Positions 1 through 64,000 of a stretch of DNA of 64,000 bases are shown piece after piece. The stretch lies in NCBI RefSeq assembly GCF_003268885.1, contig NZ_QLSX01000006.1, forward strand, positions 124,001-188,000, given 5' to 3'. Made by a program: the position numbers and the translations under genes. Every line of letters starts with the position of its first letter. Position 1 is the stretch's first letter. This DNA comes from Onishia taeanensis (GTDB taxonomy: Bacteria > Pseudomonadota > Gammaproteobacteria > Pseudomonadales > Halomonadaceae). The notes beneath the pieces were generated by a model. The model was given only the letters and a program-made list of their open reading frames with translations, had not been told where the DNA came from and made no database searches.

Positions 1-854
1 TAGTCGTTGAAGTCATGGGCCGGGGTGATCTTCACGCAGCCCGAGCCCTTGTCTATGTCGGCGTGCTCGTCGGCGACGATGGGGATACGCCGGCCCACCA
101 GCGGAAGCGTAATGAACTTGCCGACCAGCGAGGCGAAACGCGGGTCCTTGGGGTTGACCGCCACGCCGGTGTCGCCGAGCAGGGTCTCGGGGCGGGTGGT
201 GGCAACGATCAGGTGGTCGCGGCCGTCATCGGTGGTCACGCCGTCGGCGAGCGGGTAGCGGAAGTGCCAGAACTGGCCCTGCTGCTCGCGGTTCTCGACC
301 TCGAGATCCGAGATCGCGGTGTGCAGGGTCGGATCCCAGTTGACCAGCCGCTTGCCGCGGTACACCAGGTCCTCTTCATAGAGGCGCACGAAGACTTCCT
401 GGACCGCCTTGTAGAAGCCGTCGTCCATGGTGAAGCGCTCGCGGCTCCAGTCGACGCTGGCGCCCATGCGGCGCAGCTGGCGGGTGATGTGGCCGCCGGA
501 CTCCTGCTTCCACTCCCAGATCTTGTTGGTGAAGTCTTCGCGGCCCAGGTCGTGACGGGTCTGACCGGTCTCGGCGGCAAGCTTGCGCTCGACCAGCATC
601 TGCGTGGCGATGCCGGCGTGATCGGTGCCTACCTGCCACAGGGTGTTGTTGCCCTGCATGCGCCGCCAGCGGACCAGGGTGTCCATGATTGTGTCCTGGA
701 AGGCGTGCCCCATGTGCAGGCTGCCGGTCACGTTGGGCGGCGGAATCATGATCGAGAAGGGCTGACCCTCACCGGAGGGCGCGAAGCGGTTGTCGGCTTC
801 CCAGCGCTGATACCAGCGGGTTTCGATCTGTTCGGGTTGGTAGGTCTTGTCCAT
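1..854 (-). CDS. valS: Valine--tRNA ligase, N-terminal part (runs off left edge)
   Basis: Cytoplasmic class I aminoacyl-tRNA synthetase that charges tRNA-Val and edits mischarged threonine. The visible 284 or so residues begin [18 protein letters not shown] and carry the class I signature as [15 protein letters not shown] near residue 45, with HMGH standing for HIGH. Further conserved ValS blocks follow ([14 protein letters not shown]-type [15 protein letters not shown]). The rest of the catalytic domain and the anticodon domain lie beyond base 1. The ATG at 852-854 matches the usual ValS start. It lies downstream of holC on the same strand, the order found in many gammaproteobacteria. Confidence 0.96.
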
Positions 855-1083
855 TGCAAACTCTGCCTGAAGAAGTGCTGCCTGAAATGAGGAGCGACGC
901 CGGACCGATTTCGATCGGCGTGGAAAGCGCGAAAAATGGGCACGATTATAGCCTGCCGGGCCTCTCGCGTCATGACCGTCGGCGGGTCAAGCTGCGTGCC
1001 GCTGCGACTTCAGTGCAGTGCGACCTCAGTGCCAAATACGTGCGGTCACGCCTCGGCGGCCGGCTTGGTGTGTACGGGCGCTG

Positions 1084-1539
1084 TCAGCTGCCCTGGGCAG
1101 GCAGGTGGTGGGGGGTAACCGGATAGCCGCGCTGCTTGTAGGTGCGCCAGCACTCGCGCTTGGCGGTGAGCACATCCTGGTGCTGGTTGATGATCTCGGC
1201 GACCCGGGAAAAACGCGAGAACCACTCGGGAATCTCCGGGTGCAGGTTGAGCATCGCCATGTCCGGGTCCATTTCCCGGGACGGGTCCGGCGGGCCCTGC
1301 CAGCCGATGGTCACCGGCACTGTGGCCGCCATCTCGCTGCCAATCAGCGCATGGGGCAGGTAGCTCTCGGGCTTGAAGGTCCACAGCCGCTCGTCGATGA
1401 GCTTGGCCATGGCTTCGTCCTCGGCGTGCAGGTGCAGTCGGAAGCCCTTGCGATGAATGGTCTCGGCGAGCCGGCAGGCGAAGCCGAGCCGGGCATCGAG
1501 GGTGGTGTCGGGGAGGATGTAGAAATCGATCTGGGTCAT
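1084..1539 (-). CDS. holC: DNA polymerase III chi subunit
   Basis: Chi subunit of the clamp loader, which links the replicase to SSB; cytoplasmic. The 151-residue protein starts MTQIDFYILPDTTLDARLGFACRLAE and has the chi-family features of an N-terminal beta strand, a LIDERLWTF block and a late EIPEWFSRFSRVAEII block. A 178-residue reading frame continues further upstream, but MTQIDFYIL is where family members begin. It lies between ilvE and valS; holC-valS adjacency is conserved. Length is normal for the family (about 145-150). Confidence 0.93.
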   Translation of the reverse strand: MTQIDFYILPDTTLDARLGFACRLAETIHRKGFRLHLHAEDEAMAKLIDERLWTFKPESYLPHALIGSEMAATVPVTIGWQGPPDPSREMDPDMAMLNLHPEIPEWFSRFSRVAEIINQHQDVLTAKRECWRTYKQRGYPVTPHHLPAQGS

Positions 1540-1967
1540 GAGACTCCGTCTAAAACGGACTGCGCTTGGCCATACGGCGTTAAAAATCGGCTCGCACGCG
1601 AGCTCGGTCAAGATACTCATTTAACAACCTGTAAACTCCGCCTTTGACTCGCGACATCCCTGTCGCTCGCTCGGTGAGCAGCCGAGCTGTCCAAATCGGC
1701 TGTCCTGCCGATTTGTCGCCGATTTTTGCCTTGTCAGGCCTTCGCTCGTCGGCATTTTATCTCGGAGTCTTGGGAGGTAAAGGAGCTGCCTGGGCGGCGA
1801 GGCGGGCGCGGGGTCAGGGCAGAGTGAGGGTCTTTTGCCATGGATGGCAAAAGTAGCGCCCAGGGACGGGTTTACCGCGCCCTCACGGAGCTCTCACCGG
1901 GTCCTGCCGCCGGACAGACCTCCACCCTCAATCGGCACCTGGGCCTCGAGAGGGTGGTGGCTGAGGC
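1540..1967. other. Intergenic region rich in inverted repeats
   Basis: This 428-base stretch between ilvE and holC has no supportable gene. It holds several near-perfect hairpins: GCTCGG/CCGAGC at 1669-1687, CAAATCGGC/GCCGATTTG at 1692-1715 with a 6-base loop, and CTTTTGCCAT/ATGGCAAAAG at 1832-1853 with a 2-base loop. The last sits inside a wider GTGAGGG/CCCTCAC pair (1824-1830 and 1880-1886). It may be a dispersed structured repeat, a processed leader of holC, or a terminator region. Confidence 0.55.
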
Positions 1968-3068
1968 TCAAGCCAGGCGGGTCATCCAGCCGCGCGTATC
2001 TTCGCGACGACCGTATTGCAGGTCGAGCAGCTGGCTGCGCAGGCGCTTGGCGATCGGGTTGCCGTTGTCGCCGGCCAGACGGATGGTGTCGTCCTCGGTA
2101 ACCAGCTCGCCCACCGGGGTGATTACCGCGGCGGTGCCGCAGGCGAAGACCTCGGTGATCTCGCCGGAGGCCGCGCCCTCGCGCCACTCGTCGATACTGA
2201 TGGCACGCTCTTGCGGGGTCAGGCCCTCGTCGGCGGCCATCTCGAGGATGGAGTCGCGGGTCACGCCCTCGAGGATGGTGTCGGTGAGGCGCGGCGTGAC
2301 GATGCGACCGTCCTTGTAGACGAAGAACAGGTTCATGCCGCCGAGCTCTTCGATCCACTTGTTCTCGATGGCGTCGAGGAAGGCTACCTGGCTGCACTCA
2401 TGGCTGGCGGCTTCCTTCTGGGCGGCCAGCGAGGCGGCATAGTTGCCGCCGCACTTGGCAAAGCCGGTACCGCCGGGGGCGGCGCGCTTGTAGTGCGAGG
2501 ACAGCCAGATCGACACCGGCGCCACGCCGCCCTTGAAGTAGGCGGCCGCCGGCGAGGCGATCACGTAGTAGTCGACCTCCTTGGAGGGGCGAACGCCGAG
2601 GAAGCTTTCGCTGGCGATCATGAAGGGCCGCAGGTAGAGGCTTGATTCCTCGCCCTCATGGGCCGGCGTTGGCACCCAGTCGCTGTCCAGCGCTAGCAGG
2701 GCCTTCAGCGAGCCGATGAAGGTCTCGTCGTCGAGCTCCGGCAGCGCCAGGCGGCGCGCACTGCGACGGAAGCGCTCGGCGTTCTTCTCCGGGCGGAAGG
2801 TCCACACCGAGCCGTCGGCATGGCGGTAGGCCTTGATGCCTTCGAAAATTTCCTGGGCGTAGTGCAGCACGGCGGCGGCCGGGTCCAGGGTCAGCGGGCC
2901 GTAGGGGCGCACTTCATTGCCGTGCCAGCCTGCGCTTTCTGTCCAGCGCACGTGGGCCATGTGGTCGGAGAAGTACTGACCGAACCCGGGGCTCTCGAGG
3001 ATGGTGTCGCGGATCTGAGGGGCCGTGGGGTGGGCAGTCGGCCGAACGTCGAAGCCTGAAGGGGTCAC
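1968..3068 (-). CDS. ilvE: Branched-chain-amino-acid aminotransferase (group II)
   Basis: PLP enzyme interconverting Val, Leu and Ile with their 2-oxo acids using glutamate; cytoplasmic. The 366-residue product has the eukaryote-like BCAT organisation: YAQEIFEGIKAYR near residue 70, SSLYLRPFM near 142, and the PLP lysine in AKCGGNYAASL (about Lys205). EELGGMNLFFV and a late GTAAVITPVGE phosphate-binding segment follow. The length fits the longer type-II BCAT family. It sits between pepA and holC, which are normally adjacent, so it has been inserted into an otherwise conserved order. Confidence 0.95.
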   Translation of the reverse strand: MTPSGFDVRPTAHPTAPQIRDTILESPGFGQYFSDHMAHVRWTESAGWHGNEVRPYGPLTLDPAAAVLHYAQEIFEGIKAYRHADGSVWTFRPEKNAERFRRSARRLALPELDDETFIGSLKALLALDSDWVPTPAHEGEESSLYLRPFMIASESFLGVRPSKEVDYYVIASPAAAYFKGGVAPVSIWLSSHYKRAAPGGTGFAKCGGNYAASLAAQKEAASHECSQVAFLDAIENKWIEELGGMNLFFVYKDGRIVTPRLTDTILEGVTRDSILEMAADEGLTPQERAISIDEWREGAASGEITEVFACGTAAVITPVGELVTEDDTIRLAGDNGNPIAKRLRSQLLDLQYGRREDTRGWMTRLA

Positions 3069-3144
3069 AGGAGGGTCTCCATAGCAGCAGTAGGCACGCG
3101 GGGCCTGATCGTGTTCGAGGAACGGGGTTCCATGACATAAGGCA

Positions 3145-3168
3145 GCGGGCCGGGAGATCCCGGCCCGC
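3145..3168 (-). terminator. GC-rich hairpin between pepA and ilvE
   Basis: A perfect 10-bp stem (GCGGGCCGGG / CCCGGCCCGC) with the 4-base loop AGAT lies just past the pepA stop and before ilvE. There is no clear T-run on the minus strand, so it could be an imperfect terminator or an mRNA-stabilising hairpin. Confidence 0.45.
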
Positions 3169-3209
3169 GATGCCTAAACGCTAGCACGCCGCTTGGGCGA
3201 TGCGAAGCC

Positions 3210-4733
3210 TCAGTCGTTGCTGGCGATGGCCTCGACCAGTTCGGTCTCGCGGTCGAGCAGGTACTGAGTCAGCAGGCCCACCGGGCGGCCGCTGGCCCCT
3301 TTCTGCTTGCCGGAATCCCAGGCGGTGCCGGCGATGTCCAGATGCGCCCAGGGGTACTTGTCCGCGAAGCGCGACAGGAAGCAGCCGGCGGTGATGGTGC
3401 CCGCCGGACGACCGCCGATGTTGGCCAGGTCGGCGAAGTTGGAATCGAGCTGCTCCTGATACTCGTCCCACAGCGGCAGGTGCCAGGCCCGGTCCCAGGC
3501 GGTCTCACCGGCGTCCAGCACGTCGAGCGCCAGATCGTCGTCGTTGGACAAGAGGCCAGTGGCGTGGTGGCCAAGCCCGATGATCACGGCACCGGTCAGG
3601 GTGGCGATGTCGAGCACGCTGGCCGGTTCGAAGCGCTCGGCATAGGTGAGTGCGTCGCACAGCACCAGGCGGCCCTCGGCATCGGTGTTGAGCACCTCGA
3701 CCGTCAGCCCCTTCAAGGTCTTGACGATATCGCCGGGCTTGGTGGCACGGCCGTCGGGCATGTTCTCGGCGGAGGCAACGATCGCCACCAGGTTGATCTT
3801 GGGCTTGATGGCAAGCGTCGACTTGACGGTGCCGAACACGCTGGCCGCACCGCACATGTCGAACTTCATCTCGTCCATGCCGGCACCGGGCTTCAGCGAG
3901 ATGCCGCCGGCATCGAAGGTGATGCCCTTGCCGACCAGCACGTGAGGGGCCTCGTCCGGGTCGTCGGCGCCCTGGTACTTCATGACGATCAGCCTTGAGG
4001 GCTCTTCGCTGCCGCGACCGACTGAGAGCAGCGAATGGGCGCCCAGCGCTTCCAGGGCCTCTTCGTCGAGAATCTCGGCGGTCAGCGCGCCCTTGGACTC
4101 CGCGGCCAGTTGCTCGGCCTGGCCGGCGAGATAGCGCGGCGTGCAGATATTGCCCGGCAGGTTGCCCAGGGTGCGGGTATAGTTCATGCCTTCGCCGATG
4201 GCGGCGCCGATACGAGCGCCTTCCTTGGCCTTGTCTGCGTCGTCGCTCTCGCTGACCAGCAGGGTCACCTGCTCAAGGCGCGGAGCCGGGGCGGGGGAAG
4301 ACTTGAACTCGGTGAAGCGGTAGACGCTGCGGCTGGCGGCCTCGCTGATCATGCGTGCCTTCCACTGGGTATCGCGATGCGGCACCGGCACGTCGGTCAG
4401 GGCGACACTGGCTTCACTGGCCGGCAGCTCCGACAGGGCCGCAAAGGTGGCGTCCAGCGCCTTGCGGAAGCTGCCTTCGTTGCACTTGTCGCGCTCGCCG
4501 AGGCCTACCAGCAGCAGCCGGTCGGCATTGAGGCCGGGAGCGAAGGGAATCATCTGCACCTTGCCAAGATCGGCGCTGAAGTCGCCGCGCTCGATCAGCT
4601 GGCCGATCAGGCGCTCGCTGGCATCGTTTAGCTTGGCGGCCGCCGGCAGCAGGTCGCCGTCCTTGAACACCGGAAGGGCGAGGCAGGCCGTTTCGACCTT
4701 GGCGGGGTTGGCCGTCTGAACAGGGAATTCCAT
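3210..4733 (-). CDS. pepA: Leucyl aminopeptidase (M17)
   Basis: Hexameric two-metal cytosolic aminopeptidase; in Enterobacteria PepA also binds DNA in Xer recombination and transcriptional control. The 507-residue protein starts MEFPVQTANPAKVETACL. The C-terminal catalytic domain has GKGITFDAGGISLKPG, KFDMCGAASVFG and the M17 signature NTDAEGRLVL, which supply the metal and catalytic residues. The frame stays open upstream to 5324, but family homology begins at the ATG at 4731-4733, and the upstream part is antisense to lptF. It is divergently transcribed from lptF across about 210 bp. Confidence 0.96.
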   Translation of the reverse strand: MEFPVQTANPAKVETACLALPVFKDGDLLPAAAKLNDASERLIGQLIERGDFSADLGKVQMIPFAPGLNADRLLLVGLGERDKCNEGSFRKALDATFAALSELPASEASVALTDVPVPHRDTQWKARMISEAASRSVYRFTEFKSSPAPAPRLEQVTLLVSESDDADKAKEGARIGAAIGEGMNYTRTLGNLPGNICTPRYLAGQAEQLAAESKGALTAEILDEEALEALGAHSLLSVGRGSEEPSRLIVMKYQGADDPDEAPHVLVGKGITFDAGGISLKPGAGMDEMKFDMCGAASVFGTVKSTLAIKPKINLVAIVASAENMPDGRATKPGDIVKTLKGLTVEVLNTDAEGRLVLCDALTYAERFEPASVLDIATLTGAVIIGLGHHATGLLSNDDDLALDVLDAGETAWDRAWHLPLWDEYQEQLDSNFADLANIGGRPAGTITAGCFLSRFADKYPWAHLDIAGTAWDSGKQKGASGRPVGLLTQYLLDRETELVEAIASND

Positions 4734-4943
4734 GGCGTCTCCACAAGACAAGCGAAGGGGGATTCTGGATAATGCCGGCACGGCGGGGTGCGCCGTGACC
4801 GATATCCCAGTGTACGCAATGCAGTGGCGCATTGCATGGGGCGCGACACCAGGACACCCCGCCACGCTGAACGGGAAGCCGGCACCAGCACAGGGCAAGT
4901 GTCGCCAGTCGATGCGGCCTGCCGGGAGACACGGGAGACCGTC

Positions 4944-6023
4944 TTGATCATTTTTCGTTACCTGACCCGCGAGATCCTGCAGACCATGGCCGCAGTGGCC
5001 GGGGTGTTGCTGCTGGTGATCATGGGCAGTCGCTTCATTCGCTACTTCACCAATGCCGCCGATGGCGAGATTCCGGCCAGCATCCTCGGCACCCTGATGA
5101 TGTATCACCTGCCGGGTTTCCTGGAGCTGATTCTGCCGCTGGCCTTCTTCCTCGGCATTCTGTTGGCCTATGGGCAGCTCTATCTCAATAGTGAAATCAC
5201 CGTGCTGGTGGCCTGCGGCATGAGCCCCAACCGGCTGCTGACGATCAGCCTGCTGCCGGCGGCCCTGGTGGCGGTGATGGTGGGCGTGTGCAGCCTGTGG
5301 CTGACGCCGAGCGGCGCCGATCACAACGAGACGCTGATCGAAGAGCAGAAGAGCCGGCTCGACTTCGGCGCCCTGGCACCGGGACGTTTTCAGGACTTCG
5401 GCAATGGCCGTACCGCCTACACCGAGTCCTTCAATCAGGACCAGACCCGTATGCAGGAGGTGTTCATCAGCGAGCGTCAGCGGCGCAGTGACGGCACGCC
5501 CAGCAACGTGGTGACGCGAGCGGCCGAGGGCTATCAGACCCGCGACGAGGAAACCGACAGTCGCTTCCTGGTGCTCAGTGACGGTCTGCGCTATAGCGTT
5601 GATCCCGGTAATCCGGTGGCCGAACGGCTGGCCTTCGAGACCTATGCGGTGCGCCTGTCGCCGGATCGGGCGCCGCGCGCCGCTGATGACCCCGAGCTCG
5701 CCAGCACGCCTGAGCTACTGGAGCGCGGCACGCCGCCGGCCATGGCGCAGCTGCAGTGGCGGCTGTCGATGCCGCTGATGGTGCTGGTGCTGACCCTGAT
5801 CGCCCAGCCGCTGTCGAAGGTCAATCCGCGTCAGGGCCGCTTCGGCAAGCTGCTGCCGGCAATCTTCCTGCATATCGCCTACCTGAGCCTGTTGCTCACC
5901 GCCAAGGATGCCATCGCCCAGGGCAGCCTGCCGATGACCGTGGGCATGTGGCCGATTCACCTGACATTCCTGATCGTTGGTCTGTGGCTGTTGCGCCGCT
6001 CGCGGCTGGCGGGGGTGAACTGA
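4944..6023 (+). CDS. lptF: LPS export permease LptF
   Basis: Inner-membrane half-transporter of the LptB2FGC complex that extracts LPS from the inner membrane. The 359-residue product begins IIFRYLTREILQTM, typical of YjgP/YjgQ proteins. It has about three N-terminal membrane segments, a periplasmic beta-jellyroll region (roughly residues 130-260) and three C-terminal membrane segments. I chose a TTG start at 4944, preceded by GGGAGA; the upstream reading-frame extension is not LptF-like. Its stop overlaps the lptG start (TGATG), showing translational coupling. Confidence 0.93.
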   Translation: MIIFRYLTREILQTMAAVAGVLLLVIMGSRFIRYFTNAADGEIPASILGTLMMYHLPGFLELILPLAFFLGILLAYGQLYLNSEITVLVACGMSPNRLLTISLLPAALVAVMVGVCSLWLTPSGADHNETLIEEQKSRLDFGALAPGRFQDFGNGRTAYTESFNQDQTRMQEVFISERQRRSDGTPSNVVTRAAEGYQTRDEETDSRFLVLSDGLRYSVDPGNPVAERLAFETYAVRLSPDRAPRAADDPELASTPELLERGTPPAMAQLQWRLSMPLMVLVLTLIAQPLSKVNPRQGRFGKLLPAIFLHIAYLSLLLTAKDAIAQGSLPMTVGMWPIHLTFLIVGLWLLRRSRLAGVN

Positions 6024-7087
6024 TGCTGCTCGATCGTCTCGACCGTTACATCGCCCGCAACGTGCTGGCGGCGATTCTCGTGGTGCAGGTGGTGCTGCTG
6101 GGCCTCGACCTGGTCATCACCTACATCAATGATCTGGGCGACGTCGAAGGCGGTTACGGCGCCTTCGACGTGCTGATCTACCTGATCATCCGGTTGCCCT
6201 ATCGCTTCTATCAGTATGCCCCGGTAGGCGTGCTGATTGGCTCGCTGATCGGGCTTGGCAGCATGGCCACCAGCAATGAGCTGACCGTGATGCGGGCCGC
6301 CGGGCGCTCGCTGACCCGCATTCTGTGGGGGGTGATGAAGCCGGTGATCCTGATCGTGCTGGTCCTGTTGGTGATCGCCGAGTTCGTCAGTCCGCGCACC
6401 GAGCAGTTCGCCGCTGCCTGGCGCCTTGAACAGGCGCAGGGCGAGGGTGCCCTGGTGACCGAACGGGGCGGCTGGCAGCGTGAGGGCGACAGCGTCTATC
6501 GCTTTGGTGCCATCCGCTCCGATGACACCGTGCTCGACCTGACGCGCTATCGCTTCGACAACCGCGAGCTGATGGCGGCGACGCATGCCTCCCAGGCCGT
6601 CTGGGAAGAGGATCACTGGGTACTCAAGAATGTCGATATCACCCGCTTCTTCGAGGATCGTACCGAGGTCGAGCGCCATGCGCGTCTGCAGTGGCAGACC
6701 GACCTGACCCCCGCGCAGCTCAACCGTCTGCTGCGCGATGTCGATAGTCAGGCGCCCAGCGAGCTGTGGGCCTACGCCCGCTATCTCGAGAGTCAGGGCC
6801 AGCAGGCCACCCAGCCGCTGCTGTATTTTTGGCAGAAACTGCTGCTGCCGCTGACGCTAGGTTCACTGGTGCTGATCGCCGCCTCGTTCGTGTTCGGCCC
6901 GTTGCGTAGCGTGGCTGCGGGAACGCGAGTCTTCTACGGGGTCATCACCGGGCTTTCCTTCAAGTACCTACAGGACCTGCTGGCGCCGGCCTCCACGGTG
7001 TTCGGCTTCTCGCCGGTCTGGGCGGTGCTGGGGCCGACGCTGATATGCGCAGTGCTGGGGCTGTATATGCTGCGACGCAGCGGCTAG
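6023..7087 (+). CDS. lptG: LPS export permease LptG
   Basis: Partner of LptF in the LPS transport ABC complex, inner membrane. The 354-residue protein starts MLLDRLDRYIARNVLAAIL and has the YjgQ pattern of membrane segments at both ends around a periplasmic domain. The conserved TSNELTVMRAAGRS coupling segment, which contacts LptB, is near residue 92. The ATG at 6023 overlaps the lptF stop by one base. Length is usual for the family. Confidence 0.95.
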   Translation: MLLDRLDRYIARNVLAAILVVQVVLLGLDLVITYINDLGDVEGGYGAFDVLIYLIIRLPYRFYQYAPVGVLIGSLIGLGSMATSNELTVMRAAGRSLTRILWGVMKPVILIVLVLLVIAEFVSPRTEQFAAAWRLEQAQGEGALVTERGGWQREGDSVYRFGAIRSDDTVLDLTRYRFDNRELMAATHASQAVWEEDHWVLKNVDITRFFEDRTEVERHARLQWQTDLTPAQLNRLLRDVDSQAPSELWAYARYLESQGQQATQPLLYFWQKLLLPLTLGSLVLIAASFVFGPLRSVAAGTRVFYGVITGLSFKYLQDLLAPASTVFGFSPVWAVLGPTLICAVLGLYMLRRSG

Positions 7088-7103
7088 ACCTGCTACGGCC
7101 GAG

Positions 7104-7131
7104 CGGCTTGCCCGCGCATCCTGGCAAGCCG
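7104..7131 (+). terminator. Hairpin downstream of lptG
   Basis: An inverted repeat CGGCTTGCC / GGCAAGCCG with a 10-base loop lies 17 bases after the lptG stop. No T-run follows, so terminator function is uncertain. Confidence 0.35.
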
Positions 7132-7198
7132 CCCCTGCTTGCCAGGTATCCCGTGTTCCTAGAGCCTCTATTTGTCAGGCGCCTTGTCAGGAGTGCCC

Positions 7199-7678
7199 AT
7201 GCGCAAACGCTTTGCCGACCTCGATCAGACCTGGCCTGCGGGCCTGGGCCGCCGCCTCGGTGCGATGATCTATGATGCCCTGATCCTGATGGCGATCTGG
7301 ATGCTGCTGGGCTTCGTGGCCGTGGCCATCAACGGCGGCGAGGCCAACACCTCGCCGCTGTTCCACAGCCTGCTGTTTGTGGCCACCTTCGCCTTCTTCG
7401 CCTTCTTCTGGATGCGCGGTGGCATGACGCTTGGCATGCAGGCCTGGCGGCTGCGCGTCGAGACGCCGGAAGGCCTCTCGCTGACGCTGCCTCAGTGCCT
7501 GATGCGCTTTCTCGTCGCGGGCATATCCTTTGCAGTACTGGGCCTGGGGTATTGGTGGGTGCTCATCGACGGCGAACGACGCGGCTGGTCGGATATCGTC
7601 TCGGGCTCGCGGGTGGTGGTGGTGCCGAAGTCTGGAAAGAATAAGCCCGGCAAAAACGAGCCCGGCAAGCAGGCCTAG
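7199..7678 (+). CDS. RDD-domain membrane protein
   Basis: Small integral membrane protein of the RDD family; the substrate is unknown, and some family members have been linked to ion transport or stress. The 159-residue product has a conserved basic/aromatic segment (AGLGRRLGAMIYDALIL) leading into two N-terminal hydrophobic helices. GGMTLGMQAWRLRVET and a third helix with an FAVLGLGYWWVLID segment follow. The C-terminus is lysine-rich (KSGKNKPGKNEPGK). An AGGAG ribosome site lies 5 bases before ATG 7199. It follows lptG on the same strand after about 110 bp. Confidence 0.8.
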   Translation: MRKRFADLDQTWPAGLGRRLGAMIYDALILMAIWMLLGFVAVAINGGEANTSPLFHSLLFVATFAFFAFFWMRGGMTLGMQAWRLRVETPEGLSLTLPQCLMRFLVAGISFAVLGLGYWWVLIDGERRGWSDIVSGSRVVVVPKSGKNKPGKNEPGKQA

Positions 7679-7768
7679 CGGCCCCGCCAGCAGGCGCTCA
7701 GACCACGTTCTGGAAGGTCTCGGAGCAGGCCATCGATTTTGTGGCTGGCAACGTCTTGCAATTCCCTA

Positions 7769-7789
7769 TGCGAATCATTTACATTCATT
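7769..7789 (+). promoter_or_regulatory. Fur-box-like operator before bfd
   Basis: The sequence GCGAATCATTTACATTCAT resembles the 19-bp Fur operator (an AAT-N-ATT hexamer array). It lies 25-45 bases before bfd, where a promoter overlap is expected. Iron control of bfd/bfr is well known in related bacteria; binding here is an inference. Confidence 0.5.
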
Positions 7790-7814
7790 TTAGTGCCGAT
7801 AGCGAGGTGATGTG

Positions 7815-8015
7815 ATGTACGTGTGTCTTTGCAAGGGCGTATCCGACCGGACGATCCGCAATGCCGTCAGCGATGGCGCCCGCAGCTGGCGCGAGGTGCG
7901 CGAGCGCACCGAGTGTGCGACCCAGTGCGGCAAGTGCGCCTGCATGGCCAAGACCATCACGCGTGAGGCCATCACCGAGGAAATGCTGTCGGCCGATCTG
8001 GCCTATGCTGTCTGA
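7815..8015 (+). CDS. bfd: Bacterioferritin-associated ferredoxin
   Basis: [2Fe-2S] protein that reduces and releases iron stored in bacterioferritin. The 66-residue product has the four cluster cysteines at the classic Bfd positions: Cys4 and Cys6 (MYVCLCKGV) and Cys38 and Cys41 (TQCGKCAC). The start is ATG 7815; a GTG three bases earlier is in frame, but the ATG has better spacing from GAGG. It is followed by bfr on the same strand, and a Fur-like site precedes it. Confidence 0.93.
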   Translation: MYVCLCKGVSDRTIRNAVSDGARSWREVRERTECATQCGKCACMAKTITREAITEEMLSADLAYAV

Positions 8016-8236
8016 GGCGATTTGACGTCGCTTCGGCACCCTATCATCGCTGCAAGACGTTTCCGCCTGCGTTCGCATCGCCTTCTCAGCTGTCAGTCAT
8101 TCCTTTTTAACATCTTGTCCTGATTCGACTTTCTGTCTTTGCTAGGGGATACTTTGCGCTTTGCGGGGCCGCCGAGGCTGGCCCAATGATTCAGCGTTCG
8201 CCGGCCCTTGGCGAACCCGACTTCGGGAGAGTGGCA

Positions 8237-8710
8237 ATGAAAGGTGATGCCAAGGTCATCCAGTACCTCAATACCGTGCTCGGCAACGAGCTGGTGGCCA
8301 TCAACCAGTACTACCTGCATGCCAAGATGTATCAGGACTGGGGCCTGGCGGCGCTGGGCAAGTGGGAGTACGAGGAATCCATCGAGGAGATGAAGCACGC
8401 CGATACCCTGATCGAGCGCATCCTCTTCCTCGAGGGCCTGCCCAACCTGCAGGACTACGGCAAGCTGATGATCGGCGAGAACACCCGCGAAATGCTCGAG
8501 TGCGATCTCAAGCTCGAGCACAAGGCCCACGCCGATCTCAAGGACGCCATCGCCCATTGCGAGCAGGTGCGTGATTACACCAGCCGCGATCTGTTCCAGA
8601 AGATCCTCGACGACGAGGAGGAGCACATCGATCACCTCGAGACCGAGCTTGGTCTGATCGACGCGGTAGGCATCCAGAATTACCTGCAGAAGCAGATGCA
8701 GACAGCCTGA
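8237..8710 (+). CDS. bfr: Bacterioferritin
   Basis: 24-meric haem-containing ferritin that oxidises and stores iron. The 157-residue protein retains every ferroxidase ligand in the standard numbering (Glu18, Glu51, His54, Glu94, Glu127, His130) and the haem-ligating Met52 ([12 protein letters not shown]). The ATG 8237 is preceded by GGGAGAG. It lies 220 bp after bfd, its reductase, and ends before a strong terminator. Confidence 0.97.
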
Positions 8711-8738
8711 AGCCATCGGCTAGATGGCTGGCTGAATC

Positions 8739-8767
8739 AAAGAAGGCGCCCCAAGGGCGCCTTCTTT
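8739..8767 (+). terminator. Rho-independent terminator after bfr
   Basis: A 12-bp perfect stem AAAGAAGGCGCC / GGCGCCTTCTTT with the 5-base loop CCAAG lies 28 bases past the bfr stop. The T-rich right arm gives terminator character. Confidence 0.75.
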
Positions 8768-8818
8768 GCGTTTGGTTCTTTGCGTTTGGTTCTTTGCGTT
8801 TGGTGCTTTGCTTTGGTT
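8764..8818. repeat. Three-copy 14-bp tandem repeat
   Basis: CTTTGCGTTTGGTT is repeated at 8764, 8778 and 8792 (the last base of the third copy differs), followed by degenerate CTTTG pieces. The repeat starts within the right arm of the bfr terminator. Confidence 0.85.
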
Positions 8819-8855
8819 CTTTGAGCGGGAAGACGGCTGGCGGTTCGGGCCGTTT

Positions 8856-9092
8856 TCAGTCGAAGGCCTTCTCCAGCGCGAAGCGCGGCACCGGCTCGCC
8901 CTGCACCTCGACGCTCTCGCAGAACATCGCAAGCGGCCGAACCCACAGGCCGTAGTCGCCGTAGAGCGCCCGGTAGATCACCAGCGCTTCCTCGGTCTCG
9001 CTGTGCTGGGCCACGCCCATTACCTCGTAGCGGGCGCCCTTGTAGTGGACGTAGATGCCCGGTACCGGGCGCGGGGATTCATTCGCGATCAT
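8856..9092 (-). CDS. DUF1653 domain protein
   Basis: Small uncharacterised cytoplasmic protein, 78 residues, starting MIANESPRPVPGIYVHYKG. It matches the DUF1653 pattern: a GxYxHYKG opening, YEVMGVAQHSETEE, LVIYRALYGDYGLWVRP and a C-terminal RF. No function is assigned to the family. The start at 9092 lies inside the 3' end of tcdA (14-base overlap), so the two are probably translationally coupled. A longer frame from 9191 exists but is antisense to nothing useful and lacks family similarity. Confidence 0.82.
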   Translation of the reverse strand: MIANESPRPVPGIYVHYKGARYEVMGVAQHSETEEALVIYRALYGDYGLWVRPLAMFCESVEVQGEPVPRFALEKAFD

Positions 9093-9999
9093 CGGAAGAT
9101 TCCTCGATGGATGTGGCCGTGGCGTGGGCAGTGGCTTGGGCAGTGTCTTGATCTGGGCTTGTGGTGCCTGCCGAGGGGCTTGCCGCGTCACGAGTGGCCT
9201 GGCGCGCCAGCCGCGCCATTACCCGGGCGGCGGCGGCGAAGCCGAAGGCGCCGGTAACGAAGGTGGCGGCGCCGAAACCACTGGCGCAATCCAGGCGGGT
9301 GCTCTCGCCGTCGGATGGCTTGGTGTGGCAGACCTCGCCGTCGGCGCCGGGATAGGCCAGCTGTTCGTCGGAATACACACACTCGACGCTGAAGCGACGC
9401 TTGGGATTGCGCGAGAAGCCGTAGTCGCGGCGCAGCCGGGCGCGCACCTTGGCAAGCAGCGGGTCATGCTCGGTGCGAGTCAAATCGGCGATGCGGATGC
9501 GGGTCGGGTCGAGCTGGCCGCCGGCGGCGCCGGTCACGGTCAGGCCCAGCTTGCGTCGCTTGCACCAGGCGATCAGCGCTGCCTTGGCGATCACGCTGTC
9601 GATGGCATCGACCACATGATCGGCGTCGGCGGGAATGCGCTCGGCCAGGTTGGTCGGGGTGACGAAGGCCGTGTCGGCGACCACCTCGATACCCGGCGAG
9701 ATCGCCCGGCAGCGCTCGGCCAGCACCTCGACCTTGGGCCGGCCGATAGTGCCGTCCAGCGCATGTAGCTGGCGGTTGACGTTGGACACGCAGACATCGT
9801 CGAGATCGATCAGCGTCAGCTTGCCGATGCCGGAGCGGGCCAGGGCTTCCACCGTCCAGCTACCCACGCCACCGACGCCGACCACCACCACATGGGCGTG
9901 GCGGAAGTGGGCGGCGGCGCGCTGGCCATAGAGGCGCCGAATGCCGCCGAAGCGGAAGTCGTAGTCGGCATCAGCAAGAGTCGGGTCGGTGTCGGTCAT
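9079..9999 (-). CDS. tcdA: tRNA threonylcarbamoyladenosine dehydratase
   Basis: E1-like ATP-dependent enzyme that cyclises t6A37 to ct6A in ANN-decoding tRNAs. The 306-residue protein has the ThiF/E1 Rossmann motif VVGVGGVGSWTVEALARSG near residue 38, IDLDDVCVSNVNRQ, and a DAIDSVIAKAALI block. The C-terminal 40 residues are low-complexity Ala/Thr/Ser and probably disordered. It overlaps the truC stop by 4 bases (ATGA), giving a truC-tcdA-DUF1653 operon. TsaC, which acts earlier in t6A synthesis, is encoded at 30.7 kb. Confidence 0.93.
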   Translation of the reverse strand: MTDTDPTLADADYDFRFGGIRRLYGQRAAAHFRHAHVVVVGVGGVGSWTVEALARSGIGKLTLIDLDDVCVSNVNRQLHALDGTIGRPKVEVLAERCRAISPGIEVVADTAFVTPTNLAERIPADADHVVDAIDSVIAKAALIAWCKRRKLGLTVTGAAGGQLDPTRIRIADLTRTEHDPLLAKVRARLRRDYGFSRNPKRRFSVECVYSDEQLAYPGADGEVCHTKPSDGESTRLDCASGFGAATFVTGAFGFAAAARVMARLARQATRDAASPSAGTTSPDQDTAQATAHATATSIEESSDDRE

Positions 10000-10787
10000 G
10001 GCGTCGGCATCGCTGCTTGAGTCGTTGACGTTGCGGTATCGGCCTTGTCGAAGCGGTGGCCATGGCGGGGCAGGTGGGCGCTCCAGCCGAAGCGTTCGAA
10101 TAGCTGAGTCATGTCGTCCTCCAGGCCGGCGCTGACGGTCAGGCGTTCGCCGAGCACGGGATGCTCGAAGCTCAGCTCCACCGCCGCCAACAAGAGCCGG
10201 TGGGTGTCCAGGTTCTCGCTGAAGAAGCGGTTATGGTTGCCCTTGCCGTGCCTGGCATCGCCGATGATCGGATAGCCGCGCCGCGAAAGGTGACGGCGGA
10301 TCTGGTGGCGGCGCCCGGTCAGTGGCCGCGCCTCCATCAGCGAATAACGCGCGCTGGGGTAACGGTCGACCCGCACCGGCAGTTCGACGCTGTCCAGGCG
10401 CCGCACCTCGGTGGCCGCCTCCATCGCCGGCATCTCCGCCTTGGGTCGGCGGCCATCTTCCTCGCGCAGCGCATAGTCGATGCACTCGGCCTCGGGGCCG
10501 TGGCCGCGTACCACCGCCAGATAACGCTTGCTGACCCGCTGCTCGGCGAAGGCCTCGCCGAGGGTACGCGCGACCTCGGAAGACAACGCGAACACCAGCA
10601 CCCCGGAGGTCGGCCGGTCCAGGCGGTGCACCGGATAGACATGGCGACCCAGCTGGTCGCGCAGCAGCTGCAGCGCGAAGCGCGTCTCGCCGCGAGCGAG
10701 CGCGGTGCGATGCACCAGCAGCCCCGAAGGCTTGGCGATAACGACCAGGGCATCGTCCTGATAGAGGATAGGAAGCGGTGTGGACAT
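9996..10787 (-). CDS. truC: tRNA pseudouridine(65) synthase TruC
   Basis: RluA-family pseudouridine synthase expected to modify U65 of tRNAs. The 263-residue product has the catalytic motif HRLDRPTSGVLVF with its Asp near residue 56, plus KRYLAVVRG and TGRRHQIRRHL blocks. The N-terminus ILYQDDALVVIAKPSGLLVHR is typical of TruC. The C-terminal 25 residues are a variable tail. It is the first gene of the operon with tcdA. Confidence 0.9.
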   Translation of the reverse strand: MSTPLPILYQDDALVVIAKPSGLLVHRTALARGETRFALQLLRDQLGRHVYPVHRLDRPTSGVLVFALSSEVARTLGEAFAEQRVSKRYLAVVRGHGPEAECIDYALREEDGRRPKAEMPAMEAATEVRRLDSVELPVRVDRYPSARYSLMEARPLTGRRHQIRRHLSRRGYPIIGDARHGKGNHNRFFSENLDTHRLLLAAVELSFEHPVLGERLTVSAGLEDDMTQLFERFGWSAHLPRHGHRFDKADTATSTTQAAMPTP

Positions 10788-11538
10788 GAAACGACTGCGA
10801 CCGAAAAAGGGCGCCCATTGTCGCCGCTTGGCGCGGGGATGTCATCCGCCGGGCGGATCCTGCACGGTTGTCAGGCCAGATGTTCGACGGCTTGCCTACT
10901 GCAACAGCCAGCGCTTTCGTTGTCGACGCCAAGGCATACCTGATTCGCGATCACGGCATCATGCCCAAGCGTTGACCCAGCGCAGGAGAAAATCATGCCT
11001 CGGTGTTAGGCTGAGTACTTAATAACCAAGACTGCATAATGACATCGCCCATACGCAGGGAACTCCATATGGCAACGGCTTGCTCCGCATCCCGCATCGA
11101 CCTGCGCCCGAACAAGCATCGGCTGCGGGGGGCGACCGCCTGCTCGTCGGCATTAGTCTCGCCAGTGGTCGCGTCTACCCGCCGCGCAGTACCTTCCCCG
11201 CGGCGTGTGCGGATGAACCTGCTGACTCGCGTCGTGACCGCGACCCACTGTCCCTTAAAGGGCGGTGCCCCGTACGTCTCGTTTGGTGATAGGGCCGATG
11301 TGGAGCGGGGCATGAAAGGCCGAACGTGGGCGGCGTGACGGCTGCTATCGAGCCAAAGCGGCCCTCCCGACAAAGACAGCATGCGCGTTTATTGGTGTTA
11401 TATAGCCACGTCAACGAAAATGCACATAAAAATCAATGGGTTGGTGTGGCGGTATAAGAAAATTGAATGCGCACGCTCGTTCAAGTGGGAAAACTCGCGT
11501 GCTACCTAATACCTGTTATGCCTCAAGAAGGAGACCAT
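10788..11538. other. Gap between truC and the cassette array
   Basis: There is no gene I can support in these 751 bases. Long frames exist on both strands (for example 10993-11382 minus), but none shows a recognisable domain or a convincing ribosome site. A GTTAGGC box (11005-11011), a GTTATAT box (11397-11403) and a GTTATGC box (11515-11521) resemble integron recombination half-sites. The last is placed 17 bases before the first cassette gene, as in the other cassettes. No integron integrase is present. Confidence 0.5.
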
Positions 11539-11997
11539 ATGAATGAAGCAATCACACTAAGACCGGCCACCATGAAAGATGCAGATATGCTCTTGGAATG
11601 GCGCAATGACCCAGAAACAAGAAAAGCCAGCCACAACACAGCTGAAGTCCTGAGAGATGATCACATTTCATGGTTAACACGGACACTTAGCAACCCAGAT
11701 CGAAGGCTGTATGTAGCTGAAGAAGATGGTGACCCTGTTGGTACAGTTCGAGCTGATTTTTCAGATAGTGTATGGGAGCTGTCGTGGACGGTATCTCCAA
11801 GAGCAAGAGGCCGAGGACTGGCAAAACGGATGGTTGCTGTGTTGGCCAACCAAATCTCAGAACCAATCCGAGCAGAAGTAAAAACTGGAAATATTGCCTC
11901 AGCCCGAATTGCTGAGCATGCCGGCATGGAATGCGAGCAAGAAACCGATGGGGTTCTTCATTACAAGAGAGCAGCATTAGATGAACAAAAGGCATAA
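11539..11997 (+). CDS. GNAT-family N-acetyltransferase (cassette 1)
   Basis: Predicted acetyl-CoA-dependent N-acetyltransferase, 152 residues; acceptor unknown. It opens ITLRPATMKDADMLLEWRND, and the acetyl-CoA binding motif A is SPRARGRGLAKRMV near residue 93, followed by NIASARIAEHAGM. The style resembles RimJ/PseH-like acetyltransferases. The ATG at 11539 follows a strong AAGGAGA. A longer frame from 11467 is not needed. Its TAA stop lies inside the left box of the first attC site, as is usual for cassettes. Codon use is AT-richer than in chromosomal neighbours. Confidence 0.87.
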   Translation: MNEAITLRPATMKDADMLLEWRNDPETRKASHNTAEVLRDDHISWLTRTLSNPDRRLYVAEEDGDPVGTVRADFSDSVWELSWTVSPRARGRGLAKRMVAVLANQISEPIRAEVKTGNIASARIAEHAGMECEQETDGVLHYKRAALDEQKA

Positions 11998-12063
11998 CAA
12001 GGCGCTGCACCGGACGGCAATTCCGCTGCGCTCCATTGCCGCCGGTGAGCTTGGTCGTTATCC
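11992..12063 (+). other. attC site 1
   Basis: Left box GCATAAC (11992-11998) and right box GTTATCC (12057-12063) flank an imperfect palindrome. The left arm CACCGG-A-CGGCAAT (12008-12021) pairs with ATTGCCGCCGGTG (12035-12047), leaving A12014 extrahelical. The 13-base loop is TCCGCTGCGCTCC. The single extrahelical base is the strand-selection feature of attC sites. Confidence 0.85.
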
Positions 12064-12077
12064 GGAAAAATGATCAA

Positions 12078-12905
12078 ATGAACATGGAAGAATGGAACGA
12101 CATAGTTAAGGGTGTTGCACGCTCAATGGCGAACGAGGTATCCCGCTACCTCACTCCTATATCCGCTGAAGAGGAGGAAAACTGGGGGGTGTTGGTTGGA
12201 AGTGGCGCATACGTCGAATACAAAGATAATGTTTTTGCTGTTACGAATGCCCACGTTTTATCTGAGCTAAAGGGGAGACGAGGAGGGCTTCATCTCAAAA
12301 ATTCAACTATTGATGATGAGCCGGCGTCAGTAGTAGGCATCAATAAGCCCTTTGGAATATTAACGTCACCATCAGACAGCGCAGCGGTGAGAGTTTCTCC
12401 TTCTGCTTGGAAGAATGAGGGAAAGGCATCATCTGCGATACCGTATGAACGCTTTGCGAATAGAGATGAGCCTGTCGATCGTGAATTGCTCTTTTTTATC
12501 GGCTTCTCCGACGAAAGATCTAAGTCTCTTTATGGAATGTTGATGACAAAAGGCACTCCATACACGTCTCAGGAGCCCGAGGGGGTTGCAGCACCGGATT
12601 ACCCCGATCATGAATTTCATATCTTATACCCCACTGGACTGATTGAGGATCTGGGAGATGAGCAGAAAGGCGCGCCTCTTCCCCCTGGATTCAGTGGATC
12701 TTTAGTTTGGAATACAAGGTATGTAGAGATTATGCAGCAAGGTGGCACATGGTCTCCTGATGATGCTGTTGTGACGGGAATACTAAAGAGATGGATTGAG
12801 AAGGAAGAGCTGCTAACAGCGACCAAGATAGAAAAAGCAGGGTTTCGAGGGCTATTCGAAGCCGTATTGGGGGATAACAATGTCATCCACGCGACAAGCG
12901 CGTGA
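12078..12905 (+). CDS. Trypsin-like serine peptidase domain protein (cassette 2)
   Basis: 275 residues with a chymotrypsin/trypsin-like arrangement. GVLVGSGAYVEYKDNVFAVT is followed by NAHVL, with the candidate catalytic His near residue 59. A candidate Asp lies in SPSDSAAVRV, and the candidate nucleophile Ser is in PPGFSGSLVWN (compare GDSGGP). There is no signal peptide, so it is probably cytosolic. Its target is unknown; related soluble trypsin-like domains occur in bacterial conflict systems. I start at ATG 12078; the longer frame from 12036 would begin inside attC site 1. The stop codon is inside attC site 2. Confidence 0.72.
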   Translation: MNMEEWNDIVKGVARSMANEVSRYLTPISAEEEENWGVLVGSGAYVEYKDNVFAVTNAHVLSELKGRRGGLHLKNSTIDDEPASVVGINKPFGILTSPSDSAAVRVSPSAWKNEGKASSAIPYERFANRDEPVDRELLFFIGFSDERSKSLYGMLMTKGTPYTSQEPEGVAAPDYPDHEFHILYPTGLIEDLGDEQKGAPLPPGFSGSLVWNTRYVEIMQQGGTWSPDDAVVTGILKRWIEKEELLTATKIEKAGFRGLFEAVLGDNNVIHATSA

Positions 12906-12919
12906 TGGCGGCGTTATAT
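12872..12919 (+). other. attC site 2 (short)
   Basis: Left box GGATAAC (12872-12878) and right box GTTATAT (12913-12919). The left arm CATC-C-ACGCG (12884-12893) pairs with CGCGTGATG (12899-12907), leaving one extrahelical C. The loop is only ACAAG. The full site is 48 bp, at the short end for attC, and it contains the peptidase stop codon. Confidence 0.72.
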
Positions 12920-12941
12920 TTCAAGCGCATAGGGAGCCAGT

Positions 12942-13805
12942 TTGAAAGATAAACCGTCAGATTTAGAGAGACTTATTCATGAATCACTAGAGCAGCTAGG
13001 CTGGTCGGCTGACGCTAACAGTATCGCTGATAGAGTACATAGACTTAATATAGGTCTTCCATTAGAAGACGAGTTTTCGATTATCTGCGGCTGGCTCGGC
13101 CAATGTGATTTAGTCCATAAATTAGATCAGCAGCAGTATCCAACCACTTCTAAAGATGCTTTTCAGGTTCCAGATTTACTGGCAAACTTTAACGTGCGTG
13201 GCGCAGGAAATACTTCCGTTTTAATTGAAGTTAAGTCTTGTGAGAAAAATGTATTGTCTCTCAGGCCTGATTATGTATCTAAGTTAAGGGCTTGTGGTCA
13301 ATTGTTAAGGCTGCCCGTTTTAATTGCTTGGCGAAAGTATGGGGTTTGGAGTCTGGTAGATTTAGACGTTTTTTCAAAAGCTAATAAAAATTTCAATCTC
13401 AATTTCAATGACGCTATGCGAAATAGTTTAATGAGTAAATTTCTTGGCGACTTCTCATACACTCCGCAAGTTAATTCGGGTGTCCATATTAGCTTCAAGA
13501 AAGAAAAGCTTATTGGATCTATCGAAACAGATGAAGGGCTACAAGAAAATTGGCACATGGTCATAGATGACGTGTATTTCACTAACGGGGAAAGTGAGAA
13601 ATTAAGAGACCTGTCGCCGATTGCTCAGCAACTATTCCATTCCTGGGACCTTACTACAACAGAATCGCACTCTGATTCTCACGTGGTGATGCATAATACA
13701 ATTGATCAAGAATCGGGAATGTTTGCGCATATGGCTTTAACTAGGTTGCTTTCTTTTCACGGTCGAGAAGACGAGGTTCATTGGAGGCACCATCATGCAA
13801 CATGA
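12942..13805 (+). CDS. PD-(D/E)XK nuclease-like protein (cassette 3)
   Basis: 287-residue protein of no named family that I recognise. Residues 75-135 fit a restriction-endonuclease-like core: an acidic residue in FQVPDLLANF, then VLIEVKSCEKN giving the E-X-K, followed by a helix and LIAWRKYGVWSLVDL. The N-terminus looks helical (LERLIHESLEQLGW) and the remaining 150 residues are unassigned. The TTG start at 12942 is preceded by AGGGAG. The coding sequence is AT-rich. It overlaps a 44-codon gene by 11 bases, so the pair is probably co-translated. Nuclease activity is an inference from motifs. Confidence 0.68.
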   Translation: MKDKPSDLERLIHESLEQLGWSADANSIADRVHRLNIGLPLEDEFSIICGWLGQCDLVHKLDQQQYPTTSKDAFQVPDLLANFNVRGAGNTSVLIEVKSCEKNVLSLRPDYVSKLRACGQLLRLPVLIAWRKYGVWSLVDLDVFSKANKNFNLNFNDAMRNSLMSKFLGDFSYTPQVNSGVHISFKKEKLIGSIETDEGLQENWHMVIDDVYFTNGESEKLRDLSPIAQQLFHSWDLTTTESHSDSHVVMHNTIDQESGMFAHMALTRLLSFHGREDEVHWRHHHAT

Positions 13806-13929
13806 TGCTGCAATCTCAAGTGTCTTAGATTTCAGAAGCGGGATTGAGGAGAACCTAAAAGCAGGCATTATTAAATACATCTTTGACATCGAGCCAGCGA
13901 ATGTCCCGGATTTTCTCAATGAAATATAA
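13795..13929 (+). CDS. 44-residue hypothetical protein overlapping the nuclease-like gene
   Basis: A small frame starting MQHDAAISSVLDFRSGIEEN, preceded by GGAGG seven bases before its ATG, and overlapping the upstream stop by 11 bases. The peptide is acidic and predicted helical. Its stop lies in the left box of attC site 3, so both genes are in one cassette. It could be a partner or inhibitor of the nuclease-like protein; nothing in the sequence proves this. Confidence 0.62.
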   Translation: MQHDAAISSVLDFRSGIEENLKAGIIKYIFDIEPANVPDFLNEI

Positions 13930-13995
13930 CAAACGCAAGTTGTCGGACTGGTTTTCCGCTGCGCTCCAAACCAGCCGCAAATGCGGGCGTTATAT
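13924..13995 (+). other. attC site 3
   Basis: Left box ATATAAC (13924-13930) and right box GTTATAT (13989-13995). The left arm CGG-A-CTGGTTT (13944-13954) pairs with AAACCAGCCG (13968-13977), leaving A13947 extrahelical. The loop TCCGCTGCGCTCC (13955-13967) is identical to that of attC site 1. Confidence 0.85.
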
Positions 13996-14290
13996 CTGCG
14001 TTAGCAAAACATTCGTTCTAGGCTAATAGCGGTCTTCCCAGCGGTCCCAGCTTCACTTGGAGGCCGAGGTCTGACCGTGTTCACTTGCTCGATCTACTCC
14101 CGTCAGGGCTCAATCAGTCGCCGGCAAAATCGGTGACCGTTCAGTTTGCCAGGCGCTTCATCACTGGGCGGGGCGCTGTCTGGCCGCGCTGGGGAGGGAG
14201 TGATAGCGTCAGCCACAGGTAAGCATATGCACAGTCGGTCGCGGGTTCCTGAGAAGTGAGGGCTGGCGGCCAAGTGGCGAGAGGTAGTGA
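13996..14290. other. Gap between cassette array and sirtuin gene
   Basis: About 295 bases where composition returns to the chromosomal GC level. A GTTAGCA box lies at 14000-14006, but there is no paired half-site. No gene or clear terminator is seen. Confidence 0.4.
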
Positions 14291-15055
14291 ATGGAAGAAC
14301 AGCGTGCGCCCCATCTGGTGGTGCTGACGGGTGCGGGTATCAGCGCGGAGAGCGGCATCCGTACCTTCCGGGCAAGCGATGGTCTTTGGGAGGAGCATTC
14401 CATCGAGGCGGTGGCCACGCCTGAGGGTTTCGCTCGCGACCCGGAACGGGTGCTGCGCTTCTATAATGAGCGCCGCGAGCAGGTGCGTCGCGCCGAGCCC
14501 AACGCCGCCCATCGGGCGTTGGCTGAGCTGGAGCAGGCCGGCATCCGGGTGAGCATCGTCACCCAGAATATCGATGACCTGCATGAGCGGGCCGGTTCCA
14601 GGGACGTATTGCACCTGCACGGCGAGATCCTGATGGCGCGCTCCACGGTGGATGAGCGGCTGCGTTATCCGCTGCGCCGGGGCGGCATTCGCCTGGGTGA
14701 TGTCTGCGACAAGGGCAGCCAGCTACGCCCGGACGTGGTCTGGTTCGGCGAGGCGGTGCCGCGCTACGCGGATGCCTGCGACATCGTCGCCGAGGCGGAC
14801 CTGTTGCTGGTGGTGGGCACCTCGCTGGCGGTGATGCCGGCGGCGCTGCTGCTCGAGCAGGTTCCCCTGGACGCCTATGCGGTGCTGGTCGACCCGGACG
14901 CACACGGCCTGGCGCCGCCCGGTGTCGGCCGTCTCGCCTTGCCGGCGGGGCAGGGCGTGCCGCGGCTGGTGGAATATTGGAAGGCCACCGGCCAGCTCGA
15001 GGTCCCCAACGACCTGCTCGCCACCGAGCCCGCGACGGGCAGCGATGAAGGCTGA
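14291..15055 (+). CDS. Sirtuin-type NAD-dependent deacylase without zinc cysteines
   Basis: 254-residue Sir2-family protein, cytoplasmic, expected to remove acyl groups from lysine using NAD. It has VVLTGAGISAESGIRTFR, TQNIDDLHERAGS, the catalytic His in HLHGE near residue 117, VVWFGEAVP and LLVVGTSLAVMPAA. The four zinc-binding cysteines of most sirtuins are absent; the segment between HLHGE and LRPDVVWFGE has a single Cys. This form is seen in a subset of bacterial sirtuins. The start ATG 14291 follows GAGAGG. Confidence 0.88.
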   Translation: MEEQRAPHLVVLTGAGISAESGIRTFRASDGLWEEHSIEAVATPEGFARDPERVLRFYNERREQVRRAEPNAAHRALAELEQAGIRVSIVTQNIDDLHERAGSRDVLHLHGEILMARSTVDERLRYPLRRGGIRLGDVCDKGSQLRPDVVWFGEAVPRYADACDIVAEADLLLVVGTSLAVMPAALLLEQVPLDAYAVLVDPDAHGLAPPGVGRLALPAGQGVPRLVEYWKATGQLEVPNDLLATEPATGSDEG

Positions 15056-15185
15056 GAGGGCAGGGGCCTTTTGACGGCAGGGTGGGAGCAGAGAGCGCCG
15101 GCTTTACCTTGTACAAGATTTATTTGTCCGCTAGCTTAATGTCCAAGTTGTTTGTCACCGCCCGACACTCGAACAGGAGATTGCC

Positions 15186-16169
15186 ATGACCGCTTTTGTG
15201 ATGCGCACCACCTTGCCGCTGGCCACCGCGACCGTACTGGGGCTTGCCGCCAGTGCGCCGGCCGTCGCCGCTGGCGATATGGCCGATGGGGCCAACCCCG
15301 GTTACTACCGCATGATGCTAGGCGACGTCGAGGTAACGGCGCTTAGCGACGGCACCGTCAACCTGCCGATGCACGAATTGCTGCACATGCCCGCCGATGA
15401 GGCCAAAGCGATATTCGAGGATGCCTACCTGAATGTGCCGGTAGAAACCTCGGTCAACGCCTTCCTGATCAACACCGGCGACAATCTGGTGCTGGTGGAC
15501 ACCGGGGCCGGCACGCTCTTTGGGCCGAGTCTTGGCAAGTTGGGGGCGAGCCTTGAAGCGGCCGGCTACCAGCCCGAGCAGGTCGATGAGATTTACCTGA
15601 CCCATATGCACCCGGACCATGTGGGCGGGCTAATGGACGGCGAGTCGCGGGCCTTCCCCAACGCGACCCTGCATGCCGATCAGGACGATGTCGACTTCTG
15701 GCTCGACCCGGCCCAGCTCGAGGCCGCGCCGGAAGGCCAGAAGGGGTTCTTCCAGGGCGCGATGGCCTCCATTAACCCCTACATCGAGGCCGGCGCCTTC
15801 GAGGCCTTCGAGGGCAACAGCGAGCTCGCGCCGGGCATCTATGCCGAGGAACATCCGGGCCATACGCCGGGGCACAGCACCTATCGTGTCGAGAGCAACG
15901 GCGAGACCCTGGTGCTGTGGGGCGACACCATGCATGCCGCTGCGGTGCAGTTCCCGCATCCGGACGTCACCATCGATTTCGACAGTACCCCTGATCAGGC
16001 CCGCGAGGCGCGCAAGGCGGTATTCGCCACCGTCGCCGAAGAAGGTGACTGGGTCGCCGGCGCGCACCTGTCCTTTCCCGGCATCGGCCATCTGCGTGCC
16101 GATGGCGAGGGCTATGAGTGGCTGCCGGTGAATTACAGCCATGACCCGGCGGCTGCCTCTGGCGAGTAA
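15186..16169 (+). CDS. Exported metallo-beta-lactamase-fold hydrolase
   Basis: 327-residue protein with a signal peptide (about residues 1-29, ending near PAVAAGD) and an MBL-fold domain. The metal motif is LTHMHPDHVGG near residue 140, with further ligands in HPGHTPGHS and LWGDTMHAA. The order and the long N-terminal strand resemble the methyl parathion hydrolase/lactonase-like group of MBL hydrolases; the substrate is not determinable here. GGAGA precedes ATG 15186. The gene stands alone and ends before a strong hairpin. Confidence 0.87.
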   Translation: MTAFVMRTTLPLATATVLGLAASAPAVAAGDMADGANPGYYRMMLGDVEVTALSDGTVNLPMHELLHMPADEAKAIFEDAYLNVPVETSVNAFLINTGDNLVLVDTGAGTLFGPSLGKLGASLEAAGYQPEQVDEIYLTHMHPDHVGGLMDGESRAFPNATLHADQDDVDFWLDPAQLEAAPEGQKGFFQGAMASINPYIEAGAFEAFEGNSELAPGIYAEEHPGHTPGHSTYRVESNGETLVLWGDTMHAAAVQFPHPDVTIDFDSTPDQAREARKAVFATVAEEGDWVAGAHLSFPGIGHLRADGEGYEWLPVNYSHDPAAASGE

Positions 16170-16208
16170 GCAGCGCCCAGCACGAGGCCATTTTCCAAGG
16201 CCTACGAA

Positions 16209-16241
16209 GAAGGCGTGCCCCGGATACCGGGGCACGCCTTC
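16209..16241 (+). terminator. Strong hairpin after the MBL hydrolase
   Basis: A perfect 15-bp stem GAAGGCGTGCCCCGG / CCGGGGCACGCCTTC with the 3-base loop ATA, 40 bases past the stop. The T-run is weak. Confidence 0.7.
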
Positions 16242-16342
16242 ATTCGTTAGCGCGCATACGGCATGATGGGCGTCCCGCTTCGCTGTCGACGTGGAAGAAT
16301 GCGTCTCAGCCGGGATATCAAGAGCCGTCTCAACGGCCTGAC

Positions 16343-16366
16343 GGCCAGGGATCGACCTGGCCTTTT
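16343..16366 (+). terminator. Terminator or attenuator upstream of the BASS gene
   Basis: GGCCAGG / CCTGGCC with a 6-base loop followed by TTTT, ending 28 bases before the BASS start codon. It could terminate incoming transcription or act as a leader attenuator. Confidence 0.5.
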
Positions 16367-16393
16367 CTCATCACGCAACGTCTAGGACACCTC

Positions 16394-17338
16394 ATGCACG
16401 CCTTCGAACGCCTCAATCGCCTCTTTCCCGTGTGGGCGATCCTCTTTGCCTAGTGCGCCGCCTGGCAGCCGGACTGGTTTACCGGACTTGCCGGCCAGAT
16501 CAAGCTGCTGCTGGCGCTGATCATGTTTGCCATGGGCCTGACCCTGTCGCGCCAGGATTTTCTCGGCGTGGTGCGCGCCCCGAAGCCGGTAGCGGTGGGC
16601 ATCGTGCTGCAGTTCACGCTGATGCCGCTGGCAGCGCTCCTGGTCTCGAAACTGCTGGGGCTCGACCCGGCCCTGACCACCGGTATGGTGCTGGTCGGCG
16701 CTACCGCCGGCGGTACTGCCTCCAATGTGATGGCCTGGTTGGCCGGTGGCCATGTGGCGCTGTCGGTGTCGATGACGCTGGCTTCCACTCTGGTCTCGGT
16801 GGCCGCCACGCCGCTGCTGACCTGGTTGCTGGTCGGTGAGAGCATCGCCGTGCCGGTGGCGGGAATGTTCATGAGCATCGCCCAGCTGGTCATCGCGCCG
16901 ATCGCCCTGGGCGTGGTGGTTCACCACCTGATGGGCGACCGAGTTCGCCGGGTCGAGCCGATGTTGGCCACGCTTGCCATGGCCGCCATCGTGCTGATCA
17001 TCGCCATCGTGGTGGGCCTTAACGCCGACCGCCTGCTGACGCTTGGGCCGCTGGTGGCGCTGGCGGTGGTGCTGCACAACGGCATCGGCCTGGCCGGCGG
17101 CTATGGTCTGGCGCGTCTGGCGGGCTTCGAGGAGCGCATCGCGCGCACCGTGGCCATCGAGGTAGGCATGCAGAATTCCGGCCTCGCGGTGGCGCTGGCC
17201 AGCCAGTTCTTCTCGGCAAGTGCGGCGCTTCCTGGCGCGCTGTTCTCGGTGTGGCACAACGTGTCTGGCTCATTGCTGGCCGGCTACTGGAAGCGGCGTC
17301 CGGTGGGTCAGCATACGCCGGCCACTGCGTCGCGCTAG
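16394..17338 (+). pseudogene. Bile acid:sodium symporter (BASS) family protein with in-frame amber at codon 20
   Basis: Integral membrane transporter of the BASS superfamily. The frame opens MHAFERLNRLFPVWAILFA at 16394, which is the family N-terminus, then meets TAG at 16451-16453. It continues in the same frame with CAAWQPDWFTGL and the rest of a normal BASS protein to 17338 (GATAGGTASNVMAWLAGG, EVGMQNSGLAVALA). Without the stop the product would be 314 residues, the normal length. A shorter product could start at ATG 16523 (271 residues), losing the first membrane helix. It could be a real pseudogene, a readthrough case or a base-call error. Confidence 0.8.
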
Positions 17339-17423
17339 GCCAGGCGGCGTCAGCGTCAGGGGCAGACCGCGCATGCTAGAATGCGCGGTCTATCCAGCGA
17401 CCACGCTCGAGCCCGATTACGCC

Positions 17424-18362
17424 ATGAATGACATTACCGAGCCGGCGGGCGAGACCGCCGGCCCGTCCACCGACGATACGCCAGAGGCCGACACGGCCGA
17501 CGGATTCTCTGATCCTCCCGCTACCGAGCCTCTCGCTACTGAGCCTTACCAAGATCCCGCTACTGGGGCTTCGGATGGCTCTTTTACCGGGGCTGCTGAG
17601 GGCTCTACTGCCGGGGCTGCTGAGGGCTCTACTGACGAGCCTGACGCCGATCCGGCTCGCCCAGCGCGGCGTGAGTTCAAGGCTCGGGGCAGCACCGTGA
17701 CACGCTGTGATATCTGCCGTTTGCCGGCGCTGAACTGTCTCTGCCCCTATCGGGTGCAAGCCGAGAGCCTGACGCGCTTCTGGTTGATTACCCATTCGCT
17801 TGAGCACCTGAAACCGACCAACACCGGGCGGTTGATCGCCGACGTGCTGCCGAGCACCGAGGTCTTTACCTGGTATCGCACGGCACCGGACGAGCAGCTG
17901 CTCGAACTGCTCGCCGATGAGCGTTTCGCCCCTTTCGTGATCTTCCCCGACGATCAGCCCGACTACGCCGATCGGGTGGTGGGCATGCAGGCGGTGCATG
18001 ATGCCAAGGATCCCGCGACCGGCGCTGGGGCGAGGATGCCGGTGTTCATCATCCTCGACGGCACCTGGCGCCAGGCACGACGCATCTTCCGACGCAGTGG
18101 CTATCTCGATCGCCTGCCGGTGCTGCCGCTGGCGACCGAGCGCGAGACCCGCTATCGGCTGCGCAAGCCTGCCTCCAAGGCGCACCTGTGCACCGCCGAA
18201 GTGGCCGCGGAACTTCTTCGACAGGCCGGCGACGGCGAGGCGGGCCAGGTGCTGGATGATTACTTCGATGCCTTCAACGACAGCTACGGCGCCAGCCGAC
18301 GGCATAGCCGCCTGTCGGCGCCGACGCCGGCCATGGAGCGGTTGCTGGCGCGGCGCGGCTAG
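17424..18362 (+). CDS. DTW-domain protein (tRNA-uridine aminocarboxypropyltransferase family)
   Basis: 312-residue protein. The domain begins near residue 93 with RCDICRLPALNCLCPY (zinc-type cysteines), continues with LITHSLEHLKPTNTGRL, and carries the family motif as ILDGTWRQARRIFRRS. E. coli YfiP/TapT of this family makes acp3U47 in tRNA using SAM; that role is inferred here. The first 85 residues are low complexity, with an imperfect repeat (AAEGSTAGAAEGST) encoded by a tandem DNA duplication. Start ATG 17424. The final residues are ERLLARRG. Confidence 0.85.
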   Translation: MNDITEPAGETAGPSTDDTPEADTADGFSDPPATEPLATEPYQDPATGASDGSFTGAAEGSTAGAAEGSTDEPDADPARPARREFKARGSTVTRCDICRLPALNCLCPYRVQAESLTRFWLITHSLEHLKPTNTGRLIADVLPSTEVFTWYRTAPDEQLLELLADERFAPFVIFPDDQPDYADRVVGMQAVHDAKDPATGAGARMPVFIILDGTWRQARRIFRRSGYLDRLPVLPLATERETRYRLRKPASKAHLCTAEVAAELLRQAGDGEAGQVLDDYFDAFNDSYGASRRHSRLSAPTPAMERLLARRG

Positions 18363-18386
18363 CGCCATGCTCGTCCGGGCTGGCGT

Positions 18387-19547
18387 CTATGCCGGCTCGC
18401 CGAGTTCCTCGAAGCGGCCCTTGCCGTGATGCTTGGCTTGGTAGAGGGCGCGGTCGGCCTGGGAGAGCAGGCTCTCGAGCCGTGCCCGGTCGGTGCCGCG
18501 CCAGTCCGCGCAATGCACCACGCCGACACTGAGCCCTAGCCCCGGATAGCGCTGGCTGATGCCGGCGACCGCATCGATCAGTCGCTGTGCGCTCACGCGG
18601 CTCGACTCGGGATCGATGCCCGGTAGCAGGATCACGAACTCATCGCCGCCCCAGCGGGCCAGGATGTCGTGACGGCGATAGGTTTCACGCATCAGGTCGG
18701 CGACCTGGCAAAGGACGTCATCGCCTACCGTATGGCCGTAGGTATCGTTGATGCCCTTGAAGCCGTCGAGGTCCGTATAGAGCAGGCTGACGGGAAAGGG
18801 CCCCCGGCCTGCGCCCCTGATCGCCAAGGCCTCGCGAAACCAGCCGTCACGATTGAGCAATTCGGTCAGCGGATCCAGGCTCGCCAGGCGGCGGCTGTGA
18901 TACTCCCCGAGCAGCGCCTGCGTCGAGGTGGCATGCAGGGCGTGAATCATCATGTGCATGGCCATCCAGAAGAAGGGCGCCTGCAGCAGGAACACCCAGA
19001 ACCACGGCTCCGGCTGGAAGGGGACGGCGAGCTTCAGTGGCAGGTCCAGCAGCAGGATCTGCAGCATGGCAAAGCGCGGGGTGCCATGAGCGAAACTGGC
19101 CGTGGCGGTTGCCATGACGACCATCGAGGGGATCGACAGTACCTGCAAGACGGCATCACCGCTGAGCAGGCAGAGCGCGGTGCCAAGACCGGTGGTGGCG
19201 CTCCATAGCAGGTTGGTCAGGTGGATCTGATCGCTGAGCGTGGCGACACGCTGCGTACGCCATTGCCGCTGGGCACAGTAATGCAGCCAGACGCGGTAAC
19301 TCGAGAAAACGAGCGTGAGCAGAAACCAGAGCAGGAAGAGCGGTTCCTGATGGCGATAGAGGCCGACCAGCGTCATCAGCAGGGAAGAGAGCGTTCCCGA
19401 CCACATGACCGATGACTGAATGCTGGGCCCCGACAGCAGGCGCTGCTGTATGACCTCTGGCAGGCGGCTGTCGCAGAGCAGCCATTGCATGAAGCGCCAG
19501 CGAGGAAGCCAGAACAGGTGCTGGTGTTCATGCATCCGGTGTGGCAT
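18387..19547 (-). CDS. Membrane-bound GGDEF diguanylate cyclase
   Basis: Predicted c-di-GMP synthase. About 386 residues with roughly six hydrophobic helices in the N-terminal 200 residues, then a GGDEF domain: SLDPLTELLNRDGW, YTDLDGFKGINDTYGHTVGD and the active site RWGGDEFVIL. No clear I-site RxxD precedes the motif at the usual distance. I use ATG 19547; a GTG at 19592 is also possible. It is monocistronic and convergent with the DTW gene. Confidence 0.88.
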   Translation of the reverse strand: MPHRMHEHQHLFWLPRWRFMQWLLCDSRLPEVIQQRLLSGPSIQSSVMWSGTLSSLLMTLVGLYRHQEPLFLLWFLLTLVFSSYRVWLHYCAQRQWRTQRVATLSDQIHLTNLLWSATTGLGTALCLLSGDAVLQVLSIPSMVVMATATASFAHGTPRFAMLQILLLDLPLKLAVPFQPEPWFWVFLLQAPFFWMAMHMMIHALHATSTQALLGEYHSRRLASLDPLTELLNRDGWFREALAIRGAGRGPFPVSLLYTDLDGFKGINDTYGHTVGDDVLCQVADLMRETYRRHDILARWGGDEFVILLPGIDPESSRVSAQRLIDAVAGISQRYPGLGLSVGVVHCADWRGTDRARLESLLSQADRALYQAKHHGKGRFEELGEPA

Positions 19548-19895
19548 CGCGTCTGGCCTTCTGGGTCTGGTGTGGCGAAACGCGCTCGTCACGGGGCGGG
19601 GGCGCTGCCGGTTCCCCGCGACACGCCGCTGTCATCGTTAGCACGACCCGACGTCGCCGCGGTCGTCCATGTTGCTGTTTGTTACTCTATCGGCCGATCA
19701 GGCTGGTCACTTGAGCGCTATACGGTGCGCAAGCTGCGATATCGTGCATCTCTGGGACAGGGAAGCCCCGGGGTCAATATACACGATGTAACAGGGGCGG
19801 GTCGTCGCATGCGCGCGGTGTCAGCACCTCCGTGGCGTCACGGCTGCCGGCCCGAAGGCTGGCCGCTTCGGCACAAGATCATGCCGCGCGCTGAA
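19548..19895. other. Gap between GGDEF gene and TraB-family gene
   Basis: About 350 bases of upstream region for the minus-strand GGDEF gene. It is locally AT-rich around 19670-19800. No RNA gene or convincing small frame is seen. Confidence 0.35.
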
Positions 19896-21125
19896 TCAGC
19901 CCATCAGTTGCCCGGCGATGCGCAGTCCGGCGATCCAGGTGCCGGCGGCAGAGCCCAGCGTGGAGAGCAGGAACACCAGCAGAGTGCGGGAAACGCGGTT
20001 CTTCCACCAGCCTTTGGGGCTGGCGACATCATGGCGTAGGGTCGAGAAGTCGCGCACCTTGGGCTTGCGCATGGCGAGCTCGACTCCGGCAGCCACGAAG
20101 CCGGCGCCGATGGTGGGGTTGAGAGAGGTCAGCGGAGCGGCGAAGAAGGTGGCGATCACCGTGACGGGGTGGCCAAGGGCGATGGCGGCCCCCAGTCCGG
20201 AGAGAATGCCGTTGATCAGGAACCACTCGCCGACCAGCTGCCAGCCGAGACCGGTGTCCTTGGAGAAGCCTAGCGCGAAGCCCGACAGCACCAGCAGCGT
20301 GATGGCCCAGGGCAGCAGCTTCCAGACCTTCGAGCGTGACGGGGTCTGTTCCAGGGTCTCGCGTTCGGCCCGCGGGGCGGCCGGCAGGTCTCCCTCAAGA
20401 TGCTCGGCCATCCCCTTGAGGTGGCCGGCGCCGATGATCACCAGCACGTTGCGGTAATGCGCAGGCGCCTGCTCCTCGAGACGCAGCGCCATGTAGCGGT
20501 CGCGCTCACGGATCAGCGGCGCATAGAGGCTCTCGGACTGTTCGGCGAACTCGTTGAAGGTCGACTCCAGCACGTCGCCTTCCTTGAGGCGTTCGATGTC
20601 GGCGGCGGAGACTTCCTGACGCGATACCACGCTGCCGAGCAGCCCCGAAAACAGCCCGAAGCGCTGCCACCAGGGCACATTGGCGTAGATGCGCTTGAGC
20701 GTCACCCCCACCTCGCGATCGATCAGCAGCAGCGGCAGGCCGGCGCCGTCGGTTTCCTCCAGGGCCGCGCGCATCTCGGCGCCGGGCTCAATGCCCGACT
20801 GCTCGGCGACGCGCTGCTGGAAGGCACCCAGTGCCAGGCTGGCGGCGACCATGCCGGCCTTGCCCTGGCGAAAGATCTGAAACAGATCCTGATTGGCCAG
20901 GGCGTCGGGTTCGACCAGGCTCTGGTGGCGCGACGCGCACAGCTCGATGGCGACGGCGTCGAACTCGCCGGAGCGGATCAGCTCGCGGACTTCGTTGGCG
21001 CTTTCGGCGGAGACATGGGCGGTGCCAAGCAGGGTGTAGCGGGTATCGCCGCGTACGATCACCCGGCGTGGGCCCTGGCCTGTTGCCTGAGGCTCGGCAG
21101 TGGTGATGTCCTGAGATTCGGTCAT
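19896..21125 (-). CDS. TraB/PrgY-family membrane protein
   Basis: 409 residues. The N-terminal 230 residues are a TraB/GumN-like domain (YTLLGTAHVSAESANEV, AIELCASRHQSL, VIIGAGHLKGMAEHL) with the conserved GTxH, E and GxGH features of this proposed protease-like fold. The C-terminal 150 residues have about four membrane helices, a conserved FFAAPLTSLNPTIGAG and a GxxxAGxELxMRKP segment. Family members relate to enterococcal pheromone shutdown protein TraB; the role in Gram-negatives is unknown. Confidence 0.85.
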   Translation of the reverse strand: MTESQDITTAEPQATGQGPRRVIVRGDTRYTLLGTAHVSAESANEVRELIRSGEFDAVAIELCASRHQSLVEPDALANQDLFQIFRQGKAGMVAASLALGAFQQRVAEQSGIEPGAEMRAALEETDGAGLPLLLIDREVGVTLKRIYANVPWWQRFGLFSGLLGSVVSRQEVSAADIERLKEGDVLESTFNEFAEQSESLYAPLIRERDRYMALRLEEQAPAHYRNVLVIIGAGHLKGMAEHLEGDLPAAPRAERETLEQTPSRSKVWKLLPWAITLLVLSGFALGFSKDTGLGWQLVGEWFLINGILSGLGAAIALGHPVTVIATFFAAPLTSLNPTIGAGFVAAGVELAMRKPKVRDFSTLRHDVASPKGWWKNRVSRTLLVFLLSTLGSAAGTWIAGLRIAGQLMG

Positions 21126-21210
21126 GGACGCTCGCTAGACGGTTAGGAGAGAAGATTATCCACGATGCTGGCGGCCAGGCCAAACCAGCCCCGCAGGGCG
21201 GTCGGCCCAG

Positions 21211-22648
21211 CTAGCGGCGCCAGAAGGCCGGTGTGAAGAGCACCAGCACGGTGAAGATTTCCAGGCGGCCGAGCAGCATCGCTACCACCAGAATCCATTT
21301 GGCGGCGTCCGGCATGTCGCCGTAGTGGCTTGCCACCTCACCCAGCCCAGGGCCCAGGTTGTTGATGGTGGCCGCCACCGCGGACCAGGCCGTGACCTGA
21401 TCGAGGCCGGTGGCCATCACGCCGATCAGCATCAAGAAGAACAGCAGCACATAGACCGAGAACGGCCTGGGCGATGCTGTCCGGGACGCTGACCTTGCCG
21501 ATCTTCACCGCGATCACCGCATTGGGGTGGATCAGGCGCAGCACCTCACGCATGCCCTGCTTCAGGATCAGGATGATGCGGATGACCTTGATGCCGCCCC
21601 CGGTGGAACCGGAACAGCCGCCGACGAAGGCGGCGACGAACAGCAGGAAGGGCAGGGCGCCGGGCCAGACGGAGAAGTCAGCGACGCCGAAGCCAGCGGT
21701 GGTGGCGACCGAGACGACCTCGAAGAGGCCGTGGCGCAGGCCGAGGATATCGGTGTAGGTACCGGTCAGCCACAGCGAGAACACCGTGACCACGGTCAGG
21801 CCCAGCAGGAACAGCAGCAGAAAGCGGGCTTCTGGATCGGCCAGGTACTGAGACAGGCGCTTCTCGCGCCAGGCGGCGAAGTGCAGGCTGTAGCTCATCG
21901 CCGAGACGATCATGAACAGGATGCAGATCATCTCGATCATGGCGCTGTCGAAATGGCCGATGCTGGTGTCGTAGGTCGAGAAACCGCCGATCGCTACGGT
22001 GGAAAAGCTGTGGCCCAGGGCGTCGAACCAGTTCATGCCAGCGAGCCAATAGGCGGCGAAGCAGGTCAGGGTCAGGGTGGCGTATATGTACCACAGTGCC
22101 TTGGCGGTCTCTGTGATTCTGGGGGTCAGCTTGGAGTCCTTCAGCGGCCCCGGAATCTCGGTACGGTAAAGCTGCATGCCGCCGATGCCCAGCGTCGGCA
22201 GGATGGCAACGGCCAGGACCACGATCCCCATGCCGCCGAGCCACTGCAGCTGCTGACGGTAGTAGCGGATTCCCTCGGGCAGGAAGTCGATGCCGGTGAT
22301 CACGGTGGCGCCGGTGGTCGTCAGCCCCGAGAACGACTCGAAGACCGCATCGGTCGGCGAGAGCGCCTGGGCGCCGTCCAGCATCAGCGGAAGCGCACCG
22401 AAGAGGCCGAGCACGGTCCAGAACAGTGCGGCGATCAAGAAGCCGTCGCGGGTGCGCAGCTCCTTGCGGGCGTTGCGATTGGGCCAGTACAGCAGCGCAC
22501 CGGTGGCCACGGTGATGACCATGGCGATGATAAAGCTGCTCCAGACGCCATTGGCATAGAGCAGCGAGATCAGGATCGGGGGCAGCAGGGTCAGGCTGAA
22601 CAGCATCAGCAACAGCCCCAGAATGCGCAGGATCATGCGCAGGCTCAT
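21211..22648 (-). pseudogene. trkH: Trk potassium transporter membrane subunit TrkH, frameshifted
   Basis: Potassium channel-like subunit of the Trk system, inner membrane. The frame from ATG 22648 encodes about 395 normal TrkH residues, with selectivity-filter segments such as SGLTTTGATVITG, STVAIGGFSTYD, VSVATTAGFG and GGCSGSTGGGIK. It ends at VPDSIAQA; the frame then changes and [14 protein letters not shown] continues in another frame to the conserved C-terminus at 21211. The break is at about 21463, and 2 bases (or 2 modulo 3, for example 11) are missing. Restored length would be about 480, as in E. coli. It is followed upstream by trkA on the same strand. Confidence 0.85.
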
Positions 22649-22708
22649 GGCGCGACCGTCCTTGTCATTGGAAACGAGGGGCGATGGCATGCACGGGGCC
22701 ATCCCCCA

Positions 22709-24082
22709 TCAGAAGAAGGTCAGACCGACCTGGAACAAGCGCTCCACGTCACGGATGCGGCGCTTGTCGATCACGAACAGGATCACATGGTCGCCGGATT
22801 CTACTACCACGTCGTCGTGGGCGATCAGTACTTCCTTGCCGCGCACGATGGCGCCAATGGTGGTGCCGCTGGGCAGGTCGATATGGTCGATGGTCCGACC
22901 CACCACCTTTGAGGAGTGGACGTCGCCGTGGGCGATCGCCTCGATGGCCTCGGCGGCACCGCGGCGCAGCGAGTGGACGTTGACGATATCACCGCGGCGC
23001 ACGTGGGTCAGCAGACCGCCAATGGTGGCCTGCTGGGGCGAGATGGCGATATCGATCTCGCCGCCCTGCACCAGATCGACGTAGGCCGCGTTGTTGATCA
23101 GGGTCAGTACCTTCTTGGCGCCCAGCCGCTTGGCCAGCATCGACGACATGATGTTGACCTCGTCATCGTTGGTCAGCGCGCAGAAGATATCGCAGTCCTC
23201 GATGTTCTCCTCGAGCAGCAGCCGCTTGCTGGTGGCGCTGCCGTGCAGCACCACCGTGCGATCGAGACGCTCGGACAGCGTCGTGCAGCGCTCAAGGCTA
23301 TGCTCGATGATCTTGACCTGGTGACTGTGCTCGAGGGTTTCGGCCAGACGCTCACCGATATGGCCGCCGCCAGCGATCACCACCCGGCGGAAGTCACGAT
23401 CGAGGCGGCGCAGCTCGCTCATCACCGAACGGATGTCGCGGCGGGCGGCGATGAAGAACACCTCGTCATCGGCCTCGATGACGGTGTCGCCGCGCGGAAT
23501 GATCGGCCGGTTGCGGCGATAGATGGCCGCTACCCGAGTATCCACCTTGGGCATGTGGCGACGCAGGAAGCCGAGTTCCTGACCGACCAGCGGACCGCCG
23601 TAGAATGCCTTGACCGCGACCAGTTGCACCATGCCGTTCGCGAACTCCAGCACCTGCAGGGCGCCGGGATAATCGATCAGCCGGCGGATGTGGTCGGTCA
23701 CCACCTGCTCGGGACTGATTAGCACGTCGATGGGCACGGCATCGTGGGCGAACAGGCCCTTGCGCGTCAGGTAGGCCGTCGCCCGCACCCGGGCGATCTT
23801 GGTCGGGGTACGAAACAGGGTGTGCGCCACCTGACAGGCGATCATGTTGACTTCGTCCGAGTTGGTCACGGCGATCAGCATGTCGGCGTCTTCGCAGCCC
23901 GCCTGGCGCAGCACCATCGGATAAGAGGCGGCACCTGATACCGTGCGAATATCCAGACGGCTATGCAGCTCACGCAGGCGCTCGCCGTCGGTATCTACCA
24001 CGGTAATGTCGTTTTCTTCATGGGCCAGGTGTTCGGCCAGGGTACCGCCGACCTGGCCAGCACCTAGAATGATGATCTTCAT
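22709..24082 (-). CDS. trkA: Trk system regulatory subunit TrkA
   Basis: Peripheral NAD(H)- and nucleotide-binding regulator of TrkH-type potassium transporters. The 457-residue protein has two RCK units: Rossmann motifs [18 protein letters not shown] at the N-terminus and [16 protein letters not shown] near residue 236, each followed by a TrkA-C domain. Full length as in E. coli (458). It is 60 bp upstream of trkH in the same operon; rsmB/fmt/def lie further upstream. Confidence 0.96.
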
Positions 24083-24282
24083 GAAAGTGTCCGCAGGCTG
24101 ATGGACCGACGGCCTGAGAGGGGCGTCGGCAGGCGGTGGCTAGCATAAACCACTCGCCGGGCGGGCGACAGGGTGAGGCTGGGTGGCCTCGCAAAGCGGC
24201 CTGTCGCCGTGCCGGGGCAGAAGCGCTCTGGCGTTGACACAGTGGCTTACTCGCCGGTGTTCTAGCGGGTGTGTGCGTAGGC

Positions 24283-24486
24283 TTATTCGAGCGTGAAGCC
24301 GACCTTGACGGTGACCTGCCAGTGGGCGACGCGGCCGTCTTCGATGTGGCCGCGGGTCTCGATCACCTCGAACCAGCGCATGCCGTGCAGGCTCTGGCTG
24401 GCGCGCTCGATGGCCTGGTTCACTGCATCCTCGATGCTCTCGCTGGATGAACCGGTCAGTTCGATATGCTTGTAGACGTGGGACAT
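24283..24486 (-). CDS. Dodecin
   Basis: Small dodecameric flavin-binding protein (67 residues), cytoplasmic, which buffers free riboflavin/FMN. It fits the family throughout: [21 protein letters not shown], then HGMRWFEV with the flavin-stacking Trp38, and a closing [20 protein letters not shown] lies 7 bases before ATG 24486. A GC-rich hairpin (24512-24531) sits just upstream in its leader. Confidence 0.93.
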
Positions 24487-24652
24487 GGGTCACTCCTTTG
24501 CCGTGGAAGAGGCCCCGGCCGGCGCCGGGGCTCTGTCGCCAGTATAGGCATCAAGCGAGGCTCGTCCGCAAGCCGCAGGGCTGGCCGTCACCCTGGCAGG
24601 CTTGGTCGCAGTCCTCGTCCCCTGCTTTGCCGGGTCCTGTTTCTGGCGGAGT

Positions 24653-24742
24653 CTATTCCTGACGTGCCTATTCCTGACGTGCCTATTCCTGACGTGCCTA
24701 TTCCTGACGTGTCTATTCCTGACGTGCCTAGGCCTGACGGGT
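24653..24742. repeat. Six-copy 15-bp tandem repeat overlapping the rsmB stop
   Basis: CTATTCCTGACGTGC is repeated from 24653 in five near-identical copies, plus a diverged sixth (24728-24742) that contains the rsmB stop codon. Read on the minus strand, each downstream copy gives CGT CAG GAA TAG in the rsmB frame, so rsmB is followed by a series of in-frame amber codons. Confidence 0.93.
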
Positions 24743-26179
24743 CAGCCGGGCATAGAAGAAGCCGTCGTGGCCGTGCTCGCGCGGCAACAGCTGGCGCCCG
24801 GCGCCCGCCGCACGTCCCCAGGGCAGGTCCGCTGGCGTGTCGACCACGGCATCCGGCGTGCGCTCAAGGAAGGCGGCGATCTGCTCGGCATTCTCCTCGG
24901 GCAGCACCGAACAAGTGGCGTACACCAGGGTGCCGCCGGGGGCCAGGGTCTGCCACAGATTGTCGAGCAGCCTCGCCTGCAGGGCCGCCAGCTGGCCGAT
25001 ATCCTCGGGCCGGCGCAGCCGCTTGATGTCGGGGTGACGGCGGATCACGCCGCTGCCGGAGCAGGGCGCATCGAGCAGAATGGCATCATAGGGGATGCCG
25101 TCCCACCAGTCCTGCTCGCTGGCATCGGCGGCGCTGACCTGTGCCGTGAGGCCTAGGCGCTCCAGGGTGGCATCGACCCGGTGCAGGCGCTCGGCGCTGC
25201 TGTCCAGGGCGCGAAGCGAGATATCGAAGGCTTCGAGCAGGTGAGCGGTCTTGCCGCCGGGCGCACAGCAGGCGTCCAGTACGCGGGCACCGGGACGCGG
25301 CGCCAGGGCCGGGCCGAGCAGCTCCACGGCGAGCTGGGCGGCCTCGTCCTGGACGCTCACCTCGCCCTCTGTGAAGCCTGGCAGGGCGCTGACGTCGCAG
25401 GGAGCGTCGAGGGTCAGGCCATCCGGGGCGTGCTGGCAGGGCCGCGCTTCGATATCGGTCTCGCGCAAGCGCTCCAGGTAGGTTTCCTGACTGGAACGGC
25501 GCCGGTTGACCCGCAGCGTCATCGGCCCCGGCTGGTTGTTGGCGATGGCGATCTCGCGCCAGTCGTCTGGCCATGCCTGACGCAACGCCTTGAGCCACCA
25601 CACCGGATGCAGCAGGGCGACCGCCGGGTCACGATCAACCTTGGCCTGCATCTCGCTTGCCTCGCGCTGTAGCCGGCGCAGGCAGCCGTTGAGCACGCGG
25701 GTCGCCCAGGCCTTGTTGAGCAGGCGGGCGGCGCCGGCGGTCTCGCCTACTGCGGCGTGGGCCGGAATGCGCAGGTAGAGAAGCTGATAGATGCCCACCA
25801 GCAGCAGCGCCTGGATATCGGTGTCGCGAGCCTTGAAGGGACTCCTCAGCAACACGCCGGCCAGCGCTTCGAGGCGCGGCAGGGTCCGGCAGACGCCGTA
25901 GCAGATCTCGCGCAACAGCGCCCGGTCGCGGGGCGCCACGCGGCTGTCGTCGAGGCCGGAAAGTGACCCCTTGGCATTGAGGATCGGCACCAGCGCGCGG
26001 GCCGCTTCGGCACGCAGCCCCTGGCCGCCCTGGCCGTCGGTGGACGCCTGATGCTGGCTCTTGCCCTTGCCGGGTCGGCGCTTGGCATTGTTGGGCTTGC
26101 CACCGCTGGGCTTTGAATGGTCGGACTTGGAATGGTCGGACTTGGCGTCCTGACGGCGGTTATCCTTGGCCTGACTCAT
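24728..26179 (-). CDS. rsmB: 16S rRNA (cytosine-967-C5)-methyltransferase RsmB
   Basis: SAM-dependent methyltransferase of the small-subunit rRNA. 483 residues: a lysine/serine-rich N-terminal tail (first 50 residues, with a DNA-level 15-bp duplication giving SDHSKSDHSK), a NusB-like RNA-binding domain, and a Rossmann methyltransferase with ARVLDACCAPGGKTAHLLEA. The catalytic cysteines are in DAPCSGSGVIRRHPD and YATCSVLPEEN. The start overlaps the fmt stop by 4 bases. The def-fmt-rsmB order is conserved in gammaproteobacteria. Confidence 0.95.
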   Translation of the reverse strand: MSQAKDNRRQDAKSDHSKSDHSKPSGGKPNNAKRRPGKGKSQHQASTDGQGGQGLRAEAARALVPILNAKGSLSGLDDSRVAPRDRALLREICYGVCRTLPRLEALAGVLLRSPFKARDTDIQALLLVGIYQLLYLRIPAHAAVGETAGAARLLNKAWATRVLNGCLRRLQREASEMQAKVDRDPAVALLHPVWWLKALRQAWPDDWREIAIANNQPGPMTLRVNRRRSSQETYLERLRETDIEARPCQHAPDGLTLDAPCDVSALPGFTEGEVSVQDEAAQLAVELLGPALAPRPGARVLDACCAPGGKTAHLLEAFDISLRALDSSAERLHRVDATLERLGLTAQVSAADASEQDWWDGIPYDAILLDAPCSGSGVIRRHPDIKRLRRPEDIGQLAALQARLLDNLWQTLAPGGTLVYATCSVLPEENAEQIAAFLERTPDAVVDTPADLPWGRAAGAGRQLLPREHGHDGFFYARLTRQA

Positions 26180-27165
26180 GAAGAGGTCTCCTGGTTGGTG
26201 TCGCCAAGGTGAATGCCCGGCGCGAAGCGCTCGCCGCGAGCATTGAGCAGATCACGGGCCGCCAGCGGCTTGCCGCCGGGTAACTGGGCGCGGGTGATCC
26301 GCAGCACCTCGTCGCCGCCCGCACCGCAGGCCACGCGCAGGGCATCGCCAGCGGCGGGTAGCAGCGTGCCGGGGGCGACGGTAGGGTCATTGGCTTCCGC
26401 GCGACCGGGTTCGGCCAGCCACAGCCGCAGCGGCTCGCCGGCGAGCCGTGTCCAGGCCACCGGCCAGGGGTTGAAGGCGCGCACCTTGGCGGCCAGGGCC
26501 TCGCTCGGGGCGGTGAAATCGAGCTCACCTTCGGCCTTGGAGAGCTTGGCGGCGTAGGTCACGCCGTCCTCGGGCTGCGGGGTGGCGGTCAGGCCGGGGC
26601 CGGCGAGGGCGTTTAGTGCCGCCACGATCGCCTCGCCGCCGAGTGCTGCCAGGCGGTCATGCAGATCGCCGCCGGTGGTGGTGACATCCAGCGGCGTGCG
26701 CCGTTCGAGCAGCATGGCGCCGGTATCCAGCCCGGCATCCATCTGCATGATGGTTACGCCGCTTTCCGTATCGCCGGCCTCGAGAGCGCGCTGGATCGGT
26801 GCGGCACCGCGCCAACGCGGCAGCAGCGAGGCATGCACGTTCAGGCAGCCCATCGGCGGTATGTCGAGCACCGCCTGGGGCAGCAGCAGCCCGTAGGCCA
26901 CCACCACCATGATGTCGGCGTCGATGGCGGCGAGCTCGGCCTGGGCGTCGGCGTCCTTGAGCGAGACGGGCTGATGGACCGGCAGGCCGTGCTCCAGTGC
27001 CCGCGCCTTGACGGGGCTCGGGGTCAGCTTGCGGCCGCGCCCGGCGGGGCGGTCGGGCTGGGTATAGACGGCCACCACTTGATGGTCGCTGTCGAGCAGA
27101 GCATCGAGGCTGGCCGCGGCGAAGTCGGGGGTGCCGGCGAAGATCACGCGCAGGGGTCGGGTCAT
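26176..27165 (-). CDS. fmt: Methionyl-tRNA formyltransferase
   Basis: Formylates initiator Met-tRNA using 10-formyl-THF. The 329-residue protein starts MTRPLRVIFAGTPDFAAASL and has the signature CLNVHASLLPRWRGAAPIQRA. DAGLDTGAMLL and a C-terminal OB-type tRNA-binding domain follow. The frame extends 21 codons further, but homology begins at ATG 27165. It lies between def and rsmB, and the three act on initiation and ribosome function. Confidence 0.96.
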   Translation of the reverse strand: MTRPLRVIFAGTPDFAAASLDALLDSDHQVVAVYTQPDRPAGRGRKLTPSPVKARALEHGLPVHQPVSLKDADAQAELAAIDADIMVVVAYGLLLPQAVLDIPPMGCLNVHASLLPRWRGAAPIQRALEAGDTESGVTIMQMDAGLDTGAMLLERRTPLDVTTTGGDLHDRLAALGGEAIVAALNALAGPGLTATPQPEDGVTYAAKLSKAEGELDFTAPSEALAAKVRAFNPWPVAWTRLAGEPLRLWLAEPGRAEANDPTVAPGTLLPAAGDALRVACGAGGDEVLRITRAQLPGGKPLAARDLLNARGERFAPGIHLGDTNQETSS

Positions 27166-27231
27166 GAAAGGCCTTGCTGGGTCAAAACGATCAGGGTGGG
27201 CGACAGCATAGCGTAACGCCGCCGACAACGA

Positions 27232-27270
27232 CGAAGGCCGGCCGCGTCAGCGTGACGGGGCCGGCCTTCG
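27232..27270 (-). terminator. Hairpin between def and fmt
   Basis: CGAAGGCCGGCC / GGCCGGCCTTCG, a 12-bp perfect stem with a 15-base loop, in the 144-bp def-fmt spacer. There is no T-run on the minus strand, so partial attenuation is more likely than full termination. Confidence 0.45.
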
Positions 27271-27309
27271 GCAGGCCAGAATCTGACCTGACTCTGGAAG
27301 GGCTGGCGC

Positions 27310-27822
27310 TCAGGCGGGCTGCATCTGACGATGGCGCTTCTGCATTTTCTTCATCACCCGGTCACGCTTGAGCGGTGACAGGTAATCGACGAACAGCCGT
27401 CCTTCCAGGTGGTCGTACTCGTGCTGAATGCAGTGGGCCAGCAGGCCGTCGGCTTCGAGCTCGTAGGCGCTGCCGTCACGATCCAGTGCCTTGAGGTGAA
27501 CGCGCAGGGCACGCGGCACTTCGGCGTAGTACTCGGGGATCGACAGGCAACCTTCCTGCATCGGCTCGCGCTCATCGCCGATCGGCGTGTACTCGGGGTT
27601 GATCAGCACCAGGGGCTCGTTACGGTTCTCGCTGACGTCCATCACGATGACGCGACGATGCACATCGACCTGGCTTGCCGCCAGACCAATGCCTTGGGCG
27701 TCATACATGGTCTCCAGCATGTCGTCGACCAGCTGACGAACGTCGTCGTCGACGGTGTCGACCGCCACCGCATGAGTGCGCAGGCGCTCGTCCGGGAACT
27801 CGAGGATGGGTAACTTGGCCAT
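27310..27822 (-). CDS. def: Peptide deformylase
   Basis: Metal-dependent enzyme removing N-formyl from nascent proteins. The 170-residue product has the three family motifs [15 protein letters not shown] and the metal-binding QHEYDHL. It starts [15 protein letters not shown], typical of class I enzymes. It is first in the def-fmt-rsmB run and divergent from the LysM gene. Confidence 0.97.
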
Positions 27823-28198
27823 GACGTTGAAATCACCGTAGGTAAAATTCTGAGATATTACTCGTATTGTAGTGGCCGGGCTCGGCGAACGGAACCGCTA
27901 TCCATATTATGGTCACGATAGGACGCGACTATTCCATGCAGGATTCCAGGTGCGTATTCCATGTACGTATCCAAGGTACGATGACGAGCCTAAGTGGGGC
28001 GTCGAGTCTCGGTAAGATGACGAGGCCAGGTAAGGTGTCAGTCTAGGTAAGGTGTCAGTCTAAGGACGATGGCGAGACGGCGAAGCCGTTGTCCCTGCCC
28101 GGCGAGCGTGGCCGAGGCGCAGCGCCAAGGATACACTGATGGCGCCAACGACTTCTAACGTGATGCCCGGCCGCGCGCCGAGGATGAGGGAGCACGAA
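27823..28198. other. Divergent intergenic region between def and the LysM gene
   Basis: 376 bases that must hold promoters for both sides. It contains two exact 17-bp tandem copies of GGTAAGGTGTCAGTCTA at 28029-28062, and an AT-rich stretch (27835-27880) next to def as a likely promoter. No gene is seen. Confidence 0.5.
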
Positions 28199-29353
28199 AT
28201 GACGCAAACACGGCGGCGGTCCAGACGTATCCTGACGGAACTGGGCAATGCCATTGGTATGGGGCGAGGCCATGACCAACACCAGAAGCCGCATGCCGCC
28301 GTCAGGTGGTCAGGGGCCGTGGCGGTGCTGGTTATTGGCCTGCTCGCCGCGGGCCTGGTGCATGCTCAGGAAAGGATGCTGCGCGATGACGCGCCCCAGC
28401 GCTACACCGTGGTTCGCGGCGATACCCTCTGGGACATTTCCGGGCGCTTTCTGAATCATCCCTGGCAGTGGCCGCAGGTCTGGCAGGTCAATCCGCAGAT
28501 CGACAACCCGCACCTGATCTATCCGGGTGACGTGATCGTCATTCGAGACTGTGATGGTCGACCCTGCCTGGGGCTCGAACGCGGCCAGAACGTGGTCAAG
28601 CTGTCGCCCGAAGTGAAGCGCATCCCTCGCCGTCAGGCCATCCCGCCGCTTCCTCTTGAGGTGGTCGAGAACTTCCTGACGAGGCATCGTATCGTCGATG
28701 CCTCGTTCAACCTGGCCGAGCAACCTTATGTGGTAGCCAGCGGCGACAAGCGGCTGATCAGCGGTGCCGGCGATAGCGTTTTTGTGCGCGGGGAGCTTAA
28801 GCGCGATGGCCGCTACGGCATCTACCGGCCCGGTGAGGTCTACCGCGACGGCCAGGGCGCGTTCCTCGGTCAGGAGCTGATCAGCATCGGCGAGGGCCGC
28901 CTGTCCAGTCGCGAGGGTGAACTCAGCAAGCTTGCGCTGCTCACTTCCCGCCAGGAGGTGCGCGACGGTGATCTGGTGATGCCGCTGGAGCAGCTCGAAC
29001 TGACCGGCGAGTTTCAGCCTCGCCCGCCTGAACAAGCGGTCGAGGGTCGCATCCTCGCCGTGCCGGGCGGCGTTCGTTTCATCGGCCGGCTGCACGTCGT
29101 GGCGCTGGATGCCGGCACCCGCGACGGCGTCAAGCCAGGCCATGTGCTGGCCATCGAACAGCAGGGCGAGCTGGTCAGCGACCCCCGAACCGAAGAGCCG
29201 GTGCGCCTGCCGGGCGTCGATGCCGGTCTGGTGATGGTCTTTCGCAGCTACGACCGGGTCAGCTACGGCCTGGTCATGCAAGCCAACCGCACCCTTGAGG
29301 TCGGTGATCGCGTGCACACCCCCGATTCGATGGACCTGTATTCATTGAGGTGA
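28199..29353 (+). CDS. LysM peptidoglycan-binding domain protein
   Basis: 384-residue envelope protein. It has a basic N-terminus, one membrane/signal-anchor helix at about residues 37-55 (VAVLVIGLLAAGLVHA), then a LysM domain at about 67-117 (VVRGDTLWDISGRF ... NPHLIYPGDVIVI). A long C-terminal region of beta-rich repeats is of unknown function. GGGAG precedes ATG 28199 by 6 bases; an upstream ATG at 28139 is in frame but lacks a site. LysM protein next to dprA and divergent from def is a conserved gammaproteobacterial arrangement. Confidence 0.88.
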   Translation: MTQTRRRSRRILTELGNAIGMGRGHDQHQKPHAAVRWSGAVAVLVIGLLAAGLVHAQERMLRDDAPQRYTVVRGDTLWDISGRFLNHPWQWPQVWQVNPQIDNPHLIYPGDVIVIRDCDGRPCLGLERGQNVVKLSPEVKRIPRRQAIPPLPLEVVENFLTRHRIVDASFNLAEQPYVVASGDKRLISGAGDSVFVRGELKRDGRYGIYRPGEVYRDGQGAFLGQELISIGEGRLSSREGELSKLALLTSRQEVRDGDLVMPLEQLELTGEFQPRPPEQAVEGRILAVPGGVRFIGRLHVVALDAGTRDGVKPGHVLAIEQQGELVSDPRTEEPVRLPGVDAGLVMVFRSYDRVSYGLVMQANRTLEVGDRVHTPDSMDLYSLR

Positions 29354-29427
29354 GACAGACACTTTTAGAGTTAGCTGACATCATCTCAATCATTAGCGGA
29401 CGCTATCTAAATAAAGAGGACGGCGTG

Positions 29428-30567
29428 ATGACGGCCAAGGACTGGCTGGTACTATCGCTGCTGCCGGGGCTCGGGCCGCGGCGCATTCAGACCCTGCGCG
29501 AACGCGCGCCGGAATGTCTCGAGAGCTGGCCCGAGGGCTGGCTGGCGCTGCTGCCGCGACCCGCCGCCACGGCGCTCAGGCTGTGGCTCGACCATCCCGA
29601 TCGCAGCCCCCTGGCGCCAGCCGTGGACGCCCTCGATGGCTGGCTTGCCGCCTCTGTTCATCACGCCCTTCTGCATCCTGGCCACTCGTGTTGGCCTGCA
29701 CTGCTCGATGAACTGCCCGATCCACCCGCCGTGCTGTGGGCCTGCGGCGACCTCGCCGCCCTGACGCCACCAGCACTGGCCATTGTCGGTTCCCGACGGC
29801 CCACTCGCGATGGGCTTGAGAGCGCCGCCGCCTTTGGTCGCGACCTGGCGGGCCAGGGCTATGCCACCGTCAGCGGCATGGCACTGGGTATCGACGGTGC
29901 CGCCCAGCGTGCGGCCCTGGATGCCGGCGGCGCGAGCGTGGCGGTGTTGGGCTGCGGGGTCGATGTGGTCTATCCGCCGCGCCATGAGGCGCTGCATCGC
30001 CGCCTGCAGGGCGAGGGCGGGCTGCTGCTCTCGGAGCACCCGCCAGGCACTCGGGCTCGTCCGGCCTTCTTTCCCCGCCGCAACCGCATCGTCACCGGGC
30101 TGTCGCTCGGGGTGCTGGTGGTCGAGGCCGCCGAGAAGAGTGGCTCGCTGGTCAGCGCCCGGCTTGCCATGGAGCAGAACCGCGAGGTATTTGCCCTGCC
30201 GGGCTCGATCCACAATCCCCAGGCCAGGGGCTGTCTGGGGCTGATTCGCCAGGGGGCGACCCTGGTAACCGGCATCGAGGATATCCTCGAGGAGTTGCCG
30301 CCCTGGGCCGGGGCAGCGGCTATCGGTTCGATTGATGCGCCTGCCCGCACACGCCAGGTGACGCATGTCCCTGCGGCGAGCGATGCCGGCCCCCAAGATC
30401 CGCTGCTCGAGTTGCTGAGCGAGCGCCCCACGCCGCTGGATGTTCTGGTCGAGCTCACCGGTCAGGATGTCGGACACTGTCAGCGGCGGCTGCTCGAGCT
30501 TGAAATCGAGGGGCTGGCCACCCAGGCGGTAGGCGGCTGGGTCCGCCTGTCCGGGCGTCTTCTGTAA
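29428..30567 (+). CDS. dprA: DNA-processing protein DprA
   Basis: Loads RecA on incoming single-stranded DNA during transformation. 379 residues: an N-terminal SAM-like region, a central Rossmann-like SLOG domain with AIVGSRRPTRDGL, TVSGMALGIDGAAQRAAL, VAVLGCGVDVVYPP and FPRRNRIVTGLS, and a C-terminal winged helix (DPLLELLSERPTPLDVLVE). AGAGGA lies 7 bases before ATG 29428. It follows the LysM gene. Confidence 0.94.
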   Translation: MTAKDWLVLSLLPGLGPRRIQTLRERAPECLESWPEGWLALLPRPAATALRLWLDHPDRSPLAPAVDALDGWLAASVHHALLHPGHSCWPALLDELPDPPAVLWACGDLAALTPPALAIVGSRRPTRDGLESAAAFGRDLAGQGYATVSGMALGIDGAAQRAALDAGGASVAVLGCGVDVVYPPRHEALHRRLQGEGGLLLSEHPPGTRARPAFFPRRNRIVTGLSLGVLVVEAAEKSGSLVSARLAMEQNREVFALPGSIHNPQARGCLGLIRQGATLVTGIEDILEELPPWAGAAAIGSIDAPARTRQVTHVPAASDAGPQDPLLELLSERPTPLDVLVELTGQDVGHCQRRLLELEIEGLATQAVGGWVRLSGRLL

Positions 30568-30674
30568 CAGCTCAGCGGCCCCTCGGGCGGGGCGCACATG
30601 ATAGACTTTGCGTCAGTTGCTCCCGATGCCCAGATGTTTTCGACGCCCAGTTCTTTCGATACATAGGATCGCCG

Positions 30675-33108
<2,434 letters not shown>

Positions 33109-33213
33109 GGCTTTTCTTCAACCCCTCTCTTCAGCTCCTCTTTTCAAACCCAAGCCTCGGGGCTAAGCATCAGACCCTAGCGTTGGCCCCAGCACATCAA
33201 GCAAAAGTCCACC

Positions 33214-33255
33214 AAGCAAAAGCCCGCCGGTCATCAGACCGGCGGGCTTTTGCTT
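33214..33255. terminator. Bidirectional terminator after aroE
   Basis: A perfect 19-bp stem (AAGCAAAAGCCCGCCGGTC and its complement) with the loop ATCA. A- and T-rich ends on both sides allow it to serve aroE and the convergent small membrane gene. Confidence 0.85.
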
Positions 33256-33346
33256 GGGCAGGCGAAAGGCCGCTTAGGCAGGGCGAATTAAATAGGGCCA
33301 CTCAGAGAGCGCAACGCTCGCCTCAGCGGTGCTTGAAGTAGCGCCT

Positions 33347-33619
33347 TCAGCGTTTCTTGATATACAGCCCCGCCATGGTCATGCCCAGTCCCAGCACCGA
33401 CAGCGCGAGGCCGCCATTCACCAGCCAGGGCGCACGGACGAGCCAGGGTACGAAGGGCTGAGGCGTGTCGCGACAGACCCCGTCAAGATAGTCCCAATGG
33501 CCGCCGTCGAGCATACAGCCGCGCACGTCGCCGAGTTCCAGAAAGTAGATCCCAAGCAGCACTACGATCGGCAGAATCAGCAGGGCCATGCCTGCGCGAA
33601 TCAGGTGCCGGCGGGTCAT
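33347..33619 (-). CDS. Small two-helix membrane protein
   Basis: 90 residues, no family recognised. It has two hydrophobic helices (residues about 8-28 and 64-86) around a short loop with two cysteines (RGCMLDGGHWDYLDGVCRD) that could form a disulfide in the periplasm. The C-terminus is YIKKR. The start is adjacent to the M48 protease stop (33620), so it is probably co-transcribed downstream of that gene. Confidence 0.65.
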   Translation of the reverse strand: MTRRHLIRAGMALLILPIVVLLGIYFLELGDVRGCMLDGGHWDYLDGVCRDTPQPFVPWLVRAPWLVNGGLALSVLGLGMTMAGLYIKKR

Positions 33620-34420
33620 CTAGGAACGGCTACAGTTGGGCGTCTTGCCTGACTGGCGCGCCTGCTGGTAGCGAGGCAGGGCCTCGTTCATGCTGGCCTC
33701 GAGGCCGCTGATACGCTGATTGTTGCTGGGGTGCGTGGACATCCACACCGGTGGCTGGCCGCCGCCCGCCTGGCTCATCTTCTCCCACAGGGTCACGCTG
33801 GCGCGGGGGTCGAAGCCGGCATCGGCCATCAGCTGAATGCCCAGCGTATCCGCCTCGCTTTCGTGGCTGCGAGAGAAGGGCAGCATGATGCCGTATTGAG
33901 CCCCAGCGCCGAGAGCGCCCATTATGGCGTCGCCCTGGGGCCCTTGGATGCCGGCGGCGCTCTGGATCACCGACAGGCCGAGCTGGGTGGCCTGCTGGGT
34001 CGACACGCGTTCGTTGGCATGGCGTGCCAGGACGTGGGAGACCTCGTGGCCGATCACCGCGGCCAGCTGGTCCTGGTTGCTGGCGATCTCGAGCAGGCCG
34101 GTGTTGACGCCGATATAGCCGCCGGGCAAGGCGAAGGCGTTGGCCGAGGGATCATCGAAGACCTTGACCTGCCAGCTGGGCGCCAGGTTCGAAGACGGCA
34201 GTTCGGCGACGATGGCATTCGACACGCACTGCACATAGTTCAGGGTGGCGCCGCCCACCGTCGGCAGCTCCTGCTGGTACTGCTCGAAGGTTTGCGCGCC
34301 CATCTGGTTGAGCTGCTGGTCGGACACCAGCGTCAGCTGTTGCCGCCCGGTGGGTGAACTCGAGCAGGCCGCCAGGGCCAGACTCAGGGCGCCCACGGCC
34401 ATTCCTTGTATCCAACGCAT
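33620..34420 (-). CDS. M48-family metalloprotease lipoprotein
   Basis: 266-residue zinc protease similar to LoiP/YggG. The lipoprotein signal ends LSLALAAC near residue 18. The catalytic motif is IGHEVSHVLARHANERVS near residue 123, and the third zinc ligand is in SHESEADTLGIQLM. MSTHPSNNQRI is the late conserved block. The expected location is the periplasmic face of the outer membrane, in envelope quality control. ATG 34420 has AAGGAGG at 8 bases. Confidence 0.9.
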   Translation of the reverse strand: MRWIQGMAVGALSLALAACSSSPTGRQQLTLVSDQQLNQMGAQTFEQYQQELPTVGGATLNYVQCVSNAIVAELPSSNLAPSWQVKVFDDPSANAFALPGGYIGVNTGLLEIASNQDQLAAVIGHEVSHVLARHANERVSTQQATQLGLSVIQSAAGIQGPQGDAIMGALGAGAQYGIMLPFSRSHESEADTLGIQLMADAGFDPRASVTLWEKMSQAGGGQPPVWMSTHPSNNQRISGLEASMNEALPRYQQARQSGKTPNCSRS

Positions 34421-34541
34421 TGTCACATCCTCCTTGGGCCGGCAGCGAAAGGTTCGCTGGACGGCATATCACAGTTTGCCACAAGATACTCTGATCGCCA
34501 GTGCGGTAAAACCGCGACGTCTGCAACCAAGGAGATACTGC

Positions 34542-35411
34542 ATGGATGACGCCCTGGCCCGGCGCCTGCTGGAAATGATGGAACGGGTGGAGCCATGGCT
34601 GCCGCCTGTCTCGGTCGAGATCGACTGGCAACATGACATCGCCGCCCTATGGCAGCGTCATGCCCTGGGTGGGCAGTTGATGCCGGTTCCGCCCCGAGAC
34701 GCGCTTGGCCTGGATGACCTGCTGGGCATCGAGCGACAGAAGCGCGCGCTGATCGACAATACCCGCGCCTTCCTGCGCGGCTACCCCGCCAACCATGCCC
34801 TGCTGTGGGGCGCCCGAGGCAGTGGCAAGTCATCGCTGGTTCGGGCCCTGCTCAATGGCCTGGCCCCTGAAGGGCTACGCCTGGTGCAGGTGGACCGGCA
34901 CGATCTGGCGGGTCTGCCGAGCCTGGTGGCTCTGCTGCGCAACGAGCCGCATCGTTTCGTGGTGTATTGCGACGATCTGTCTTTCGAGGGCCACGACGAT
35001 GCCTACAAGGCCCTGAAGAGCGTGCTCGACGGCGCTATCACCGGCCCACCCGAGAATGTGCTGCTCTACGCCACCTCTAACCGTCGCCATCTGCTGCCGG
35101 AATCCATGAGCGACAATCAGGCAACCCGCGTGGTGGACGATGAGCTGCATCATGGCGATGCCGTCGAGGAGAAAATCTCGCTGTCGGACCGTTTCGGCCT
35201 CTGGCTGGCCTTCCATCCCTTCAGCCAGGACGCCTACCTGGAGACCTGCCAGCACTGGGTCGCCCATCTCGGCGCCGCCGAGGACTGGTCGCCCGATGCC
35301 CGCGCCGAGGCCGTGCGCTTCGCCACCCTGCGCGGCGGACGCAGCGGGCGCATCGCCTGGCAGTTCGCCTGCCAGTGGATCGGTAGCCGGCGTCTGCAGG
35401 CAGAAGCCTGA
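34542..35411 (+). CDS. DUF815 AAA-type ATPase
   Basis: 289-residue ATPase of unknown role. Walker A is LLWGARGSGKSSLVRAL near residue 87, and a Walker B-like FVVYCDDLSFEG follows. LLYATSNRRHLLPESM and SLSDRFGLWLAFHPFSQDAYL are DUF815 hallmarks. GGAGATACTGC precedes ATG 34542. It is convergent with der and ends before a terminator. Confidence 0.88.
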   Translation: MDDALARRLLEMMERVEPWLPPVSVEIDWQHDIAALWQRHALGGQLMPVPPRDALGLDDLLGIERQKRALIDNTRAFLRGYPANHALLWGARGSGKSSLVRALLNGLAPEGLRLVQVDRHDLAGLPSLVALLRNEPHRFVVYCDDLSFEGHDDAYKALKSVLDGAITGPPENVLLYATSNRRHLLPESMSDNQATRVVDDELHHGDAVEEKISLSDRFGLWLAFHPFSQDAYLETCQHWVAHLGAAEDWSPDARAEAVRFATLRGGRSGRIAWQFACQWIGSRRLQAEA

Positions 35412-35502
35412 ACCTGGCTGAAAGCCCTGGGTCGAGTGCTGCTGCACAACCGGTCTTTACAAGCCCTATTCACAAGCGCTATTCACACGTCGTCTTTAAA
35501 AA

Positions 35503-35540
35503 CACAGCCCCCGCCGGAGCGAGTCCGACGGGGGCTTGTG
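35503..35540. terminator. Hairpin between DUF815 gene and der
   Basis: CACAGCCCCCGCCGGA pairs with TCCGACGGGGGCTTGTG with one bulge and the loop GCGAG, lying between convergent genes. Confidence 0.7.
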
Positions 35541-35577
35541 ATGCGCCAGGTGCTTCTGAAGGCTCTCGTGAGCCAGC

Positions 35578-36981
35578 CTAGCGGCGGTTCTTGCGGGCTT
35601 CCTTGGTCCGGCCCAGCTCGCGCTTCTTGGCCTTCTCGCGGTCGCCGGCGCCGGCCATGCTGTCATACGGGTTCTTGCCGGAGCGGAACTCGAAGCGGAT
35701 CGGCGTGCCGCGCACCTTGAGTACCTTGCGGAAGGTGTTGGTCAGGAAGCGTTTGTAGGCTTCCGGCAGCGCTTCGGTCTGGTTGCCGTGCACGACGATG
35801 ATCGGCGGGTTGCTGCCGCCCTGGTGCGCCATGCGCAGCTTGATGCGGCGGCCATGGACCAGCGGCGGCTGATGCTCGGTGACCGCATCCTGCAGGATGT
35901 TGGTCAGGCGGTTGGTCGACCAGTGGCTGTTGGCAGAGGCAAAGGCGCGGTCGATGGACGGATAGAGATCGCCCACCGCGGTGCCGTGCAGCGCCGAAAT
36001 GAAGTGCATCTCGGCGTAGTCGGCGAAGCCCAGGCGGCGCTTGATGGCGGCGCGCATCTTGTCCTTGGCTTCGGCCTCCAGGCCGTCCCACTTGTTGACT
36101 GCCAGCACCAGGGCACGCCCAGAACTCAGCACATAGTCGAGCAGGTGCAGGTCCTGCTCGACCAGGCCTGAGCGCGCGTCCAGCACCATGATCGCGACAT
36201 GGCACTCCTTGATGGCGTCCAGCGTCTTGATGATCGAGAACTTCTCGGCGATTTCCGTGACGTTCTTGCGCCGACGAACCCCGGCAGTGTCGACCAGCAC
36301 ATAGGGCTTGCCGCGGCGCTCGAAGGGGATCTCAATGGCGTCGCGGGTGGTGCCCGCCTCGTCGAAGACCACCACCCGGTCTTCGCCGAGCAGGCGATTG
36401 ACCAGGGTCGACTTGCCGACGTTGGGCCGGCCGATCACGCCGATGCGAATCCCGTTGCTCAGGTCCGGCGGCGCGGCGTTGGCTTCACGCTCGGGGAAGG
36501 GCTCGAGCACTTCCTCGATCAGCGAGGTGACGTTGCGGCCGTGGGCCGCGGCGATCGGGCGCGGGTCGCCGATGCCCAGTCCCCAGAAGTCACCGGACGC
36601 GGTGTCTTCGTCCAGGCCGTCGGTCTTGTTGACGACTAGCCAGGTCTTCTTCTGGTTGACGCGCAGGTGGTTGGCGATGGCCTCGTCGGCGACGTTCAGG
36701 CCGGCGCGACCGTCGACCATGAACAGCACGATGTCGGCCTCGTCGATGGCCAGTAGCGACTGTTCGGCCATGGCGGCGTCGATGCCTTGCTCGTCGCCAC
36801 TGATGCCGCCGGTATCGATCACCGTGTAGGTCTTGTCGCCGAGTGCCCCGTTGCCGTACTTGCGGTCACGGGTGAGGCCCGGGAAGTCGGCCACCAGGGC
36901 GTCCCGCGAACGGGTCAGGCGGTTGAAGAGCGTGGACTTGCCGACATTGGGTCGGCCGACCAGGGCGATGACAGGATTCAT
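35578..36981 (-). CDS. der: Ribosome assembly GTPase Der
   Basis: Essential GTPase of 50S maturation. 467 residues with two G domains ([14 protein letters not shown] at residue 8 and [16 protein letters not shown] near 187), each with a DTxG switch ([15 protein letters not shown]) and NKTD/NKWD. A KH-like C-terminal domain and a basic tail follow. Its start overlaps the bamB stop by 4 bases; bamB-der is a conserved pair. Confidence 0.97.
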
Positions 36982-38129
36982 GGTAGTTCGCGGATCTCCA
37001 GCGCCTCTAGGCGCCCGTCGTTGGCCAGCGCATGAATGCGCCGACCGTCAGTGAGGGGGCGCAGGCTGATGCCCGAGCTATCGATGTGCTCGCGACCGGC
37101 CAGGCGGCCGTCGGTGGCATCGAGCAGGTGCAAATAGCCTTCGAAATCGCCGAGCACCAGCTTGCCGTCGGCAAAGGCCGGGGCAGTCAGCTGGCGACCT
37201 TCGAGGGCGTTGCTGCGCCATTTGATTTGGCCGGACAGGGCGTCCAGCGCCAGCACATGGCTGGCGTCGTCGATGACGTAGAGGGTCTCGCCGACCAGCA
37301 GCGGTGACAGGTAGCTCGAGATGTCGCGCTCCCACAGGGTCTCGCCGCTCTGGGCTTCCATGGCCACCAGGCGGCCGTGGTAGCTGGTCAGGTAGAGGCG
37401 GCCATCGCGGGTCAGCAGCGGCTCGCCGTCGAGGTCGATCAGGCGATCCACTTCGCTGCGGCCCTTGGGCACGGCGATGCGCTGCTCCCAGAGGGCCTGG
37501 CCGCTGCGGTTGTCGATGGTGGCGATGCGGCCGTTGGCGAAGCCGGCGAAGGTCACCGGCTCGATGACCCTCGGCGTGCCGGTGCCGCGCAGGGTCAAGG
37601 CGGGGTCACTGGTGGTATAGACCCACTGCTCGGCGCCGCTGTCGCGCTCAAGCGCAGTGACGCTGCCATCGACGCTCTGTACAACGAGCAGCCGCTGGTT
37701 GGGCTGGGGGGCGGCCAGCACTTCGCTGGGCACGCGAGAGCGCCACAGCACCTTGCCGTCGGCCTGGTCGATGGCCAGCACTTCGCCGTTGCGGGTGCCC
37801 AGATAGAGCCGCTCGGCCACGGCGGTCAGGCCGCTGGAGACGGGATTGTCGAGCTCGACCGTCCAGCGCCGTTCGCCGTTCTCGGCGTCGATCGCCATCA
37901 GTTCGCCTTCGGCATCGGCGGCGAACAGGGTGTCGCCGTCCAGGGACGGGCTGATTGGATAGCGCGCCTCGCCAAGGCCGTCGCCGACCTGCACGGACCA
38001 GAGGCCGTCCAGCGTCACACTCTCGGTGAAGCTGGTGAGTTCCTTGGGCGGCGTCTCGGGTTCGACCTGACCGGCACAGCCGGCGAGTAGGCTAAGTGAT
38101 GCCAACGCGATCACCAGAGTCGATTTCAT
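36978..38129 (-). CDS. bamB: Outer membrane assembly lipoprotein BamB
   Basis: Beta-propeller lipoprotein of the BAM complex, periplasmic side of the outer membrane. 383 residues: lipobox LSLLAGC near residue 18, then PQQ/WD-like repeats each with a [10 protein letters not shown]- or [13 protein letters not shown]-type motif, and a final [17 protein letters not shown] strand. It overlaps yfgM upstream by 4 bases and der downstream by 4 bases. Confidence 0.95.
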
Positions 38130-38785
38130 AGCGTGGCTTCCTCTGCACCGAGGTTGTCGAGCTTGAGCTGTGTGCCGAACAGCGGCTGACCGCTGGCTTC
38201 GGCGGTGGCCAGGGCTTCGCGATAGGCCTCGCGGGCATTTTCCCGGTTGCCGAGCGACAGCTGGGCGTCGCCACGCAGTTCCATGCGCTGGGCGCCGAGG
38301 GCTTCACTAGTGATGGCGTCCAGGGTGGCAAGCGCGGTGTCGGCCTCGTCGTCGGCCAGTTGCAGACGGGCCAGGCGCAGCCGCGCCAGGTCCTTGAGAT
38401 AGCCGCGATCGGTCGACTCGATCAGCCTGGACAGGGCATCACGGGCGCCGGTCAGATCACCGTCGGCCACCGCCAGACGTGCCTCGATCAGTGTGGCCAG
38501 GTCGGCGTAGAGGCTGCCGCCGTGTTCGTCGTTGAGCGCGGTCACCTGCTCGCGGGCCTGGGTCAGGGCAGCGTCTTCAAGCGTTGGCTGGCTGGCCAGA
38601 GTCAGCAGCTGCTGGTAGCGCATGGAGGCGGCCTCGGCCTGATTGGCCTGATAGCCCTCCCAGGCCTTCCAGCCGAAGATCCCGGCGGCGGCGATCACCA
38701 CGCCGGCGATCAGCGAGGTGCCGTTTTCTTTCCACCAGCGCTTGATGGCCTCTAGCTGTTCTTCTTCGGTGTTCAGCTCCGCCAC
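38126..38785 (-). CDS. yfgM: YfgM-family membrane-anchored TPR protein
   Basis: Ancillary factor of the SecYEG/PpiD periplasmic chaperone network in E. coli. 219 residues from GTG 38785 (AAGGAGA 6 bases before): the N-terminus AELNTEEEQLEAIKRWWKENG, one membrane helix at about 24-42 (LIAGVVIAAAGIFGW), then a TPR-rich periplasmic part. A frame starting 20 codons earlier exists but lacks the family start. It lies between hisS and bamB as in many gammaproteobacteria. Confidence 0.9.
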   Translation of the reverse strand: MAELNTEEEQLEAIKRWWKENGTSLIAGVVIAAAGIFGWKAWEGYQANQAEAASMRYQQLLTLASQPTLEDAALTQAREQVTALNDEHGGSLYADLATLIEARLAVADGDLTGARDALSRLIESTDRGYLKDLARLRLARLQLADDEADTALATLDAITSEALGAQRMELRGDAQLSLGNRENAREAYREALATAEASGQPLFGTQLKLDNLGAEEATL

Positions 38786-38850
38786 GGGCGGTCTCCTTGC
38801 GTCAGTGACCCCCGCAACGGCAGCCGGTGCGGGGGTGGGCATCATGGATG

Positions 38851-40167
<1,317 letters not shown>

Positions 40168-40195
40168 TGCTTGCTCCTTGAGGGGGGCGTCGGGC

Positions 40196-41311
40196 TCAGG
40201 CGTCCCGGGCGATGACGTCCTGCTCGGCCTGTTCCTTGAGGCGGACCCGTTCGCGGATCAGCGCTTCAAGGTCGTCGACCAGATGGTCGTTGCGCAGCTT
40301 GCTGGCCGGCTTGCCGTCGAGGTAGACGAGGTTGGCCGGGGAGCCGCCGGTCAGGCCGACATCGGTTTCCTTGGCTTCCCCGGGACCGTTGACCACGCAG
40401 CCGATCACCGAGACATCCAGCGGCGTCATGACGTCCTCGAGGCGCTCCTCGAGGGCATTCATGGTGCCGATGACGTCGAAGTTCTGACGTGAGCAGCTGG
40501 GGCAGGCGATGAAGTTGATGCCCTTGGCGCGGAGCTTGAGGCTCTTGAGCATGTCGAAGCCGACCTTGATCTCCTCGACCGGATCGGCGGCCAGCGACAC
40601 CCGGATGGTGTCGCCGATGCCGTCCATCAACAGCATGCCGAGACCGATCGACGACTTCACCGTACCCGAGCGCAGACCGCCGGCCTCGGTGATACCCAGG
40701 TGCAGCGGCTGCTCGATGCGCGTGGCGAGGTCGCGGTAGGCGGCCACCGCCATGAACACATCCGAGGCCTTGACGCTGACCTTGTATTCCTGGAAATCGA
40801 GGCGGTCGAGGTGATCGATGTGGCGCATCGCCGATTCGACCAGGGCCGCCGGCGTGGGTTCGCCGTATTTCTTCTGCAGGTCCTTCTCCAGCGAGCCTGC
40901 GTTGACGCCGATGCGGATCGGGATGCCGTTGTCGCGGGCGGCGCTGACCACCGCCTGGACGCGGTCCTCTCGGCCGATGTTGCCGGGGTTGATGCGCAGG
41001 CAGTCGACGCCGAGCTCGGCGACGCGCAGGGCGATCCGGTAGTCGAAGTGGATATCCGCGACCAGCGGGACGTTTACCTCGCGCTTGATGCGGCCGAAGG
41101 CCTCGGCGGCATCCATGTCCGGCACGCTGACGCGCACGATGTCGGCGCCGGCGGCCTCGAGCTGTCGGATCTGACCGACGGTGGCGGCCACGTCCAGGGT
41201 GTCGGTGTTGGTCATGCTCTGCACCGAGATCGGCGCATCGCCGCCCACGGGCACGTTGCCGACATGAATCTGGCGTGAGCGGCGTCTAACGATGGGAGAC
41301 TGCGCGTGCAT
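40196..41311 (-). CDS. ispG: 4-hydroxy-3-methylbut-2-enyl diphosphate synthase IspG
   Basis: [4Fe-4S] enzyme of the MEP isoprenoid pathway. 371 residues with an N-terminal TIM barrel ([31 protein letters not shown]) and a C-terminal cluster domain with [11 protein letters not shown] and [10 protein letters not shown]. Length matches E. coli (372). It is 6 bp from the rodZ stop, probably in one operon running pilF-rodZ-ispG-hisS. Confidence 0.96.
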
Positions 41312-41317
41312 GCGGAA

Positions 41318-42352
41318 TCATTCTCCTAGGCTGAAGCGGGCGACGTTGTTGTTGCCGGCGTACTCGCCAAGGTCGACGGCCTCGCCCTGGTAACGCAGCT
41401 CTACACCGCTGGCGTTGCCGATGGTCAGGCGGAAGGGCGGCACGCCTTCGGCACGGGCGCTGCTGCCGGCCGACTGCAGGCCAACGAAGATGCGGTCGTC
41501 GTTGGCATCGAAGATCTCGGTCCAGGATTGCTCGTTGAAGCTCAGCTCCAGCACGTCGGGGCCCGCGGCATCAGAGGTGTTACTCGCTTCTGTCGAGTCA
41601 GACCCGGTGGCGACGTTTTCGGACGTGCTCGAGGCGGACTCGGCTTGCTGGGCGTTGGCAGCAGTCGCCTGGGCGCCAGTATCGGTGCCCGACGATTGGC
41701 CGGCACCTGTGGCGCTCGCACCATCGGTCAGGCCCATGTCGCTGTCCTCGGCGGGCAGCGGTGGCATTTCCTCGTCGATGGCAGTTTCGACGGCGGTGTC
41801 GCCATTGGCCGAGTTCGCGGCGGTCGCATCCGCGCTGTTTGCGTCGACGCCAGCTGGTTCCTCGGTCACGGGAGTGCCGTCCAAGGTATCCACGGCCACC
41901 GGCTCGTTGTCGCCAAGCCCCGGCAGACCGCTGCTTTCGCGGCTCTGCCACCACAGTAGTGTCAGGCCGGCGAGGCCGAGAATCACGACCAGGGTGACCA
42001 GCTTGACCAGCCAGGCGCCAATCCGCGAGGGCGGCTTGGCGACCTTGACTGGCGTCACACGGCGCTCGGTTTCAGTAGGGCCGTTGACGTCACGATAGGC
42101 ATCCAGCACACCCTTCTCATCGATGCCCAGCAGGCGGGCATAGGCGCGCAGATAGCCGCGGCGATAGGCAGCCACTGGCACCTGCGCGTAGTCGTCTTTT
42201 TCCAGGCCGTAGACCACGGCGGGACGCAAGTTCAGGGATGTGGCGACCTCTTCCACGGAAAGCCCCTGGTTTTCGCGTTCGCTGCGTAGCATGTCACCGG
42301 GGGATGCCTGGCGGGCCATATCGACGGTGTCGTTGTCGTGCATGTCGCTCAT
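41318..42352 (-). CDS. rodZ: Cytoskeleton protein RodZ
   Basis: Bitopic membrane protein linking MreB to the wall synthesis machinery. 344 residues: an N-terminal helix-turn-helix domain (LRSERENQGLSVEEVATSL, YLRAYARLLGI), one membrane helix at about 110-132 (LVKLVTLVVILGLAGLTLLW), an acidic/Ser-Thr-Ala-rich linker, and a C-terminal DUF4115 domain (LELSFNEQSWTEIFDANDD). The low-complexity linker explains the length excess. Confidence 0.92.
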   Translation of the reverse strand: MSDMHDNDTVDMARQASPGDMLRSERENQGLSVEEVATSLNLRPAVVYGLEKDDYAQVPVAAYRRGYLRAYARLLGIDEKGVLDAYRDVNGPTETERRVTPVKVAKPPSRIGAWLVKLVTLVVILGLAGLTLLWWQSRESSGLPGLGDNEPVAVDTLDGTPVTEEPAGVDANSADATAANSANGDTAVETAIDEEMPPLPAEDSDMGLTDGASATGAGQSSGTDTGAQATAANAQQAESASSTSENVATGSDSTEASNTSDAAGPDVLELSFNEQSWTEIFDANDDRIFVGLQSAGSSARAEGVPPFRLTIGNASGVELRYQGEAVDLGEYAGNNNVARFSLGE

Positions 42353-42382
42353 GACTGAGCATCCTTGATCAAAAATCGGTTG

Positions 42383-43147
42383 TCAGGGCGTGCCACGGGA
42401 CCCATCCGGTGAACCTGAGGACGCGAGCTGGCGGGCATAAAAGTCGGCCTGCTCGGTGTCGCCCCTGGCGAGAGCGATGTCGCGCGCCAGCGCCAGGTTC
42501 TCCGGGGTGATGCCTGCCAGGCGCATGTGCGCCTGGATATTGTCCCAGGCACGGGCTTGATGCCCCTGCGCGTAGTCAAGCTGTGCCAGCAGTAGATAAC
42601 TTCGGGTCATGCGCGGGTCGATGACCTTGGCACGCTCCAAGGCCTCCCGTGCCTGTACCGGATTCCCAAGTTCGCGCTGGCACTGGCCCAGATTGGCAAA
42701 AAGCTGGGCGCGATTGGCGTATTGTGTGTCTTCGCTGGCAAGGGCCAGCTGATCGCAGGCTTCGCGGGTTCGTCCCTGAGCATACAGGAAGGCGGCGAAG
42801 TTGTTGCGTGCCCGGGTCAAATCGGGAGCGGCGTCCAGCGCGCGCCGAAAGTATTCACTAGCCAGGGTAGCCTCGCCCTGGCGCTGGAAAATCATCGCCA
42901 TGGCCTGCAGCGCTTCAGGGTCGTTGGGATCGGCCTTGAGTGCATTGTTGAGAGCACGGGTGGCGCGCGGCAGGTTGTTGCGCTCGAGATAAGCCGTGCC
43001 GAGGCGGGTGTAGGCCTCGGCAGAGTCTTCCTGATCACGCTGCTGCGACGCAGGAGCGGCGCAGCCGCCGAGCCACACCATGCAGAGCAGGGTGGTGATC
43101 AGGGCGCCTCGTCCGGCAAAAGCCGGTCGACGATGACGACGGGTCAT
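42383..43147 (-). CDS. pilF: Type IV pilus biogenesis/stability lipoprotein PilF (PilW)
   Basis: Outer-membrane lipoprotein needed for PilQ secretin assembly. About 254 residues: lipobox MVWLGGC, then six TPR units (AYTRLGTAYLERNNLPRAT, ALQAMAMIFQRQGEATLAS and others). Starts at 43165, 43153 and 43147 are in frame; I choose 43147 because of AGAG spacing. It sits between rlmN and rodZ, the classical order. Confidence 0.88.
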   Translation of the reverse strand: MTRRHRRPAFAGRGALITTLLCMVWLGGCAAPASQQRDQEDSAEAYTRLGTAYLERNNLPRATRALNNALKADPNDPEALQAMAMIFQRQGEATLASEYFRRALDAAPDLTRARNNFAAFLYAQGRTREACDQLALASEDTQYANRAQLFANLGQCQRELGNPVQAREALERAKVIDPRMTRSYLLLAQLDYAQGHQARAWDNIQAHMRLAGITPENLALARDIALARGDTEQADFYARQLASSGSPDGSRGTP

Positions 43148-43278
43148 GGACATCTCTTGCGGCATGATGGAAGCGTTCCGGGTAACAGTCGGTCACGGCA
43201 TATGAGGTGTTGCCGTGACCGATAAGGCTTGCCCATCAAAGCGTTCTGCCTGGTTGAAGTCAAGCGCACCCCGGGCCG

Positions 43279-44418
43279 TCAGTCGGCGTCGAGCTGGATC
43301 GACTGGATATAGCGTTCGTGGCGCTTGGTGCGGTCCTTGACCCGACCGACCAGCTGGCCGCAGGCCGCATCGATGTCATCGCCACGGGTGCTGCGCACCG
43401 GGGCGGTGTACCCCAGCTCGTAGAGCCACTGCTGGAAGCGCATCGTCTGGTTACGCGACGGCTTCTCGTAGCCCGAGTGCGGGAAGGGGTTGAACGGAAT
43501 CAGGTTGATCTTGCACGGCAACTCCTCGAGAAGGGCGGCGAGCTGCTCGGCATGCTCCTGCTGGTCGTTGACGTCCTTGATCAGCGTATATTCGATGGTA
43601 ATGATGCGGGTGTCGTCGCACTTGGCCAGGTAACGCTTGCAGGCATCGATCAGAGAGCGAATGTTGTACTTGCGGTTGAGCGGTACCAGTTCGCTGCGCA
43701 ACTCGTCGGTGGCGGCGTGCAGCGAGATGGCCAGGCTCACGTCGATATCGTCGCCAAGCTGGTCGATTTTCGGCACCACGCCGGAGGTCGACAGGGTGAC
43801 GCGACGCTTGGAGAGGCCGTAGCCGTTGTCGTCGAGCATCAGCTTCATGGCCGGCACGACGGCATCATAGTTCATCAGCGGCTCGCCCATGCCCATCATC
43901 ACCACGTTGGTGACCGGGCGGTTGGCGGTGTCGCGGCGCGGCCCTACGCTGCGCTGGGCGACCCACACCTGGCCGATGATCTCGGCGGCGGTGAGGTTGC
44001 GCTGGAAGCCCTGCTTGCCGGTGGAGCAGAAGCTGCAATCCAGCGAGCAGCCGACTTGCGAGGACACGCACAGGGTCCGGCGCTTGCCGTTCTCGGCCGG
44101 GATCAGCACGGTTTCCACGTAGCTGCCATCCTCGACCTCGAGTACCCACTTGCGGGTCCCGTCGCTGGAGGTGCCTTCATAGACCACGCCGGGGCCGCGG
44201 ATCTCGGCCACCTCGGCCAGGCGTTCGCGCAGGGCCTTGGAGAGATTGGTCATGGCGGCAAAGTCGTCACAGCCTTCCTGATGAATCCACTTCATCAGCT
44301 GGGCAGCGCGGAACTTCTTCTCGCCGATGGACAGGAAGAAGGATTCCATCTGCTCTCGGGACATGCCGAGCAGATTGGTGCGGGACGGGGTGTCGGTCGT
44401 GGCAGTCATGGTCGGCAT
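43279..44418 (-). CDS. rlmN: Dual-specificity RNA methyltransferase RlmN
   Basis: Radical SAM enzyme making m2A2503 in 23S rRNA and m2A37 in tRNAs. 379 residues; the cluster motif is [15 protein letters not shown] near residue 125. [12 protein letters not shown] and [14 protein letters not shown] follow, with the conserved C-terminal methyl-carrying Cys in [12 protein letters not shown] 44418 or the next ATG three codons later may be used. Confidence 0.95.
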
Positions 44419-44472
44419 CGCGGGGTCGGTGGGCGGTACGCGGGAGGCCGGGCCTCCCGCGTGGAGACGCTA

Positions 44473-44901
44473 TCAGCCGCGCGGGCAGATCTCGTCGGCG
44501 CCGAAGAAGTAGGCCACTTCACGCTCGGCAGACTCAACGGAGTCGGAGCCGTGGGCGGCGTTGGCATCGATAGATTCAGCGAAGTCAGCGCGGATGGTAC
44601 CGGCTTCGGCTTCTTTCGGGTTGGTGGCACCCATCAGGTCACGGTTGACGGCGATAGCGTTCTCGCCTTCCAGCACCTGAACCATCACCGGACCGGAGGT
44701 CATGAAGCCGGTCAGTGCGCCGAAGAAGGGGCGTTCCTTGTGCTCGGCGTAGAAGCCTTCGGCCTTTTCCTGGGAGAGGTGGATCATCTTGGCCGCGACG
44801 ATCTTGAGGCCGGCCTTTTCGAAGCGAGTGTAGATCTCGCCGATCACGTTCTTGGAAACGGCATCGGGCTTGATGATGGACAGCGTGCGTTCGGTAGCCA
44901 T
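44473..44901 (-). CDS. ndk: Nucleoside diphosphate kinase
   Basis: Balances NTP pools by a phosphohistidine mechanism. 142 residues, starting [22 protein letters not shown], with the active-site His in [20 protein letters not shown] near residue 117. It lies between iscA and rlmN and has its own promoter upstream. Confidence 0.97.
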
Positions 44902-45044
44902 GGGACAGGTCTCCGTAGGGGGTTGGAAGCGTCAGGAACTTCATAGGACGGCGCGCCGCCCGAAGCGAGACACAAGAGGTGCATGCCACGGGCGGCGCGT
45001 CGAAAATCGTGGATCCGCCGCGCTCGGCGGCTGATGAGGCGCGG

Positions 45045-45074
45045 ATTATAACGCCGGAAGTCCGCGGGGGACAA
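45045..45074 (-). promoter_or_regulatory. Sigma-70 promoter for ndk
   Basis: On the minus strand TTGTCC (45069-45074) and TATAAT (45045-45050) are separated by 18 bases, about 145 bases before ndk. Confidence 0.6.
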
Positions 45075-45110
45075 TCTTTGACCAACACACCAGGCCGACC
45101 ACCGCGCTTG

Positions 45111-45137
45111 TGGTCGCGATGGTCGCGATGGTCGCGA
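45111..45137. repeat. Three-copy 9-bp tandem repeat
   Basis: TGGTCGCGA occurs three times in a row between iscA and the ndk promoter. Confidence 0.9.
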
Positions 45138-45191
45138 GACCCGAAGGGAGTCGCTGTCGTCGTTCAGGCAGACTCGATGGTGACTCGTGGT

Positions 45192-45518
45192 TCAGACGGT
45201 GAAGCTTTCGCCGCAGCCGCACTGATCCTTGACGTTGGGGTTGTTGAAGCGGAAAAAGCGGTTGAGGCCTTCCGAGACATAGTCGACTTCGCTGCCATCG
45301 AGCATGTCCAGCGCTTCGGGCGCGACATACACGGCCACGCCGTGCTCCTCGAAGGTGACGTCGTCGCCGCCGGTCTCATCGGCGAAGTCCAGCACGTAGC
45401 TGTAGCCGGAGCAGCCGCTCGGCTTGACCGAAACGCGCAGGCCGAGGCCGTGGCCGCGCTCGTCGAGCACCTGACGGATTTGGCTGGCGGCGGCGGGAGT
45501 GATCGATAGATGGGCCAT
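45192..45518 (-). CDS. iscA: A-type iron-sulfur carrier IscA
   Basis: Fe-S scaffold/carrier protein, 108 residues. It has the three conserved cysteines of the family in KPSGCSGYSYVLDFAD and DQCGCGESFTV. It follows iscS on the same strand, separated by 134 bp that contain no iscU. IscA is preferred over ErpA because of context. Confidence 0.88.
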   Translation of the reverse strand: MAHLSITPAAASQIRQVLDERGHGLGLRVSVKPSGCSGYSYVLDFADETGGDDVTFEEHGVAVYVAPEALDMLDGSEVDYVSEGLNRFFRFNNPNVKDQCGCGESFTV

Positions 45519-45652
45519 GGTGCGAGCCTCCTAGAAGGTGTCGGGTACGTGGGAGCGCATGAGCATGCAAAGGGTGCGCAAAGAGGGAGCGCGATAAAAG
45601 TGTCAGCGAGCTGCCCCAGAGTATAAGTGATGCGAGAGTGTAAGTGATGCGG

Positions 45653-46801
45653 TCAGCGACGCAGCGCCGGCACGGCATGCCGGAGTTCGGCGATGGCGGT
45701 GTCGATGTCGGCCTCGGTGGTGAAGCGGCCGACGCTGAAGCGCAGCGAGGCCAGGGCCTGCGCCCGGGGCACGCCGATGCCCTTCAGTACATAGGACGGC
45801 TCGACGCTTGCCGAGTTGCAGGCCGACCCGGTGGAAATCGCCAGGCCGCGCAGCGCCATCAGCAGCGACTCGCCGTCCAGGCCGCTGAAGGCCAGGTTGA
45901 TGATGTGCGGCACCGACACCCGGGTGTCGGTGTTGCGGTGCAGGCCCTCGAGCCCCTCGAGGCCATCCAGGAAGCGCTGCTGAAGGGCACTGGCGTGGGC
46001 GCGATCAGCGTCGCCTTCGCTGGCCGCCTGGGCAAAGGCCTCGCCCATGCCGACGATCTGATGAGTCGGCAGGGTGCCCGAACGCATGCCGCGCTCGTGG
46101 CCGCCGCCGTGGATCAGCGCCTCGATTCGCAGGTCCGGGTCGCGCTTCACATAGAGTGCGCCGATGCCCTTGGGGCCATAGGCCTTGTGGGCCGACAGCG
46201 ACAGCAGATCGATGCCCATGGCGGTGACGTCGAGCGGCAGCTTGCCCGGCGCCTGGGCAGCATCGACGTGGAAGGTCGCGCCGCGAGCATGCACGACCTC
46301 TGACAGGGCCGTGAGGTCATTGATGGTGCCGAGCTCATTGTTGACCGCCATCAGCGAGACCAGCGCGGTGTCGTCGCGCATGGCGTCGGCGAGCTGGTCA
46401 GGCGTGATGCGGCCGTCGGCGCCGGGCTTAAGCCAGGTCACCTCGAACCCTTCCGCCTCGAGGGCCTTGGCGGTGTCGACGACCGCCTTGTGTTCGATGA
46501 TCGAGGTCACCAGATGGCGGCCCCGGGCGCGATTGGCGCGCATGAAGCCGGTCAGGGCCAGGTTATCGGCCTCGGTGGCGCCGCTGGTCCAGACGATCTC
46601 TCGGGGATCGGCGCCGATCAGGTCGGCGACCTGGCGGCGTGCGCCCTCGACCGCCTGTTCGGCCAGCCAGCCGGCGATATGGCTGCGCGACGCCGGGTTG
46701 GCGTAGGTGCCATCCATGGTCAGGTGACGCGCCATCACCTCGGCGACTCGCGGGTCGACGGGCGTGGTGGCAGCATAATCGAGATAGACGGGAGCGCTCA
46801 T
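45653..46801 (-). CDS. iscS: Cysteine desulfurase IscS
   Basis: PLP enzyme supplying sulfur for Fe-S clusters and tRNA thiolation. 382 residues: YLDYAATTPVDPRV at the start, the PLP lysine in SLSAHKAYGPKGIGALYV near residue 202, and the active Cys in STGSACNSASVEPSYVL. It is 30 bp downstream of iscR. The usual next gene, iscU, is absent. Confidence 0.95.
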   Translation of the reverse strand: MSAPVYLDYAATTPVDPRVAEVMARHLTMDGTYANPASRSHIAGWLAEQAVEGARRQVADLIGADPREIVWTSGATEADNLALTGFMRANRARGRHLVTSIIEHKAVVDTAKALEAEGFEVTWLKPGADGRITPDQLADAMRDDTALVSLMAVNNELGTINDLTALSEVVHARGATFHVDAAQAPGKLPLDVTAMGIDLLSLSAHKAYGPKGIGALYVKRDPDLRIEALIHGGGHERGMRSGTLPTHQIVGMGEAFAQAASEGDADRAHASALQQRFLDGLEGLEGLHRNTDTRVSVPHIINLAFSGLDGESLLMALRGLAISTGSACNSASVEPSYVLKGIGVPRAQALASLRFSVGRFTTEADIDTAIAELRHAVPALRR

Positions 46802-46831
46802 GGTGATCCGGTTGACAGTGAGGTAACGGAG

Positions 46832-47311
46832 TCAGGGCGCCGTCGGCGACGACACGGCGATGGTGTCCTCGTCGGCGCGCAGCCGCTGGCGCTTGGCGAT
46901 ATTCTTGACCTCGTGGCGGTTGACTAGCTCGCCGAGGCTGATGCCGTCGAGAAAGCCGTGGATCTCCTTCGAGAGATCGCACCACAGGTGGTGGGTCAGG
47001 CAGGTGTCGCCCTGCTGGCAGTCGGACAACCCCTGGCAGCGGGTGGCGTCCACCGACTCGTTGACCGCATCGATGACCCGTGCGACCGAAATATCCACCG
47101 GGTCACCAGCCAACAGATAGCCGCCCCCGGGACCGCGCACGCTCTTGACCAGGCCGGCGCGACGCAGACGCGAGAACAGCTGCTCAAGATAGGACAGCGA
47201 GATCTCCTGGCGCTTGGAAATGTCGGCCAGGCTGGTGGGCGTGGCGGCGCCATTCATCGCCAGATCGAGCATCGCGGTGACGGCGTAACGTCCTTTGGTG
47301 GTCAAGCGCAT
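46832..47311 (-). CDS. iscR: Fe-S cluster regulator IscR
   Basis: Rrf2-family repressor/activator sensing Fe-S status. 159 residues from ATG 47311 ([17 protein letters not shown]) with a winged helix and the cluster ligands Cys92, Cys98, Cys104 and His107 in the E. coli positions. A frame extending 13 codons further upstream is not IscR-like. It leads the iscR-iscS-iscA run and has a matching binding site upstream. Confidence 0.96.
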
Positions 47312-47382
47312 AGCAGAGTCGCACGCAGAGGGTCGAGGACCGACCCGCACGCGGCGGGCCGAAGGATGATCGCTAGACGACC

Positions 47383-47417
47383 ATTATGAGAATCCCGAGT
47401 ATCGCGGTCAACAATTA
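47383..47417 (-). promoter_or_regulatory. iscR promoter with IscR type 1 site
   Basis: On the minus strand TTGACC (47406-47411) and CATAAT (47383-47388) have a 17-base spacer. The overlapping TTGACCGCGATACTCGGGAT closely follows the E. coli type 1 IscR site, which also overlaps the -35 element, implying cluster-dependent autorepression. Confidence 0.72.
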
Positions 47418-47435
47418 GGCCCGGGGCGCTCAAGA

Positions 47436-47473
47436 GGCTTAATTCGGCGCTAAAGGCTTAATTCGGAGCTAAA
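47436..47473. repeat. Two-copy 19-bp tandem repeat after cysE
   Basis: GGCTTAATTCGGCGCTAAA and a copy differing by one base lie directly downstream of the cysE stop. Confidence 0.9.
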
Positions 47474-47476
47474 GGC

Positions 47477-48352
47477 TCAGGCGCTTCCGCCGCTTTGCTT
47501 GCGGGGCGCTTCCTGGGCGGCAGTGGCGGGGCCCTTGCCCTGGTCGTCGTCAAGCGGCGGGCAGCAGCTGTCGACATCGGCGAGCACGCCCTCGAAATCC
47601 TCGTCGCGCAGCTCCGGCAGTTGGCCTGCTCGATAGCTGTGGTCGAGCCGGCGCAGGGTCTCGCACATCAGCTCGATGCGGCCATCGACAGCATGCATGT
47701 GGTCAAGCATCGCCTGCATCGAGCGCGCTACCGGGTCGGGCATGTCCTGGCTGACGCCGTAGGCATCGAAACCGAACTTCTGGCGCATCGCCTCGCGGCG
47801 GGCCGGGTCGATGTCGAGGACTTCCTCGCTGTCAGGCTCTTCGCGCTTGACGATCTTGCCGGGAATGCCGACCACGGTAGCGCCGCTCGGCACTGCCTTG
47901 GTGATCACCGCATTGGAGCCGATCTTGGCCCCCGCCCCCACCGTGAAGGGACCGAGAATCTTGGCGCCGGCGCCGACGATCACGCCGTTCTCCAGGGTCG
48001 GGTGACGCTTGCCCTTATGCCAGCTGGTGCCGCCCAGGGTTACGCCCTGGTAGAGGGTCACGTCGTCGCCGACCTCGGTGGTCTCACCGATCACCACGCC
48101 CATGCCATGGTCGATGAAGAAGCGCCGGCCGATGGTAGCCCCGGGGTGGATTTCGATGCCGGTCAGCACGCGGAACAGCTGCGACAGGGTGCGTGCCAGC
48201 CACTTGCAGTTCTTCTGCCACAGCCAGTGGCTCAGACGATGCGCCAGCAGGGCATGCAGGCCCGGGTAGTTGGTCAGCACTTCCAGGAAGTTGCGCGCCG
48301 CCGGGTCTCGGGCGAACACGCTGTTAATATCTTCTCGCAGACGACGAAACAT
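47477..48352 (-). CDS. cysE: Serine O-acetyltransferase
   Basis: First step of cysteine synthesis from serine and acetyl-CoA. 291 residues from ATG 48352 ([17 protein letters not shown]). It has the left-handed beta-helix hexapeptide repeats with [19 protein letters not shown] and [17 protein letters not shown]. The C-terminal 80 residues extend beyond the short EpsC-type core. Genomic coupling to iscR/iscS (cysteine use) is sensible. The frame reaches 48448, but the extra N-terminus is not family-like. Confidence 0.93.
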
Positions 48353-48474
48353 GCGGCAAATCCTTATGGAAGAAAGTCGGCACGCAGCAGAACCGAGCGG
48401 ACTCTGATTATTGGGGCGCCGGTTGTCCGCTGCAAGGCGCCCTCTCACGTCAGCTTATGCAGACGCCCTCATTA

Positions 48475-49308
48475 TCACCCTTGATCGTTACGCGCGGCCT
48501 GCTTCTCGGTGGCGCTGAGAATGCCGCGCAGAATGTTGATCTCCATCTGATCCGGCCGGGCGCGCATATATAGGCGGCGTAGCCGGGCCATCAGCTGGCG
48601 GGGCTTGTCAGGGTCATGGAACTTGAGGGTGATCAGCGTGCGCTCCAGGTGTTCGAAGTAACGCTCCAGATCGGCGTGGCTGGCCGGTGGGTGATCCCAG
48701 GCGATGCCGAAGACGGCCTCATGCTCGGCGCTCGCCGCCGCCTGGTCGGCCTCGGCGTCGCGCTGCGTGGCCGACTCGGTGTCGGCTTCCGGTGCCGGGC
48801 CGCCCGGTTGGTGATCAAGCCAGGCCAGGCGGCATTCATAGGTCAGCACCTGTACGGCGGCGGCCAGGTTCAGCGAGCTGTAGTCCGGGTTGGTGGGGAT
48901 ATGCACATGGGCATGACAGCGCTGCAATTCGGCGTTGGTCAGGCCGGTATCCTCGCGGCCGAACACCAGCGCTACCCGGGCATCGGCATCGGCAAGCTCC
49001 GCCGGCAGGCGCTCGCCGAGGGCACGCGGGGTGATCATCGGCCAGGGCAGGGTGCGCGAGCGGGCGCTGGCGCCGACTACCAGCCGGCAGTCGGCCACGG
49101 CGCTTTCCAGGTTGTCGTACACCGGGGCGTGATGGAGGATCTTGTCGGCCCCCGAGGCCCGCGAGATAGCCTCTGCCGAGCGCGACTCGCTGCGCGGCGC
49201 GACCAGGGCCAGATCGGCGAGGCCCATGTTGTGCATGGCGCGGGCGGTGGCGCCGATATTACCGGGATGGCTGGTGCCGATGAGGACGATGCGAATGCGC
49301 TCGAGCAT
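48475..49308 (-). CDS. trmJ: tRNA (cytidine/uridine-32-2'-O)-methyltransferase TrmJ
   Basis: SPOUT methyltransferase of tRNA position 32. 277 residues starting MLERIRIVLIGTSHPGNIG. Knot motifs are LVFGREDTGLTNAEL and IPTNPDYSSLNLAAAVQVL. An Ala/Glu-rich insert (about residues 170-200) precedes a C-terminal helical region. It is divergent from suhB, the standard order suhB/trmJ/cysE/iscR. Confidence 0.95.
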   Translation of the reverse strand: MLERIRIVLIGTSHPGNIGATARAMHNMGLADLALVAPRSESRSAEAISRASGADKILHHAPVYDNLESAVADCRLVVGASARSRTLPWPMITPRALGERLPAELADADARVALVFGREDTGLTNAELQRCHAHVHIPTNPDYSSLNLAAAVQVLTYECRLAWLDHQPGGPAPEADTESATQRDAEADQAAASAEHEAVFGIAWDHPPASHADLERYFEHLERTLITLKFHDPDKPRQLMARLRRLYMRARPDQMEINILRGILSATEKQAARNDQG

Positions 49309-49481
49309 GGGGCCAGGGCCTGTCTTGAGTGTCGATGGGCGGCACAGTCTAGCATGCACCACCGGTCGCTTGCGGCCCTTGGCCTGTGCTGTCGATGGCG
49401 AAGGGATGGCGAATCTGCTAGTATACGCCCCGATTTGCGTCACCGTTCTTTAACAGTACCCGACTCCTCGAAGGCCCGATC

Positions 49482-50279
49482 ATGCATCCGATGGTCCAAT
49501 TCGGTCTGCGCGCCATGCGTAGTGCCGCCGAACAGTTCGTGCGCATTCGTGAGCGCATCGAAAACTCTCATGATGAACACAATCTCGACCGCCTGCTCGA
49601 AGACGCCGGCCGCAACGTCGAGACGCTGGTGGCCAACCAGCTGTCCCGCGGTTATCCCGAGCACGGCGTTTCCGGTCGCTACATTCCCTACCGTGAGGGT
49701 CAGGGCGAAGGCGGCGATCATCACTGGAAGATCGAACCCTTCCACGGCTATTCCAACTTGAGCGTTGCCGGCAGCGGCTTTGCCCTGTCGCTGGTGTGCC
49801 TGGTCAAGGGTCGTCCCGAACACGCCATTGTGATCTGCCCGTTCGCCGATACCGAATTCCTGGCCAGCCGCGGTCGTGGCGCCCAGCGTAACGGCAAGCG
49901 CATTCGCGTGCCGAAGACCACGGCCATTGCCGGCTCGCGTCTGGCGATGGGGCTGCCTGAGATGTGGCTGCGCCCGCGTCACCTGCCGACCTACCTGACA
50001 CTGGTGCAGCAGCTCGGCCCGCAGGTCGAAACGCAGATCGCCACCGGCAGCGGCCTGCTCGACCTGGCCGAACTGGCCAGCGGTCGCTGCGATGCGGCCT
50101 TCGTGCTCGGCCTCGAGGAGCAGGACAAACTGGTCGGCACGCTGCTTCTCAAGGAAACCGGCGCTCTGATGGGCACCCCGGACGGCGGCCCCAGCGTCGA
50201 GATCGAAGGCCAGCTGATGGCCGCCGGTCCGCGCCTCTACAAGGCGATGATGCAGCAGCTCAAGCCGCATATGGTCTGA
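49482..50279 (+). CDS. suhB: SuhB-type inositol monophosphatase homologue with degraded active site
   Basis: 265 residues in the position of suhB. It starts MHPMVQFGLRAMRSAAEQF like E. coli SuhB (MHPMLNIAVRAARKAG) and aligns through GYPEHG, ALSLVCLVKGRPEHAIV and RGRGAQRNGKRIRV. The metal-binding motif WVIDPLDGTTN is replaced by WKIEPFHGYSN. The upstream EE motif is missing, and WDFAAG is replaced by QDKLVG. Phosphatase activity is therefore doubtful. E. coli SuhB also acts with NusA in rRNA antitermination, a role that could remain. Confidence 0.85.
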   Translation: MHPMVQFGLRAMRSAAEQFVRIRERIENSHDEHNLDRLLEDAGRNVETLVANQLSRGYPEHGVSGRYIPYREGQGEGGDHHWKIEPFHGYSNLSVAGSGFALSLVCLVKGRPEHAIVICPFADTEFLASRGRGAQRNGKRIRVPKTTAIAGSRLAMGLPEMWLRPRHLPTYLTLVQQLGPQVETQIATGSGLLDLAELASGRCDAAFVLGLEEQDKLVGTLLLKETGALMGTPDGGPSVEIEGQLMAAGPRLYKAMMQQLKPHMV

Positions 50280-50397
50280 GTGCCCCGCCTCTTGATTGAC
50301 GGCTCGTCATTGGCGCGCTGTCATTGGTGCAATGCATGCATCGATTGGCGCAAGGCCTGCATCGATAGCGATAGAAAGAGTTAGAAAGACACAGATG

Positions 50398-50431
50398 AAA
50401 CCCCACATGCTCAGGCGTGTGGGGTTTTTTT
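50398..50431 (+). terminator. Rho-independent terminator after suhB
   Basis: AAACCCCACATGC / GCGTGTGGGGTTT-type stem around TCAG, followed by seven Ts. Confidence 0.85.
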
Positions 50432-50486
50432 ATGCCTGCCATCACGCCTTCACAAGGCAGTCAGCCTGACTATCAAAAGACTGCTA

Positions 50487-50598
50487 ATGGCCTCGATCGA
50501 ATGGCCTCGATCGAATGGCCTCGATTGAATGGCCTTGATTGAGTGTCCTCGGCTGAAAGGCGATGACTGAAAGGCCACGACTGAATGGCAGTCGATCA
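50487..50598. repeat. Degenerate 14-bp tandem repeat, about eight units
   Basis: ATGGCCTCGATCGA begins the array; the first three or four units are nearly exact and later ones drift (for example AAGGCGATGACTGA, AAGGCCACGACTGA). No conserved spacers separate them, so it is not a CRISPR. Confidence 0.88.
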
Positions 50599-50702
50599 AG
50601 AAGGGCGTGGCTGCTTGTCGGCGCGGATAGCGGGTTGTTGCTAGGATGAGCGGGGTCATCTTATTGCATTAAGCTTTTCGTTCCACCGACTAAGGAATCC
50701 AT

Positions 50703-51593
50703 ATGCGTCTTCTGTTCACTGGCGGCAGCGGAAAGGCGGGTCGCCATGCCACGGCCTATCTTCGCGATCAGGGGCACAGAGTCACCAACCTGGATTGGAT
50801 GGCGTCCGATGTGCCCGGCATTACCACCCTCAAGGTGGACCTGACCGACGCCGGTCAGGTGTTCAATGCCTGCCAGGCCTACGCCGGGATCGACGAGCTG
50901 GAACCGGGCACCGGCGTGCCGCGTTACGATGCCATTGTTCACTTCGGGGCCATACCCGCCATACTGCACCGGCCGGACAACGAGACCTACCGCATCAACA
51001 CCTTGAGCACCTACAACGTGCTGGATGCCGCCACTAAGCTAGGCATTCCCAAGGTTATCTTCGCCTCCAGCGAGACCACTTACGGCGTCTGCTTCGCCGA
51101 TGGCGAGAAGAAACCGGACTATCTGCCTGTGGATGAAGACCATCCCACAGTGCCCCAGGATAGCTACGCCATGAGCAAGGTGGTCAACGAGGTGACGGCG
51201 CGCTCCTTCCATGAACGCTCAGGCATCGATATCTACGGTCTGCGCATCAACAACGTCATCGAGCCCCACGAGTACCGCCAGCATTTCCCGGCCTATATGG
51301 ACAACCCGGCGCTGCGTCGTCGCAACATCTTTGCCTATATCGACGCCCGGGACCTGGGGCAGATGGTCGATTGCTGCCTGAAAACGGATGGCCTGGGGTA
51401 CCAGGTGTTCAACGTCGCCAATAACGATATGTCGGTGGGGTTGACCACGGCTCAGGTGATCGAGCGCTTCTATTCTGACGTGCCGGTCAGGCGTGAAATG
51501 GGCGAATTCGAGACCTTTTACTGCATCGAAAAAGCCCGTCGTCTGGTCGGCTTCGCGCCGCGCTACTCCTGGCGAGACGAACTGGGTCAGTAA
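50703..51593 (+). CDS. NAD-dependent epimerase/dehydratase family protein
   Basis: 296-residue extended short-chain dehydrogenase. The NAD motif is LLFTGGSGKAGRHATAYL at the N-terminus, the catalytic Tyr-Lys is in DSYAMSKVVNEV, and a Ser upstream is in FASSETTYG. It resembles nucleoside-sugar or uronate-type epimerase/dehydrogenases; the substrate is not deducible. It stands alone. The stop is inside a 12-bp tandem repeat. Confidence 0.85.
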   Translation: MRLLFTGGSGKAGRHATAYLRDQGHRVTNLDWMASDVPGITTLKVDLTDAGQVFNACQAYAGIDELEPGTGVPRYDAIVHFGAIPAILHRPDNETYRINTLSTYNVLDAATKLGIPKVIFASSETTYGVCFADGEKKPDYLPVDEDHPTVPQDSYAMSKVVNEVTARSFHERSGIDIYGLRINNVIEPHEYRQHFPAYMDNPALRRRNIFAYIDARDLGQMVDCCLKTDGLGYQVFNVANNDMSVGLTTAQVIERFYSDVPVRREMGEFETFYCIEKARRLVGFAPRYSWRDELGQ

Positions 51594-51616
51594 CTGGATC
51601 AGTAACTGGATCAGCA
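51581..51616. repeat. Three-copy 12-bp repeat spanning the epimerase stop
   Basis: ACTGGGTCAGTA, ACTGGATCAGTA and ACTGGATCAGCA are consecutive; the first two supply successive in-frame TAA codons. Confidence 0.9.
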
Positions 51617-51668
51617 ATCGTTCCAGGCGTTTTACGAAACGTCGTTGACGTTGCGCATCGCCTCACAC

Positions 51669-51702
51669 CAAAAAAACGCCCCCGCTCGATGAGCGGGGGC
51701 GT
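51669..51702 (-). terminator. Terminator after secF
   Basis: On the minus strand ACGCCCCCGCTC pairs with GAGCGGGGGCGT (12 bp, 3-base loop) and is followed by a run of Ts. It ends the queA-tgt-yajC-secD-secF transcript. Confidence 0.85.
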
Positions 51703-51750
51703 GAGAGTCCGTCAGTGAAACGACGGGGGCGCGTCAGAGTAGGGTGCCTA

Positions 51751-52674
51751 TTAAGGCAGCTCCTCTGCGTCCTCGTTTTCCTTCGGCGCTGGAATCAGGT
51801 CGGTGCGCTGCAGCTTGAGCGGCAGCAGCAGCGCCGAGGCGACGTAGATTGACGAGAAGGTACCCACACCGACGCCGATCAGCAGCGCCACGGCGAAGTT
51901 GTGGATCATGTCGCCGCCCAGTACCAGCAGGGCCAGCAGCACCAGCACCGTGGTACCCGATGTCGCAAGGGTACGGCTCAGGGTCTGGTTGATGGCGTCG
52001 TTGAAGATGGCCGACATGTCATCGATACGCGAAAGACGGATGTTCTCGCGGATCCGGTCGTAGACGATGATGGTGTCGTTCAGCGAGTAGCCGATCACCG
52101 CCAGCACCGCAGCCAGCACCGTCAGGTCGAACTCGATCCGGAACAGCGAGAAGGCGCCAAGCACCAGGATCACGTCGTGAATCAGCGCTACAATCGCGCC
52201 GACGGCGAACTTGTACTGGAAACGGAAGGCCACGTAGAGCATCACCATGCCCAGCGCTACCAGCATGCCGAGGCCGCTCTGGTCGCGCAGCTGCTCGCCG
52301 ACCTGGGCGCCGACGAATTCGGCCCGCACCAGCGAGACCTGATCGCCGCTGGCGCGCAGCAGGTCAGTGACCTGCTGGCCGACATCGGGGTCGAAGGCCT
52401 GCTGCAGGCGGATCAGGATCTCGTCGGCGGTGCCGAAGGTCTGCACCGAGATATCCTGGAAGCCGGCGGCCTCCAGTGCCTGTCGCACGGTGTCAAGCGA
52501 CGGCGCCGTGTGATAGCTGACCTCGACGAGGGTGCCGCCAGTGAAGTCGAGCCCCAGGCTCAGTTGCTGCACCGCCAGAGACACCAGGGCGATCAGCAGC
52601 ATCACCGCCGAGGTAGTGAAGGCCAGGCGGCGCTTGCCCATGAAATCGAACTGTCGCATCGCTAGGCTCCTCAT
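51751..52674 (-). CDS. secF: Protein translocase subunit SecF
   Basis: RND-like partner of SecD that uses proton motive force to aid Sec export. 307 residues, six membrane helices; LGLDFTGGTLVEV near residue 36 and YSLNDTIIVYDRIREN are family hallmarks. The start overlaps the secD stop by 4 bases. Confidence 0.96.
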   Translation of the reverse strand: MRSLAMRQFDFMGKRRLAFTTSAVMLLIALVSLAVQQLSLGLDFTGGTLVEVSYHTAPSLDTVRQALEAAGFQDISVQTFGTADEILIRLQQAFDPDVGQQVTDLLRASGDQVSLVRAEFVGAQVGEQLRDQSGLGMLVALGMVMLYVAFRFQYKFAVGAIVALIHDVILVLGAFSLFRIEFDLTVLAAVLAVIGYSLNDTIIVYDRIRENIRLSRIDDMSAIFNDAINQTLSRTLATSGTTVLVLLALLVLGGDMIHNFAVALLIGVGVGTFSSIYVASALLLPLKLQRTDLIPAPKENEDAEELP

Positions 52675-54518
52675 ATCCAGAGTTTCTTGAGTGGCTTGCC
52701 GCCGACGGTCAGATTGACCATGGCGCGGGTCACCATCAGGGCGGTGAACATCGAGGTCAGGATGCCCAGCGACAGGGTTACGGCGAAGCCTTTGACCGGG
52801 CCGGTGCCGATCGAGAACAGGATCAGCGCTACCAGCAGGGTGGTCAGGTTGGCGTCGACGATCGAGGTGAAGGCACGCTCATAGCCGGCGTGGATCGCCT
52901 GCTGCACCGAGAGCCCGGTTCGCAACTCCTCGCGTATGCGCTCGAATATCAGCACGTTGGCGTCCACGGCCATGCCGAGGGTCAGCACGATACCAGCGAT
53001 GCCGGGTAGCGTCAGGGTAGCGCCGAGCATCGACATGGCGGCGATCACCAGCACCAGGTTGATGCCCAGCGCCACGTTGGCGATCACACCGAAGGCCTTG
53101 TAGCGCACCAGCATGAAGGCCACCACCAGCAGCAGACCAATCTGCACCGAGAGAATGCCGCGATCGATGTTGTCCTGCCCGAGGCTTGGGCCGATGGTGC
53201 GTTCCTGCACGAAGTAGATCGGTGCGGCCAGCGAGCCTGAGCGCAGCAGCAGCGACAGCTCGGCCGCTTCGGTGGGCGATTCAAGCCCGGTGATGCGGAA
53301 ACTGTTGCCCAGGGCGCTCTGGATGGTGGCAAGACTGATGATGCCGCGCTCGGTATAAGGGTCGCGCACTACCACCGGCTCGCCGTCCTGCATCACGGTG
53401 CGGTCGTTGGTCTTGTGCTCGATGAATACCACGGCCATGTTGCGGCCGATGTTGGAGCGGGTCGCCCGGTTCATCAGGGTGCCGCCGGTGCCGTCCAGAT
53501 CGATGTTGACCTGCGGGCGGCCGTTCTCATCGAAGCTGCGCGTGGCGCTCGAGACGCTGTCGCCGGTGATGATCACGTCGCGCATCAGCTCGGCGGTGCG
53601 CGGGCTAGAGCGGAACTCGACGGTCTCGGTTTCCTGATCCGGGGTGTCCGGGCGGGCCTCGAGGCGGAACTCCAGGTTGGCGGTGGCACCTACCACGCGC
53701 TTGGCGGCGGCGGTGTCCTGCACGCCCGGCAGCTCGACCACGATGCGATTGGGGCCTTGGCGCTGCACCAGCGGCTCGGCCACGCCCAGCTCGTTGACGC
53801 GGTTGCGCAGGGTGGTCAGGTTCTGATTGATCGCGTAGTCCTGGATTTCGTCGACCGCCTGATCGCTGAGCGTCATGGTCAGGGTCGCGCCACGGTCCGC
53901 CTCGGTGTCCGCGTACTGGAAGTCCGGGAAGTCGCGACTGATCAGGTTTCTGGCCTGATCACGATCCTCGGCGTTCATGAAGTCCATGCTCACCGTGCGG
54001 CCGCTGATGTCGGTGTTGCGGTAGCGGATGCGTTCGCTGCGCAGTGTCTCGCGCATGGCGCTGGCGTTGACCTCGAGGCGCTGGGTCACCGCGGCGTCCA
54101 TGTCGACCTCGAGCAGGAAGTGCACGCCACCGCGCAGATCCAGGCCCAGGGTCATCGGCGAGGCGGCCAGGTCCTTGAGCCAGGACGGCGTCGACTCGGC
54201 AAGGTTCACGGCGACGACATGGTTGTCGTCGAGCAGGCCATCGACCACGCCACGGGCGCGCATCTGATCAGATGCACTATCGAGGCGCAGCAGGACGCTA
54301 TTGGTATCGCGTTCGGTGGACTTGAGAGGAATGTCGGCATCGGCCAGGGCGGACTGAACCCGCTCCAGCTGAGACTCGCTGAGGTTTTCGCCGCCACTGG
54401 CTGGGCTGATCTGCACCGCGGGGTCCGCGGGGAAGAGGTTGGGCAGCGAATAGACCAGGCCGACGGCGAGGACAAGAAGTATCAGCAGATACTTCCATAG
54501 GGGGTAACGGTTAAGCAT
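52671..54518 (-). CDS. secD: Protein translocase subunit SecD
   Basis: 615-residue inner-membrane protein: one N-terminal helix, a large periplasmic domain beginning with LGLDLRGGVHFLLEVD, and five C-terminal helices with GIVLTLGMAVDANVLIFERIREE. Length matches E. coli (615). It lies 118 bp downstream of yajC. Confidence 0.97.
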   Translation of the reverse strand: MLNRYPLWKYLLILLVLAVGLVYSLPNLFPADPAVQISPASGGENLSESQLERVQSALADADIPLKSTERDTNSVLLRLDSASDQMRARGVVDGLLDDNHVVAVNLAESTPSWLKDLAASPMTLGLDLRGGVHFLLEVDMDAAVTQRLEVNASAMRETLRSERIRYRNTDISGRTVSMDFMNAEDRDQARNLISRDFPDFQYADTEADRGATLTMTLSDQAVDEIQDYAINQNLTTLRNRVNELGVAEPLVQRQGPNRIVVELPGVQDTAAAKRVVGATANLEFRLEARPDTPDQETETVEFRSSPRTAELMRDVIITGDSVSSATRSFDENGRPQVNIDLDGTGGTLMNRATRSNIGRNMAVVFIEHKTNDRTVMQDGEPVVVRDPYTERGIISLATIQSALGNSFRITGLESPTEAAELSLLLRSGSLAAPIYFVQERTIGPSLGQDNIDRGILSVQIGLLLVVAFMLVRYKAFGVIANVALGINLVLVIAAMSMLGATLTLPGIAGIVLTLGMAVDANVLIFERIREELRTGLSVQQAIHAGYERAFTSIVDANLTTLLVALILFSIGTGPVKGFAVTLSLGILTSMFTALMVTRAMVNLTVGGKPLKKLWI

Positions 54519-54636
54519 GCAGGCCCTGCCTTGTAGCTAACATGGCGACATCGCGAGAGCGAAAGAGGGGGTCGCCACCAGCGCACCGCCAACGGGCGGG
54601 CGCGGGCCTGCCCGCCGGCGGTGCCGGGGTGCGAGA

Positions 54637-54966
54637 TCAGATTGACTTGATGGTGCCCTTGGGCAGGACAGAGGCAACGGCGTTCTTCTGCACGTTGATC
54701 TCGGTGCCTTCGGCGATTTCCATAGAGATGAACTCGTCGGTCACCTTGGTGATCCGGCCCAGCATGCCGCCGCCGATGACCACTTCGTCGCCCTTGGACA
54801 GGCCGCCGATAAGCTGCTTGTGCTGCTTGGCCCGCTTGGCCTGAGGACGCCACAGCAGGAAGTAGAAGATCAGCACGAAGCCGCCCAGCATAACGATTTG
54901 GGCGATACCGCCGCCCGCGGCCGCGCCGCCTTCAGCGTGTGCCGGGGAAATGAAGAAGTCCAGCAT
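54637..54966 (-). CDS. yajC: Sec accessory protein YajC
   Basis: 109 residues with one membrane helix (IVMLGGFVLIFYFLLW) followed by RPQAKRAKQHK and a beta-rich cytosolic domain (GDEVVIGGGMLGRITKV). It associates with SecDF. Confidence 0.95.
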   Translation of the reverse strand: MLDFFISPAHAEGGAAAGGGIAQIVMLGGFVLIFYFLLWRPQAKRAKQHKQLIGGLSKGDEVVIGGGMLGRITKVTDEFISMEIAEGTEINVQKNAVASVLPKGTIKSI

Positions 54967-55066
54967 GGGTTTGGTTCTCCTGAGAGGGTTTCTAGGGTCA
55001 ATAATGACCGGGTGATGAGGCCATCACCCGGTCGTCAGATTCGGTGTAGACGGGCTTGCGACCCCG

Positions 55067-56227
<1,161 letters not shown>

Positions 56228-56368
56228 TCAAGGCTCTCGACAAGGGGCGGGTGACAAGCATGGCCCGTCCGTCATGAGAGCGCCAAAAGAAGGGTGGCCC
56301 GACGCGCCGGGCCCTGGCTAATGGGGGTATTTGGATATTGCCTGCCGGATATCGACTGTCGAACGTCG

Positions 56369-57427
56369 CTAGGTGGCGTCGGCGCGGGTCAGGAACATGG
56401 CGTCGCCATAGCTGAAGAAGGCGTAGCGCTCCTCGACCGCGGCCCGGTAGGCGTTCATCACCGGCTCGAAGCCCGCGAAGGAGGCCACCAGCATCATCAG
56501 CGTCGACTCCGGCAGGTGGAAGTTGGTGACCAGCGCATCGACGCAGCGCCATTCATAGCCTGGGTAGATGAAGATGTCGGTCTCGCCGCTGTAGGGCGCG
56601 ATCTCGCCTGCCTCTTTGTTATCTCCCGGGCTCTTCATGCAGGCCGATTCCAGGCAGCGCACGCCGGTGGTGCCCACCGCCACCACCCGGTTGCCCCGCG
56701 CCTTGGCCTCGCGAACCTTGGCGCAGGCGGCCTCGTCGACCTCGATCCACTCGCTGTGCATGTGGTGGTCGCGGATGTCGTCGGCGCGCACCGGCTGGAA
56801 GGTGCCGGCGCCCACATGCAGGGTGACGAAGGCGCTCTCGATGCCTTTCTCCGCAAGCGCCGCCATCATCGGCTCATCGAAGTGCAGGCCGGCGGTGGGG
56901 GCGGCTACCGCACCGTCGCGGCGCGCGTAGACGGTCTGGTAGCGCTCGCGGTCGGCCAGTTCATCCTCGCGGGTGATGTAGGGCGGCAACGGCATGTGGC
57001 CGTGGGCCTCGAGCAGCGCGATCAGCGGCGTTTCGCCGAGAAAGCGCAGCTCGAACAGCGCATCCTGACGGCCTTCCACCACCGCCCGCACGTCGCCCTC
57101 GAAGATCAGTTCGGTGCCCGGCTTCGGCGACTTGCTGGCGCGAATGTGCGCCAGGCCACGGTGGGCATCCAGCGGCCGCTCGAGCAGCATCTCGACGCGC
57201 CCACCGCTGGCTTTCTGGCCGTGCAGGCGGGCCGGGATCACCCGGGTGTCGTTGAATACCAGCAGATCGCCCGGCTCGAGGATCTCGAGCAGGTCCGGGA
57301 AGCGGCGGTGGTCAAGCGCCTCCGAGGCGCCATCGACGCACAACAGACGGCAGTCACTGCGACGCTCGGAGGGATAACGGGCAATCAGCTCGTCGGGGAG
57401 CTCGTAATGGAAATCGGCGCGCTGCAT
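56369..57427 (-). CDS. queA: S-adenosylmethionine:tRNA ribosyltransferase-isomerase
   Basis: Converts preQ1-tRNA to epoxyqueuosine-tRNA. 352 residues starting [42 protein letters not shown] and a late [16 protein letters not shown] are conserved blocks. First gene of the queA-tgt-yajC-secDF set. Confidence 0.96.
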
Positions 57428-57545
57428 GGGAGATATCGACTCGGGCTAGCAAAAGCGGTGCAGTAATGGCACTGGGCCATTCGGACAAGGCGCCTAGGAT
57501 ACCCGTTCCCGCCAGTGAAGTCAGTCGCTTGCGATGCGTTTATGA

Positions 57546-57573
57546 TTGACCTGTGGGGCGTCTGCCGTATAAT
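57546..57573 (+). promoter_or_regulatory. Promoter of tRNA-Leu
   Basis: TTGACC (57546-57551) and TATAAT (57568-57573) with a 16-base spacer; the expected start falls a few bases before the tRNA. Confidence 0.75.
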
Positions 57574-57584
57574 GCGTCCCCGCT

Positions 57585-57671
57585 GCCGGCGTGGCGGAAT
57601 TGGTAGACGCAGCGGATTCAAAATCCGCCGCTGGAGACAGTGTGTCGGTTCGAGTCCGACCGCCGGCACCA
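57585..57671 (+). tRNA. tRNA-Leu (anticodon CAA), CCA encoded
   Basis: Acceptor arms GCCGGCG and CGCCGGC pair fully. The anticodon stem GCGGA/TCCGC holds the loop TTCAAAA, giving anticodon CAA. A long variable arm marks a class II tRNA, GGTTCGAGTCC forms the T arm, and discriminator A plus CCA end the 87-nt gene. Confidence 0.97.
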
Positions 57672-57718
57672 TAACATCAAGCACTCACTTCTCTCCCCTC
57701 GAGTCTTGATGCCCTCAG
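57616..57718 (+). repeat. Left copy of the tRNA-Leu direct repeat (attL-like)
   Basis: 103 bp from the tRNA anticodon loop through the CCA and 47 bases of downstream flank. The copy at 59828-59929 differs at only a few positions. Confidence 0.85.
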
Positions 57719-58215
57719 CACCCTCGTAAGTATCTACAGCCTGCCACCGAATCTCGGTGCCTGTGTATTTCCCATGCGCATTTTTTCTTGCCGCCATGAT
57801 TGGCAGCGAGACGCTCTACACGTGCTATCCGTGCCCGCCTGACGGGCGCTCGGTGCAGTTTCATGTTCCCCGACCTTCGCGGCACCCGCTCTCATTTTGC
57901 TGTGATAGGCTTGAATCAGTACAAGTCCATATACAGTCGCCCTGCATCCGGTCGGCAAGCCAAAGCAGGTTCGCCGCAAGGTTGAGCGCAGGGAGAAGCC
58001 GTCGCACAAGCGACGGTGGCAGGCAGCCATGACGTATGGAAGAGGGGCTAGTGATCGAAGAAGCGGGGCAGGTAAGCCCAGAGATAGAGAAGGCGCGTAA
58101 AGCGTTTAAGCCAACGGGAACGGCTACCGACTAGCCAAGAGGGTTGTGGATAGGTGGGGTTAGGGTGAGGTAGGTGATATATAAATTTATTATGAGTTTG
58201 TAAATGGGGGCAGGG
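57672..58215. other. Island left-hand non-coding stretch
   Basis: 544 bases after the tRNA. Frames at 57734-58030 (both strands) and a 32-codon frame at 58036-58134 lack a ribosome site or recognisable domain. AT content rises sharply after 58150, next to the nucleotide-enzyme-like gene, marking a likely promoter. Confidence 0.4.
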
Positions 58216-59097
58216 ATGGCAGTTAAAGAAAGTAAAAGTAAAGAAAGTGAAATATTAAAAAAAGCATTTTTTGTTACTCCCATCGGTCCACATGGATCAA
58301 AAATAAGAAGAGCAACTGATGGACTGATTGATTCAGTTGTAAAGCCTGTTGTTGAGAGTTATGGGTATAAGTGCGTTGCCTCTCACCAAGAGTCCGAGCA
58401 AGGATCAATATCGCAAAGAGTTATTGAACACTTAATAGATGATGATTTAGTTATTGTTAATCTAACTGGTCTTAATTCGAATGTTATGTACGAGCTGGGC
58501 ATTCGGCACTCGACAGGAAAGCCTGTAATACTGATCTGTGAGAATGGTACGGACCTTCCATTTGATATGTACGATCAGAGGACAATTTTTTATTCTGATG
58601 ATATGCAAGGTGGCCTTGATTTAAGTCAGAAGCTTAAAGGGCTTTTGGGCAGTAAAGATGGGGTTGAGTCAAATGCTTATAATCCTGTTATATCTAAGGC
58701 AAAAGAGAATATTATTGAAAATGCGTTGAAGGATATAGATCTTTCTGGGCTTGATGGCGCTTCTCTAGTTGCAGATGTATACGAATCTATGAAAGAGGTG
58801 TCATCAGGTTTGAGATCTCTAGGAGCAAGAGTTAATGATATAGAAAGAGGTTATGGAAAGAGTGGACACGGATTTGGTGGTCATCTGGTAATGAAAAAAA
58901 TGGGTAAAGGTGGGGATCTTTTGTTGACGACCACAGATTTAAGTGAGGCGCTTGTTTTAGAACAGGAGTTGGTGAGCAAAGGGATTAGTACTGATTTGAT
59001 TGAAAAAAATGGGAGTGTTGATATTAGTGTTGCGCCATGGGATGTGGATAAAGCTATAAATGTAGTTAGTAGGTACACAGAGAATAATGGATATTAA
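58216..59097 (+). CDS. Nucleoside 2-deoxyribosyltransferase-like protein, possible defence effector
   Basis: About 293 residues, strongly AT-rich. Residues 15-125 look like a Rossmann-like nucleotide-processing domain: KKAFFVTPIGPHGSKIRRATD, then VIVNLTGLNSNVMYELGIRH, STGKPVILICENG and PFDMYDQRTIFY. The (A/V)NLTGxNxNVxYELGxxH segment is typical of deoxyribosyltransferase/TIR-like domains found in bacterial immunity proteins. The C-terminal 90 residues are a separate small alpha/beta domain. ATG 58216 has GGGGG 5 bases before it; ATG 58204 is also possible. Function is not proven. Confidence 0.7.
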   Translation: MAVKESKSKESEILKKAFFVTPIGPHGSKIRRATDGLIDSVVKPVVESYGYKCVASHQESEQGSISQRVIEHLIDDDLVIVNLTGLNSNVMYELGIRHSTGKPVILICENGTDLPFDMYDQRTIFYSDDMQGGLDLSQKLKGLLGSKDGVESNAYNPVISKAKENIIENALKDIDLSGLDGASLVADVYESMKEVSSGLRSLGARVNDIERGYGKSGHGFGGHLVMKKMGKGGDLLLTTTDLSEALVLEQELVSKGISTDLIEKNGSVDISVAPWDVDKAINVVSRYTENNGY

Positions 59098-59117
59098 CCT
59101 CCTTGGTAATTATTTTT

Positions 59118-59144
59118 GGCGGCTTGTTTCTGCCGCCTTTCTTT
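59118..59144 (+). terminator. Terminator after the deoxyribosyltransferase-like gene
   Basis: GGCGGC / GCCGCC stem with an 8-base loop followed by TTTCTTT. Confidence 0.8.
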
Positions 59145-59649
59145 AGTTGTGTGTTATGACTTTTCCATTGCAAATAGTAGCTTGATAAATATCTTCACGT
59201 ACGAATCTGGGTTCGGACCAGGTCCAGTATTGACACCTCATTCCATCAGAACGTGTGTACTTTCTTTCATGGTCAGGCTCACCTAACATCATATAGAGTT
59301 GGCCTTTGGTCATACCCTCTACGATCTCTCCTCGAATACCTGCTTTCACTCGAGCATTCCTATCTTCGAGCTCAGATCGATATGAGCTAGTGCTTGGAGA
59401 CTGGCTAGAGGGTTGTTGGCTAGGCTGGCTTGAGGGGCGACGGATAGGCTGGCGAGCAGGAGAGGGATCGGAGCGGACGTGAGCCTGAGCTTCTAAAGAG
59501 GTTAGCGTGTCACGAGTAATGAAGACCTCACCATCAGTGCATGGGGTATCCTGGTAAGCTGTTGAGCCGTCCACCTCGCACTTGTAGACCTGGGCGTGAG
59601 CGGAAAGGGGCAGAAGTGCCATAGCTAGTAGCAGGGTACGTTTGATCAT
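59143..59649 (-). CDS. DUF4124-domain exported protein
   Basis: 168 residues. Signal peptide MIKRTLLLAMALLPLSAHA, then the DUF4124 motif QVYKCEVDGSTAYQDTPC. A Pro/Ser/Gln-rich linker (residues 66-92) and a C-terminal segment with GEIVEGMTKGQLYMMLGEPD follow, the latter reminiscent of SmpA/BamE-like folds. Periplasmic; role unknown. It is convergent with the preceding gene inside the island. Confidence 0.8.
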   Translation of the reverse strand: MIKRTLLLAMALLPLSAHAQVYKCEVDGSTAYQDTPCTDGEVFITRDTLTSLEAQAHVRSDPSPARQPIRRPSSQPSQQPSSQSPSTSSYRSELEDRNARVKAGIRGEIVEGMTKGQLYMMLGEPDHERKYTRSDGMRCQYWTWSEPRFVREDIYQATICNGKVITHN

Positions 59650-59827
59650 CCGTGATCATCCAGAAGCTTTATAGACGTAAGCTAATGTAGCACAAGGGCG
59701 CACAGTAGGGGCTGTTGCCTGATTTTTGTCTAGGGCAATGTGCCAAAGTGGCTTTAAGTAAGCATGTGGTGATCTGTAATCGATTGAACTTGCGGCTAAT
59801 ATGCTGCTTTGAGCAGGTTCTGGCAAA

Positions 59828-59929
59828 ATTCAAAATCCGCCGCTGGATACAGTGTGTCGGTTCGAGTCCGACCGCCGGCACCACAACATCAAGCACTCAC
59901 TTCCTCCCTCCGAGTCTTGATGGCCTCAG
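59828..59929 (+). repeat. Right copy of tRNA-Leu repeat, containing a tRNA 3' fragment
   Basis: Positions 59828-59883 repeat the tRNA from the anticodon loop through CCA with one change (GGATACAG for GGAGACAG). The upstream half of the tRNA is absent, so this copy cannot fold as a tRNA. The following 46 bases repeat the tRNA's 3' flank. Confidence 0.88.
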
Positions 59930-60086
59930 TCCCCCCCGAATTGATCAATCCAGTGCCTCCCTCGCTCCGGTGATGGCTTTTTGCTACCCGTTCGGCCAGC
60001 CATATGCGATGCCTGGCAGTGCCGAGCGTCGTGTGCGGTCCTGTCTCAGGTAGCGTCTTTCGCCTACACCTTTAGTCTATGTCATA

Positions 60087-60114
60087 TCAAGTTGCTTAGT
60101 GTGCTAGCCGATAT
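60087..60114 (+). promoter_or_regulatory. FliA (sigma-28) promoter of the first chemoreceptor
   Basis: TCAAGTTG, 12 bases, GCCGATAT. This fits the sigma-28 pattern TCAAGT-N12-GCCGATA known from related bacteria, and the same arrangement precedes the second chemoreceptor. Confidence 0.72.
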
Positions 60115-60158
60115 AGGTCCCATCACGCGCTTCGCAAACCACTACGGAAAAGTCATTC

Positions 60159-61913
60159 ATGACAACACAAAAAGCTAGGGTAAGCTGGTGGAATCTACAG
60201 ACCAAAACCATGACGCTGGTGCTGGTTCCGATATTGCTGGTCACTCTCATCCTGGTGGGGATGAAGTCCTACCAGAGCATTCAGTCTTCCCACGAAAACC
60301 TGGCGCATCAGCGCGAGGAGCTGTTGGCAAGCCGCGAGCAGGCAGTGAAAGATGTGGTGCTGGCTGCCAAGAGCGCCATCGCTCCCATCTATGACAAGGC
60401 GGGTCCCAACGACGCAGAAGCCAAGGCCCGCGCGGCTGAGGTGCTGCGGTCGATTCGCTTCGATGGCAAGAACTATATCTTTGTCTATCAGTACGATGGC
60501 ACCAACGTGGTGCTGCCGCATGCGCGCGACAAGGAAGGCACCAACATGATTGGGCTCCAGGATGCCAATGGCAAATACCTGGTGCGAGGCCTGATCGAAA
60601 CGGCGCAAGAAGGCGGTGGCTTCTATCAGTACTCCTGGCCGCACCCTGAAACGCGAAAGGACGAGGCCAAGTACTCCTACGCCGCGCCACTGGAAAAGTG
60701 GGGCTGGATGCTGGGCGCCGGCGTCTATGCGGTGGATGTGGAAGAAGTCATGGCCGAAGCCCAGGCGACCGCCAACGAAAACCTGCGGGATTCAATCATC
60801 AGCTCGCTGCTGACGGCGTTGGCGCTGTTTATCGTCGTTGCGGTGGTGGCGGGTTGGTTAGTCAAGCGCACTCTGCAGCCGATTCGTTCCGCCGCCGAGG
60901 CGATGAGTAGCATTGCCAGCGGTCAGGGGGACCTGACTCAGCGAATGAACGTCTCGACCCGCGACGAGGTTGGCCAGTTGGCCGACGGCTTCAATGTGTT
61001 CGTCTCGCGCATGCAGGACACCCTGCGTGAAGTGCGCATCAGCACCAGCCACGTGCGTGACGCCGCAACCGAAATGGAGCAGGGCAGCCAGGAGCTGGCC
61101 ACCCGCACCGAGCAGGCGGCCGCCAACCTGCAGCAGACGTCGGCCTCGATGGAAGAGATCACTTCCACCGTGGACCACAGTTCCCAGTCTGCCCAGCAGG
61201 CCAATCAGCTGGTGCTCAGCACCGGTGAGGTGGCACGCCGCGGCGAGTCGGCCATGCAGCAAGTCGAGCGCACCATGTCGGACATCCACGACTCGTCCAG
61301 CAAGGTCAGCGACATCGTCACCATGATCGACTCGATTGCCTTCCAGACCAATATTTTGGCGCTCAACGCCTCGGTAGAGGCCGCACGCGCCGGTGAACAC
61401 GGTCGTGGCTTCGCGGTGGTGGCCGAGGAAGTGCGCACCTTGGCGAGTCGCTCCAGTGACGCGTCGAAGGAGATTCGTGCGCTGATCGATACCTCTGCTG
61501 AGCACACCAAATCGGGCGCTGAGCTGGTGCGCAATGCGGGTGCCACCATGCAGGAGATCGCCGAAAGCGTGGCCAAGGTGACGGATGTGATCGGTGAGAT
61601 CTCGGCCGGCGCCAAGGAACAGAGCACCGGTATCGGTCAGGTCAATACGGCCGTCACCGAGATGGACACCATGACCCAGCAGAATGCGGCCATGGTTCAG
61701 CAGTCGACCACCACCGCCAGCCAGATGCGCGACCAGGCCGAACAGCTGCAGCGCCTGCTCGGCTCCTTCGTGCTGGGTGACGGCGACGTTGATTCCTCTT
61801 ACCGCTCTGAGACGCCCTCGCTGCCCTCGGCCTCTGGTGCGTCTTCGCGTGCACCGGCGACGACGCGTGGCAAGTCGTCGGCTCGCAACGAGGAAGAGTG
61901 GGAAGCGTTCTGA
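60159..61913 (+). CDS. Methyl-accepting chemotaxis protein, copy 1
   Basis: 584 residues. First membrane helix about 18-38, a periplasmic single-Cache-type sensor (residues 40-190, with [17 protein letters not shown] and [17 protein letters not shown]), second helix about 197-218, a HAMP domain ([17 protein letters not shown]) and a long cytoplasmic signalling coiled coil. The hairpin tip includes [19 protein letters not shown]. The last residues EEWEAF match the xWxxF CheR/CheB tethering motif. It is about 80% similar to the next gene. Confidence 0.95.
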
Positions 61914-61989
61914 TCGCCAGGCCCGTCATCGTCTAGGTGGCGGGCCAGCCTGAACAGCAAGCGAGCAACTCGCTAAAGCGCAATACATG

Positions 61990-62022
61990 AAGCCGGCTGA
62001 TCGAATGATCAGCCGGCTTTTT
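61990..62022 (+). terminator. Terminator after chemoreceptor copy 1
   Basis: Perfect 13-bp stem AAGCCGGCTGATC / GATCAGCCGGCTT with loop GAAT, then a T-run. Confidence 0.88.
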
Positions 62023-62110
62023 CTTGTCTGGCTTTTTCTTGTCTGGCTATGTCTTGTTCTGAAGAGCTCTCCAGAACCGCTTTCCCCTTCCTCCTTTAGT
62101 CTTGGCTATC

Positions 62111-62138
62111 TCAAGTCGCTTTCCGAGCAGGCCGATAT
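62111..62138 (+). promoter_or_regulatory. FliA promoter of the second chemoreceptor
   Basis: TCAAGTCG, 12 bases, GCCGATAT, the same spacing as in copy 1. An 18-bp tandem duplication repeats the GCCGATAT element at 62149-62156. Confidence 0.72.
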
Positions 62139-62200
62139 GGATAGTAATGCCGATATCGATAGTGATTACGCGCTTCGCAAACCACTTCAGGGAAGTATCC

Positions 62201-63958
62201 ATGACGACACAACACTCTCGTCCAAGCCGGTGGAACCTGCAGACCAAGGTGATGACGCTGGTGCTGGTACCGCTGTTGCTGATCACGCTCACCTTGGTGG
62301 GCATGAGTACCTATCAACGAATTCAGTCTTCCCATGACAACCTGGCGCAGCAGCGTGAAGAGCTGCTGAAAGGGCGCCAGGAGGCGGTAAAGGATGTGGT
62401 GCTGGCGGCCAAGAGCGCCATCGCCCCTATCTATGACAAGGCGGGGCCCAATGACGAGGACGCCAAGGCGCGTGCGGCAGAGATCCTGCGGTCGATTCGC
62501 TTCGACGGCGATAACTACATCTTTGTGTTTCGTTACGACGGCACCACCGTTGCCCATATCAATCGCGATCTCGAGGGCAAGAACCTGATTGACCTGCAGG
62601 GCCCTGACGGTGGCTACATGATTCGCACACTGATCGAGAACGCCAAGGCCGGCGGTGGCTTTCATGAATATCCATGGCCGCACCCCACGACCAAACAGGA
62701 AGAGGACAAATACTCCTATTCGGTAGGGCTGGATAAATGGGGGTGGATGCTGGGCGCCGGTGTCTATGCGGTGGACGTGGAAGAGGCCATGGCCGATGCC
62801 CAGGCGACGGCCAACGACAATCTGCGGAATTCGATCATCAGTTCTCTGCTGATGGCGCTGGCGCTGTTTATCGGCGTCGCGCTGGTGGCAGGTTGGGTGG
62901 TCAAACGCACGCTGCAGCCGATCCGCTCCGCGGCCCAGACGATGAGCAACATCGCCAGCGGCAAGGGCGATCTGACCCAGCGCCTGAACGTCTCGACTCA
63001 CGACGAGGTCGGCCAACTGGCCGAGGGCTTTAATCTCTTCGTGTCCCGCATGCAGGACACCCTGCGTGAGGTGCGCAGCACCACCAGCCACGTGCGTGAC
63101 GCTGCGAGCGACATGGAACAGAGCAGCCAGGAGCTGGCCACCCGCACCGAGCAGGCGGCCGCCAACCTGCAGCAGACCTCGTCGTCGATGGAAGAAATTA
63201 CCTCCACCGTGGATCACAGCGCTCAGTCTGCCCAGCAGGCCAACCAGCTGGTGCTGGGCACCGGTGAGGTAGCGCGCCGCGGCGAGTCGGCCATGCAGGA
63301 TGTCGAACGCACTATGGCGGATATCAATGATTCGTCCAGCAAGGTCAGCGACATCGTCACCATGATCGATTCGATCGCCTTCCAGACCAATATCCTGGCA
63401 CTCAATGCCTCGGTAGAGGCCGCCCGCGCCGGTGAGCACGGTCGTGGCTTCGCTGTGGTAGCCGAAGAAGTGCGGACTCTGGCGCAGCGTTCAAGCGATG
63501 CCTCAAAAGAGATTCGCGCGCTGATCGATACCTCTGCCGCGCATACCGAATCGGGTGCCAAGCTGGTGCGCGATGCGGGTACGACCATGCAGGAGATCGC
63601 CGCGAGCGTGGCCAAGGTGACGGACGTGATCGGAGAGATCACGGCCGGCGCCAAGGAGCAGAGTTCCGGCATCGGTCAGGTCAACACGGCCGTCACCGAG
63701 ATGGACACCATGACCCAGCAGAATGCCGCCATGGTCCAGCAGTCGACCACCACGGCGAGCAAGATGCGCGATCAGGCCGAACAGCTGCAGCGCCTGCTCG
63801 GCTCCTTCGAGCTGGGCGATGATAACGCCCAGCCGCTCCCCCGCGGGGAGGAAAAGGCCCCTTCGCTGCCCTCGGCGTCCGGCGCATCCTCGCATGCATC
63901 GGCTACGACTCGTCCCAAGTCGGCGGTTCGCAACGAGGAGGAGTGGGAGGCCTTCTAA
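62201..63958 (+). CDS. Methyl-accepting chemotaxis protein, copy 2
   Basis: 585 residues from ATG 62201, which corresponds to the copy 1 start; an upstream ATG at 62102 is inside the promoter. It has the same layout as copy 1: helix, single-Cache sensor ([17 protein letters not shown]), helix, HAMP, and signalling domain with an almost identical tip. The tail NEEEWEAF is identical. Differences concentrate in the sensor (for example [12 protein letters not shown]-type region against [11 protein letters not shown]), suggesting a different ligand. Sequence after the stop (from 63975) repeats the flank after copy 1, so the duplicated unit is about 2 kb. Confidence 0.95.
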
Positions 63959-64000
63959 GGACGGAAAGCTTCTGATCGCCAGGCCCGCCATCGTCTCGGT

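Follow-up and report, generated by a model that had tools for sequence, protein, structure and literature searches.

Integrons, as described, have one attI site beside the integrase gene (intI) and one array of cassettes. Cassettes reportedly also land in the chromosome outside the integron, at the attG sites of Loot 2024, which are said to diverge from both attI and attC. Arrays of cassettes that each end in an attC site, with no neighboring intI, are known as CALINs (excerpted text of PMC9024848). In the same excerpt, attI detection by IntegronFinder is limited to class 1, so that attI heads of the kind described below would be missed by that program.

The array studied here lies in a 64-kb stretch of Onishia taeanensis DNA (the window). 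A sequence-only reading had taken it for an isolated CALIN of three cassettes, and the three cassettes were borne out by an attC model, by folding, and by differing content among relatives. The word "isolated" was wrong, since that reading had missed the head of the array. This is a module derived from attI, located in a place that is conserved in relatives, and the genome has eight attI-like matches in all, this one included. We consider it likely that the locus (11338 to 13995) is a putative integrase-free attI landing pad of ~180 bp followed by three cassettes and filled by IntI acting in trans.

RESULTS

First, we searched the window with a covariance model of attC built from 30 sites of relatives and none from the window, the training set including near kin (an attC of L057 is 99% identical to 13924 to 13995, and several resemble 11992 to 12063). 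At E values of up to 10, exactly three matches were obtained in the 64 kb, all of them on the minus (bottom) strand. These were the attC of cassette 1 (11992 to 12063; 29.0 bits; E, 1.1e-5), that of cassette 2 (12872 to 12919; 35.2 bits; E, 1.6e-7), and that of cassette 3 (13924 to 13995; 39.9 bits; E, 6.5e-9). All three are plus-strand sites with minus as the recombinogenic strand, correctly oriented and in the positions previously given to them, and no fourth was found. The folding energies of the bottom strands were lower than those of shuffled sequences (z, −2.48, −2.20, and −3.68). The top strands folded about equally well (z, −2.00, −2.57, and −3.41), and in the middle site, the top strand had the lower energy (−11.1 versus −9.1 kcal/mol); hence, folding alone does not show the polarity of attC. 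Other detectors were discarded: a stringent palindrome pattern proved useless, with one match in the whole genome, and a hairpin finder made by hand lacked stringency, the covariance model being used instead. In the fetched stretches (see below), a looser hairpin finder gave 46 matches on the right strand versus 35 on the opposite one, many being mirror images of one palindrome. Rfam at gathering scores returned only a tRNA.

The boundaries proposed earlier for cassettes 2 and 3 also stood. The boxes read G|TTA, and by the G|TT convention, the cassettes, all on the plus strand, run from 11516 to 12057 (boxes at 11515 and 12057), from 12058 to 12913 (boxes at 12057 and 12913), and from 12914 to 13989. 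Their GC content was 0.41 to 0.50, versus 0.59 to 0.62 in the adjoining stretches, and their genes are likewise on the plus strand. Cassette 1 carries a GNAT acetyltransferase gene (11539 to 11997; Pfam Acetyltransf_3; E, 1.3e-16). Cassette 2 carries a gene weakly assigned to the trypsin-like peptidases (12078 to 12905; Pfam Trypsin_2; E, 2.1e-4; 22.5 bits, under the cut-off of 27.6). Cassette 3 holds a candidate Hjc-like nuclease gene (12942 to 13805), the match to Pfam Hjc being below the cut-off (E, 0.0052) and found at E values of up to 0.1 in 9 of 10 aligned members. Relative to 9/9 homologues, this gene has a frameshift near the 3′ end. A frame of 44 codons (13795 to 13929, plus strand) that we had considered as a second gene was dropped, as it corresponds to the 3′ codons of the nuclease gene in another frame and is in frame with the nuclease in 9/9 homologues. 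As in a CALIN, cassette 3 is a mobile unit ending at GTT boxes: in MAGs of other taxa, three contigs (L027, L028, and L029) show DNA similarity (86 to 89% identity) with exact ends, spanning 12913 to 13990–13993. In E. coli, only the last 66 to 67 bases of this cassette, i.e., its attC, were matched (5 of 5,426 genomes). Relatives of the nuclease were not found in the phage collection, and PDB sequence searches with the nuclease profile and the protease gave no match up to an E value of 1.

Upstream of the cassettes lies the attI-derived module (LE), a dispersed repeat on the plus strand (about 11338 to 11517) that ends at the crossover box GTT (11515 to 11517). Its last part (11463 to 11517, plus strand) matches the attI located beside an intact intI in L023 with 72.7% identity over 55 bp. 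There, the intI gene (1498 to 2478, minus strand) is divergent from the site, which ends at 2670, a layout also seen in L090, L091, L095, L101, and L107. The module resembles an attI in its homology to an intI-adjacent site, its crossover at GTT, and the cassettes beyond it. An attI-like model of 20 sequences, the window copy included, matched the head of the array at 11421 to 11518 with 86.2 bits. Copies of the LE type have a common left end, which is the same at several chromosomal places. A consensus scan of the module for the cassette promoter Pc gave none. On the other side of the array, the right chromosomal flank (13990 to 14290), up to a Sir2-family gene, is kept in relatives.

No integrase had been noticed in the window, and the same holds for the whole genome, where five matches to TIGR02249 were obtained, none of them over the 265-bit cut-off (best, 80.4). 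Weak matches of a similar kind appeared in 14/14 control genomes. One of the five is an intI relic, a 3-70 fragment with three stops (G000:C5:196208). The locus thus has attC sites with no integron integrase nearby, as a CALIN does, and lacks the intI in cis of a complete integron. Among 250 genomes of the family, 41 had attI-like sites and a full intI, 127 had attI-like sites only, 17 had intI only, and 65 had neither, without association between the two (Fisher P value of 0.63).

That attI-like sites do not track full intI also fits a fossil origin, in which each pad would be what is left of a complete integron of its own after the deletion of intI, namely, attI and a few cassettes. Many genomes do have a broken or missing intI, stubs of the gene remain at 4 of 60 sites fetched with their flanks (L070, L072, L092, and L094), and three sites with no intI in the fetched flank (L096, L097, and L106) cluster with the intI-linked ones (0.911). 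However, no trace of intI is seen in the fetched flank of 50 of the 60. A tree of 38 sites places the intI-linked ones in a clade (0.995) and the LE-type modules outside it; the common left end of the latter argues against separate decays, which should give varied left ends. We regard fossil integrons as an unlikely explanation. Because the LE-type group stands apart from the intI-linked attI sites, its modules were probably copied as integrase-free units and not made afresh by the loss of intI at each locus.

The content of the window's locus differs among relatives. Five genomes had the flanks in common, together with all or part of the module, but carried five different, unrelated inserts of about 945 to 4594 bp, the longest stretch shared by any of the 10 pairs being 79 bp. 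In G002, the match ends at position 86 of the 99 of the model, short of the crossover box. In G001, an IS91-like element cuts the module of this locus and the attI core is gone. Elements of this kind were present at several sites, on the cassette side of attI. At a second locus, no empty site was recovered; a G005 allele without the module but with attC is read as a deletion.

These alleles bear on whether module and cassettes transpose as one unit by some other machinery, with the module as the left end of the unit. The common left end of the copies, the identity of up to 91.5% between nonorthologous ones, and the IS91-like elements would agree with this. On the other hand, flanks and module are kept at one orthologous locus while the cargo differs, pairwise comparison gave no common right end beyond attC, and the module is homologous to attI, so that we find such mobile units very unlikely. 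Among 15 copies, mean identity was 76.3% within the same genome (13 pairs), versus 79.2% between orthologous copies (7 pairs) and 75.2% for the others (85 pairs), values that do not support within-genome homogenization, a process that we had considered. The plasmid collection had no blastn match to the module, and a 21-base stretch of the attI core was not found as an exact match in the viral contigs.

The landing-pad reading was then set against the distribution of the sites. At least one attI-like match was found in 168 of the 250 family genomes, adding up to at least 528 matches, the scoring being limited to 16 candidates per genome. Of the 60 fetched sites, 57 had at least 2 kb downstream, and attC was found within 4 kb in 46 of these, with 85 attC correctly oriented and none reversed (at most 30 of the 85 being training sites of the model). 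Two attC lay on the upstream side; both are in L093, where they follow a second attI-like site. No attC above the threshold was present at 11 of the 57, including L050, L058, and L061, which represent the window's locus. Genome-wide, the attC that followed an attI-like site at a distance of up to 6 kb and were correctly oriented numbered 8/9 in G000 (6/9 without the C10 site, where the opposite strand scores higher, 30.9 versus 21.9 bits), 9/9 in G058 (one of them behind a truncated module detected by BLAST only), and 2/4 in G003 (the other two having no pad), against a chance expectation of below 1% per attC. Other pads of the window's genome carry immune-type cargo, i.e., a SMODS nucleotidyltransferase at C10, GmrSD_N with a weak HEPN at C14, and PIN_8 at C1. 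The insertion of cassettes at unrelated attG-like chromosomal sites with a coincidental likeness to attI, for which there is precedent in reports (as excerpted) of insertion at non-attI sites, is strongly disfavored to the point of being hardly credible, given the homology of the core to intI-adjacent attI, these linkage counts, and the fact that the 13 matching genomes among 390 of the order all belong to one family.

DISCUSSION

Under the landing-pad reading, each pad would have received its cassettes by recombination (attC × attI-like) through an IntI whose gene lay elsewhere in the cell, one integrase serving many sites in trans. Given that an intI relic is all that was seen, the pads of the window's strain are probably frozen, barring the acquisition of an integrase. 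As for the spread of the module itself, IS91-like elements move by rolling-circle transposition; we considered this route and saw no copying event. More broadly, we lean, at somewhat better than even odds, toward a distributed integron, in which the family would keep dispersed integrase-free attI modules and a single trans-acting IntI would load cassettes, immune-type genes included, into all of them. If so, a cassette would have many entry loci and would not need to queue in a single array. The dispersed landing sites are of more interest than the three cassette genes. CALINs that occupy conserved chromosomal positions could be accounted for by dispersed attI copies, which could also keep cassettes from lying far from the first position of an array and could give a transient integrase many loci to reload.

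How does such a locus compare with known systems? It differs from CALINs in the attI-derived module at its head. The Xanthomonas CALINs away from ilvD are similar in being small clusters at species-conserved positions with the integrase elsewhere or lost, although the excerpted text does not mention an attI copy at those loci (PMC12444791). Delta-attI-type gene cassettes also have attI sequence displaced from intI; as described in the excerpt, they are attI fragments that take the place of attC within arrays of classes 1 and 2 (PMC12901181), whereas the window-type modules are attI regions that stand at the head of arrays elsewhere in the chromosome. With attG sites, as reported, the modules share the landing of cassettes in the chromosome outside the integron, but those sites diverge from attI and attC, while the modules are homologous to attI. 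Finally, sedentary chromosomal integrons share with them the attI core, the canonical orientation of cassettes, and, in relatives, the divergent intI. However, a sedentary integron has one platform, while here there are several unlinked attI-like sites, each with up to 4 detected attC in the fetched stretches.

The cassette array and the mobility of its cassettes

The sequence-only reading had placed three attC sites here, in a cassette array without neighboring intI (CALIN). An attC model trained on 30 sites from relatives, with those of the window excluded, matched exactly these three (11992-12063, 12872-12919, and 13924-13995) and no others in the 64-kb window up to an E value of 10, and folding gave hairpins of the attC type at each of them. 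In the model alignment, 77.0% of the cells were paired (59.9% in shuffles) and 108 had changed on both sides (53.1 in shuffles), although these counts are partly circular because the model sites had been picked by fold. The CALIN, with G|TTA boxes at 11515, 12057, 12913, and 13989, is genuine, and its cassettes are of an ordinary kind. Cassette 1 (11516-12057) carries a GNAT acetyltransferase gene. The genes of cassettes 2 (12058-12913) and 3 (12914-13989) gave weak matches, trypsin-like and Hjc-like nuclease respectively, both under the family cut-offs.

A scan of genome contigs found nine relatives of the nuclease (57 to 92% identity), in metagenome-assembled genomes (MAGs) labeled Pseudomonadaceae, Thalassovita, and Gammaproteobacteria (such labels can be in error), in an Amphritea MAG, and in Kosakonia, Serratia, Aliidiomarina, Aeromonas, and Vibrio. 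In the first three MAG contigs, DNA similarity of 86 to 89% ran from 12913 to 13990-13993, which agrees with the boundaries proposed for cassette 3, and an attC follows the cassette (the match being weaker and partial in the stretch L029). This DNA comparison shows cassette 3 to be mobile. Kosakonia and Serratia kept the nuclease gene, with similarity ending at 13960, within the attC. Compared with all nine homologues, the window's gene is frameshifted near its 3' end (13780-13930), and in all nine the frame runs on across a stretch that the window reads as a distinct frame of 44 codons.

Elsewhere in the window, the stretch 58001-60000, just after a tRNA (57585-57668), has a low GC content (0.415 and 0.491 per kb), with a GC skew of 0.369 in the first kilobase, and is possibly an island.

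An attI-derived module heads the array

What sets this array apart is the attI module at its head, together with the spread of that module through the family. A locus search within the genus revealed a dispersed repeat at 11324-11518, the majority of copies ending at or near the GTT box. In the stretch L023, a site matching the last 55 bp of the module sits divergently upstream of an intact intI (1498-2478, minus strand; the site ends at 2670), where attI belongs. The same layout was found in L090, L091, L095, L101, and L107, the intI of L090 aligning in two pieces. Alignment of 60 sites gave a conserved stretch, ending in CTAATACCTGTTA in most, followed by unrelated sequence, as expected for attI before differing first cassettes.

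The fetched loci, which contain 60 sites, were selected by an attI-like match, not by attC. At least 2 kb of downstream sequence was available for 57 sites, and for 46 of them one or more attC lay in the first 4 kb. The downstream attC sites number 85, all correctly oriented and none reversed (at most 30 had been training sites, themselves taken from behind attI-like sites). The two upstream ones, both in L093, lay behind another attI-like site. In a genome-wide search (150 candidates scored per genome; three genomes of the genus counted), the attC sites behind an attI-like site were 8 of 9 in the window's genome (G000), 9 of 9 in G058, and 2 of 4 in G003. The one exception in G000 is 873 bp away from the start of a contig, and one of the nine of G058 sits behind a truncated module detected by BLAST.

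Distribution and changing inserts

The attI-like site model (99 positions, a sequence model from 20 sequences including the window's) matched 168 of 250 sampled family genomes and 17 of 24 genera, with at least two matches in 129 genomes. The total was 528, scoring being limited to 16 candidates in each genome; near-palindromic sites may be counted once on each strand. Across the order, 13 of 390 genomes matched, all within the family. The eight matches of G000 (C6, the window locus; C1:519942; C1:219389; C5:177558; C5:184871; C14:18442; C14:21398; C10:2775) all had a correctly oriented attC behind them in the fetched stretches; for C10, the orientation taken is that of the lower-scoring strand. 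G003, a single contig, had six matches in five places, because two are both strands of one site.

The interval between the pseudouridine synthase gene and the Sir2-family gene held a whole or partial module in five genomes, with inserts of about 2,472 bp (G000), 1,984 bp (G058), 945 bp (G004), 1,933 bp (G002), and 4,594 bp (G001). Insert content differed among the five: by blastn, 6 of the 10 pairs had nothing in common and 4 shared 43 to 79 bp. G058 bears the same species label as G000, yet pieces of the flanks are 84 to 90% identical. The attI-like match of G002 lacks the last 13 positions; in G001, the module is interrupted near 11397 by an IS91-like element, and the search detected no attI core at this locus. 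No attC was detected at an E value of 0.05 in three stretches of the locus (L050, L058, and L061).

From anatomy and comparison, we infer a putative landing-pad mechanism, each pad being an attI-like site plus the cassettes behind it. A cargo scan of 103 proteins took in 102 of 117 listed open reading frames plus a single window protein. Among the best 25 of 67 Pfam families, as raw counts, GNAT families (five members) and AAA_15 (three) were the commonest, and TIR, SMODS, HEPN_Toprim, and PIN had one or two members each. Among the best 25 of 262 PADLOC models, AriA, GajA, and Old were each matched by three members, as ATPases of this kind do. At other pads of G000, immune-type cargo included a SMODS nucleotidyltransferase (C10; L121, 1227-2105), GmrSD_N next to a weak HEPN match (C14; L119, 5189-6874), and PIN_8 (C1; L047, 3158-4426). 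In G058 (C1, about 3141.5-3144.4 kb; L057), one 944-bp cassette occurs in three tandem copies, 100% identical; this genome has no intI over the cut-off.

Integrase and origin of the copies

The absence of an integrase, first noted for the window, extends to the whole G000 genome, where the intI model TIGR02249 gave only weak hits, taken for Xer-like proteins, and one fragment with three stops, adjoined by a weak attI-like match (L071, 2476-2548; 15.8 bits). Among the 60 fetched sites, intI lay beside 6 and an intI stub beside 4; the fetched flank of the other 50 showed neither. The weak intI matches of L103 and L104 come from an IS91-like element. Across the 250 family genomes, 58 had intI over the cut-off (41 of them also with attI-like sites), and 127 had attI-like sites without full intI, 100 of these without any intI match at an E value of 1e-30. 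Since attI-like sites and full intI were not associated (P = 0.63), pads outlast the integrase, which fits fossil sites just as well as an earlier use in trans.

LE-type copies, those of the window's module, start at a shared left end, and non-orthologous copies from different genomes are up to 91.5% identical. A midpoint-rooted tree of 38 sites (a short alignment, ca. 180 bases per row) placed the six intI-linked sites in a clade at 0.995, joined at 0.911 by L096, L097, and L106. These, with L093, represent a second dispersed type (ca. 210 bp) whose left part is distinct.

In L023, L044, L048, L103, and L104, an element starts exactly at the attI GTT crossover box (judged from its first 60 to 75 bases in the first three), as if targeting attI; in L062, it lies inside the module. 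Its L103 copy encodes a tyrosine recombinase (288 amino acids) and a zinc-finger transposase (383 amino acids), and we take it to be IS91-like. Modules cut off inside attI, or absent, beside attC-arm-like sequence (L051, L059, L109, and L116) are perhaps products of misplaced crossovers.

Comparison with published systems

Among the open-access papers retrieved, a scope outside which most subscription journals fall, no title or abstract described dispersed attI copies. Further papers on integrons were consulted (PMC7923331, PMC9024848, and PMC2426708), and the nearest published cases are a Xanthomonas study (PMC12444791) and delta-attI cassettes (PMC12901181).
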